Positions 1-44,351 of a DNA stretch of 44,351 bases are shown here, piece after piece. The first letter of the stretch is position 1. Each line of letters begins with the position of its first letter. Position numbers and translations under genes: made by a program. The notes beneath the pieces were generated by a model that searched no databases, was not told the origin of the DNA, and saw only the letters and a list, made by a program, of their open reading frames with translations. Origin of the DNA: Candidatus Woesearchaeota archaeon (GTDB lineage: Archaea; Nanobdellota; Nanobdellia; Woesearchaeales; JACPJR01); the NCBI GenBank assembly GCA_016187565.1, contig JACPJR010000028.1:1-44351 (forward strand), read 5' to 3'.

Positions 1-1
1 A

Positions 2-18
2 TAGAAGTAGCACTTCTA
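2..18. other. Short perfect stem-loop at the left edge
   Basis: Seven-base arms (2-8 and 12-18) are perfectly complementary around a three-base loop, and a T-rich tract follows at about 46-77. This looks like the 3' end region of a transcript whose gene lies outside the window, but no gene is visible here. The rest of 19-160 is AT-rich and I see no coding sequence in it. Confidence 0.3.
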
Positions 19-163
19 CCGCTTCTGTATTGCTGTACTACCCACTTTCTTTTTTTTCATTCAATTTTTCCATTTAAATCACCAAAAGTGCAGAAATCTC
101 GGCTTATTATTAAAGTGTAAACTAATAATCAAATTAAACAAATATTTTCGTAAGAAGAAAGCT

Positions 164-171
164 TTTTATAA
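164..171 (+). promoter_or_regulatory. TATA box for the prs-pfdA-ftsY operon
   Basis: TTTTATAA lies about 35 bases before the GTG start of prs, which predicts a transcript start near 190-195. The 5' leader would be only about ten bases and would contain the ribosome site GGTGAT (194-199). Confidence 0.5.
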
Positions 172-202
172 CAGCGAGGTTTTACCCAGAAAAGGTGATC
201 AT

Positions 203-1210
203 GTGACAGAAAAAACTGACTGTATGCTCTTCTGCGGCTGTGCAAACCCCGCATTGGCACAGGAGATCTCCTCATATCTTGGTGTCCCTCTGGGGAAGAT
301 AGAGATATCTCATTTTCAGGATGGTGAAGTCTATGTCAGGATTCTTGAACCGGTTCGGAAAAAGCAAGTCTTTGTTATTCAACCTACCTGTCGACCAGTG
401 AATGAAAACCTGATGGAACTTCTTTTAATCATCGACGCATTGAAGCGAGCATCAGCAGGAGAGATCATTGCAGTTGTCCCTTACTTTGGGTATGCACGAC
501 AGGATAGAACTGCCCTTGCTCGCGAGCCCATCTCAGCAAAAGTAGTTGCTAATATGATTCAAACAGCTGGTGCTGATCGGGTAGTAACTATTGATCTCCA
601 CTCAGATCAGATTCAGGGGTTCTTTGATATTCCTTCAGATCACTTTACCGCAATACCAACGATTGCGATCTACCTCCTCGGTAAGCAGATGAAAAAAGGA
701 ATTGTTGTTGCCGCTGATACTGGTGGAGTAAAGAGAGCACGCCGTTTAGCGCAAACCATACAGTTTCCTCTCGCGATTATTGATAAGCGACGACCAAAGC
801 CAAATGAGGCTGAAATCTGCAATGTTATTGGGGATGTTAAAGGAAAAACAGCCATCCTCTTTGATGATATGATTGATACCGGAGGCACGATTGTGGCTGG
901 CTGTCATGCGCTCTCTGAGAGTGGTGCAAAGGACGTATATATCTGTGCAACCCACGCATTACTCTCGGGAGATGCGATCAATAAACTCCAGAAAGCAAAG
1001 GCAAAAGAGATCATTGTCACGAATACTATCCCTGTTCCTAAGGAAAAGCAACTGCCGAACATGAAGTTTCTTTCGATGGGCGTTCTTTTAGGAGAAGGAA
1101 TCAGACGCATTACCGCTGGAGAATCAGTAAGTGTACTCTTTGATGCCATGGTGCGAGATTACTTGCGGCAGGCTAAGGGAACACGATTAGATCAGTTTAA
1201 GGAGGTATAA
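203..1210 (+). CDS. prs: Ribose-phosphate pyrophosphokinase (PRPP synthetase), class I-like
   Basis: Transfers diphosphate from ATP to ribose 5-phosphate, giving PRPP for nucleotide, His and Trp synthesis; cytosolic. Visible motifs are FQDGE at 39-42 (ribose/ATP region), RQDR at 99-102, DLHSDQ at 131-136 with the metal-binding His133, the flexible loop KRR at 195-197 and the PRPP-binding loop DDMIDTGGT at 221-229. At 335 aa it is longer than the usual archaeal enzymes (about 285 aa) and resembles bacterial class I enzymes (about 315 aa) with a short C-terminal tail. The GTG start is chosen because GGTGAT at 194-199 is a good match to the 16S 3' end; the next Met is codon 8. It overlaps pfdA by one base (TAATG), so the two are probably translationally coupled. 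Confidence 0.95.
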   Translation: MTEKTDCMLFCGCANPALAQEISSYLGVPLGKIEISHFQDGEVYVRILEPVRKKQVFVIQPTCRPVNENLMELLLIIDALKRASAGEIIAVVPYFGYARQDRTALAREPISAKVVANMIQTAGADRVVTIDLHSDQIQGFFDIPSDHFTAIPTIAIYLLGKQMKKGIVVAADTGGVKRARRLAQTIQFPLAIIDKRRPKPNEAEICNVIGDVKGKTAILFDDMIDTGGTIVAGCHALSESGAKDVYICATHALLSGDAINKLQKAKAKEIIVTNTIPVPKEKQLPNMKFLSMGVLLGEGIRRITAGESVSVLFDAMVRDYLRQAKGTRLDQFKEV

Positions 1211-1611
1211 TGGAAGCAGAACATCAGGAAAAGCATCTCCTGTATCAATTTCTCGAAGAGCAAGTGAAACAGATAAAAGAACAAATAGAGAAAGTAGATG
1301 AACAACTTGGAGAGGTTACTGAAATGAAGAATGCCCTTCAAGAATTTGCAGTGCTTCAACCGGGTTCATCACTCCTTGTTCCGCTTGCAAATGGTATCTT
1401 TTGTCAAGCAGTATTACAAAAAACAGATGCATTAACCATCAATGTGGGTAGTGATGTTTGTGTTGAGAAAGATTTGGCAACAACACAAGAACTGGTTCAA
1501 AAACAGCAGGAACAACTAAAGGAATATCGTGCAAAGCTTATCAAACAACTCGAGCTCATCCTGCATCATACTGAGCAACTCAAAGATGAGTTAGCTTCGC
1601 TCCATGAGTAA
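1210..1611 (+). CDS. pfdA: Prefoldin alpha subunit
   Basis: Subunit of the hexameric prefoldin (GimC) chaperone, which holds unfolded proteins with coiled-coil tentacles and hands them to the thermosome. The 133-aa protein has the expected plan: an N-terminal coiled coil (about 5-50), a central beta-hairpin region with VLQPGSSLLVPL and the NGIFCQAVL strand (about 48-90), and a C-terminal coiled coil (about 90-133). Length is typical. GGAGGT at 1201-1206 is the ribosome site, located inside the end of prs. In many archaea pfdA sits directly before ftsY, as here, and that conserved neighbour supports the assignment. Confidence 0.92.
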   Translation: MEAEHQEKHLLYQFLEEQVKQIKEQIEKVDEQLGEVTEMKNALQEFAVLQPGSSLLVPLANGIFCQAVLQKTDALTINVGSDVCVEKDLATTQELVQKQQEQLKEYRAKLIKQLELILHHTEQLKDELASLHE

Positions 1612-1633
1612 ATACCTTTGGGAGTAATGTACC

Positions 1634-2740
1634 ATGTTTGGATTTCTCAAAAAGAAACTAGGACAAGCATTAGCAACCTTTTCGCGTAAAGTAGATGACG
1701 CTACTTCTGAGACTCCATCATTACCTATACCACAAGAGGAACAAGAAAGCCTGGTTGAGAAAAAAAAAGAAGAGATTAGCATTGAAAAAGTGCCTCAATC
1801 GTCTGAAAAACAGGCTGAAGAAAAACGCGAGAAAATAAGCGAGCAGGAGAAGCCAAAACAGACGATCTTTCAGAAATTAAAAGAAACCGTAACGAAAACA
1901 GCCATCTCTGCATCCCAATTTGATGAACTCTTTTGGGAGTTAGAGCTTGTCCTGCTTGAGAATAACGTGGCTGTTGAGGTCATCGAGAAGATTAAAGAGG
2001 ATCTCAAAAAAGAATTAGTTGATCAGAAAGTGCTCAGAGGAAAAACCGCAGAGGTCATCCGGAATACCCTTATCCATTCAGTAGAGGAGCTCTTTCAAGG
2101 AGAAACAATCAACCTCATTGAACGTATCAATGCAAAGAAAGAAGGGCCATACATCATGGTGTTTGTTGGCATTAATGGTTCGGGAAAAACAACAACCATT
2201 GCAAAGATTGCTGCCTTGTGTCAGGCCAATACATTAACCCCAGTTATTGCTGCAGCTGATACCTTTCGTGCTGCGGCTATCCAACAGCTTGAAGAACACG
2301 GAAGAAGATTAGGCGTTAAGGTTGTTAAGCACGATTATGGTGCAGATCCCGCAGCTGTTGCCTTTGATGCCATAGCCATGGCAAAGAGCAAGAAAGTGGA
2401 TGTCGTGCTTATTGATACTGCCGGAAGGATTCACGCAAACATTAATCTCATGGATGAGATGAAAAAAATCATCAGAGTGACCAAGCCTGATCTCAAGATC
2501 TTTGTTGGTGAAAGTATAACCGGAAATGACTGCATTGATCAAGTACGAGAGTTTAATGATGCCATTACTATTGATGGCATTATCCTTGCAAAGGCAGATG
2601 TTGATGAAAAGGGCGGAACTGCACTCTCTGTTTCTTATGTTACCGGAAAGCCCATTGTTTTTCTCGGAACCGGTCAAGGATACGCTGATCTTAAGGTATT
2701 TGATAAGCATGCAATCATAGCCCAGTTAGGGTTGGCTTAG
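1634..2740 (+). CDS. ftsY: Signal recognition particle receptor FtsY
   Basis: SRP receptor GTPase that docks SRP-ribosome complexes at the membrane translocon. Order: a charged, Lys/Glu-rich A region (1-80), an N domain helix bundle (about 80-165) and a G domain (170-368). The P-loop GINGSGKTT is at 179-187, DTFRAAA at 209-215, DTAGR at 261-265, GESITGND at 292-299, and the C-terminal GTGQGYADL follows. The base-specificity motif normally written TKxD reads AKAD (319-322), so the Thr is replaced. GGGAG at 1620-1624 is a good ribosome site nine bases before the ATG. It is the third gene of the prs-pfdA-ftsY operon; no Srp54 gene follows. Confidence 0.95.
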   Translation: MFGFLKKKLGQALATFSRKVDDATSETPSLPIPQEEQESLVEKKKEEISIEKVPQSSEKQAEEKREKISEQEKPKQTIFQKLKETVTKTAISASQFDELFWELELVLLENNVAVEVIEKIKEDLKKELVDQKVLRGKTAEVIRNTLIHSVEELFQGETINLIERINAKKEGPYIMVFVGINGSGKTTTIAKIAALCQANTLTPVIAAADTFRAAAIQQLEEHGRRLGVKVVKHDYGADPAAVAFDAIAMAKSKKVDVVLIDTAGRIHANINLMDEMKKIIRVTKPDLKIFVGESITGNDCIDQVREFNDAITIDGIILAKADVDEKGGTALSVSYVTGKPIVFLGTGQGYADLKVFDKHAIIAQLGLA

Positions 2741-2796
2741 GGCATCGAGAATCATAATAGGTTTCGTGGCGATATAGATACTCTAGAACCAAAAAC

Positions 2797-2804
2797 TTTA
2801 TAAA
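2797..2804 (+). promoter_or_regulatory. TATA box for the S-layer-like gene
   Basis: TTTATAAA preceded by an A-rich stretch lies 62 bases before the ATG at 2859. A start near 2828 would leave a leader of about 30 bases that carries AGGTGG (2847-2852) as ribosome site. Confidence 0.6.
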
Positions 2805-2858
2805 TGAATGATAACTACTGGGTAATAACACTTTTAAAAACTAGCTAGGTGGGGTTTC

Positions 2859-5276
2859 ATGAAAGAAATGATAAGACCTATAAAACAGAGTGCTCGTGTA
2901 CTTCTCTTAATAAGTTGTTTACTTCTATTCTCGGTAATGGTTATGGCTGTTCTTCAGCTTGATAGCTATACCAACACGCTTGCCGGTGATCAAGGAACAA
3001 CGGTTTCAGGAAATTTCACCTTAAGCAACCCTAATGGCCCATTAAATTATACTACTATTACCTATGCAAGTACTGATTTGGTAGGTTCTCTTCGCACCCT
3101 TCCGAGCAGCATTGTTACCTTTAATCCTCAGAATCTCGATCTCATAGCAGTTAATGAAACAAGGGATGTTCTTTTCTTCGTTGCCATCCCTCAACATACC
3201 TTTGCTGACGTCTACCGAGCAACGATCAATGGGTCATCTCCTACAGAACCATTACGAAACATCTCCTTTGTCTATAATCTAACAGTTAATTCTGAACCTG
3301 GCCTTGACGTTGTTGTTCCTACCAGTCAGCTACTCCAAGGAGAACATCTCAGCCTTCGCATAATCCTAAACAACACCGGAAACACTGATCATGGTGATGT
3401 TACTTATAATCTGACAAACTTTACCAGAGCTGGAGAAATATTACCGGTAACTGGAGCCATGCAAGGATCAGTAGATATCCCATATGATGATGAAGAGACA
3501 TTGATCTTAGGACTTGATGCATTACAGAACCAGACTACTGGAGTCTATACATCCACATTACAAGTTGCATATGTAGGTGGTACTCTTACACAAGAGATAA
3601 GCGTTACCGTGGTGACTTCAACAGAATCTATTGTCCTGCAGAAATATCCCACCAATCTTACCTTTATCCGGGGTCTGGTGAATACAGAAACCATGACACT
3701 CACATTTATCAATAATGGAACCGTTGATGTTCCTGTAATGAACGTCAGTGTAACCGACCTTGGCAAGGGAAATGATAAGATTGTTGTGTCTCCACGTACC
3801 TTTACCATCCAAAATCTTGATGCCGGTGAAAACCAGAGCAAAGTCATTAGTTTAACACTCCAAAGTGGCGTTGAAACAGGGACCTTTACCGGAAACATAA
3901 CCTATACCACTGATACCAACACCTACCAGGACAGTCTGAATGCAACAGTTCGGAATCCAGTCGGAAGCGTAAGCTTCTCCTCACTTGACTTTGGAGAGGT
4001 TGATCGTGGAGAAAATGTCACTAAGACGGTTACCATTACCAACACCGGCGATCTGGATATGAGCAATCTCATCATGAGCAGCACGGCAGGAGGTAGCTAT
4101 AAGGTAAATGTTGCTCCTACGACCATACCAAGTCTTCCAAAAGGTGCACAGGCTGACGTTAGTGTCAATCTCACGATTCCAACGAATGAAGACTCAGGCC
4201 AGCATACGATTGGCAAATTCAAGGTAACCTCGGATCAAGTTAATGCTTCTAGTGATATGAGCATAAATCCTATCAGCCGTCTTAAGATTAAGCGTGTTGA
4301 TGTTGATGTTGAGGGCAATACAGAAAACAGTCTTGATGAGGGGGATGTCATTGATGAAGTCCTTCCTGAAGATACGGTACGTATTGAAGTAACCATTGAG
4401 AATGATTACAGCACAAGAGATGAAGAAGATTTTGATATTGATAATATTGAAGTAGAGCTCGTTGCTGAGAACATGGACGATGGGGATGACGATTACGAAA
4501 AAAACTTTGATGATATTAGCCTTGATGCAAAGGAAAAAGAAGGCGTTACCTTTAGCTTCGATGTTCCTAATGAAATTGATGATGGGGAACATGACGTTAC
4601 CATTACGGTTACAGGTACTGATGACCGTGGTGCCGAGCATCAAGACACGTTAAGATTTACGCTTAATGTAGAGCGTGAAGATCATCAGATCATTATCAGG
4701 AGTGCTGAGCTCAGTGATGATGTTTTAAGTTGTGAAAGAACAGCAGAGTTATCAGTCCACATACAGAATGTAGGTACTAACGATGAGGATGAGGTTGTTG
4801 TTGAGATAAGCAATAATCTCTTAGGTATTCGCATGACTGATTATCTTGAGGATGAATTAATTAGCGATATTGATGATGAAGACAGTGAATATGAGAACAC
4901 TTATACTATCGCCGTTGATGATGATGTTGCTGTTGGACAATACCACCTTCTAGTAGAAGTCTTCTATGACGAAGAGGAATACAGCGATTCAGAAGTCGTG
5001 TCTTTTACCGTAGCATCGTGCAGCGGAGAAGAAGAGAAAGAGCCAGAAGAACCTGAGGAACCAGTAAAACATAATGAGACGCAAATAGATGTCGTCTATC
5101 AGCCACGACAACCAATAACTCCGCCATCCGGTGTTACCGTTGCCGAGCCAACAACCACATTTATAACTGAATCATTCTTTGAGAGCAGTGCATACTATGC
5201 ATTCCTCATTGTGATGAACACTGTTCTCCTTATTGTTGTTATTGTTCTCCTTGTTCGGGTAACAACAAGAAAGTAA
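2859..5276 (+). CDS. Secreted, membrane-anchored S-layer-like protein with Ig-fold repeats (COG1361 type)
   Basis: An 805-aa surface protein of the kind annotated as COG1361/S-layer-like. A signal sequence is visible at 14-32 (Leu/Val-rich after RPIKQSAR). Residues about 35-470 are serial beta-sandwich modules resembling NEW3/CARDB-type domains, with motifs such as LTFINNGTVDVPV and VTITNTGDLDMSN. Residues about 490-735 are strikingly acidic (for example DDGDDDYEKNFDD). A Pro/Glu linker (about 742-760) leads to a C-terminal transmembrane helix at about 779-799 and a short basic tail (RVTTRK). The protein would therefore be a type I membrane protein with its bulk outside. Many NxS/T sequons suggest N-glycosylation. 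Exact role (envelope structure or adhesion) is not readable from sequence. It is monocistronic with its own promoter. Confidence 0.75.
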   Translation: MKEMIRPIKQSARVLLLISCLLLFSVMVMAVLQLDSYTNTLAGDQGTTVSGNFTLSNPNGPLNYTTITYASTDLVGSLRTLPSSIVTFNPQNLDLIAVNETRDVLFFVAIPQHTFADVYRATINGSSPTEPLRNISFVYNLTVNSEPGLDVVVPTSQLLQGEHLSLRIILNNTGNTDHGDVTYNLTNFTRAGEILPVTGAMQGSVDIPYDDEETLILGLDALQNQTTGVYTSTLQVAYVGGTLTQEISVTVVTSTESIVLQKYPTNLTFIRGLVNTETMTLTFINNGTVDVPVMNVSVTDLGKGNDKIVVSPRTFTIQNLDAGENQSKVISLTLQSGVETGTFTGNITYTTDTNTYQDSLNATVRNPVGSVSFSSLDFGEVDRGENVTKTVTITNTGDLDMSNLIMSSTAGGSYKVNVAPTTIPSLPKGAQADVSVNLTIPTNEDSGQHTIGKFKVTSDQVNASSDMSINPISRLKIKRVDVDVEGNTENSLDEGDVIDEVLPEDTVRIEVTIENDYSTRDEEDFDIDNIEVELVAENMDDGDDDYEKNFDDISLDAKEKEGVTFSFDVPNEIDDGEHDVTITVTGTDDRGAEHQDTLRFTLNVEREDHQIIIRSAELSDDVLSCERTAELSVHIQNVGTNDEDEVVVEISNNLLGIRMTDYLEDELISDIDDEDSEYENTYTIAVDDDVAVGQYHLLVEVFYDEEEYSDSEVVSFTVASCSGEEEKEPEEPEEPVKHNETQIDVVYQPRQPITPPSGVTVAEPTTTFITESFFESSAYYAFLIVMNTVLLIVVIVLLVRVTTRK

Positions 5277-5326
5277 ATTTCTTTTTATTTTTAATTTCGT
5301 ATTCTTTGGCAAAGCCCATAATAACA

Positions 5327-5334
5327 TTTATATA
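5327..5334 (+). promoter_or_regulatory. TATA box for the Alba gene
   Basis: TTTATATA is the only convincing TATA element between the T-rich end of the S-layer-like gene (5277-5297) and Alba. A transcript start near 5358 implies a leader of roughly 100 bases, unusually long for this window. Confidence 0.55.
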
Positions 5335-5352
5335 GAAAAGAGTATTATGAAG

Positions 5353-5462
5353 GTTTAGGGGACGGTAAACAAGTAAGCAGAGATGTTGAGAAGTATAAAC
5401 CACTGCTGGGAGTAATTCTTTCAACGAGCATTCGTGGTAACCACAACACGGAGGTCAGCAAC
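5353..5462 (+). promoter_or_regulatory. Long, repeat-containing 5' leader of the Alba gene
   Basis: The leader holds a 5-bp stem (5353-5357 with 5366-5370), a possible ten-codon upstream reading frame starting at 5383 and ending at 5415, and the inverted repeat GTGGTAACCAC at 5434-5444 just before the ribosome site GGAGGT (5450-5455). These could act in translational control or as a DNA operator. No known riboswitch class is recognised. Confidence 0.3.
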
Positions 5463-5750
5463 ATGGCAATGGACAACTCAATATTTATTGGTGGAAAACC
5501 CTTTATGAATTATGTTACCGGCGTCGTCATGCAATTCACCACCAAAAATGCAGATGAAGTGTTTATCAAGGCAAGGGGAAAGTTTATTTCACGCGCCGTT
5601 GATGTTGCTGAGGTTGCTGTCAAACGATTTCTCGAAGGCCAGATCGAGGTGAAAGAGATTAAGATTGATTCAGAAGGTTTCAAGAACAAAGAAGGAAGAG
5701 ACGTCAGAGTATCAACCATTGAGATTACTCTGAAACGGAAGGGGGGTTAA
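5463..5750 (+). CDS. albA: Alba DNA/RNA-binding chromatin protein
   Basis: Small dimeric nucleic-acid binding protein that coats archaeal DNA and RNA. The 95-aa sequence shows the Alba signature FIGGKPFMNYV (8-18), the IKARGKFISRAVDVAE segment (about 35-50), EVKEIKIDSE and the closing strand RVSTIEITLKRK. The well-studied paired lysines 16/17 of Sulfolobus Alba correspond to G11-K12 here, so only one lysine of the acetylation pair is kept. GGAGGT seven bases before the ATG supports the start; a second ATG two codons later is possible. It is followed after five bases by a small gene, probably co-transcribed. Confidence 0.95.
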   Translation: MAMDNSIFIGGKPFMNYVTGVVMQFTTKNADEVFIKARGKFISRAVDVAEVAVKRFLEGQIEVKEIKIDSEGFKNKEGRDVRVSTIEITLKRKGG

Positions 5751-5755
5751 GCAAG

Positions 5756-6130
5756 ATGGAGAGAAACATAGTACTCTACACGAGGAGAGAAGGAATTGTA
5801 AATAAGGTACGTGAGAGGCTCGCTGGCACAGACATCGCTGTAATAGTGGACACCACCGATCGAGGAAGATTTAGAGACCCTAGTTTTGTTGATCACCGCG
5901 GAAGAGCGTTTGTTGGTTATGAACCGCTGATTGCATATCTTGATGCAGTTCGTCAAGGACAAGATGATCCTGATATTGAGAATCCTCTCGGACAAGTTCT
6001 TGCGGCAATCAAAGCACTACCCCAAAGAAGTGCAGCTTTAGATGATCCCTATCTGGTCGGAGATTTCTTTAGGAGTGAAGTTGTTGATGCTAGGCCGTAC
6101 CTGCCTGATCTACACACTCGTCTCAACTGA
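5756..6130 (+). CDS. Glutaredoxin-like small protein without cysteines (tentative)
   Basis: A 124-aa protein probably co-transcribed with Alba; GGGGGGT (5742-5748) at the end of Alba serves as its ribosome site. The N-terminal half has the rhythm of a glutaredoxin/NrdH fold: a first strand NIVLYTR (4-10), a helix where the active site CxxC would normally lie (REGIVNKVRERL), then DPSFVDHRGRAFVGYEPL, which resembles the cis-Pro strand and the GY(D/E) region of glutaredoxins. There is no Cys in the whole protein, so it cannot be a thiol oxidoreductase. The last 50 residues (PLGQVLAAIKALPQR onwards) match nothing I know. Function unknown; the fold is an inference. Confidence 0.55.
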   Translation: MERNIVLYTRREGIVNKVRERLAGTDIAVIVDTTDRGRFRDPSFVDHRGRAFVGYEPLIAYLDAVRQGQDDPDIENPLGQVLAAIKALPQRSAALDDPYLVGDFFRSEVVDARPYLPDLHTRLN

Positions 6131-6214
6131 AGCAATTATTTCATTATCAAAAATGAGCTTGGAGTGGAGGGGGACAAAGTCCATCTAACCACTAATGCAA
6201 AAATTAAAATTATT

Positions 6215-7243
6215 CTATTTGTATGCATCCAGATTTTCTAAGAGACAGCAATAGATACCATCTGAACCAAACCCAAGAAGAGCAATATATTTTGTTGTAC
6301 TCTTTATTGTTCGATCTCTTATTGCACTATCTAGTGCTGCAAAAATAGAAGCTGCACCAAGATTTCCATTTTGACTAAGATTATTATAGACCTGATTAAT
6401 ATCAATACCAAGAGCTGAGCATGCTTGACAAATTTTTACCCAGTTAGCTTGATGAGGAATAATCAGATCAATCTGTTCTATTGAGTCCAAACAATCGTTA
6501 ACCTTAACTAAACCCTCTAAACCATCACGTATTGCTTTTGGTATAAAGTCTCCTATTTTTTTTGCGGCATGTTCAATAACAAAATCACCAGATGACGATT
6601 GCACTAATGAAGCGACATCCCAGTATTCTGAAATTCCTTGACTATAAAAATTTAATATTCTTAAACCAAGAGGAGCTTGTGCGGTGCTATCCTGCATTTT
6701 CACCATTAAGCATGAACTTCCATCACCAAATATTACTGACTCTATTTTTTCTGGATCAGTGTATCTAGAATTATCTGCTGAAACAATAATTGAAATCAAG
6801 TCCTCATAACCTCCAGATATCCTTTTTTTGGCATTTTCTAACAATTTAATAGATCTGGCGCATGGCCCAACGTGATCCTCATAATTATATTCGTTTTCAT
6901 TATGACCGTTTTCGCGAAATTGATGTTGCAGTCTTTGAGCCATGTCATAAAGATGTCCTTGTTTAAGACCTGGAACAATATTTGATAAATACCATATTTC
7001 TCCTATTTTTCTTTCTGACTCTGGTAATCGAGATAAAGCATTACTCATTGCTTCACAAGCCATGGTAAAAGTGTCCTCACTTTTTGTTGCAATGCACCTT
7101 TTTTCAATTCCGAGATTTCTCTTTGGAAAGTCAGTTCCATAACGTTGTAGAAATGGTGATTTTAAAAAAAAATCTTCATTACTCAATCTTTGAGGTAAAT
7201 AAGACCCGGTTGCTATTATGCCCACAAATCTATGATTACTCAT
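6215..7243 (-). CDS. 3-oxoacyl-ACP synthase III (FabH/KAS III)-like thiolase-fold enzyme
   Basis: The 342-aa sequence follows the ketosynthase III plan. It has GTGSYLP-like ATGSYLPQ at the N-terminus, GIEKR (45-49), a putative nucleophile C128 in HVGPCARSI, FGDGSS at 172-177, catalytic His264 in IPHQAN (262-267), catalytic Asn294 in NGNLGAAS (292-299) and GFGSDG near the end. The Cys-His-Asn triad marks a decarboxylating or acyl-transferring KAS III rather than HMG-CoA synthase. Substrates cannot be read. Archaea normally lack bacterial-type fatty acid synthesis, and no acyl carrier protein or other FAS gene is visible. It overlaps the upstream radical SAM gene by eight bases, so the two form one operon. 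Both look AT-richer than the flanking housekeeping genes, which is compatible with acquisition by transfer. Confidence 0.85.
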   Translation of the reverse strand: MSNHRFVGIIATGSYLPQRLSNEDFFLKSPFLQRYGTDFPKRNLGIEKRCIATKSEDTFTMACEAMSNALSRLPESERKIGEIWYLSNIVPGLKQGHLYDMAQRLQHQFRENGHNENEYNYEDHVGPCARSIKLLENAKKRISGGYEDLISIIVSADNSRYTDPEKIESVIFGDGSSCLMVKMQDSTAQAPLGLRILNFYSQGISEYWDVASLVQSSSGDFVIEHAAKKIGDFIPKAIRDGLEGLVKVNDCLDSIEQIDLIIPHQANWVKICQACSALGIDINQVYNNLSQNGNLGAASIFAALDSAIRDRTIKSTTKYIALLGFGSDGIYCCLLENLDAYK

Positions 7244-8531
7244 GTTTCAACCTCTCTGAGTGACGGTGTAAAGATTGAGAAAGTTGATTCATTTCACTTA
7301 CCAAATCTTCTAATTCCCATGAAGTAATATCTGATTGCGATGGCATTAAATGAGTCATGTGCCTGAAATCATAATTATTCCAGTTATAGTTGAATATTCT
7401 TCCTTCTCTCAAAAGTTTTTTTTGTATGGGAGTTCCTGGAAATGGAGTTAATAAAGAAACTTGATAATAATCCAGACCTAATTCAGTTGCTCTTCTCGGA
7501 ATACTCTCAATATATTCTCGGGTATCTGTATCATTGCCAGCAATAAATAAACCGGTAACATTAAATCCATAGGATTTTAAGATTGCAACTTTATTTTTTA
7601 TTTGGGCAGGTGATATTCCTTTTCTTCTTTCTTTAAGTTGTGGTGTTTCCAAGGCTTCAATACCAATAAGAAATGTTTTGAAACCTACTTGTTTACACAT
7701 TTCCAATAGTTTAGGATTATCAGCAATATTAAGTCGTGCTTGTGTTGTAATCTGTACGTCTTCTGTTAAATTCTTGGATAATAGGTATCTTAATACTTCT
7801 TCTTCTTCTTCTTGACCTGTACCGCCAAAATTATCATCAACAAGAAAAACATTCATTTGACCTTGTTCGTCTCTTCGGAAATAACCATCATCAAAGTCAA
7901 TACGCATGCGTTTAAATTCTTCAGCTATTCTTTCCTCTGATTTTATTCTTGTTGTAGTGTGACCCGCAGCCTGTATAGCACAGAAATCACAGCGAGCATA
8001 GCTACATCCTCTTGACATCAGTATTGGATATCTTGAAAAAGGAAATTTTTTTAGATCTTTTACTAGACTATAATCCACAAACGGCAATCCATCAAGATCT
8101 GCAGTCGTTCCATAAATGATTCTCTCTAAATACGCATGGTTTTTAATCCCTTCCAAGATAGATTCTAATGCCTTTTCTCCTTCGCCAACTACAACATGAT
8201 CAGCACCATTTTCTAATGCTTCACCAGGATTAAAACTCACATGCCATCCGCCCATGATGATTTTTTTATCTGGAAATCTCCTTTTTACCTCGATTGAAAT
8301 TTGATACATCCTTCTTACATTGGGTGTGTGTGAACTCAGTGCAAGAACATCATACTTTTCAATATCTTCTAAAGTCAGGGATCGTATTGATTCTATATGC
8401 AAAGTAGCATCATAACCAACTTTCTTAGCAACTGCTCCTAAATAAGGAATTGCTAAGCCAGGAATAACATTTTCAAATTCATGACTACTTGGTTTTACTT
8501 CAACTAGACCAATTTTAGGTTGATATGCCAT
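7236..8531 (-). CDS. B12-binding-type radical SAM protein with CX4CX2C motif
   Basis: 431 aa. Residues 1-135 look like the Rossmann-type cobalamin-binding domain of class B radical SAM enzymes: PGLAIPYLGAVAKKVGY, YDVLALSSHTPN, then IIMGGWHVSFNP and VVVGEGEKAL. The radical SAM barrel begins with SRGCSYARCDFC; the cluster cysteines C176, C181 and C184 are spaced CX4CX2C rather than the canonical CX3CX2C (checked in the codons). VFLVDDNFGG (228-237) is the usual DD-N-F strand. No clear DxHxxG cobalamin motif is seen, so cofactor use is uncertain; such enzymes often methylate or rearrange unactivated carbons. It is first in an operon with the ketosynthase and divergent from a TrmB-type regulator. 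Confidence 0.85.
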   Translation of the reverse strand: MAYQPKIGLVEVKPSSHEFENVIPGLAIPYLGAVAKKVGYDATLHIESIRSLTLEDIEKYDVLALSSHTPNVRRMYQISIEVKRRFPDKKIIMGGWHVSFNPGEALENGADHVVVGEGEKALESILEGIKNHAYLERIIYGTTADLDGLPFVDYSLVKDLKKFPFSRYPILMSRGCSYARCDFCAIQAAGHTTTRIKSEERIAEEFKRMRIDFDDGYFRRDEQGQMNVFLVDDNFGGTGQEEEEEVLRYLLSKNLTEDVQITTQARLNIADNPKLLEMCKQVGFKTFLIGIEALETPQLKERRKGISPAQIKNKVAILKSYGFNVTGLFIAGNDTDTREYIESIPRRATELGLDYYQVSLLTPFPGTPIQKKLLREGRIFNYNWNNYDFRHMTHLMPSQSDITSWELEDLVSEMNQLSQSLHRHSERLKHE

Positions 8532-8567
8532 TTACATCGCTATTATTTAGTAGCAAATAACAAACTC

Positions 8568-8577
8568 TTAAATATAT
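8568..8577. promoter_or_regulatory. Shared bidirectional TATA element
   Basis: TTAAATATAT is the only TATA-like element in the 67-base divergent gap. On the plus strand its centre is 26 bases before the regulator ATG, predicting a leaderless mRNA. On the minus strand it is about 41 bases before the radical SAM ATG, predicting a leader of about 15 bases. Confidence 0.5.
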
Positions 8578-8580
8578 GTA

Positions 8581-8598
8581 ACAACTACCGGTGGTTGT
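8581..8598. promoter_or_regulatory. 18-bp palindromic operator next to the TrmB-type gene
   Basis: ACAACTACCGGTGGTTGT reads the same on the other strand except for one mismatched pair. It ends exactly at the regulator's first codon and lies just upstream of the TATA element as seen from the minus-strand operon. It is the obvious candidate site for the adjacent TrmB-type protein. Confidence 0.6.
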
Positions 8599-9345
8599 AT
8601 GATGCAGCAAGAATTAATGGATGTTGGGCTAACAGAATACGAATCAAAGGTTTATGAAACCTTAGTAGTAGAAGGAGATCTCACCGGAGGTAAGATTAGC
8701 AGACTGAGTGGAGTTCCTCAAGGGAAGGTATATACTGTCTTAAACTCCTTAATAGAAAAGGGGTTTGTGTCGGTAACACCAATAAAGCCGAAGATTTTCA
8801 GAGCGAAAGATTCAAGTAACGCCATATCATCATTTTTAAACCAAAAAATAAAGGAATTAACGCTCCTTAAAGAGGAGATACCCCGAAAATTAAGAAATGT
8901 AAATATCTCTCAACAGAAAGAACTATCAGAACAAATTCATGTTCTTGGTTCTAAACAGTCTACGTATTCGACCATTGCTGAACTAACCATGTGTGCTAAA
9001 AAAGAGATCAAACATGTATTTACCTTTGAAACAAAAGTAGAGTCGTTAATCTACCTCGATCTGTTAAAGGCTGCCATCAAAAATGGAGTTCAGGTGAAAA
9101 TTATCGCTGCTAAATCAGATAATGAAAGCAGGAAAATGATTAAGAGGTACGCAAAAGAAGGGATACAGGTAAAACACCTTCCGTTGGAAGAGATACGGTT
9201 TTTTATCAAAGACTCGGATGAATGTTTGATTAACTTCCTTGACCCAAATGATAAAAGAAAAAGACTAGCGCTCTATTTTTCACATAGTGGATTCTCTAAA
9301 CATATGTCTCACTATTTTGATGAATTGTGGAGAAGAGCAACATAA
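8599..9345 (+). CDS. TrmB-family transcriptional regulator
   Basis: 248 aa. The N-terminus is a TrmB winged helix: LTEYESKVYETLVVEG (11-26), KISRLSGVPQGKVYTVLNSL (recognition helix) and KGFVSVT. A coiled-coil dimerisation helix follows (about 80-110), and then the C-terminal effector domain typical of the family, ending in LYFSHSGFSKHMSHYFDELW. TrmB proteins sense sugars or other metabolites and act as activators or repressors depending on site position; the ligand here is unknown. The ATG at 8599 fits a leaderless transcript; an ATG one codon on (8602) would use the GGTGG in the palindrome as ribosome site. It is divergent from the radical SAM-ketosynthase operon, its likely target. Confidence 0.88.
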   Translation: MMQQELMDVGLTEYESKVYETLVVEGDLTGGKISRLSGVPQGKVYTVLNSLIEKGFVSVTPIKPKIFRAKDSSNAISSFLNQKIKELTLLKEEIPRKLRNVNISQQKELSEQIHVLGSKQSTYSTIAELTMCAKKEIKHVFTFETKVESLIYLDLLKAAIKNGVQVKIIAAKSDNESRKMIKRYAKEGIQVKHLPLEEIRFFIKDSDECLINFLDPNDKRKRLALYFSHSGFSKHMSHYFDELWRRAT

Positions 9346-9392
9346 GCAGTTTTGTACCTTTTTTGTCTTTTACAGCAATCCTTTTGCCAATA

Positions 9393-9400
9393 TTTATAAA
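9393..9400 (+). promoter_or_regulatory. TATA box for tRNA-Arg
   Basis: TTTATAAA centred about 30 bases before the first tRNA base, the correct spacing for transcription starting a few bases before the tRNA. Confidence 0.7.
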
Positions 9401-9426
9401 GCACTAACTTCTACCCCCTAATCTGA

Positions 9427-9539
9427 GGGCCTGTAGCATAACCTGGACAGGGCTAATCAGCTTGGCATTTATGCCACCACACCAGTGAGTGCGGCCGGCT
9501 TCGGACCGGCTGATCGGGGTTCAAATCCTCGCAGGCTCG
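9427..9539 (+). tRNA. tRNA-Arg(UCG) with a probable 39-nt intron in the D-loop
   Basis: Acceptor arms GGGCCTG (9427-9433) and CAGGCTC (9532-9538) pair with one G-U; the discriminator is G9539 and CCA is not encoded. The T arm is CGGGG (9515-9519), loop TTCAAAT, CCTCG. The anticodon arm is GCCGG (9494-9498), loop CTTCGGA, CCGGC, giving anticodon TCG at 9501-9503, which reads CGA. About 40 extra bases lie between the D-loop and the anticodon stem. The best model removes 9449-9487. D-stem GCAT (9436-9439) then pairs fully with GTGC (9489-9492), whereas pairing with the nearer GGGC (9450-9453) leaves an A-G mismatch. The spliced D-loop is AACCTGGACA, with G18-G19 and A21 in place. Splicing would need the archaeal splicing endonuclease and RtcB. 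Confidence 0.85.
9449..9487 (+). other. Predicted noncanonical tRNA intron (position 20/21)
   Basis: CTGG (9443-9446) can pair with CCAG (9482-9485). This leaves three-base bulges ACA (9447-9449) and TGA (9486-9488), the geometry of the bulge-helix-bulge motif cut by archaeal splicing endonuclease. The intron body contains a hairpin with TGGCAT and ATGCCA arms (9463-9476). The inner helix next to the central one is weak, so this may be a relaxed form of the motif; exact ends could shift by a base or two. Confidence 0.6.
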
Positions 9540-9540
9540 C

Positions 9541-9547
9541 TTTTTTT
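9541..9547 (+). terminator. Oligo-T terminator of tRNA-Arg
   Basis: Seven T residues start two bases after the discriminator base, as expected for archaeal intrinsic termination. From 9548 to 9713 I see only promoter sequence for the next gene. Confidence 0.65.
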
Positions 9548-9656
9548 ACACTAAAAATCTCCTAACTCAATCTTCTCAAGTTATAACGCGTGGCGGGCGA
9601 ATTATAAATAAAGCACTTCATTAAACACCTTGCTTTACATTTACATTATCACAAGT

Positions 9657-9664
9657 TTTATATT
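9657..9664 (+). promoter_or_regulatory. TATA box for the EndoQ-like gene
   Basis: TTTATATT, about 53 bases before the ATG at 9714, predicts a leader of about 25 bases carrying the GGTGG ribosome site at 9704-9708. A second TATA-like element (TTATAAATA, 9602-9610) is a weaker alternative. Confidence 0.45.
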
Positions 9665-9713
9665 CCATTCTTCTTTAACGTAACTAAATAGGTAACTAAG
9701 TAAGGTGGATTTC

Positions 9714-11030
9714 ATGAACATCATTGCTGACCTTCATATCCATGGACGATATTCTCGTGCCTGCTCGACGCAGTTAAGCATCAAAAACCTTGAGAAGTAT
9801 GCACGGATTAAAGGAATCAATCTCTTAGGAACAGGAGATTTTACCCATCCTGAATGGTACAAAGAGCTGCAACAAGAACTACAGGAAGACGGAACAGGAA
9901 TTCTCAGGACAACAGAAGGCTTTGCATTTATGCTGACAACCGAGATTTCTTTGATCTACACCCAAGCAGGAAGAGGAAGAAGAATTCATCTCGTTGTGTG
10001 GGCACCTTCCTTTGCTGTTGTTGACCAGATTACTAAAGAACTAAAAAAATATGGAAGAGTTGATTATGATGGACGACCCATCTTTAAGATTCCCTGTCCT
10101 CGGTTTGTGGAAATGTTTAAAGCAATTGATGATGCTATTGAGATCATCCCCGCACATATCTGGACGCCGTGGTTCAGCCTCTTTGGCGCAAATTCTGGTT
10201 TTGACTCGGTAAAGGAATGCTTTGATAATCAAGAAAAACATATCTTCGGACTTGAAACAGGATTGAGCAGCGATCCTGCGATGAATTGGCAACTGAGTCA
10301 ATTAGATCGTTACAGTTTAGTGAGCTTTTCAGATTCACATGCACACTGGCCATGGCGCTTAGGGAGAGAGGCAACGGTCTTTAATGTCAATAAATTAACG
10401 TACAAGGCAATCATCAATGCACTGCGAACAAAAGAAGGCTTAGAGGAAACGATTGAAGTTGATCCAAATTTTGGAAAATATCACTTGACTGGACATCGAT
10501 CATGTAAGATTGTTCTTGAGCCAGAAGAAGCTTTCCGTTATAAAAATATCTGCCCTGTCTGCCGAAAGCTGTTAACCGTAGGTGTACTTCAGCGTGTGAA
10601 TGAACTTGCTGACCGTCCTTACGGATTTAAACCAAAAGGTGCAATACCATTCCGTTCTTTAATCCCCTTATCTGAACTTATTGCTGCTGCACTCGGGAAA
10701 GCAGTTGCAACGAAAACTGTTTGGCAGGAGTATTACAAGCTGGTAAGCAAAGAAACAAGCGAATTTGATATCTTACTTTTTTTCTCAGCTGAAGAACTCC
10801 TTAAGAAAACCTCAAAAGAGTTGGTTGATCTCATCAGCAAAAACAGGCGTGGAGAAATTCCGATTAAGCCGGGCTATGACGGGCTCTATGGTATCCCCCA
10901 AATAAAAGAAAAGATAAATACTCAAGAGAAGGTATCTGAAGAAAAAGAAAGAGACAAAAATAACGATCCCTCAATGAGAAAAAAATCCTTACGTAGTGTG
11001 CAGACCGGGTTGAACAAATTTTATTCGTAG
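9714..11030 (+). CDS. EndoQ-like PHP-domain endonuclease (TIGR00375 family)
   Basis: EndoQ nicks DNA 5' of deaminated bases (uracil, hypoxanthine, xanthine) and abasic sites. The 438-aa protein starts directly with the PHP metal motif DLHIH (H8, H10). It continues with GDFTHPEW (D42, H45), TTEIS (E77), IIPAHIW (H148) and SFSDSHAHWPW (D207, H209), all typical metal ligands of this family. The C-terminal zinc-binding part contains C264 and CPVC (280-283) followed by GVLQRVNELADRP, a hallmark of the EndoQ family. The tail (about 390-438) is charged and probably disordered. I chose the ATG at 9714 over an in-frame GTG at 9705 because that GTG lies inside the ribosome site AAGGTGG. Monocistronic. 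Confidence 0.85.
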   Translation: MNIIADLHIHGRYSRACSTQLSIKNLEKYARIKGINLLGTGDFTHPEWYKELQQELQEDGTGILRTTEGFAFMLTTEISLIYTQAGRGRRIHLVVWAPSFAVVDQITKELKKYGRVDYDGRPIFKIPCPRFVEMFKAIDDAIEIIPAHIWTPWFSLFGANSGFDSVKECFDNQEKHIFGLETGLSSDPAMNWQLSQLDRYSLVSFSDSHAHWPWRLGREATVFNVNKLTYKAIINALRTKEGLEETIEVDPNFGKYHLTGHRSCKIVLEPEEAFRYKNICPVCRKLLTVGVLQRVNELADRPYGFKPKGAIPFRSLIPLSELIAAALGKAVATKTVWQEYYKLVSKETSEFDILLFFSAEELLKKTSKELVDLISKNRRGEIPIKPGYDGLYGIPQIKEKINTQEKVSEEKERDKNNDPSMRKKSLRSVQTGLNKFYS

Positions 11031-11065
11031 TCTGCTTGGACACAATCACCTCACTCAACTAGCCT

Positions 11066-11566
11066 CTACTCAACGATCAGATAGCCGATGAAAGGAGTAG
11101 AGCGTTCATCAAAGAAAAATACGCCATTTCTCTCTGCGCTAAAGGTAATTTCCTCTACTTGGTTGGGAGCAAGATAAAGCTCTACATCCTCGGGTTCAAG
11201 GACAAAGAGCGTTGCATTATCACGCAAGTTATGGACGATAAAGGTAACGTCAGTACCTCGGTCAACTATAATTGTTTCAGGGGTAATTCTTCCCTGGAGA
11301 AACCGAATAAGGAAGGTGTTTGTTTCATCCTTGTCTCCATTGACGATGCTTTTTTCAGAAGAAGAAAACATATAGGTTTGGTAGACAATCTGCTCTTGTA
11401 GTTTTTCTTGCTGCTGTCCTTGCTGTATCTCTTCCTGCTCAGTAGAGAAGACCGGCTTAAGGTCAGAAAGGACACTCTCGCCATACAACATAAGAAGAAG
11501 AAGAAAAGCACCGATGAATAATAATTTAACGGTTGTCATGGTTGTCAAAGAAAATAAAAACGCCAC
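11066..11566 (-). CDS. Small membrane-anchored cupredoxin-like protein (tentative)
   Basis: 166 aa from a GTG that directly follows the stop of the upstream lipoprotein gene; an ATG ten codons in (11539) would give 157 aa and an equally good signal anchor. The N-terminus is hydrophobic (KLLFIGAFLLLLMLYG), followed by a Gln/Glu-rich linker. The last 80 residues (GRITPETIIVDRGTDVTF, then DVELYLAPNQVEEITFSAE and GVFFFDERS) have the strand pattern of cupredoxin domains. The copper ligands (His, Cys, His, Met cluster) are absent, so it probably binds no copper. Likely in an operon with the lipoprotein and located on the outer face of the membrane. Function unknown. Confidence 0.6.
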   Translation of the reverse strand: MAFLFSLTTMTTVKLLFIGAFLLLLMLYGESVLSDLKPVFSTEQEEIQQGQQQEKLQEQIVYQTYMFSSSEKSIVNGDKDETNTFLIRFLQGRITPETIIVDRGTDVTFIVHNLRDNATLFVLEPEDVELYLAPNQVEEITFSAERNGVFFFDERSTPFIGYLIVE

Positions 11567-12859
11567 TTACGTGAATTGTGGCGGTCTGTTCTTGTTGCGT
11601 ACGGTAATAGTCACTTCTTGACTAACCTCTGCCTTTCCATCTGAGGCTGTTACGGTAACCGTGTACGTACCTGCATCATCATAGGTTGTGGTATAGGTGT
11701 CTTCAGTCATCCACCCACTATAACTAAGCTCAACATCATCGCCGTCCTCATCGCTAACCGTAGGATCTAAGACAACAGTATCGCCTTCGTCAACCGTAAG
11801 GTCAGCAAGAGACTCGAAGACCGGAGGATGATTTAATGCCTCAACCATAACAACGAGCTCTTCGGTATCATCAAGGTCACCATCTGAAGCAGTAACAAGA
11901 AGGGTATATTCTCCTGCATCGCCAACTTCAGTCTGCCACTCTCCTGTTTCGTCAAGCGGATCAGTATAGGTAACGATTACATTATCCCCATCTGGATCAG
12001 TAAAGCGGGGAACGACTTTGATCATGTCTCCTTCCTTCACTCTTACGGTTGTAAAGGAACTCAACTCAGGAGCCCGATTAATGTTTTTCACCGTGATAGC
12101 AACTGGTTTCTTGACCTCTGCCTTTCCGTCTGAGGCTGTTACGGTAACCGTGTACGTACCTGCATCATCATAGGTTGTGGTATAGGTGTCTTTAGTCATC
12201 CACCCACTATAACTAAGCTCAACATCATCGCCGTCTTCATCGCTAACCGTAGGATCTAAGACAACGGTATCGCCTTCGTCAACCGTAACATCTTGGAGTC
12301 CACTAATGACTGGTGCTTTATTGACACTATTGACGACAACCAACAAATTTTGCGTTGTTTCAAGCTCACCATCTGATGCAGTGATCGTGACTAAGTACTC
12401 ACCAGCATCTCCAATGTTGGTTTGCCATTTTCCATTGGTATCAAGAGGTTTGCTGTAAGTATAAACAAGCGTATCACCATCAGGATCAATAGCCTCGAGG
12501 TTTGATAGATCAACAAGTTCTCCTTCATTGACAATTCGTTTTGGTGTTAAGGAAGGGGTTTTTGTTTGACTCGGTGAGGTTGGTTGTGGAAGAACCTCGG
12601 TTTTGTTTTCTTCCTCGTTCATCGTAGGTTCAGGGACGTCAGGAGTTTCTTCTCCATCCGCTGGAGGAGTGGTATTGGAACCAGAGAGTAATTCTTCAAG
12701 CTCTTTTATTTCTTGGTCTACATTACCCTGATTTCCTTGGTCATATAAAGAAACATTCGTAATGTTTTCTCCACTAATAGGCTCACGCTGACAACCAGCG
12801 ATAGCAACTATGAGAATTCCTAAGAGTAAAACACTTATCGTGCGTGTTATAAATTTCAT
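11567..12859 (-). CDS. Secreted lipoprotein with four PKD/cadherin-like repeats
   Basis: 430 aa. A signal peptide ends in the lipobox AIAGC, with C23 as the likely lipidated residue. A Pro/Thr/Glu-rich spacer (about 30-105) is followed by four Ig-fold repeats of about 80 residues in the order A-B-A'-B'. Each has an acidic calcium-type loop (DPDGD or DEDGDD) and a closing DAGxYxxxVTASDG strand. The two B repeats are nearly identical at DNA level. This architecture suits a cell-surface adhesion or spacer protein. A strong GAGGTGATCT ribosome site precedes the ATG. It heads an operon with the cupredoxin-like gene. No catalytic domain is seen. Confidence 0.8.
   Translation of the reverse strand: MKFITRTISVLLLGILIVAIAGCQREPISGENITNVSLYDQGNQGNVDQEIKELEELLSGSNTTPPADGEETPDVPEPTMNEEENKTEVLPQPTSPSQTKTPSLTPKRIVNEGELVDLSNLEAIDPDGDTLVYTYSKPLDTNGKWQTNIGDAGEYLVTITASDGELETTQNLLVVVNSVNKAPVISGLQDVTVDEGDTVVLDPTVSDEDGDDVELSYSGWMTKDTYTTTYDDAGTYTVTVTASDGKAEVKKPVAITVKNINRAPELSSFTTVRVKEGDMIKVVPRFTDPDGDNVIVTYTDPLDETGEWQTEVGDAGEYTLLVTASDGDLDDTEELVVMVEALNHPPVFESLADLTVDEGDTVVLDPTVSDEDGDDVELSYSGWMTEDTYTTTYDDAGTYTVTVTASDGKAEVSQEVTITVRNKNRPPQFT
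11625..11799. repeat. 175-bp duplicated segment, copy 1
   Basis: Aligns without gaps to 12114-12288 with four mismatches that I can count (about 98% identical). It encodes most of the fourth Ig-like repeat of the lipoprotein. Confidence 0.9.
12114..12288. repeat. 175-bp duplicated segment, copy 2
   Basis: Partner of 11625-11799 at an offset of 489 bases; encodes the second Ig-like repeat. The near identity contrasts with the diverged first and third repeats, indicating a recent two-domain duplication or gene conversion. Confidence 0.9.
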
Positions 12860-12944
12860 CAGATCACCTCATCCGTCTTTTTTGTTTATTTTGTTTAAAT
12901 TCCCCAGTCACAATTAGGTGTTGCCATTTTCGAATGGACACATC

Positions 12945-12952
12945 TATTTAAA
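12945..12952 (-). promoter_or_regulatory. BRE/TATA promoter of the lipoprotein operon
   Basis: On the minus strand CCGAAAAG is followed directly by TTTAAATA, a good BRE plus TATA box. The predicted start near 12922 leaves a leader of about 60 bases. Confidence 0.55.
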
Positions 12953-13036
12953 CTTTTCGGTGAGAACAACGAGAGAAAAACACCATTCTCTAGTAGCAGC
13001 ACTTCAAAACTCCACGGATAAAACACAATAGAGAAC

Positions 13037-13043
13037 TATTTAA
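13037..13043 (+). promoter_or_regulatory. TATA box for Lhr (leaderless)
   Basis: TATTTAA is centred 26 bases before the ATG at 13066 and no ribosome site precedes the ATG, so the mRNA is probably leaderless. Confidence 0.5.
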
Positions 13044-13065
13044 GGCTGCAGGTATTACCCCTCTG

Positions 13066-15690
13066 ATGGCTCCAAAACCAGAAGAAGATAGCTCTGCTAT
13101 TGCTTTCCAAACCCAGAAGTACGGTGATGAGGAAATCTATCATATACTTAATCCCTTAGTAAAACAGTGGTTTGAAAAGAAATTCACCAGCTTTGCTCTG
13201 CCTCAGCAGTACGGGATTATACCCATTCACTCGCGCAAAAATATTCTGGTTTCAGCTCCAACCGGTAGTGGAAAGACATTAACCGCCTTTCTTGCTATTT
13301 TGAATGAGTTAGTGGACTCAGCGCAGAAAGGAATTCTAACGAATAAAGTGTACTGTGTGTACTGTTCTCCGTTAAAGGCCTTGAACTACGATATCCAGGT
13401 GAACCTTATCGAGCCACTCAAGGAAATGGAAGCCATCTATGGGGACTCGTTAGGCGTAAGAGTTGGGGTAAGAACAGGAGATACGAGCCTTAAAGAACGG
13501 GCTGCCATGGCCAAAAAACCACCACACATCTTAATTACCACACCTGAGTCACTAGCTATTCTGCTGACATCAAGAAAATTTAGTCTCTATCTCCATGATG
13601 TTGCTTGGTGTATTATTGATGAAGTACATGCATTAGCAGAGAACAAACGAGGTGTCCATCTTTCGCTGAGTCTCGAAATGCTCCAGCAACTGAGTAGTCA
13701 TATGACCCGCATCGGTTTAAGTGCAACTGTCCATCCTTTGGAGGAGATTGCAAAATGTGTTGTTGGACTTGCAGATCCTGAACAAAAGATCTACCGACCA
13801 TGCAATATCATTGATGTCCAATTTCTGAAAAAACTTGAAATGAAAGTTATTGCGCCAACCAAGAGCTTAATTGATGTGGAGCATTGGACTTTGCATAACA
13901 AGATGTATGAGATCATGGATGCGTTGATTCAACAACATAAAACAACCCTCATTTTTACGAATACTCGTTCAGCAACAGAACGAGTTGTTCATCACCTGAA
14001 AGAGAAATTTCCCCAACAATATACGGAAAATATCGGTGCTCATCATGGAAGCTTGTCTGCCGAGCATCGGAGAAGAATAGAGCAACATCTCCGTGAAGGA
14101 AAATTAAAGGTTGTGGTATCCAGTACGTCACTTGAACTGGGCATTGATATTGGTTCTATTGATCTGGTCATCCTCCTAGGAAGCCCGAAAACTGTTGCAC
14201 GAGCGCTTCAACGCATCGGAAGAAGTGGGCATAGACTGCATGACCTTACCAAGGGAAGGATAATCGTCCTTGACCGTGATGACCTGGTTGAATGTAGTGT
14301 CTTGCTTAAATCAGCAATAGAACGAAAAATTGATACTATCCATATTCCTGCGAACTGTCTTGATGTGCTTGCCCAACAGATATATGGTATTGTCATCACG
14401 CAATGGATTAAGCACGAGGATCTCTATCTTTTAATCAAACGATCATACCATTATCGCAATCTTTCTCGTGAAGATTTTCAGGACGTCATTGATTATCTTG
14501 CAGGGAAGTATGTCTCTCTTGAACAGCGACATATCTATGCCAAGATATTTGTTGACGAAGAAACAAGGATGATCAGAAAACGGGGAAAACTTGCCAGAAT
14601 GCTGTATATGACCAATGTAGGAACCATTCCTGATGAAATAGCAGTTACGGTTAAGGTTGGAGAACAGGTTGTTGGAAGCATCGAAGAGGCATTTCTTGAA
14701 CGTCTGCATCGTGGAGATATCTTTGTGCTTGGTGGTGATACCTACCAATTTTTGTTTGCCCGTGGTATGGTCGCTCAGGTCGCAACATCAGCAGGCAGGC
14801 CTCCTACGGTTCCTTCCTGGTTCTCTGAAATGCTACCCCTTTCCTTTGACCTTGCCATGGATATCGGAAGGTTCAGAAGATTAATGGATGAGCATTTTCG
14901 AAAAAAGGAATCATCAACAGAAATACTGGAATTCATCAAAGACTATCTCTATGCTGAAGGAAATGCTGCTGAAGCCATCTATGAGTACTTCTTGGACCAA
15001 TTTCAATACGCCATTCTCCCTCATGACAAACGTCTGGTCATTGAACAATATAAGGATGAGCAACAAAAAACCTATGTTGTTTTCCACGCATTATGGGGCA
15101 GACGCGTTAATGACTGCTTAAGTCGGGCAATTGCCTATATTCTCTCACGGCTCCATCACTTTGATGTTGAAGTAGGTATTAGTGATAATGGATTCTACCT
15201 TACTGCAAAAAAACCGCTCAAGATAAAAGAAGCCCTTAAGATCTTACGATCATCAAAACTGGACATGCTCATGGAGCTTGCCATTGAACATACCGAAGTT
15301 CTTAAACGTAGATTCCGTCATTGTGCAACACGCTCTCTGATGATTTTACGAACCTACAAAGGTCATACCAAACGAGTGGGGAGACAACAGGTAAGTTCTA
15401 TGATCCTGATGAGCGCAGTAAAGCGCATCAGCCCACAGTTTTCAGTCTTAAAAGAGGCACGACGTGAGGTAGTAGAGGATCTCATGGACATTGCCAATGC
15501 ACGAAAGGTAGTAGAGGCAATAGAGAAAGGCGAGATCACGATACATGAAATTTCTACAAATGTTCCCTCTCCCTTTGCCTTTATGCTGGTGTTGCAGGGC
15601 TACTTGGATATGGTACGTATCGAAGACAAACAAGCATTTCTCCGAAGAATGCACCAATTTGTCAAGGCAAAGATAGCACTTAAAGGATAA
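13066..15690 (+). CDS. lhr: Lhr-type superfamily 2 ATP-dependent helicase
   Basis: 874-aa helicase of the Lhr-core type, which translocates 3' to 5' on single-stranded nucleic acid and is linked to DNA repair and RNA-DNA hybrids. Motif I APTGSGKT is at 64-71, motif II DEVH at 185-188, motif III SAT at 219-221, LIFTNTRSATER at about 295-306, SSTSLELGIDIG at about 352-363 and motif VI QRIGRSGHR at 382-390. The C-terminal half (about 430-874) holds the winged-helix and beta-sheet Lhr domain (for example RGDIFVLGGDTYQF). Length is normal for the archaeal core form. It is monocistronic and convergent with the small zinc-ribbon gene. The phosphoesterase family often adjacent to lhr in archaea is present about 4 kb downstream. 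Confidence 0.93.
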   Translation: MAPKPEEDSSAIAFQTQKYGDEEIYHILNPLVKQWFEKKFTSFALPQQYGIIPIHSRKNILVSAPTGSGKTLTAFLAILNELVDSAQKGILTNKVYCVYCSPLKALNYDIQVNLIEPLKEMEAIYGDSLGVRVGVRTGDTSLKERAAMAKKPPHILITTPESLAILLTSRKFSLYLHDVAWCIIDEVHALAENKRGVHLSLSLEMLQQLSSHMTRIGLSATVHPLEEIAKCVVGLADPEQKIYRPCNIIDVQFLKKLEMKVIAPTKSLIDVEHWTLHNKMYEIMDALIQQHKTTLIFTNTRSATERVVHHLKEKFPQQYTENIGAHHGSLSAEHRRRIEQHLREGKLKVVVSSTSLELGIDIGSIDLVILLGSPKTVARALQRIGRSGHRLHDLTKGRIIVLDRDDLVECSVLLKSAIERKIDTIHIPANCLDVLAQQIYGIVITQWIKHEDLYLLIKRSYHYRNLSREDFQDVIDYLAGKYVSLEQRHIYAKIFVDEETRMIRKRGKLARMLYMTNVGTIPDEIAVTVKVGEQVVGSIEEAFLERLHRGDIFVLGGDTYQFLFARGMVAQVATSAGRPPTVPSWFSEMLPLSFDLAMDIGRFRRLMDEHFRKKESSTEILEFIKDYLYAEGNAAEAIYEYFLDQFQYAILPHDKRLVIEQYKDEQQKTYVVFHALWGRRVNDCLSRAIAYILSRLHHFDVEVGISDNGFYLTAKKPLKIKEALKILRSSKLDMLMELAIEHTEVLKRRFRHCATRSLMILRTYKGHTKRVGRQQVSSMILMSAVKRISPQFSVLKEARREVVEDLMDIANARKVVEAIEKGEITIHEISTNVPSPFAFMLVLQGYLDMVRIEDKQAFLRRMHQFVKAKIALKG

Positions 15691-15750
15691 AAGAAATTCA
15701 AGAGAAAGTCATCTTCATGACAATTCCAACCGATGTACAATGTAGCTTTG

Positions 15751-15885
15751 CTACAATGCAATCAGTTTTCTGCAGTAATGGCAGGTGATAGCTTGCATTC
15801 CTTTGAAATACTCAAGTCTAAGTTCAAACTTACAACAGGGACAAACCACCTTTTTCTCGATCATGCCTGACATTGTGCCGGACAT
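15751..15885 (-). CDS. 44-aa zinc-ribbon protein
   Basis: Starting at the ATG at 15885, which has GGGTGGT (15893-15899 on the minus strand) seven bases upstream, this encodes a tiny protein dominated by one four-cysteine zinc ribbon: CPCC, 15-20 residues, then CHYC. A longer reading frame to 16005 exists, but it would run through both promoters of the divergent gap and overlap the next gene, so I reject that start. Partner and function unknown; such single ribbons are often nucleic-acid-binding or transcription/translation accessory factors. Confidence 0.6.
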   Translation of the reverse strand: MSGTMSGMIEKKVVCPCCKFELRLEYFKGMQAITCHYCRKLIAL

Positions 15886-15917
15886 TGCAGTAACCACCCG
15901 TGAAAGCTCTGTTTTTA

Positions 15918-15937
15918 TTTTATAAGGAATATTTAAA
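15918..15937. promoter_or_regulatory. Back-to-back TATA boxes of a divergent pair
   Basis: TTATAAAA on the minus strand (15918-15925) serves the zinc-ribbon gene, with a start near 15897. TATTTAAA on the plus strand (15930-15937) serves the gene at 15999, with a start near 15960. The two elements are only four bases apart, so the two transcription complexes should compete. Confidence 0.5.
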
Positions 15938-15998
15938 GTTTGCGAAAGCCTTAAAAGGAAGTAATTGAAAGAGATAGCATCAACCGTGAGGTGAGGCC

Positions 15999-16484
15999 AT
16001 GGCAACCTGTGACTGTTCCAAAGTCAAGATTAACGATGCTGCATGGGAGATGAAAGAGCATCACTGGAATAACCTTTTTTTCTATCGGAAAACAATGCCC
16101 TTGTTTTTACATATTCCCTTTACTATCGGAGAAACAATTGATACTACGATTGGCGAGCTCCAACAAAAAAAATACACCCTCATTCAACCGCCCATGATCA
16201 TCCAAAAAGACGGATGGTTCAAAGGAGAAATTCTCGTAGGCATCAAACAACCCAAACAAAGAAATGATCCAAATGTTGTTGTGTTCAAGAATAAGACCAT
16301 TATTTCGCAAGTGTGTACAGAACCCTGGAAAAAGCTAGGAAAGGCCACAAAGACAGTCATTGACAGCCTTGAAGATAAAAAAGCAAGAGCTGTCTACTTC
16401 TGGTACCTGACTTGCCCTATATGTGTTAAGGAAAAAGGCTACAAAACCGTTATTCTGGTTGACGTTGAGAACGTGAAGGGATAG
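15999..16484 (+). CDS. Unknown protein with CxC and CPxC pairs
   Basis: 161 aa, not recognised. GAGGTGA (15988-15994) is a strong ribosome site. The sequence begins MATCDCSK, has an aromatic stretch HHWNNLFFYRKTMPLFLHIPF (split here for reading as HHWNNLFF, then YRKTMPLF, LHIPF) and near the C-terminus CPICVKEKGYK. The two Cys pairs, one at each end, could form a joint metal site. No signal peptide or membrane helix, so it is probably cytosolic. It is divergent from the zinc-ribbon gene, sharing the control region. Confidence 0.7.
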   Translation: MATCDCSKVKINDAAWEMKEHHWNNLFFYRKTMPLFLHIPFTIGETIDTTIGELQQKKYTLIQPPMIIQKDGWFKGEILVGIKQPKQRNDPNVVVFKNKTIISQVCTEPWKKLGKATKTVIDSLEDKKARAVYFWYLTCPICVKEKGYKTVILVDVENVKG

Positions 16485-16511
16485 AACAAACGTTTCACAG
16501 ATACAGAAAAG

Positions 16512-16532
16512 TTTATATATAATTAGATTATA
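16512..16532 (+). promoter_or_regulatory. vapBC promoter with overlapping inverted repeat
   Basis: TATA element TTTATATA (16512-16519) is followed by the perfect inverted repeat TATAAT-TAG-ATTATA (16518-16532), which overlaps it by two bases. An antitoxin bound there would block the promoter, the usual autoregulation of such pairs. Confidence 0.5.
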
Positions 16533-16551
16533 CATACCTTGATGATAGAAA

Positions 16552-16770
16552 ATGCACGTATTTGAAGCAGTTCCGAAACAATGGGGTAATTCAGTAGGCA
16601 TAACTATACCTCGAGAAATAATAGAGAAGGAAAATATCACGTTAAAAAAAAGAACAACATTTTTAGTAGTAGGTCCAGAGATGGAAACGCTAAAGAAGGC
16701 TTTTGGATCTCTCAAACTAAAAAAGCCAACCCAGAAAGTGATGGATGAGATAGATGCAGGATACGACTGA
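16552..16770 (+). CDS. vapB: VapB-type antitoxin, SpoVT/AbrB fold
   Basis: 72 aa. The N-terminal 45 residues are a swapped-hairpin AbrB/MazE DNA-binding domain with the signature KQWGNSVGITIPREII (9-24). The C-terminal tail (KAFGSLKLKKPTQKVMDEID) is the part expected to wrap around and inhibit the toxin. It overlaps the next gene by 17 bases, the normal arrangement for an antitoxin-toxin pair. Confidence 0.85.
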   Translation: MHVFEAVPKQWGNSVGITIPREIIEKENITLKKRTTFLVVGPEMETLKKAFGSLKLKKPTQKVMDEIDAGYD

Positions 16771-17137
16771 GATTAAGATCTTTTTTGCGGATACCTACGC
16801 ACTTATCGAGCTATTGGGTGGCAATCCAAACTATAAGACTTATTTGAATCACACACTTCTAACGACAAAGTTTAATCTCCTAGAGTTATATTATCACTTT
16901 TTACATGATTATGGCAAAGAAACAGCAGATAAGTATCTGGACATTTATTTAAAATTTGTTATCCCAATAACGGATAACAGCATACGAAATGGTATGGAGT
17001 TCAAACTACGACACAAGAAAGAAAAGCTCAGTTATGTAGATTGTATTGGGTACGCACTTGCTTTGGAATTTGGTATCAAGTTCTTGACTGGAGATCAAAA
17101 ATTCGAGAATAAAGAGAATGTTGTATTTGTCAAGTAG
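16754..17137 (+). CDS. vapC: VapC-type PIN-domain ribonuclease toxin
   Basis: 127 aa PIN domain. The acidic active-site residues are visible: D13 in FFADTYALIEL, E44 in FNLLELYY, D96 in LSYVDCIGYALA and D114 in LTGDQKF. These bind Mg/Mn and cut RNA (tRNA or rRNA in characterised members). Neutralised by the preceding VapB-like protein. All four residues are intact, so the toxin should be active. The target cannot be predicted. Confidence 0.85.
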   Translation: MQDTTEIKIFFADTYALIELLGGNPNYKTYLNHTLLTTKFNLLELYYHFLHDYGKETADKYLDIYLKFVIPITDNSIRNGMEFKLRHKKEKLSYVDCIGYALALEFGIKFLTGDQKFENKENVVFVK

Positions 17138-17149
17138 TCTTTGTGCAAA

Positions 17150-17157
17150 TATTTTAA
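17150..17157 (+). promoter_or_regulatory. TATA box for the orphan radical SAM gene
   Basis: TATTTTAA about 36 bases before the ATG at 17190, predicting a leader of about ten bases; the gene is therefore likely transcribed separately from vapBC. Confidence 0.4.
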
Positions 17158-17189
17158 GGATTGTTAAATGATATTAACGATGAGATTGA

Positions 17190-18080
17190 ATGAAACGCGA
17201 AGAACCCCAAATAAAAGTATTAATCAGAATGTTAACTGGGTGTAACATTGCATGTAGGAACTGTTACGTCGGACAGGATTCTTCTGAATTATCACAAAAT
17301 GACCTTACAAAAATTGTTGATGAATTATCTAGATTTGGAGTGGAAAATATTGTGTTCACCGGTGGCCAGCCAACATTACGAAGAGAAGGCTTAATTAATA
17401 TAATAAGATATGCAGCACAAAGAAGAGCAGTAGAAGGATTCCCTCAATTTTTAGAAGTTACGAGTAACTCTTCTATTGGCAAATCAGTAGAAGAGGCAGA
17501 ATATTGGGCACAACATTTTGTTCAGGCTGGCCTAGACCGAGTTAGGTTGAGTTGTGATGAGTGGCATAGGGAGTTTCTACCAAAAGAGTATGAAGACCGT
17601 TTCATTGAAGTAGCTGGTCGATATGGACTATCGGTTAAACAATTATGTGTAGTAAAACCAGAAAGTAAGATAGAAGATAATATAGATGGCACTGGGAAAA
17701 AATTATTTGCACTAAGGCCAGGTGGTAGAGGAGCGCAGGAACAATATTCTTGTGGTTGGAGTAACATACCTCAATGTAGATTGTATGCAAGCAGGCATAA
17801 TCCTACTAAAATCTCAATTTTTATACATACAACAAAAGAAGTGTATATCTGTAATGTTGGCACACCTCCAGAATTGAGTATGGGTACCATTTTAGAAGAT
17901 GATCTTGGAGGAATGTTATCGGATCCAATGTCAGGTATAGTAGCTGCTCTTTGTGGGGGAGATTTAATCGGCTTAGCAGAATATGTAGGAGCTGATTTAG
18001 GTCAAGTAAATACAAGGATAAAAGAGATTGGACGATGTGGGACTTGTGTAGAGTTAAGAAAAACGTATCATATTAGGTAG
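17190..18080 (+). CDS. Radical SAM protein with extra C-terminal cysteines
   Basis: 296 aa. It has canonical CX3CX2C (C18, C22, C25 in TGCNIACRNCY), the SAM-binding GGQPT motif (FTGGQPTLRR) and a complete barrel segment (DRVRLSCDEWHREFLP). About eight further Cys lie in the second half (SCGW, QCRLY, YICNVG, LCGG, RCGTC), the spacing expected of a SPASM/twitch-like domain that would hold auxiliary iron-sulfur clusters. Such proteins modify peptides or carry out anaerobic redox chemistry, but no precursor peptide is visible nearby. Codon choice and AT content look unlike lhr or rtcB by eye, suggesting transfer. Family not identified further. Confidence 0.8.
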   Translation: MKREEPQIKVLIRMLTGCNIACRNCYVGQDSSELSQNDLTKIVDELSRFGVENIVFTGGQPTLRREGLINIIRYAAQRRAVEGFPQFLEVTSNSSIGKSVEEAEYWAQHFVQAGLDRVRLSCDEWHREFLPKEYEDRFIEVAGRYGLSVKQLCVVKPESKIEDNIDGTGKKLFALRPGGRGAQEQYSCGWSNIPQCRLYASRHNPTKISIFIHTTKEVYICNVGTPPELSMGTILEDDLGGMLSDPMSGIVAALCGGDLIGLAEYVGADLGQVNTRIKEIGRCGTCVELRKTYHIR

Positions 18081-18181
18081 ATAACTCTACCCCTTTCCAG
18101 TTTTAAGCCTTTATTTCGATTTTTTCTTAAATAATTTATGAAAAATATCGACTGAGTTTAACCTCTTTTTTCACGAAATCT

Positions 18182-18189
18182 TTTTAAAG
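18182..18189 (+). promoter_or_regulatory. TATA box for the exported protein at 18215
   Basis: TTTTAAAG centred 30 bases before the ATG, with no ribosome site, indicates a leaderless or nearly leaderless mRNA. A T6 tract at about 18120 may terminate the preceding gene. Confidence 0.45.
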
Positions 18190-18214
18190 GATCGAGTCAT
18201 TCTTTACCACTAAG

Positions 18215-18943
18215 ATGTCATTAGTAAGGGGGAAAGGAACGAGAGCTATTCTGTCAATCGTGGGAGTTACGCTTGCTGCGCAGTTTGTAAGCGATTATCA
18301 TCATAACCATAGGCCTATTTTTACTGATATTACACAGACAAGAGATCCAATCCACATAGAAACGGTCATTGCAGAGGCAACGTACTATGCACCAGCAGAC
18401 AGGTACCATCCTCTTGATCCTAGTCTTACTGAACTCTATGGCGTTGCTCATCTTTTGGCTGAACGACCACTTTTTTCAGATACCTTCGAGCAGTATCATC
18501 CAGACACACTCGTGGAGGCAGCAGAACGTGTACTCCAACCCTTTTGGGCATACGCTGATACTGCATTGGCAAGTTCTATAATCTATAATAACCAAATTGA
18601 GCCTTGGATTGTTCGGGTAAAATGGTATCCTCCTGAAGGAGAGGAAGGTCAAGATATTCCTTTTGCCTTCAATTCCATTGATGATCTCTTGTTTCGTAAT
18701 CTTGCTGATCTGCAACAACAGATCCACGAAGGAAAAGCCCATAAAGGCAGGTGGATTGTTCTCGAAAACAGATTAGGATATTATTTCAGGACGCTAATAG
18801 TTGGTGACGACCCACAAGCGTTAGTCTGTTCACATATCAATGATCTCAGCGAATCATTTGGCGGGTATCTAAGCAATTGGGCAGATCACCTGCTAAAACC
18901 TGAAGAACCTAGATACGTCATTCGAGAAGAAAAGAGAAAGTAA
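18215..18943 (+). CDS. Unknown exported or membrane-anchored protein
   Basis: 242 aa, not recognised. An N-terminal hydrophobic segment (ILSIVGVTLAAQFV, about 12-25) after a basic start is a signal peptide or anchor. The rest is soluble, mixed helix/strand, rich in Tyr and Trp (for example PWIVRVKWYPPEGEEG). No cysteine pairs, metal motif or repeat is evident. The following gene also encodes an unknown exported protein of similar size and may share a process with it. Confidence 0.65.
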   Translation: MSLVRGKGTRAILSIVGVTLAAQFVSDYHHNHRPIFTDITQTRDPIHIETVIAEATYYAPADRYHPLDPSLTELYGVAHLLAERPLFSDTFEQYHPDTLVEAAERVLQPFWAYADTALASSIIYNNQIEPWIVRVKWYPPEGEEGQDIPFAFNSIDDLLFRNLADLQQQIHEGKAHKGRWIVLENRLGYYFRTLIVGDDPQALVCSHINDLSESFGGYLSNWADHLLKPEEPRYVIREEKRK

Positions 18944-18954
18944 AAACTATCCTT

Positions 18955-18962
18955 TTTATAAA
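18955..18962 (+). promoter_or_regulatory. TATA box for the exported protein at 19000
   Basis: TTTATAAA, 45 bases before the chosen ATG, predicts a start near 18985 and a leader of about 15 bases. Confidence 0.45.
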
Positions 18963-18999
18963 ATTCATACCCTCAAACAATCAAAACAAAGTGATGATC

Positions 19000-19764
19000 A
19001 TGAAACGTCCTGTGTTGTACGCATCTCTTATGAGTATAGGAACCGTATTGTTTTCTTATGACAAAGCAAAACCAGAGGTATATGCAAGCGATAATGCAAT
19101 GCTCCATTCATTATCTATTGCTCGACATCCAACTGAACGGTATCTCGGTAGGATTACCTTTGTTGATCAAAATGCAGAAGCCATTTTTCCTTTTTCTCAT
19201 GCAATCAATGCCGCATACCTTGATGTTTTATTGAACCCTTTCAATGATGATGGACCTGACAATCCTATCCATGATCTTGAACGATTAGCAGATCTTGCCT
19301 CCAACCGAGTGCTCATGGGCTATGAACTTTTCCCTCTGTATGCCGATGTAGTGTATCCATTACCACGTGAAGCAGTCATGCTCCGAAGGAATGCCTTTGG
19401 ATTACTCACTACACGGGCACAGACTGCGTTAGCATATCTTTCATTCCAAGGCTTGATCGATCCTGAAGCTGCATCAGAATACAGCAGACTCTTAGACAAC
19501 CTCATACATGAGGCTAACGTTGCCGAGCAGGATATTGACCATGTGCTCGATACAGAAACTCCACCAGGAGATCTGTCCTGTGATGATTGGCATGTCTATC
19601 TTATGGTCCGTACTGCCTATGTTTTTGAGAATCTTCTCGCACAACAGGTTCGTATCTTGAATGAAGTTCGTTCTTCCATAGAACCCTGCTCTGGTGTGGA
19701 GTCTCAGGAAAAAGATTATCAAGCAAATCCTCCAAAGATACACTCGGAATTACCCATTACTTAG
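19000..19764 (+). CDS. Unknown exported protein
   Basis: 254 aa from the ATG at 19000; an in-frame GTG at 18991 would add three residues, but that sequence (GTGATGATC) looks like the ribosome site. The N-terminus MKRPVLYASLMSIGTVLFS is a signal peptide. The mature part is acidic and mostly helical by eye (LERLADLASNRVL, RAQTALAYLSFQGLI, SEYSRLLDNLIHEAN). Two Cys near the C-terminus (DLSCDDW and EPCSG) could form a disulfide. No family recognised. Confidence 0.65.
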   Translation: MKRPVLYASLMSIGTVLFSYDKAKPEVYASDNAMLHSLSIARHPTERYLGRITFVDQNAEAIFPFSHAINAAYLDVLLNPFNDDGPDNPIHDLERLADLASNRVLMGYELFPLYADVVYPLPREAVMLRRNAFGLLTTRAQTALAYLSFQGLIDPEAASEYSRLLDNLIHEANVAEQDIDHVLDTETPPGDLSCDDWHVYLMVRTAYVFENLLAQQVRILNEVRSSIEPCSGVESQEKDYQANPPKIHSELPIT

Positions 19765-19845
19765 ATTGAATTTGAACTCTCAATAACGAATGATTCAAGA
19801 GAAACCCGACACCCCTCATCACAGATGGGGGGATGGAATACTCAC

Positions 19846-19852
19846 ATTTAAG
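19846..19852 (+). promoter_or_regulatory. TATA box for the phosphoesterase
   Basis: ATTTAAG centred 28 bases before the ATG at 19877 supports that internal ATG as a leaderless start. Confidence 0.4.
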
Positions 19853-19876
19853 AGTAAGAAGAACTTCTGGTCATGG

Positions 19877-20647
19877 ATGAGCATTAATCAAAAAGCATGC
19901 AAACTTATTGACCTCAGTGTTTATCTCCCTCATCCAAAGGCGCTTATTATAAGCGACCTCCATATTGGGTTTGAAGAAGCCATGAATAAACAAGGGGTGT
20001 TTATTCCTCGATTTCAACTTGAGGAGACAATGAAAAGGCTTGAGAGCATCTTGCAACAGGTTCGACCGAAAACCATCATTATCAATGGAGATCTAAAGGA
20101 TGAGTTTGGTGTTATTTCTAAACAAGAATGGCGTGACACCTTCAAACTCCTTGAATTCTTAGAAAAAAGATGCAAACAAGTGATTCTTGTCAAGGGAAAC
20201 CATGATATGATCCTCGGCCCTATTGCAGAAAAAAAAGGGATGAGTATTGTTGATTACCTTCTTCTCGACGGGTATATCATCTGCCATGGTCATCAGCTGA
20301 TCGAAGAGCTTATTAAAAAAAACAACCAATCTAACCAATCTCAGGACGAGGCACGGGTAAAAAAAGCACATACTATCATCATTGGCCATGAACATCCCTG
20401 CATCAGTTTAAAAGAAGGTAATCGTGTTGAACGGTACAAGTGTTTTCTCGTCGGAAGATACAAGAACAAAAATCTCATTGTCTTGCCATCATTTAACTTA
20501 GTTACTGAAGGATCGGATATTTTTCAAGAACAACGATTAAGTCCGTATTGCCAAAAGAACCTGAGATCTTTTGAGGTGTATGTGGTTGACCCTGAAGGTC
20601 ATAGTGTACTGGACTTTGGTATACTAAAAGATCTGATAAAGCATTAG
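19877..20647 (+). CDS. Lhr-associated type metallophosphoesterase (COG1407)
   Basis: Calcineurin-like phosphoesterase with two metal sites: DLHIG (D27, H29), NGDLKDE (D72), KGNHDM (N108, H109), CHGHQ (H137 onwards) and IGHEHP (H171, H173). The sequence matches the archaeal COG1407 family, frequently encoded beside Lhr helicases and related to bacterial nucleases/phosphodiesterases that act with DNA-repair ligases. The reading frame is open back to an ATG at 19790, but those 29 residues are atypical, and the ATG at 19877 fits both the family length (256 aa) and a TATA box. Lhr is in the same window but not adjacent. Confidence 0.85.
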   Translation: MSINQKACKLIDLSVYLPHPKALIISDLHIGFEEAMNKQGVFIPRFQLEETMKRLESILQQVRPKTIIINGDLKDEFGVISKQEWRDTFKLLEFLEKRCKQVILVKGNHDMILGPIAEKKGMSIVDYLLLDGYIICHGHQLIEELIKKNNQSNQSQDEARVKKAHTIIIGHEHPCISLKEGNRVERYKCFLVGRYKNKNLIVLPSFNLVTEGSDIFQEQRLSPYCQKNLRSFEVYVVDPEGHSVLDFGILKDLIKH

Positions 20648-20701
20648 GAAAAAAGTTTGTACAAGCCGTATAAAAAATGACACGATCGTAAACCGGGTTA
20701 A

Positions 20702-20715
20702 CTGCATTTGTGCAG
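20702..20715. other. Stem-loop between convergent genes
   Basis: CTGCA-TTTG-TGCAG, a perfect 5-bp stem with a four-base loop, lies between the ends of the phosphoesterase and the minus-strand lipoprotein. It may mark transcript ends, but there is no strong oligo-T next to it. Confidence 0.25.
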
Positions 20716-20724
20716 ATTAATGAT

Positions 20725-22245
20725 TTACTGGCTTGCCAATCGATCAACTGAAGAGGTATATGCTTCATGAACAAGCATGGCTCCAAAATTTCTTAGTCCA
20801 TCACCGCGGACAGGTGAGGTCGAATTAAACCCTCCATAGTTAACCGTTATTGATCCGTTATTAGTTACTTGGACCACAAAGTTATTTTGTCCATTATGAC
20901 CACTGAACTGAAGAACAGGATGTCCATCAACATAGTGGTGATCCATGGCTACTGGACCAAACCCAAAAAGATCAGTAAAATAAGTAGGACCAGAGTTTGA
21001 TCGGGCAATATCACTGAGGAAAGCTCCTTGGCTAGCAACTTCACCATCGCTCAAAAGATTAGACAATCCTGCAGGAGGCAAAAATTGACGGGTAACTACA
21101 TCAGAGGATTGCGCAACAATATCCCGAGCAATGCCATATAAGTCTTCTTTTAGTTCCCTCGATACAGCAGGTTCTGTTGAAAATTTTCCATACGCAACTG
21201 AAACTCTGTCTGAAGGTGTCTTTCCGGGCTTATAAAGAATGCTGAAAGGAACACCATCACTATTACCAGAGAGGGTAAAACCACCTTCTTCAGTAATACT
21301 CATCCGAACAGGTCCATAGTCTCGTGTGTCTAAGGAAGATGATGGTCTCTTATCGTTTGGCTTGCATACGTTATTGTATCCTCTGGCAAACTCTGCCAGC
21401 AAGCTCGTATCAAGAGACGCTGGACCTGAAACTGAGTAAGGAGTGTCAAAACCATGCGTTGCTCGTAGCGCTTCTGCCAGATCATGCGTTCTGTCTGAAA
21501 GCCCCTTAAGCACATAGCTTATTCCTTCATTACTTCTCGTAGTCGATAGACTTAAACCATGTATTCTTCCCGAAGACAGTTCGAATTGACCACCATTTCT
21601 TCGAGCATACTTCACCGAATGAAAACCATCTGAGGAGGTGGCACCAATTGTTGTCAATAAAACTTCCTCAATTTGCCCGTTATGCAAAACCTCTCCTGTA
21701 TAACCATGCAGAGGATTGGGTTTTCCAAACAACTCTCTTCTTTGTGCATACAGCGTAGTCACCATCCCGTTGGCGTCAGTATTCCCTGAACTTACAATAT
21801 AATCTCGAAGAAGAGATGTATCATCAGCATGGCCAGGACTTAATGCAAAGGCATTTGGATTATCCGTCGAAGGCATCTGTCGGAGAACTGCAGAGATACC
21901 TAAAGAATCTGCTGGATTAGGCGAACTAATGTGACCATGATCTGAAACGACTGCGTTAAGCCTTCTGCCTCCTGGTGAATTAATTTGGACGAGTGTATGA
22001 CTATCATCTACTTCTCTGAGGGCAAATTCAGGAGGAAATTCTATTCCAGCTGAAGAAAGATATACTGGTGTTCCAGCAATCGTATCGATAAGTCCTTCAC
22101 TTGCAGCAATAGTTTTAATATGCTCAACAAGAGACGATCCGTTTCCAGGAATTTGGCTGGAAGGGCCCAGATCATAACGATTTGATTGCACTGGAGCACA
22201 CGCAGCAAGAGTAGTCATTACTATACTGAGTCCTTTTCTGTTCAT
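20725..22245 (-). CDS. Unknown secreted lipoprotein, 506 aa
   Basis: A short signal peptide ends in the lipobox LAAC (C16), predicting a lipid-anchored surface protein. GGAGGATT before the ATG is a good ribosome site. The mature part is Ser/Gly/Asp-rich with only one more Cys, and has alternating strand-like segments (VPFSILYKPGK, PVLQFSGHNGQ, NFVVQVTNNGSITVNYGG), suggesting a mainly beta fold. I recognise no domain. It is transcribed towards the phosphoesterase. Composition differs from the Lys-rich cytosolic neighbours, as expected for a surface protein. Confidence 0.65.
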   Translation of the reverse strand: MNRKGLSIVMTTLAACAPVQSNRYDLGPSSQIPGNGSSLVEHIKTIAASEGLIDTIAGTPVYLSSAGIEFPPEFALREVDDSHTLVQINSPGGRRLNAVVSDHGHISSPNPADSLGISAVLRQMPSTDNPNAFALSPGHADDTSLLRDYIVSSGNTDANGMVTTLYAQRRELFGKPNPLHGYTGEVLHNGQIEEVLLTTIGATSSDGFHSVKYARRNGGQFELSSGRIHGLSLSTTRSNEGISYVLKGLSDRTHDLAEALRATHGFDTPYSVSGPASLDTSLLAEFARGYNNVCKPNDKRPSSSLDTRDYGPVRMSITEEGGFTLSGNSDGVPFSILYKPGKTPSDRVSVAYGKFSTEPAVSRELKEDLYGIARDIVAQSSDVVTRQFLPPAGLSNLLSDGEVASQGAFLSDIARSNSGPTYFTDLFGFGPVAMDHHYVDGHPVLQFSGHNGQNNFVVQVTNNGSITVNYGGFNSTSPVRGDGLRNFGAMLVHEAYTSSVDRLASQ

Positions 22246-22312
22246 GGTAATCCTCCGATTTTACTTATTATTAGTATATGATAATTTAACCAAAATATAA
22301 CTAAGGGTAGCT

Positions 22313-22360
22313 GGAAAACGCTTTCCATTTATAAACTTTGTGTTTTGACACCACTGTCAA
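22313..22360. promoter_or_regulatory. Cluster of inverted repeats and TATA in the lipoprotein/rtcB divergent gap
   Basis: The 252-base gap holds GGAAA-ACGC-TTTCC (22313-22326), the symmetric TATA box TTTATAAA (22328-22335, usable in either direction) and TTGACA-CCAC-TGTCAA (22345-22360). A further TTGACA half-site lies at 22376-22381. This looks like a regulated divergent promoter. Confidence 0.35.
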
Positions 22361-22454
22361 GGAGTAAACTGCCCGTTGACATTTCCTTTTAGGTGTAATG
22401 GCAAGCCACGTTATCAAAATTTCTTACCACCACCTAGACTCCTTGCCCATACTT

Positions 22455-22488
22455 TTTTAAAGGATGGATACTCTCCTCCAATTTGGAG
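22455..22488 (+). promoter_or_regulatory. rtcB-proximal promoter and CTCCAA-T-TTGGAG repeat
   Basis: TTTTAAAG (22455-22462) predicts a start near 22484. The perfect inverted repeat CTCCAA-T-TTGGAG (22476-22488) straddles it, and its right arm contains the GGAG ribosome site. It could be an operator or, if transcription starts further upstream, an RNA hairpin hiding the ribosome site. Confidence 0.35.
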
Positions 22489-22497
22489 AATAATACT

Positions 22498-23910
22498 ATG
22501 ACCTATAAAGAAAAACTTATCCAAAAAAGTGATTTTGAATGGGAGCTTCCCAAGGAAGCAAGAAAAGATATGCGCGTTAATGGACTGATCATTGCGAATA
22601 AGGAGATTATTGACACCATGGAAGATGATACCATTGGCCAGCTTGCAAATGTCTGCTGTTTACCCGGCGTTCTTGAGCCTGTGCTGGCGCTTCCTGATGC
22701 TCATTTTGGGTATGGCTTACCGATGGGAGCTGTAGCAGCATTTGATGCAGAAAACGGCGTTATTTCTGCAGGATTATGTGGGTTTGATATTAACTGTGGA
22801 ATAAATTCTATCCGAACAAATTTACGCCATCAGGAAATCAAAGAAAAACTCCCTGAGCTAGTGCCAAAACTGTTCAAGGCCATTCCGTGCGGCGTTGGTG
22901 CAAAAGGACGTTTACGTCTTGACGCTCAAGATCTGGATGCAGTCATGGTACAGGGAGTAGATTGGGCAATTGCCAAGGGATACGGATGTCAGGAAGACAA
23001 AGAACATTTGGAAGAGTTAGGAAGGATGGAGGGTGCTGATCCTCAAAAAGTATCAGACCTTGCACGTCAGCGAGGGAGAGCACAACTCGGTACACTCGGA
23101 GCGGGAAATCATTTTTTAGAGATTCAAAAGGTTGGCGATATCTACGATAAAGAAACAGCAAAAAAATGGGGTATCCATGATACAGACCAAGTGCTTATCA
23201 TGATTCACTGTGGAAGCAGGGGCTTTGGTCATCAGGTTGCTACTGATTATTTAAAAATTCAAGAACAAGCAGTCAAGAAGTATAATATTATCCTGCCTGA
23301 CAGGCAATTAGCATGTGCACCAGCAAACTCTCCTGAAGGAAAGGATTACTGGAAAGCGATGATTTGTGCGGTTAACTACTCATTTACCAACCGTCTGATC
23401 ATGACGCACTGGATACGAGAAGTCTTCGAGGATGTCTTCAAAAAATCGTGGCGAGCAATGGACATCCATACTATCTATGGGCTATGCCACAATGTGGTAA
23501 AGCTCGAAGAACATATGGTTCATGGAGAAAAAAAGAAGGTCTTTGTCCATAGAAAAGGAGCAACCAGGGCATTCCCTGACGTCCCGGTGTTAATTGCTGG
23601 TTCTATGGGAACCTCTTCTTACCTTTTAAAAGGGTCAGCAGATTCACTTACAAAGACCTTTGGATCGAGTGCTCATGGCGCTGGAAGAGCAATGTCCAGA
23701 CATCAAGCCATTAAGACCTTTCGTGGAGAACAAATCAAAAAAGAACTCGAAAGTAAGGGTGCGGTGGTAAAGGCAACAGGTGCACAGAGCTTGGCAGAGG
23801 AAGCTCCGTTAGCGTATAAAAACATTGATGCAGTTGTCAACAGTATCCAAGGAGCGGGTATTAGCATTCCTGTAGTACGCGTCGATCCTATTGGCGTCGT
23901 GAAGGGATAA
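22498..23910 (+). CDS. rtcB: RtcB tRNA-splicing ligase
   Basis: GTP/Mn-dependent RNA ligase joining 2',3'-cyclic phosphate and 5'-OH ends; in archaea it ligates tRNA exons after splicing endonuclease. Visible motifs are PDAHFGYGLPMG (about 66-77), FDINCG with metal ligand C100, GAGNHFLEIQ (N204, H205), HCGSRGFGH (H237), CHNVV, HRKGATRAF and SSAHGAGRAMSR, where H393 is the guanylylated His. The C-terminal VDPIGVVKG is standard. At 470 aa it is normal length with no intein. An in-frame TTG at 22483 is possible, but it lies in the ribosome-site region; the ATG at 22498 is preferred. It is convergent with the giant gene, 27 bases apart. Its substrate probably includes the intron-bearing tRNA-Arg of this window. 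Confidence 0.95.
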   Translation: MTYKEKLIQKSDFEWELPKEARKDMRVNGLIIANKEIIDTMEDDTIGQLANVCCLPGVLEPVLALPDAHFGYGLPMGAVAAFDAENGVISAGLCGFDINCGINSIRTNLRHQEIKEKLPELVPKLFKAIPCGVGAKGRLRLDAQDLDAVMVQGVDWAIAKGYGCQEDKEHLEELGRMEGADPQKVSDLARQRGRAQLGTLGAGNHFLEIQKVGDIYDKETAKKWGIHDTDQVLIMIHCGSRGFGHQVATDYLKIQEQAVKKYNIILPDRQLACAPANSPEGKDYWKAMICAVNYSFTNRLIMTHWIREVFEDVFKKSWRAMDIHTIYGLCHNVVKLEEHMVHGEKKKVFVHRKGATRAFPDVPVLIAGSMGTSSYLLKGSADSLTKTFGSSAHGAGRAMSRHQAIKTFRGEQIKKELESKGAVVKATGAQSLAEEAPLAYKNIDAVVNSIQGAGISIPVVRVDPIGVVKG

Positions 23911-23937
23911 AAGACATTGATTTTCAATTACGGGAAA

Positions 23938-26900
23938 CTACTCAGAACTGAGGTTTTCTGGCGGTGTTTGTTTTCCTCGTGGCGTTTTGTTGAGAGCTGA
24001 TGATCCTTCTTCTTTGACATCCTTGATAGTTACCATAGCCATGGCAGGCTCCCCTCTCTCTTTTCCATCAAAAGGGGTCATACGACAGGCCAGAACCTCT
24101 CCACGAACCAAAGTAACATTCGAGAGATATGTCGTACAATTATATTTCCCAGGTACATCTAAGAGTGTACAGTCCGCAGGTTGATCTGGAGATTCACCAA
24201 AACGGAGAAGCTGTCCATTCACTACACGACCAGAGAAGATTGAATAGTTAACAGAAACATTATCACCATCACTATCTTCAGTAAGACCTGAACAATGGAG
24301 CAATGCTTCTGGTTCTGGATTCTTGGGATACATGGTTACGTTTATTAACGGTCGTCTATTGAACATCTTTACGAGTAATGTATATGACTGACTATCCTGG
24401 CTCTGTTCCCGATCACTTACCACAATACGCACCGGGTGTTCTCCAATCTGTTCTTCACTAGGAACCCAGGTGATTGTTCCAAGCAAGGGGTCAATAACCA
24501 TTCCTTGAGGAGCTAAGGGTAAGCTATAATTAACTAAGTCACCATAGCTTAGATCAGGGTCAAGAGCTTCGACAGCATACTGATAAGCCTGCTTACTTAT
24601 TGCTTGAGTAACTGGTGGAGAAACAATAAGGGGTTGCCGATTTCTATTGGCAACATGAACAATAGTTTGCTTAGTATCATTCAGCAAACCATCGGTTACC
24701 GTAAAGGTAAGTGTATAGGTTCCAGAATCATTAAACGTAGGTATCCAGAAGAACATACCCGTAGATTCATTAAAGACAAAACTGCTTGGCAAAACTTCAG
24801 CTGCATTCGTAGAGAATCGTAAGATACTATCGTCAAGATCAGTCGCGTTAAGCGTCAATGAGAAATCCTCATTTTCGGTAAGATTCATGTTCTCAAGGGG
24901 GTAGAGGACGGGTTTATGCTTAATATAACGAGGGGATTCATAGCTAATAACCAGTCGAGGAGCAAGACTGAGATTTCTTCGAGCACGAGCTCCCTCTTTA
25001 GCATAATAAATCACCCATCCATTTTCCGATTCATCATCATCATCAGGCTTAATGATCCATCCAAAGAAGGAATTATTTTTGAGATCTTTCGTAACATTCC
25101 AACGTGCTTCAGTGGTGACATTATAGGGATGAAGCACTCCTGGAGTTGTTGCTGGTCCAAAGGTTCCTCCGTTCCATGGGGTGTCACAATCAATCCGATG
25201 ATTAGCGATATCTTCATCAACTGCACAATGCCACGTTACTCCAGAACCATTACCGATTATGGGAGGAGAATGACCAACTCCCCAACCATTTCCTTCTGCC
25301 CAGTCCTCCAAGATAGGATAAGCTGCAACAAACTTTCCAGATGGACCCCAATTCTGACGGATGTCAGCAACACTCAAGATCAACCATGCTTCTTGTATCT
25401 TCTCTGTCATCACCCCTGATACATTAAAGACAACAAGAACTTCTTCTGCCCCTGCCTTTTGAAGATACAACTGTTCATTTGCACCTTCATTAGCATCACA
25501 GACATCTCCATCACCATCATCATCACATTCTTCATCAGTGGTAACTCCATCAGCATCATCGTCACCATTACGCAGGAAACTATCTTTCATTGCAACGAGT
25601 GTTGTTATGCGATTGAGAACCGTAATAACTGCTATTTTCTCATCAGAAAGATTGCCGTCGGTAACATTAAAGGTTACGGTATAGACACCGGTGTTATTTT
25701 CGCTAGGGATCCAACTGAAAAATCCTGTGCTATTATTAAACACAAAGGGGCTTGGCAAGACTTCAGCTGCATTCGTACCAAACAGTAAGGTATCGTTGTC
25801 AGGATCAGTGGCATGTGCCTCAATAATAAGTGTTTGTCCCGCAAAGATGGTTTGAGGAGGAATAGCAAAGAGTACGGGTGCCCTATTAACATTCTCAACA
25901 ACAAGCGTAATAATCTCCTCGTCGCTGAATTCACCATCAGTGACATTAAAGAGAAGAAGATAGTCGCCTGAATCATCAAATGTAGGAGTCCAGTTCAATA
26001 CGCCTGAGTTTTCATTAAAGCTAACATTCTCAGGGAGAACCATTTCTGCATTGGTACTAAAGAGTAAGGTATCATTATCAGGATCAGAAGCATGCAGCTG
26101 GATAAGAAGCGTTGCATTCTCCTTAATAGACTGGTTACCAATGTCTTCTAATACCGGAGCATGATTACTGATAAAGACAGTAATACGCACTGTTTCGGCA
26201 TCCCAGAAGAATCCATCAGTGACATTAAACACGACATCATACCAACCAACATCCTCAAATAATGGTGTCCAACTGAAGAATCCTGTACTCGCATTGAAGG
26301 TGAAATTACTGGACAAGACTTCAGCAGCATTCGTGGAAAATGTTAAGGTATCATTATTAGGATCAGAGGCATTTAGCTGGATGATGAGGGTCTGATTAAC
26401 ACTGATATTTCTATCGCCAATCGGAAGGAGAAGTGGCGTGCCTGGTTCAACAACCTTTACCGTAATATTCTCTGAGACATTAAGAAGACCATCTGAGACA
26501 ATAACCATAACAATATACTCTCCCGCCTGGGTTTCGTTCGTTACATAATAGGCCCGATAACCAGAGAGAGGATCTCCTGAAAGGTTAAATTCTTCCGAGA
26601 CAAAGATATAGGTAAGATTTGCTGACTGACTTAAGAACTTCTCATAAGAAACAACAGTAACCGCAAAAGTATCTTCACTTGATGCAAAACCATCAAAGAC
26701 CTGGACTGTAATTTCACTGGTTCCTGTTTGATTTTCAACAGGATAGCATGAGAGATAATAACCTTCTTCCACCAAGCAACCAATAAGGGAAGTATTTGAT
26801 TGATTCAGGATGCTGTAGGTGAGGTTCTCAATGTTCTGTTCATTGTCCGTCGTGTAATCTAAGAGGCTCATAGCTGGTTGAAGATTGCGATTTTCAAAGG

Positions 26901-29900
26901 TGAATTGATCCGGGAGATTGGTCATATTTGGCGCGCTATTAAAGAGCACGATGGTAAAATTATACAACGCAGTTATGGCTCTTCCATCCCTATTTATCAA
27001 CGTCATGTTGTTTTCATCAACTGCGGTAAAGATAACTCTAAAGAGCCCTTCGGTATGGTTTGCCAAAGAAGAATTCCAATGAAAGATTCTACTCAAATCA
27101 AGTTGGTTACTAGCATCAGGCAACATTTTAATTGATTCTGTTAACAACACTAACTCATCGCTCCATTCTTCAACGGTCGTGTTATAATACTCAATCTCTA
27201 TGAAAAGCCGCACGGTTGTGTTCTGTAATTCGTTGTTTTTAAGTTTAGATTCCTCACCATTTTCAACAAAAAGATCAACACAGGAAGGATTGCTGCTGGC
27301 AAGCCCATCATGAACAGTAAAGCAAACAGTTGATTTGCCAGTATCATTTGAAGATTGGTTTGAAGACCGTACACTCAGGTTCGTACCTTCAAGAGTTGCA
27401 ACAACGATTTCTTCATTCGTTTGATTCAGGAGCGTGTACACCAAGGCATCAGATTCAAGATCTGTGCCAAAAAATCCTATATCAAGGCTTATTTCCTCAT
27501 TGTGTTCAAGACTTATATCTGGTATGTTCCTTATGAATGGTGCCTGATTCGGGAGAGTATGCAACTGCTCAGGTGTTGAAACCTCGACAAATCCATCAGT
27601 ACAGGTAACTGTTGTGGTAAGTAACTGACCAGCATCGCCATGAAGCGTGGAGGTTGCAAATCCCTGCTCCATCACCATTTCATAAGTGATGTTTCCTTCT
27701 GCAAGGGTACAATGTAATTCCTGATTATCAACATCAGTAATGGTTACCCAGACATCAGTGGCATGTTCGCTTACAGAGTCATAAAAGATTTGATTGCCAA
27801 GGACTGGCTCGGAGTTAACAAGGACAAGAATATCTCTCACGCTCTGATTCGCATCAAGATAGCGTAAGTGCTTGACACCAGATGTTGTAAATGGTATCGA
27901 CCCATAAGCAATTTTTTGGTCAGGGAGACACCGTCCGCTATCATCAACACAGTATTTTGTTGTTCCCTGGAGGGTAATCGTAGATCCAGGTGCAATAATC
28001 TCTCCTTGGTAGTCATCATAAATCTGCGTGGCTGGTTCAACACCAAATAGAATGTCAAGATTCTCCGTATTCCTTTGATCGTTCCCTAAAGCATCAGTAC
28101 AACTTATATAGGCCATGGTAAGATTGGTAATCTTGTCTCGAGACGTATCTTCCCGGGTAAGGTTGCCAAGATTGCAATTCGCAAACGCTCCTGATACTGA
28201 ACACTCATTTCGTAAGTGAGTATAACTCCTGTCCTTATGGAAACGATAAACACTATCCTTTCCGAATCGACATTTCATTCCTGGTTCTCCTTCAACAGTA
28301 ATCATAGTCTTAGCATCATCAAGGGTATCAATGAACGTACCAGTATGATTGTCTTGTTCACCGGCAAATGAAGATAGTCTCGTCAGTGGTGGTGTTGAGT
28401 CTGTTTGATAGGTGTCAGATTGAATCATACTTACCGATCCCTTTTCATCAACAACAGCAGCAAACCATGTATGGAGAAGATCATCCTGCTCAGTGAGGAA
28501 TGAACACGTGGGGCTAAGATAAGCTGAGGACTGGCAGTAGGTCTGGCCAGTACAACCAGTAGCGGTTATAGTATGTGTTCCGCAAACATAGAGGGTGAGA
28601 AGATCACCATCAGGATCAAAAGAGCGTGATTGGACTGTTAAGCGTGCACCTCCTTTGATTGCTTCAGTACCATCAAATGCGTCGAGCAATTGTGGCTGAG
28701 TATTTACAATGATTCTTCTGAGATTCGTCAATTTTGGCGGTTGGAGCGTAACTGTTTGCCCTGCATAATACTGATCCTTTGTGGTCTTAACATTGAGGTA
28801 CAATGAATCAAAGATATCAACATAGCGAGAAGCACGTGCATTTTTGCCAAGCCCATCATATACATTGGTTGTTATGAAATAACGACCAGAAGTTGAGCTA
28901 TTATAAGAGATGAAAGTAAACGTGAAAGTACTATTGGTACTGTTTTGAACAGGTAGCTCTTTGGTTGCATTCACTGGTGTCAAAACGGATACATTTATCT
29001 CTTCAAGATTATTATCCTTATCTTCGATGCTAGCGTGGATAGTAACCGGTTCCTGATATCCCTTGAGTTCCTCTGCAGCAAGGTAGTGGATGACTGGCGC
29101 TGCATTCACATATATCCGCCTGGTCGCTTCATTATTGCGTTCAAAGGTTTCTATAATAACATCCTCTCCATCTACCCCTACAATAAAGTCATAGAAGCCC
29201 GCCAATTCCTTGGTGTCCCATGAAACCATCCATTCTTCTGAAGAGAAGGGATGCATGGTGATTGTCTCTCGCTTAAACTCAGTGGTTTTATTGGTGAGAA
29301 GATTCCTGGCATACACTCTAAGATCGAAGTTTTTCGAGAAAAGTTCTCCGGTATTACGCAAGGTTACATTGAGGAATACGGGTTCTCCTTGTCCAAGAGT
29401 GTACGTACATATCCCTCTGCTCTGATTCGTACAATCGCACAACTCTTGATTTTCAAAACAGGAAAGATCTCCCTGTGAGAGAGGTATCATGGAAGAATAA
29501 CTATGATTGGTAAATTCAAGATCAGTTGAACGGACTGGAACAAAATGATCCAAGGTAATGGTCGCATCAATGTCATAATTATTTGCTTTGAGCGCGATCA
29601 TATTTGTCTCGCTTTTGGTAAATTCATTACGCAATTCATTACCCATAACTGGCAGTCCATTAATCCAGGTGTTTGCAACTCCCTGAGTAGTGAGCGTAAT
29701 CTTATTAACCGTTGCATCAACCCAGAAATGCTTTCTGAAGTAGATTGCTCGTTCATTCGCAGGACCAACAGCAACAACACCCCATTGGGAATCATCAAGG
29801 AATTTGTTCTTTGCCTGATCATCGTTAAAGTTTGATCCCCGTAACCAATTTTTATCAGCTAATTCATCTTTCCAGACACTTGAAAGCTGCAAACGAGTTT

Positions 29901-32900
29901 GATTACTGAACGTCAAGGGGATACGGAGATCAACCTCAAGATCCTTTGTCTGCTTTGGCCCAACGGTTAAGGTATTCTGAGATAAGGTCATTTCACTCAG
30001 GGTTTCAAAGTCAACTGCAGAAATAATCAGGTCAAATACTAAGGTTTTATTGTACTTATTTTCTAAACGAATTCGAGCAGTTATATCTTCGCCAGGTGAA
30101 ACAAAAAATGGTTCTCGCTCAGATGAATACTGTTGTTCCCTCATGCCAAAGACCGTGAAGAAAACATCCTCCTCTGGCTCTACAACCTCTCCTCCCTCTT
30201 GGCTGACACCTGCATACAGCATGTTTTGGGTGTCAGGAATTGCACCTGCAACTGAAATGAGGTTATCCTGTCCTTGTCGCAAACTTGACGTAACCGAGAT
30301 AGGTGACCAACCCGGATATCCTGACCCTTGAAACTCTCCATTGAGGTAAACATCGGTTTCAAAAGATTCGTCGCCCAAAAGCATCTCAGAACGGGTAATA
30401 TCCGTTGGCGCAAAGAAATGTTTGCGATAGTTGCTTTCTTCAGTTGTTGGAAGTGTGTCGCCCCAATGATAATCACGAGTATCTTGAGCAATAAGTTCGG
30501 AGAGTGTTATTTCTTTATTCCTGTTCCAGAGAAGATCAGGGAAGGTAAAGATCCGCTCAACTTGGACACGAAGCCGTGCATGGAGGGGTACATCGATTGG
30601 AATCTGAATGAGCTTAGTCAGATTAAGCATTGACAGCGGTGGAATAGTCATCGGTGTTGTGTCAGTACCAAGATGGATTTCCCGTCCCTGCGGTGTGATG
30701 AGATCATACGAGATAACGCGAACGGTGATGGGATCATCATCATTGTTTATAATAGTCATATTAATCAGTTCCTCATGCTGACGCTGTAAAAACCCTTCAG
30801 ATCCTATATTCGTAATTTCGAGATCAAATGCCTTATGTCGCGGAGGAACTGTTGCAGCTGCAACATAATCCATGGTAAGCGCATCATAAAAGGTAATGTC
30901 AAAGGATCTATGGGGGCCCATGGAGTAAAGATCAAACTGGTTGTTCTGCCCTAGGGACAGCTCATCAAAGTTTGGTGCCCAGCCGTAGATAAAGTTCCCA
31001 CATTCAGTGACCTTGCCAAACTGTAAATCTCCATTAATCCAGAGTGAGAGTGCTGATGGAGCTTCTTTGGTTGGTTCTCCAAATGGTTCTGCTGGAGGAC
31101 AGTAACAGTTCTGGGTAAGGGTATTTTTTTGTTCTGCTTTTATCAATGATCGTGGTAACCAGAGGTTCTTGCGCAAAAAAGACTCATCAGGGTCAGCAAC
31201 AACAATGGGAAAACCTTCCTCCCTCGGACATATTATTGTATTTACTCCATAGCTAAACGGCTGATGACCCCACGGATCTGGATTGGTAAGCCATAACGGA
31301 TTTGTGGTGTTGTAAAGACTCGTTACTGATAGATTCCTGCGATAATAGAAGCCATCACCTAAAAACCCTACCCCTGCAGGTTCAGGCCAAAGCTCCTCAA
31401 TGTTCGAACGATCGTACTGATCATCTCGAAAGTTATACCGCTCAATAGCCTTAACGAGTAACATTGCATCCAGCGGAACGCCCTCAGGGATATAGATCTT
31501 GTAGCTCTTTTGTGTTGTTGTTCCTGGAGAAAGACTGACCCCTGAAACATCAGTGAACAAGGAGATGATAGTTGCATTTGCATAGACAGGGACGGTGATA
31601 TTGTTGGTTCCATTACCCAATTCCTGTGTACCCGTCTGATTTCCCTGGTTAAATAGCTCAAATGCAAGACGATTAATGGTAAAGGTTCGCCGATTATTAT
31701 TCCGCATGCTCAGATTAATGTCCTCTACGTACCCGGGCTTAAGCTCCATCTCTAGTTTATTATCAACCAGCAGTACCAGCGGAGGTTCTTCTGGAGTAAC
31801 AAGTGCATACCCTTGGTCGCGATGAAGCAATCTGTGTAATTCACCTGAACCAACAATAGTATTCACCATTCCTGGCGTGAGATTATAGAGGGGACACCAT
31901 CCCTCTGTCCCTGATAAAGCTGCGCACGTAAATTCTCCGGACATTGATCCATTCACAAAGATTCTATATGATCCCTGATACTCATAAGTCTCCTCAGGAC
32001 GAACAAAGATATCAAAGGTATTTCCCCCAAGCTCTGGTCGATAGATAAAAACAGGCGATCCCTTGGTTCCTCCGTAATAGGGGTTATACATATACGGATA
32101 AATCTCATCTTTACACTCTCCCGGACCAAGGGAGATATAGTAGGAGGGATTGATATTCTCCTGCTTACTTGCCCTGACACGTATGCTAGTATTCACCGGA
32201 AGATCTTGAGCAATATCAAGATCATACTCACGTTCAAGAGCAGATTCTGCAGGAAGACGATAGCCACTGAGGAGAGTGCCAACCTTCCCACACTGTTGAT
32301 TAATAGTTTGCTTCATGGTGATAGTGGACGGTCCATCGGTAAAGAGATCAGTAACAAACATACCGGTATTGCTATTGACCGCAGAGATTTTAATACGACT
32401 GATGTCCATTTCTCGTTTGGCAAAATTAACCACTTGCACATTGACAGGCTCAAAATATCCTCTTCTGAGCTTCAGGGGAGTTTCGTTGTTTGCACCAACA
32501 ACAAGATCAAGGTTTTGATCTGCATCAAGATGCGCCAAAACAGGACGATAATTCGTTTTTCCCTCTTCACGAATAATGAGATTATCCTGCTCCCAAAGAG
32601 GTGTTGTTGTATTTCCGCGGTTCATGAAGAACAAGATACCATCACGGTGCCCCAAAACAAGGTCATCATCATCATCACCATCAAGATCAACAAAATAAGG
32701 GGCAGCATCGCTCGCTCCCGAGATATTATCAAGCATAAAGGAAGAAACGACCCATTGTGGATTGGTTTGATTGCCGGTGTTCATATAGCCGGTTAATTTT
32801 CCCTGTTGGTTTCCCATGACGAGATCATTGTCAGAATCGCCATCTAAATCAGCAAAGACAGGAACTGCACGAGGAGTTTGTGGAAGTAAGGAGAGATTAC

Positions 32901-35900
32901 CGGTTTCATCAAAATCGTACACGATCAACGTCTTCTTGGTGATCCATTCATATTCTCCTTGTTCTGGGTTATAGACCTGTTTGGAAACAATAACTCGTTT
33001 GTAGGTGTGGAGTTTCCCATAGGTATCACCAACAATAAGTTCAGGCAAAGAATCACCATCAAGATCAACAAAGAAGGGTGCAGACCGAGCACTAACATCA
33101 AGCATTGCCAGACTTACGGCTGGATATATTTTACCATCTATTTGTACCGAGGGAACTTCATCCTGTCGCCAATCGATACTATACCAATCTGTTTCTTCCC
33201 ATTGTGGATCAGGATTAGACCCAGTATTATTGAAACTACGAAGTCCTCCATCGCGTGAACCAATGATGAGATCAAGGTCGCCATCACTATCATAATCAAC
33301 AAATCTCGGGGTTGCATCATATTCCATGGCAATACCATCAAGGTTCAGCATAGTGAGCCCAAAGGTATCATTCTCCTGTTCATATGATGAAAGGAAATTA
33401 ATCTCATGCTCTCTGGACAAAAGATTCAACTCAAAGGAAGCAGAGAGAGGAATAAAACCACTTGCATCATTGTTAGATTCATCCTCGTGGGTAATGGTGT
33501 TCTCAGGATCAAGTACAACAAGAATGTCCAAGCCAAGGGACTCTGTTTCTGGGATGCGATACGTAAATTGAAGTGGCTTTGTCTCGTGAGCGAGCAGTGA
33601 GAGCGTCTTTGTTTCTTCTGGCTCACCATTGACATAGAGTGTGGCATTGAAGAGCCCTGTTCTTATATCTCCTTTGTTCTCTACGCTCGAAGAGATCATC
33701 ACCATATCTCCAGCTAAGGGAAAGTCAGGAAGAATAACGAGATTTCCCATAACCAATTCTTTCCATTGGAATACCGTGCTCTTTTCATGGTAGAAATCAG
33801 AACGCTCATGCGGTAAGCTACCAGGAATAACCAGCTGCACACTACCAACCATTGGCCTCTCGGTGAGATTACCATTCTCGGCAGACGCAAAAATAAGTGT
33901 AGAAGGTGTGAAGGTTCCATTCAAGGTAAATCCTCCTGAAGTAATGACCTCAACAACGTCCGCACGTATTTGGATATCCGTCATATTATCTGCTAATTTA
34001 TCATAAACATACTCCTCAACATCACGGTGGATTGTCAGATCAAAGGCAGTTTGGGTAACAACTTCTGTGCTCTTTTTGATGATCACTCTGAAGAGATCAT
34101 CGTGCACAAGGAAAAGATCAGTCCCTTGCTCAAGAGTTTTGGTCAATCCGGGGGTAATGTTCAGCGTATTCATGGATTCATTGATGTCCGTAATTTGATG
34201 CCGTGTTTCTTTATCGAGACGAATGGTATCTCCTACAGCAAGACCTGCAACCGATGTCACTGAAATAAGCGTTGATCCACCATCATGTCGAGAGCGAAGC
34301 TCGGTCATTGCTGTTTCCCGTTGTTCAATACTTACCGTAATGTTATTTCCGGTTATTCCTGCAATACGTGAACGATAGGTAAGATTGTCAGGAGTCATTG
34401 CCCTTGCTGTTGATTCCTCTGGTGTTGTTCCGTAATCGAGGTACGCATAGACGTTATGATCACCTGGCGGAACATTACTCCAATTGATGGTTGCTGCACG
34501 TGATGACTCTGAATGGTTCTGGATGGTATTATTAGCAGCCTCTGCAAGAATCATAGAATCATTATTATCAAGATAAATAACTACATCATAACCCGTAAGG
34601 TCATAACCACCGATGTTTACCTCTTCATAGTTCAGTTGCATAACCTCCTCGGTAGGATTGGTAAGTTTGATTCCTTTGGTAGCTAAGATATCACATTGAT
34701 TATAACTAAATTGGATATCTGGCTGGCTGGGAAGGACGACATAGGTTCCATACTGGGCATTATTCTCGGGGTTTGTTTCATTAACAACAACATTTGCAAT
34801 AACCGTGGAAAAGTTATAGATTCCCTGAGAGCGTTGTTTATAATCTCCCAAGGTATAGGCATACGACGTCGTTGCAGTCACATTTGGTTGAAGATCTCCA
34901 AGGAAAGTGCAAGGTTTGCCATAGCAGTCGACAGAGCCACCACAGAAATCACGGTTATACAGGGGGCTGGTCAGGGTGCAATTCAATGCAATGTTCCTAG
35001 GGATAACACGACCACATTGGGGTGGTGGTACATCCATGAATCCAAGGAATGCGATATTCTCATCACGTGACTGGTTCAAGCCAATATTAGTAACGTTCGT
35101 GTACACGGTAAGAACATCACCCTCAGTGAATGAGCTCGTGATATTCATACCATTGGCAAAGAGGATGTTATCATTACTGAGGTCTGTTACCAGTACTACC
35201 GGGGGTTCAGGCGGTGTATAATTGACCAGAAGCATATTGGTGAAGTTATTATTCTCGTAATTGGTTTCAACATCATCAAAAAAGGGATTTACCACAACCG
35301 TAAAATTACTATCATTTTCGTATGAGGCAAACCAATGAGCGGTAGCAGATACGCGTGCAGTTCCGTAAGGTCCTATACTGAAGGTCGTATCATTCTTACA
35401 TTGGGGACATCCAAAACGGAGAGTTTCATTCTCGCCAAAGAACATGACGTTGACATCATCGATAGCAATATTATTCAGGTTTTGGATCGTTGCAGTCACG
35501 GTAAGAGGATCACCGTCTTCAAGTGGTGGAGTAAAACCCGAGTAGGTAAGATCAACAGGTATAAAATCAGGTGCAATAACAAGATTATCAACAGAGCCTC
35601 GGTCAGACTTCCATCTGCTAGGGTTGATGTTCTTGGTGTTTGCAATGGCATTATTCATATTTGATACATCATCACTCAAGAGATAATCAGTCATGGGTGT
35701 ATTAAAGGACCCTTTAAGGGTATAGTTCAGGATACTTGTCGTTGAAAGATCAGTTACCTCATTAGGCAATAGTTTATAGCGGAAACTAAATCCCTCTCGA
35801 AGGAATAACTCTTGAAGCCCATCAAAGATCGCAAGCGGATCATTCACCACAAACGAACGATTGAAGAGCTGCATTCCATCAATCGTGGTAATATAATCAC

Positions 35901-38900
35901 AGGAATCCATACTCTCACGACAAATGCGGTTGGGGAAATCAAGGTAGTACTTGTACTGCAATGACTGGTGATCTTGTGGCGTTGCAAAGAAATATAAATC
36001 TCCGTAGAAATATTGCACACATCGACCATATTCGTCCCTTTTTATACAGACAGGATAGGCAGATTCAACAAAACGTACTTGGTCATACCACTCCTCAATT
36101 AAGGTGAGGTTTATCATCTCCCTTGCCCAAGGATTTTCAATACGTGACTCTACCTCAACAATTCTGCGTGGAGGAGTTGGCAATGGCTCTATGGATTTCT
36201 CAATGATGAGGCTATTCATCAACATCGTCAGACTGCCATTTTCACTTCCAACGATAAGGTCAATATCATTATCTGCATCGTAATCTCCGGCAGTCAGTCC
36301 AAACGAATTGGGCACGGTTCCAATGATTAACGGATCTGCAACCAGGCCACCCTCTCTGCTGAAATATAAGCGAACATTGCCATCAAAGCCAAGGGCAAAG
36401 AGATCCAGTTTATCAGAATAATCAATATCTGCTGTTGTTAATCCATGGGCAAATGATCCGAGATCGGCAAAGATGAATCCATTATAGGACCCATCTTCAA
36501 AAACAATCCGCTCAATTTGACCAAGCATGTCACCAACCATAATATCAACATGGCCATCAAGATCATAATCACCAGTGGTCATGCCAAATGGCATATCACG
36601 GTTCGTTATGGTTTTATTGAACACAAACGTCGTATTAGTAAGGCTGGTATCATTAATACCAGTATCCTGCATCGTATTGATATAGAAATCAACATGCCCT
36701 ATTTTATGGCCAACAACGAGGTCAAAAAGGTTATCATTGTTGACATCTGTTGCAGCAAGTCCATACGCCCAGGTTCCCGCATCAAATAAGGTAAGGTTAT
36801 CAGTAAAAGTGCCCTCGGAATTATTATAAAAAATGACACGGCCACTTTCAGTACCAACAATAGCATCAGGATAGCCATCTCCAAGAACATCGGCAGAGGT
36901 CATTCCCCATGCCTTTTCTCCAAGATCAGCAATGAGCACCGGAGTGAAAAGAACATTCTTGGTTTTATTATTGTCGGTTAAAAAAACGCCATCATTTCGA
37001 TACCAGAAAACTTTTCCTGTATTTGTTCCTGCGATAAAATCAGTCTTATTATCTTGGTTAAAGTCATTGCTTGCTAATCCCCTGACTTGTTCTCCAGGAA
37101 TACTTGGTAATGATTTTTTGGGGAACGTCAGAAGGTCAGGAATATTCTCAGGAACATATCGCTCGGTGGTAATGCTTTCATTGAGGATATTATTTGACCG
37201 ATCTGGTTCTGCAGGAAGATTAAAGGTATTTACTTCAACAATCATATATTGGACACCAAATAACCCCGCAGTTTGCCATGGAGTGGATACATTGACTATT
37301 CCATACGCAGGAACGTCAATATTCGTAAAGTCAATGCGATGCTCAAGGTCAAGGACATTCTCATAAAACGTCAAACGGACATCACGAACAGAAATGTTCT
37401 TAAGATTCATAATACTAACCGTGGCATTAACGACTTCTCCCTCAAAGACTGGTGATGATGGACGGAAACTAAGAGCACCAATGGCTAAATCAGGACCATC
37501 AATAAAGAACTCTGTCGAAGCGTTGTTATTCGTACGATTAGATTCATATACTCCAGGAGTTTCTTCAATAACAACATGGATAGGCACTGTTCCTGCAAAT
37601 CCCGTTGTTGTCCACTCAATTTCTGCAAGAGCCTGCTGCATTGGTGAGGTAACATTCACAACATCAATACCAATAGTTTGATTATATGCCATAAACACAA
37701 CAGGAACATTCAACGCAAATTTACCGCCAATATTACGGATGGTAGCACGAAGAGTAATGGGATCACCGGTCATTAGTTCCGAAGGCTTCGTTGTAATGTT
37801 TGATGCATCAAGCGTAAGATCAACACCAGACACCACATCAAGGTTTATGTCTTGCGTGAAGTTATTATCTGCGTAATCAAAAACGCTCATTTGTGTCGGA
37901 TAGGTACCATTAAAAGGAGGGGCCTTAAAGGTTCCACTAAAGGTTCCGTTATTCACTTCCGGTGGCGTACGTTGCGTAAGTTCAAGAATCTGTGTGGCAT
38001 TCGTAAAATTATCAGTCGCATTAAAAGGAAGCAATGCAAGAACCTTTTTAACGCCAATATCATCTGAAACATTGACTACCAGTGTAATGAGATCATTGGT
38101 AAACGCATTCTCAAAAGTTGCATTCAATATCTGAGGTAATACCGCATCGATGTACATGGTCGCGTTGATCTCTCCAGTGTTCCCAGCAAGATCAGAGGCA
38201 TTAATCGTTACTGAGAATGGTTCGCTTATTTGCTCCTGAGCCAGGAAACTAAAGTTCGCCTTTCTTTTACCTCGCGGATCAAGCGTAAGCGTAAATCGTG
38301 AATCATTAATGGCAATGGTCGCTAGGTCACTCAAGTAGGCATTAATCTCACCAGTAATTTGAGCCTCTGGTCTTGTAAGATAAGAATCATTGGCACGAAC
38401 GTTGGTAATGACAAGGCTTACATTAACATTATTTACCGTAAATACTGCAGAGGCATTGCTTACGGTATAAACACCATCATTTGTTGTAATGTTTATGCGC
38501 GTATACCCACTAAAGCCATTGGTCTGCCACTCGTAGAATGAGGCATTCCCAATATGAGCTATCGTTGTCCACTCCCCTTGAAGGAAATACTGGTCAGGAT
38601 CTTCTTCGTACGAAGGAGCCCATACAAAGGGTTCCCAGTAAAAGAGTGTTGAATTCACCGGCCCTTCCTCATCATTATTAACACTGAAAGAGATAGTATT
38701 AATACGTCCCCACTGTGAACGGTTATCTGGCTCAATAATAGTAAGAATAGGAATATCATTGATAGGAGTAATAAATAATGAGCCTGTATCAGAAATCCCT
38801 GGATTATTATTGAAGTCGCGCGCCACTGCAAAAAAGGTGAGGTTTTTTCCCTGATAATTATCAAAATCAATTTCCCCAGCACTCAGATTTGTTCGATAAA

Positions 38901-41900
38901 TGTCTCCCGATATATGGGTCAATAGCTTCGTAGCAGATATATCATCAATGGTATAATTGAGCAACACTGTGGAAGGATCAACACCAACACCCTGATCAGT
39001 AACCTGCACTGAAAAGATTATCTGAGTGGTGTGCTCAGTGACGGTAAGTGGACTTTGTTCAATCACTGAAAAAGATGGGGAAAACGTATCTGGCGTGATA
39101 GTAAACAAACGGCTTGCAAGATCATTGGAACGGTTGCTATCAAACACCAGAAGCTCAGGATCAAGGTACGCAAAAATTTCATGAGTACCGCTCTCTGCTG
39201 TCCACAGTATAGAAGCATTAGCTGAACCATTTGCAGGCACAGAAACAATAACCGTCCCGATAAGATTCGACAGATTTTCAAGATAGAATGAAACAGCTAC
39301 CCTATCAACAGCAACTGAGCCGAGGTTCCTTACTCCCGCAAGTAACGTCGTACGTTCTCCTTCCAAGGGATAGGGAGGGATCATCAGCATCTGCTCTGAA
39401 GTGAGTGAGAGATCAGTGAAGACATTGAAGAACTGTTCATTGCTGGTGCTGAACCCAGCATCATCATAACAACGGATAAACCACGATTTTCTTCCTTCAG
39501 TGAGGTTTCTCGCAGTAAGATTAGTGGGAACATGAGCGTACGCTACAATTTCATCAACCATCTTTCCGTTGATTAATAATTGGCAGTTATTCGTTGATTG
39601 TTCGATATCCTCAACAGTAAATGCAACGCTTTGGAGTGGCTCTGTGGTATTAAACTCACCAAGTGGTGAGAGAACAGTAATGTTCGGGAGATCATTGACA
39701 CTCAACACCGTAACCGTCAACATTTTTTCGTCAGTAAGCCCTCCAAGGTCCCGAACTTCAAGATGGAGTGTCGAACTACCAAATTGGTTTACGGCAGGCC
39801 TGTCACAAGTTACATACTGATTCTCACGAAGCGTGCATCGAATAAGTGATTCATTGCTCTGATTCAAGAGCGTAAACACAAGATCAGTGGTATTATCGTC
39901 AATATCAACGGTATAATTATAGAGGTCAAGCCACGGTTGGGGAGGAAGCTCATCCTCATTGATGCTCAGGTTGGGCAATGGTAAGATCACCGGAGGATCA
40001 TTTATTGGTAAGACGGTTACGCTAAAATTACCATATCCCTTGCTTGATCCATCATGTGCAGAAACCACTATTTCAGATAGGCCAGAAGCATTTGGCTCTG
40101 GATTATTACACGTGACAAAATGATTTCCAATAATAGAACACCTAATGACATCTGATCGTGTCTGGGACTCAATCACAAACACCAGATCAGAAAGATTCTG
40201 CTCAAGGTCAGAGGTGTAATTAAAGAGATCAAGGTATATTGTTGACGGAGTATCCTCTTGTATCGTTTGATTGGGGATTCCGATAATGACTGGAGGATTG
40301 TTGTACGTCACGGTAAGAGGCTGCTCGAGGTTAGCGATAAGTGTAAGATAAGAAGTATTCACCTTAACACTATACGTTCCAAGCTCAACAGGAGCTGGTA
40401 AGATCAAATGGTATTGGCCTGATTCATCGGTTATAAATCCGCCTCTTTCATACCATTCCAAAAGCGGTTGTGTTTCATTAATAAACACCTTAAACTCTTG
40501 GTTAACCAGGGGACTACCATTTACAAGGCTCAGATTACCATCAATGGTAACAGGGTATAAGGGATAAACTGTTGAGGGATCGATCGTCTGGTCAATGTAG
40601 ATCTGGTCGACAAAAAAAGTGTTCTCTTGAGTAACCACATTCTGGTCTGCATCAATCGCAAGAACTGTATAATTCCAAACACCAAGGAGATCTACAAAAA
40701 CAGTTGGTGAGGTAAAGAGGTCACCATCCCTCTGTCCAGCAACATTATCAAGAATAACCTGTCCAAAAGGATCATACAGACTAAAGTTTACGCCAACGAG
40801 ATTATCATCAACATCAGTAATATTTGCAAGGAGGTAGAGCGTAAAGCTCCGATTGCTAAAGAGCGGTGGAACCGTGGTAAGCTGGTTAATGATAGGAGCA
40901 GTTGTGGTGAGGTATGAAAAGACTGAACTTTGTGAAACTTGCGCAGAACGATCAATTGCCTCTATACGATAAGTTACATTCAGGGGAATATTTGTTGGAG
41001 GAATCGTTCCCATAAATCGTCCTGCAAAGAGGTCTCCTTCTGTTTGGTTCATCAAAATAGCCAGGGGAGAACTGTTCTCAAAGGTGTACCATAAATGAAC
41101 CTCTCGCATACCGCCTGCATCAGCAACAAACGTTTCAATGGTAACATTCTCAAGCGGAGTTATTCGGTCAATGTCAGAGCTTACATTCAGAATAACCGGA
41201 GGCTCACCATCGGCAAAATACCCATAGGGAGCAGAGGTTATTCCATTGCTCGCATAATCAGAAACAGCAATAAAGAAACTGACATTGACCGAGTGGTTTG
41301 AGGGTAAAATAGTTCCTACCCAACCCATTACCCTGTTTATTACCCTACGTGAAATATCCCAGTTATGAATAGCAGCTAATTCACTTCCAGAGAGAAATTC
41401 ATTGTACTCATTCAGCTCGTTTTCAAATCCCTCGTTAATCTCATCAGCAAGAGCACGAGCAATGCTTTGATCAGGAACTTTTATGGCAAAGGTGACAAAT
41501 GCAAGAGATTCGTTTGCTGGAATACTTACCACCTGTGAAATAGTGAGACCATCACTTACTCGACTAACTGTTGCATCATTACCATACACATGAGCAAGTG
41601 TCGGATCTCCTGTTGCATTATAATCATCAGTGCCCAACCATCGTTCCTCAGTAGCCCAGGTAATAGTTGCACCATCTGATCCGAGATTTCCGTAAATATC
41701 AAGAGTGACGGTACGGGTAGCATTGCTCGGATTACTGATAACATCAAGATACCTAGCCCAGTAGCCCGACTGAGGAGCGTAGAATTTTCGTTGTACCATG
41801 AGACCATCAAGGTCTTGGGGTGCAAAAACAATCTCTCTCCCATTTGCCTCCCACAGAGAGGCGTATGCAGAGTACATACGGTCATTAAGACGTAAGTAAT

Positions 41901-44351
41901 ACATCCCGTCATAGGCATCCTGCCCACCATCGTTAATGTATGCTCCGTTATAGGTGTCCCAATACAGATAATCTGCTGGAAGATTAGTCTGGCCAGAACT
42001 ATTCTGGATCTCTTCCAGCGGATGTACGGGACTCATGGGTTCTTCAAAGGTCATATTATTATCCAGATAATGATAGAAAAGTGTTGCATTCGCAATGCCG
42101 ACATTATCATCCAGTTTCGCTCGCGCTATTACCGTTGTCGTTGCATTGGGAAATTCTGGATCAAGAGTAACATATTGAATCGTAGGACTCTCTCCATCAA
42201 TGATAAAAGCATACTGCTGACTTTGACTGGTAAAGTTATCATCGTCCGTTGCTGTCATCACAAATTGGACCTCTGTTGTCTCATTAACAGAGGGAAGGAG
42301 TGCAGAATACTGCGGTGAGACATTCGTCGGAATAAGAGTCAGATTTGCTGTTTCTCCCGAGCTCAGATTGTAGGAAAGGATTGCCTCAACTACTTGACGA
42401 TCATCAGTAATGATCGCGCTGAGAGTAATCGGCTCATTGACATTCGGATACGCTGGATTCCAGCTGACATTGGTAATAACAGGAGAGGTCGTTGTTCGAT
42501 AGGTGATGTTCGACGAGGAAATAACAAAGGAGCCAAGATCCTCAGCCATAACCGCATAGGTAACATTCATAGGAACTACTGTTGCAGGGATAATCCCTCG
42601 ATAGGTTCCATTCCGCAATGTTCCTGAAACATGATCCATGGTGATATACTGGAATGGGCCTTCTCCTTGACTAAAGAGAAGCGTCCTGTTTTTGATGCCA
42701 CTATTATCATGAATTGTTGTCTCAATGGTAACATTGTCCATGACATAGAGTGGCTGAGTGATGGTTGTTATGGTCTCCAGAATAGGAGGATCATCATCTC
42801 GAACATCGAGCGTGAAGGGAAGAGCAACGAATTGTTGTCGTGGATCATTGCTTCGTACAACAAGAGAATCATTGTAGCCGCCTGGTAATTGGGTAGAGAC
42901 TTTCAAGGGTATGATTGCCTGGCTATTCGCATCAACAGTGATCAGCATACCATTATCAGAGTACGGTGTTGCAATTCCCCATCGATAACTTCCAGAAACA
43001 TAGCCAAGTTGGACGGGTGCTCCAAAGCTGCCATTTCCTTTTCCCTCTAAGAGATAAACACGCCCTTGCCAATCAGCATTACTAACAATAAGATCAAGAT
43101 TACCATCACGATTAAGATCAATGGCATCTCCTCCTCGGATGTAATTATTAAGATCAACATCTATCGGTTGATATGCTGCAAAACTCCCATTTCCATAACC
43201 CTTAAGGAAATTGAGTGTATCATAATACCAATAGGTAGATGAAATTATATCAAGGTGATGATCATTATCAAAGTCTCCAAGAATGACGGTATAAGTATCG
43301 TAAAAAGGATAAGGGATTTTCTCTCTTGATGAAAATGACCCATTCCCCTGACCACGGTAAAACTCGAGATCCTGTCCTGAGGTTCCAACAACAAGATCAT
43401 TGTTTCCATCATGATCCACATCCCCAGCATCTTTCCCCCTTCCGTATCCCTGCAGAGCAAGGAATGTAGGTTCACCAAAAGATCCGTTTCCAAGGCCCAA
43501 GAATAGAAGCAATACATCATCATTGCCGGAAAGAGCCACGTCCATATTTCTATCATTATTAAAATCAGCAACAGCCATGTCCATTCCATAGTCATTTGCA
43601 GTGAAATTTCCAATGAGTTGAGGGTTACTCAAGGTCCAGTTGCTTACTTGAGGATAAAGCTGGAGAGTGCCAGAGCCATCGGCAACAACAAGATCACAGT
43701 TGCGGTTACCATCAAAATCACCGATGCCAATACCCCTTACCAGGGGATTTTGCTGTCCAATGAATGTTTCCTGTCCCACACTACCATTAGGATAGATCGG
43801 AAGCAGATAGATCCGTCCATCATCATCGCCGGTTGCAATAAAGGGACTCGTGCAAAGATCTCCTGATGAACCATTCACTTCACTAACAAAGGAAGGCACG
43901 AAAAGAGTTGCGGAAAGGGAAGAACTCCCCTTATTCGTGAAGGTAATATTTTGATCAACAATTTCTCCAATAGCTACAGGACCTATGGCCACATTTTCGG
44001 GTTCAATATTCATGATAGGAGAAAAGATCTCACGAACATACCAGTCTGATACATTCGTGTTATTATCAAGATCAATTGCAATAATCTGGAAGGTAAGATT
44101 TCCTGTAGCCCGAGAGGGATCAATGACCTGTTCATAGGTATCATTTCCTTGTGCATACATCTCGAGGACAGAGAAATTCTCTCCAAGCGAATAATTAAGA
44201 AGAACCGAGGCAATACCTGAATCATCAGTTGCCTGTGCGGTAATGAGAATACTATCATCAACCGTTGGCTGTTCTGGCTGTACCGTAATATTAAAGAGGC
44301 TGGGATAGACGATGTCCTTAACCATACCTGAAAGGGGAACATCCACTCGCC
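23938..44351 (-). CDS. Giant extracellular multidomain protein (FG-GAP, CARDB, cadherin-like, DNRLRE), N-terminus beyond the window
   Basis: One uninterrupted frame gives at least 6,802 residues and continues off the right edge: codons before the GTG at 44346 are still open and no signal peptide is visible. Reading N to C, there are Ig-like modules; FG-GAP cluster 1 (DFDGNRNCDLVVADG type); an unknown beta domain; more Ig modules; two cadherin-like repeats; CARDB modules; FG-GAP cluster 2; a Cys-containing unknown region; further CARDB; FG-GAP cluster 3; three jelly-roll domains; dystroglycan-type cadherin repeats; and a DNRLRE domain. The C-terminus (KQTPPENLSSE) is hydrophilic with no membrane helix, so any anchor must be in the missing N-terminus or non-covalent. 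It is extremely rich in NxS/T sequons and Asp-rich calcium loops. Likely a surface or secreted adhesin or matrix protein; no catalytic domain is seen. Confidence 0.85.
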   Translation of the reverse strand, partial: RVDVPLSGMVKDIVYPSLFNITVQPEQPTVDDSILITAQATDDSGIASVLLNYSLGENFSVLEMYAQGNDTYEQVIDPSRATGNLTFQIIAIDLDNNTNVSDWYVREIFSPIMNIEPENVAIGPVAIGEIVDQNITFTNKGSSSLSATLFVPSFVSEVNGSSGDLCTSPFIATGDDDGRIYLLPIYPNGSVGQETFIGQQNPLVRGIGIGDFDGNRNCDLVVADGSGTLQLYPQVSNWTLSNPQLIGNFTANDYGMDMAVADFNNDRNMDVALSGNDDVLLLFLGLGNGSFGEPTFLALQGYGRGKDAGDVDHDGNNDLVVGTSGQDLEFYRGQGNGSFSSREKIPYPFYDTYTVILGDFDNDHHLDIISSTYWYYDTLNFLKGYGNGSFAAYQPIDVDLNNYIRGGDAIDLNRDGNLDLIVSNADWQGRVYLLEGKGNGSFGAPVQLGYVSGSYRWGIATPYSDNGMLITVDANSQAIIPLKVSTQLPGGYNDSLVVRSNDPRQQFVALPFTLDVRDDDPPILETITTITQPLYVMDNVTIETTIHDNSGIKNRTLLFSQGEGPFQYITMDHVSGTLRNGTYRGIIPATVVPMNVTYAVMAEDLGSFVISSSNITYRTTTSPVITNVSWNPAYPNVNEPITLSAIITDDRQVVEAILSYNLSSGETANLTLIPTNVSPQYSALLPSVNETTEVQFVMTATDDDNFTSQSQQYAFIIDGESPTIQYVTLDPEFPNATTTVIARAKLDDNVGIANATLFYHYLDNNMTFEEPMSPVHPLEEIQNSSGQTNLPADYLYWDTYNGAYINDGGQDAYDGMYYLRLNDRMYSAYASLWEANGREIVFAPQDLDGLMVQRKFYAPQSGYWARYLDVISNPSNATRTVTLDIYGNLGSDGATITWATEERWLGTDDYNATGDPTLAHVYGNDATVSRVSDGLTISQVVSIPANESLAFVTFAIKVPDQSIARALADEINEGFENELNEYNEFLSGSELAAIHNWDISRRVINRVMGWVGTILPSNHSVNVSFFIAVSDYASNGITSAPYGYFADGEPPVILNVSSDIDRITPLENVTIETFVADAGGMREVHLWYTFENSSPLAILMNQTEGDLFAGRFMGTIPPTNIPLNVTYRIEAIDRSAQVSQSSVFSYLTTTAPIINQLTTVPPLFSNRSFTLYLLANITDVDDNLVGVNFSLYDPFGQVILDNVAGQRDGDLFTSPTVFVDLLGVWNYTVLAIDADQNVVTQENTFFVDQIYIDQTIDPSTVYPLYPVTIDGNLSLVNGSPLVNQEFKVFINETQPLLEWYERGGFITDESGQYHLILPAPVELGTYSVKVNTSYLTLIANLEQPLTVTYNNPPVIIGIPNQTIQEDTPSTIYLDLFNYTSDLEQNLSDLVFVIESQTRSDVIRCSIIGNHFVTCNNPEPNASGLSEIVVSAHDGSSKGYGNFSVTVLPINDPPVILPLPNLSINEDELPPQPWLDLYNYTVDIDDNTTDLVFTLLNQSNESLIRCTLRENQYVTCDRPAVNQFGSSTLHLEVRDLGGLTDEKMLTVTVLSVNDLPNITVLSPLGEFNTTEPLQSVAFTVEDIEQSTNNCQLLINGKMVDEIVAYAHVPTNLTARNLTEGRKSWFIRCYDDAGFSTSNEQFFNVFTDLSLTSEQMLMIPPYPLEGERTTLLAGVRNLGSVAVDRVAVSFYLENLSNLIGTVIVSVPANGSANASILWTAESGTHEIFAYLDPELLVFDSNRSNDLASRLFTITPDTFSPSFSVIEQSPLTVTEHTTQIIFSVQVTDQGVGVDPSTVLLNYTIDDISATKLLTHISGDIYRTNLSAGEIDFDNYQGKNLTFFAVARDFNNNPGISDTGSLFITPINDIPILTIIEPDNRSQWGRINTISFSVNNDEEGPVNSTLFYWEPFVWAPSYEEDPDQYFLQGEWTTIAHIGNASFYEWQTNGFSGYTRINITTNDGVYTVSNASAVFTVNNVNVSLVITNVRANDSYLTRPEAQITGEINAYLSDLATIAINDSRFTLTLDPRGKRKANFSFLAQEQISEPFSVTINASDLAGNTGEINATMYIDAVLPQILNATFENAFTNDLITLVVNVSDDIGVKKVLALLPFNATDNFTNATQILELTQRTPPEVNNGTFSGTFKAPPFNGTYPTQMSVFDYADNNFTQDINLDVVSGVDLTLDASNITTKPSELMTGDPITLRATIRNIGGKFALNVPVVFMAYNQTIGIDVVNVTSPMQQALAEIEWTTTGFAGTVPIHVVIEETPGVYESNRTNNNASTEFFIDGPDLAIGALSFRPSSPVFEGEVVNATVSIMNLKNISVRDVRLTFYENVLDLEHRIDFTNIDVPAYGIVNVSTPWQTAGLFGVQYMIVEVNTFNLPAEPDRSNNILNESITTERYVPENIPDLLTFPKKSLPSIPGEQVRGLASNDFNQDNKTDFIAGTNTGKVFWYRNDGVFLTDNNKTKNVLFTPVLIADLGEKAWGMTSADVLGDGYPDAIVGTESGRVIFYNNSEGTFTDNLTLFDAGTWAYGLAATDVNNDNLFDLVVGHKIGHVDFYINTMQDTGINDTSLTNTTFVFNKTITNRDMPFGMTTGDYDLDGHVDIMVGDMLGQIERIVFEDGSYNGFIFADLGSFAHGLTTADIDYSDKLDLFALGFDGNVRLYFSREGGLVADPLIIGTVPNSFGLTAGDYDADNDIDLIVGSENGSLTMLMNSLIIEKSIEPLPTPPRRIVEVESRIENPWAREMINLTLIEEWYDQVRFVESAYPVCIKRDEYGRCVQYFYGDLYFFATPQDHQSLQYKYYLDFPNRICRESMDSCDYITTIDGMQLFNRSFVVNDPLAIFDGLQELFLREGFSFRYKLLPNEVTDLSTTSILNYTLKGSFNTPMTDYLLSDDVSNMNNAIANTKNINPSRWKSDRGSVDNLVIAPDFIPVDLTYSGFTPPLEDGDPLTVTATIQNLNNIAIDDVNVMFFGENETLRFGCPQCKNDTTFSIGPYGTARVSATAHWFASYENDSNFTVVVNPFFDDVETNYENNNFTNMLLVNYTPPEPPVVLVTDLSNDNILFANGMNITSSFTEGDVLTVYTNVTNIGLNQSRDENIAFLGFMDVPPPQCGRVIPRNIALNCTLTSPLYNRDFCGGSVDCYGKPCTFLGDLQPNVTATTSYAYTLGDYKQRSQGIYNFSTVIANVVVNETNPENNAQYGTYVVLPSQPDIQFSYNQCDILATKGIKLTNPTEEVMQLNYEEVNIGGYDLTGYDVVIYLDNNDSMILAEAANNTIQNHSESSRAATINWSNVPPGDHNVYAYLDYGTTPEESTARAMTPDNLTYRSRIAGITGNNITVSIEQRETAMTELRSRHDGGSTLISVTSVAGLAVGDTIRLDKETRHQITDINESMNTLNITPGLTKTLEQGTDLFLVHDDLFRVIIKKSTEVVTQTAFDLTIHRDVEEYVYDKLADNMTDIQIRADVVEVITSGGFTLNGTFTPSTLIFASAENGNLTERPMVGSVQLVIPGSLPHERSDFYHEKSTVFQWKELVMGNLVILPDFPLAGDMVMISSSVENKGDIRTGLFNATLYVNGEPEETKTLSLLAHETKPLQFTYRIPETESLGLDILVVLDPENTITHEDESNNDASGFIPLSASFELNLLSREHEINFLSSYEQENDTFGLTMLNLDGIAMEYDATPRFVDYDSDGDLDLIIGSRDGGLRSFNNTGSNPDPQWEETDWYSIDWRQDEVPSVQIDGKIYPAVSLAMLDVSARSAPFFVDLDGDSLPELIVGDTYGKLHTYKRVIVSKQVYNPEQGEYEWITKKTLIVYDFDETGNLSLLPQTPRAVPVFADLDGDSDNDLVMGNQQGKLTGYMNTGNQTNPQWVVSSFMLDNISGASDAAPYFVDLDGDDDDDLVLGHRDGILFFMNRGNTTTPLWEQDNLIIREEGKTNYRPVLAHLDADQNLDLVVGANNETPLKLRRGYFEPVNVQVVNFAKREMDISRIKISAVNSNTGMFVTDLFTDGPSTITMKQTINQQCGKVGTLLSGYRLPAESALEREYDLDIAQDLPVNTSIRVRASKQENINPSYYISLGPGECKDEIYPYMYNPYYGGTKGSPVFIYRPELGGNTFDIFVRPEETYEYQGSYRIFVNGSMSGEFTCAALSGTEGWCPLYNLTPGMVNTIVGSGELHRLLHRDQGYALVTPEEPPLVLLVDNKLEMELKPGYVEDINLSMRNNNRRTFTINRLAFELFNQGNQTGTQELGNGTNNITVPVYANATIISLFTDVSGVSLSPGTTTQKSYKIYIPEGVPLDAMLLVKAIERYNFRDDQYDRSNIEELWPEPAGVGFLGDGFYYRRNLSVTSLYNTTNPLWLTNPDPWGHQPFSYGVNTIICPREEGFPIVVADPDESFLRKNLWLPRSLIKAEQKNTLTQNCYCPPAEPFGEPTKEAPSALSLWINGDLQFGKVTECGNFIYGWAPNFDELSLGQNNQFDLYSMGPHRSFDITFYDALTMDYVAAATVPPRHKAFDLEITNIGSEGFLQRQHEELINMTIINNDDDPITVRVISYDLITPQGREIHLGTDTTPMTIPPLSMLNLTKLIQIPIDVPLHARLRVQVERIFTFPDLLWNRNKEITLSELIAQDTRDYHWGDTLPTTEESNYRKHFFAPTDITRSEMLLGDESFETDVYLNGEFQGSGYPGWSPISVTSSLRQGQDNLISVAGAIPDTQNMLYAGVSQEGGEVVEPEEDVFFTVFGMREQQYSSEREPFFVSPGEDITARIRLENKYNKTLVFDLIISAVDFETLSEMTLSQNTLTVGPKQTKDLEVDLRIPLTFSNQTRLQLSSVWKDELADKNWLRGSNFNDDQAKNKFLDDSQWGVVAVGPANERAIYFRKHFWVDATVNKITLTTQGVANTWINGLPVMGNELRNEFTKSETNMIALKANNYDIDATITLDHFVPVRSTDLEFTNHSYSSMIPLSQGDLSCFENQELCDCTNQSRGICTYTLGQGEPVFLNVTLRNTGELFSKNFDLRVYARNLLTNKTTEFKRETITMHPFSSEEWMVSWDTKELAGFYDFIVGVDGEDVIIETFERNNEATRRIYVNAAPVIHYLAAEELKGYQEPVTIHASIEDKDNNLEEINVSVLTPVNATKELPVQNSTNSTFTFTFISYNSSTSGRYFITTNVYDGLGKNARASRYVDIFDSLYLNVKTTKDQYYAGQTVTLQPPKLTNLRRIIVNTQPQLLDAFDGTEAIKGGARLTVQSRSFDPDGDLLTLYVCGTHTITATGCTGQTYCQSSAYLSPTCSFLTEQDDLLHTWFAAVVDEKGSVSMIQSDTYQTDSTPPLTRLSSFAGEQDNHTGTFIDTLDDAKTMITVEGEPGMKCRFGKDSVYRFHKDRSYTHLRNECSVSGAFANCNLGNLTREDTSRDKITNLTMAYISCTDALGNDQRNTENLDILFGVEPATQIYDDYQGEIIAPGSTITLQGTTKYCVDDSGRCLPDQKIAYGSIPFTTSGVKHLRYLDANQSVRDILVLVNSEPVLGNQIFYDSVSEHATDVWVTITDVDNQELHCTLAEGNITYEMVMEQGFATSTLHGDAGQLLTTTVTCTDGFVEVSTPEQLHTLPNQAPFIRNIPDISLEHNEEISLDIGFFGTDLESDALVYTLLNQTNEEIVVATLEGTNLSVRSSNQSSNDTGKSTVCFTVHDGLASSNPSCVDLFVENGEESKLKNNELQNTTVRLFIEIEYYNTTVEEWSDELVLLTESIKMLPDASNQLDLSRIFHWNSSLANHTEGLFRVIFTAVDENNMTLINRDGRAITALYNFTIVLFNSAPNMTNLPDQFTFENRNLQPAMSLLDYTTDNEQNIENLTYSILNQSNTSLIGCLVEEGYYLSCYPVENQTGTSEITVQVFDGFASSEDTFAVTVVSYEKFLSQSANLTYIFVSEEFNLSGDPLSGYRAYYVTNETQAGEYIVMVIVSDGLLNVSENITVKVVEPGTPLLLPIGDRNISVNQTLIIQLNASDPNNDTLTFSTNAAEVLSSNFTFNASTGFFSWTPLFEDVGWYDVVFNVTDGFFWDAETVRITVFISNHAPVLEDIGNQSIKENATLLIQLHASDPDNDTLLFSTNAEMVLPENVSFNENSGVLNWTPTFDDSGDYLLLFNVTDGEFSDEEIITLVVENVNRAPVLFAIPPQTIFAGQTLIIEAHATDPDNDTLLFGTNAAEVLPSPFVFNNSTGFFSWIPSENNTGVYTVTFNVTDGNLSDEKIAVITVLNRITTLVAMKDSFLRNGDDDADGVTTDEECDDDGDGDVCDANEGANEQLYLQKAGAEEVLVVFNVSGVMTEKIQEAWLILSVADIRQNWGPSGKFVAAYPILEDWAEGNGWGVGHSPPIIGNGSGVTWHCAVDEDIANHRIDCDTPWNGGTFGPATTPGVLHPYNVTTEARWNVTKDLKNNSFFGWIIKPDDDDESENGWVIYYAKEGARARRNLSLAPRLVISYESPRYIKHKPVLYPLENMNLTENEDFSLTLNATDLDDSILRFSTNAAEVLPSSFVFNESTGMFFWIPTFNDSGTYTLTFTVTDGLLNDTKQTIVHVANRNRQPLIVSPPVTQAISKQAYQYAVEALDPDLSYGDLVNYSLPLAPQGMVIDPLLGTITWVPSEEQIGEHPVRIVVSDREQSQDSQSYTLLVKMFNRRPLINVTMYPKNPEPEALLHCSGLTEDSDGDNVSVNYSIFSGRVVNGQLLRFGESPDQPADCTLLDVPGKYNCTTYLSNVTLVRGEVLACRMTPFDGKERGEPAMAMVTIKDVKEEGSSALNKTPRGKQTPPENLSSE
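24643..24918 (-). other. Fourth dystroglycan-type cadherin repeat of the giant protein
   Basis: A 92-residue module (HKPVLYPLENM onwards) carrying the family signature FSTNAAEVLPSSFVFNESTG and ending in FTVTDG. It is separated from its three sister repeats by the DNRLRE domain. Confidence 0.7.
24925..25607 (-). other. DNRLRE-type domain of the giant protein
   Basis: Starts TTLVAMKDSFLRNG, followed by a very acidic loop (DDDGDGDVCDANEG) that resembles a thrombospondin-3/calcium loop. The beta-jelly-roll signature of DNRLRE domains (EEVLVVFNVSGV, AWLILSV) follows, closing with LVISYESP. Such domains occur in surface and polysaccharide-degrading proteins. Confidence 0.65.
25608..26440 (-). repeat. 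Three tandem dystroglycan-type cadherin repeats, period about 276 bp
   Basis: Three modules of about 92 residues share ASDPxNDTL, (F/S)STNAxxVL, FNxxTGxxxWxP and FNVTDG. DNA is recognisably similar (for example the segment around 25755-25805 against 26305-26390) but diverged. Six or seven NxS/T sequons occur in each of the first two. Confidence 0.8.
29550..31370 (-). repeat. Three related jelly-roll (galactose-binding-like) domains
   Basis: Similar segments occur around 31350-30960, 30430-30190 and 29740-29560. Each begins with a YYRR/FRKHF-type strand and contains a LWINGDLQFG / VYLNGEFQG / TWINGLPV strand, as in the sugar-binding sandwich domains that accompany glycoside hydrolases. Function as lectins is inferred. 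Confidence 0.5.
32480..33400 (-). repeat. FG-GAP/VCBS repeat cluster 3
   Basis: Five calcium-binding loops of the type DxDxDxxxDLxxG are readable (DYDSDGDLDLIIG, DLDGDSLPELIVG, DLDGDSDNDLVMG, DLDGDDDDDLVLG, LDADQNLDLVVG), spaced roughly 45-75 residues apart, consistent with beta-propeller blades. Confidence 0.8.
36190..37160 (-). repeat. FG-GAP/VCBS repeat cluster 2
   Basis: Six loops are readable (DFNQDNKTDFIAG, DVLGDGYPDAIVG, DVNNDNLFDLVVG, DYDLDGHVDIMVG, DIDYSDKLDLFAL, DYDADNDIDLIVG). With one more blade this would make a seven-bladed integrin-like propeller. Confidence 0.8.
39690..40310 (-). repeat. Paired cadherin-like repeats
   Basis: Two tandem modules begin PPVIIGIPNQTIQED and PPVILPLPNLSINED, each with a CxxxxNxxVTC segment and a closing SVTVLPIND/TVTVLSVND strand. 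Diverged relatives occur at about 26650-26930 and 27270-27540. Confidence 0.7.
41350..42030 (-). other. Unknown beta-rich domain of about 220 residues
   Basis: Contains DYLYWDTYNGAYIND, YDGMYYLRLNDRMY, then strands RYLDVISNPSNATRTVTLD and a helical tail (ARALADEINEGFENELNEYN). It interrupts the Ig-like series. I cannot name it. Confidence 0.5.
42960..43870 (-). repeat. FG-GAP/VCBS repeat cluster 1
   Basis: Five loops are readable (DFDGNRNCDLVVADG, DFNNDRNMDVALSG, DVDHDGNNDLVVG, DFDNDHHLDIISS, DLNRDGNLDLIVS), each with a following YxGxGNGSF-type strand. Confidence 0.8.

Follow-up and report, generated by a model that had tools for sequence, protein, structure and literature searches.

The stretch of DNA analysed here (the window, 44,351 nt) is contig 28 of a genome of 1.94 Mb with 96.7% completeness, and the nearest named relatives of a neighbouring gene are Candidatus Woesearchaeota MAGs, at 57–64% identity. 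On the plus strand, positions 9427–9539 hold a tRNA-Arg(UCG) gene whose D-loop is interrupted by 39 nt (9449–9487), very probably an intron. The 5' exon (9427–9448) comprises the 5' strand of the acceptor stem, the TA, the 5' strand of the D-stem and the D-loop up to position 20a, a layout shared by intronless orthologs; the 3' exon (9488–9539) carries A21, the 3' strand of the D-stem, the anticodon arm (UCG), the T-arm, the 3' strand of the acceptor stem and the discriminator G, and CCA is not encoded at its end. The acceptor stem (GGGCCTG/CAGGCTC), T-stem and anticodon stem are fully paired (7/7, 5/5 and 5/5, respectively), in agreement with an earlier note on this DNA that had called these arms excellent, and the anticodon loop is CTTCGGA. 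An archaeal TATA box (TTTATAA, 9393–9399) lies 34 nt upstream of the mature 5' end, and TTTATA-like boxes at -31 to -36 also precede many other tRNA genes of this genome; a run of seven T residues, the likely terminator, directly follows the gene (9541–9547). The same strand encodes RtcB, the tRNA-splicing ligase (22483–23910; PF01139, E 6e-156), whose presence the earlier note had also recognised. On the minus strand, a 6802-residue ORF (23938–44346) extends almost to the window end and is apparently a giant repeat-rich surface protein.

Removal of 9449–9487 joins GGGCCTGTAGCATAACCTGGAC to AGTGCGGCCGGCTTCGGACCGGCTGATCGGGGTTCAAATCCTCGCAGGCTCG in a 74-nt sequence that ARAGORN reads as a complete tRNA-Arg(tcg), so the restoration of the tRNA claimed by the earlier note was reproduced, with a surplus of 39 nt and not the 40 that it had counted. 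In the window, no tRNA was detected on the unspliced gene by ARAGORN in default mode or by Rfam at the curated gathering threshold; at low stringency, Rfam gave only a sub-threshold match to the 3' part (9476–9531). The intron mode of ARAGORN called a tRNA-Trp(cca) on the unspliced gene, a wrong parse. A purpose-written cloverleaf parser that tolerates introns and gives a small bonus to bulge-helix-bulge (BHB) pairing among cut positions scored the intron-bearing tRNA-Arg(UCG) at 57.9, compared with a best single-intron parse of 34.5 in 200 dinucleotide shuffles of the region, a maximum of 39.9 in 60 shuffles when up to three introns were allowed, and scores up to about 44.5 for genome decoys. 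Three cut positions are equivalent in their product (9449–9487, 9450–9488 and 9451–9489), and the BHB favours the first.

This BHB consists of a 4-bp central helix between CTGG (9443–9446), which is exonic and includes G18-G19, and CCAG (9482–9485), which is intronic, flanked by the 3-nt bulges ACA (9447–9449) and TGA (9486–9488); by the established BHB rule, the predicted cuts fall at 9448/9449 and 9487/9488. The intron also contains an internal hairpin, TGGCAT-TT-ATGCCA (9463–9476). A complete tRNA upon removal and a central helix between two cut-site bulges are features by which archaeal BHB tRNA introns are recognised, and both are found here. The helix and three-base bulges described in the earlier note are therefore present, but they do not form the strict hBHBh' motif, since a contiguous inner helix is absent and the outer helix has 2 bp. 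The outer helix can be formed either by A9441-C9442 with G9489-T9490, for which the D-stem must open (-39.5 kcal/mol), or by the D-stem itself across a 3x3 internal loop (-43.1 kcal/mol). The minimum free energy fold of the precursor (-44.3 kcal/mol) prefers other pairings near the D-arm, with an advantage of about 1 kcal/mol over the D-stem plus central helix and of 5 kcal/mol over the strict BHB with the 2-bp outer helix. The motif is a relaxed BHB, a form accepted for non-canonical archaeal introns (PMC6379350).

The same site was followed in relatives of the order by BLAST of the tRNA-Arg(UCG) gene over 60 genomes and subsequent parsing, which gave intronless orthologs with the same exons (for example ...ACCTGGATAGTGCG... 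in genome G051), as well as orthologs with D-loop insertions and others with introns at 37/38. A search of 353 genomes of the order with a variable-gap pattern (GGAY...AGTGC) followed: the exact intronless junction GGAY^AGTGC occurs in 45 of them, a gap of 30–40 nt in 14 and, in the short-gap search, a gap of 12–26 nt in 8, with one further short-gap match due to a single inserted base. Overall, 22 of the 353 genomes, from 12 families, carry insertions of 12–40 nt at this junction, differing in sequence. With 22 insertions and 45 intronless genes, the D-loop site is thus one where introns recur, many relatives having none. Genome G189 possesses an intron-bearing tRNA-Arg(UCG) gene as well as an intronless one (G189:C35:17361-17428; G189:C32:816-847), and in the single-contig relative G010 the tRNA-Arg(UCG) gene (locus L196) has a T-loop intron (59/60) instead of the D-loop one.

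Complementarity at the cut sites is conserved in these genes. With junctions fixed by the intronless orthologs, and hence independently of the parser, all four pairs of the central helix are present in 13 of the 22 intron-bearing genes (1.0 expected from shuffled introns) and at least three in all 22 (6.8 expected). In most of the 22, the 5' strand is the exonic YTGG with the invariant G18-G19, and the 3' strand is intronic, mostly CCAR. The enrichment reinforces the helix proposed in the earlier note, and the intronless orthologs with the exact junction, together with the 21 other genomes with an insertion there, corroborate its call of a tRNA-Arg(UCG) with a 39-nt D-loop intron. That the locus is a functional gene with one BHB-type intron between 20a and 21 can be held with high confidence, because the spliced cloverleaf, the exact junction in intronless orthologs, the recurrence and the complementarity all point to it.

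Other readings of the insertion fare differently. A decayed tRNA pseudogene with an unrelated D-loop insertion would account for the failure of ARAGORN in default mode and of Rfam at its gathering score, but it is very improbable: all stems are intact, promoter and terminator are present, and the site is occupied in 21 other genomes by different sequences that keep the complementarity. Moreover, a second tRNA-Arg(UCG), which the earlier note had named as a refuting observation, was not found in the 96.7%-complete genome, and this only copy found would have to decode both CGA and CGG (91 and 42 codons in the window ORFs, respectively), as the other detected CGN tRNA has the anticodon GCG. A group I or other self-splicing intron, a class known from rRNA genes of Woesearchaeota (PMC6125680), can practically be dismissed at 39 nt, which is far too short, and no Rfam intron match was obtained. 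These two readings were rejected on length in one case and on intact stems, recurrence and kept complementarity in the other. It is somewhat less improbable that an intron of the same class is cut at 9450–9488 or 9451–9489 with an unchanged mature tRNA: A9449 equals A9488 and G9450 equals G9489, so that the product cannot tell the positions apart, and in some orthologs (G023, G341, G014 and G135) the best BHB is shifted upstream by two bases; the canonical BHB geometry, with 4/4 central and two outer pairs, nevertheless suits 9449–9487.

The intron of tRNA-Arg(UCG) belongs to an intron-rich set. The tRNA census of this genome drew on Rfam, a T-loop pattern and targeted stretches and is incomplete; within it, the parser accepts 35 tRNA genes, 26 of which bear introns (32 in all). 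The introns are located in the anticodon loop (15), D-loop (10) and T-loop (7), and two Thr genes with unusual T-loops were seen by eye beyond the 35. This corresponds to about 0.9 introns per tRNA gene, the D-loop and T-loop together accounting for more than half of them, in comparison to a mean of 0.21 over 217 archaeal genomes and 0.84 in Thermoproteales (PMC8450103). Two relatives from other families resemble this genome, with about 44 introns in 36 parsed tRNA genes (G004) and about 23 in 22 (G010), per-genome counts being approximate owing to doubtful parses such as L158 on the minus strand and the G004 T-loop 'introns' of 89 and 93 nt bounded by direct repeats. Across the three genomes, four of four pairs were counted in 11 of 13 D-loop introns (0.3 expected) and 26 of 30 T-loop introns (0.8 expected), counts that lean slightly towards pairing because of the BHB bonus of the parser. 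The T-loop introns mostly end in YGAA-AG^T, which pairs with TTCR of the T-loop. These complementarity counts suggest that near-invariant tRNA segments (YTGG, TTCR) may supply half of the recognition helix; introns of one type could in this way be accommodated in many tRNAs. In G010, a single contig rated 100% complete, only about 15 Rfam tRNA matches exceed the cut-off, apparently because introns hide the rest; this suggests that the tRNA counts of Woesearchaeota are underestimated by standard tools.

The endonuclease architecture, which the earlier note had proposed to determine, was examined through the EndA gene of the same genome (G000:C21:12150-12680, minus strand), which encodes 177 aa with both Pfam domains and the catalytic Y, H and K. 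Its strongest match in the PDB is the Nanoarchaeum equitans catalytic subunit (3IEY_A, E 1.8e-37), followed by the enzyme of Methanocaldococcus jannaschii (1A79, E 2.6e-32), with which it aligns without gaps at L10. In all 29 aligned EndA sequences (its own and those of 28 relatives), the Y, H and K and an acidic L10 segment, mostly V-D-D/E-E-G-D-V, are in one chain, and none has the CSL/ASL insertion, the lineage-specific loop of the N-terminal domain with a conserved Lys, at the point at which the S. tokodaii alpha subunit bears its extra loop. A single gene without duplicated domains, with catalytic triad and acidic L10 in the same chain, makes this EndA look like an alpha4 type by the published classification and, judging by gene content, it would be a homotetramer. 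Alpha4 enzymes are called narrow and tied to intron-poor genomes, while the broad enzymes, (alpha-beta)2 and epsilon2, contain a beta subunit and in many cases CSL or ASL loops (PMC6379350, PMC4090602). The requirement for a broad-specificity endonuclease asserted in the earlier note is consequently in tension with the genome, whose one detectable EndA looks like the narrow type.

An alternative is a heteromeric, broad-specificity EndA whose divergent beta subunit escapes Pfam and single-sequence searches. In the PDB, the EndA of this genome is closest to the catalytic subunit of the (alpha-beta)2 enzyme from N. equitans, which is reported as broad, and beta subunits of the crenarchaeal type may be too divergent for detection. 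Such a hidden subunit is nonetheless rather unlikely, since searches with PF01974, PF02778 and protein sequence at E<=10 returned one true gene and only chance-level extras; the PF01974 cut-off is exceeded in 57 of 60 relatives, nearly always by one full-length gene; the N. equitans beta subunit matches the EndA of this genome at 59 bits, so that a similar beta should be visible; and the acidic L10 loop is retained in the catalytic chain of 29 genomes. That a single-gene, alpha4-type EndA, lacking a beta subunit and CSL/ASL loops, splices the dense relaxed introns of Woesearchaeales at 20/21 in the D-loop and 59/60 in the T-loop is an evenly balanced proposition. If true, the accepted link of enzyme type to intron diversity would break, and docking on near-invariant tRNA segments (YTGG, TTCR) may be how a simple enzyme copes. 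A testable problem is posed by a large DPANN order in which the three genomes sampled have about one intron for each tRNA gene and no EndA other than an alpha4-like one is visible.

The observed cloverleaf, junction, recurrence and complementarity, with RtcB and one EndA gene present, fit a splicing path in which tRNA-Arg(UCG) would be transcribed from its own TATA promoter and the 3' segment of the intron (CCAG) would pair with CTGG of the D-loop, exposing the two 3-nt bulges. EndA would then cut both of them, most likely at 9448/9449 and 9487/9488, RtcB would seal the exons, and the D-stem (GCAT/GTGC) would form after their joining. Recurrence of the site would follow from the use of near-invariant tRNA sequence as half of the recognition helix, YTGG of the D-loop at tRNA-Arg(UCG) and, for the many 59/60 introns that these organisms also carry, TTCR of the T-loop. 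Counting against this explanation are the preference of the minimum free energy fold for other pairings near the D-arm, the absence of the inner helix and the apparent alpha4 type, reported as narrow (PMC6379350), of the only detectable EndA.

In comparison with known systems, the intron as such belongs to a familiar kind. Position 20/21, rare according to the earlier note, is a tRNA intron site known from the literature (PMC4090602) and is not exceptional in this lineage. The non-canonical 20/21 BHB introns of Thermoproteales, other Crenarchaeota and Nanoarchaeota are alike in position, size range and BHB logic, likewise co-occur with 37/38 and T-loop introns and, in Thermoproteales, reach a similar density (PMC8450103); the present case differs in its lineage, Woesearchaeota, and in an apparent alpha4 EndA without CSL instead of (alpha-beta)2. 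N. equitans, a DPANN relative with the closest EndA catalytic chain, likewise has relaxed BHB substrates but possesses alpha plus beta subunits and split tRNAs, in contrast to the one EndA gene, with acidic L10 retained, found here. The alpha4 EndA of M. jannaschii is also the product of a single gene and of nearly equal length (179 aa), with both domains, acidic L10 and no CSL/ASL, but it is described as narrow and acting on strict BHB, whereas most D- and T-loop introns of this genome are relaxed. In the Asgard Atabeyarchaeia and Freyarchaeia, which belong to a different phylum, most tRNA genes likewise have introns, often at non-canonical positions (PMC11291895). In a literature search of partial coverage, no account of tRNA BHB introns in Woesearchaeota was found. 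Published work links non-canonical tRNA introns with endonucleases of the (alpha-beta)2 or epsilon2 type, frequently equipped with a special loop; the less expected element is the setting, an apparent mismatch between intron-rich non-canonical tRNAs and an alpha4-like EndA.

Further tRNA genes deserve mention. An identical 28-nt D-loop intron (ACAGGAATCGACAAGATCCCTGCGGGAA) is present in tRNA-Glu(UUC) and tRNA-Glu(CUC) (L026, L015/L021; G000:C33 and C3), which points to gene duplication or intron transposition. Apparent intron-bearing tRNA-Ile(UAU) genes occur in this genome (L026), in G010 (L199) and in G004 (L181); this tRNA is seldom found in archaea, and N. equitans and Korarchaeum use it in place of Ile2(CAU) (PMC8450103). 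Finally, locus L019 on contig C9 of the same genome is an 86-nt class-II-like tRNA without an intron and with the apparent anticodon AAC.
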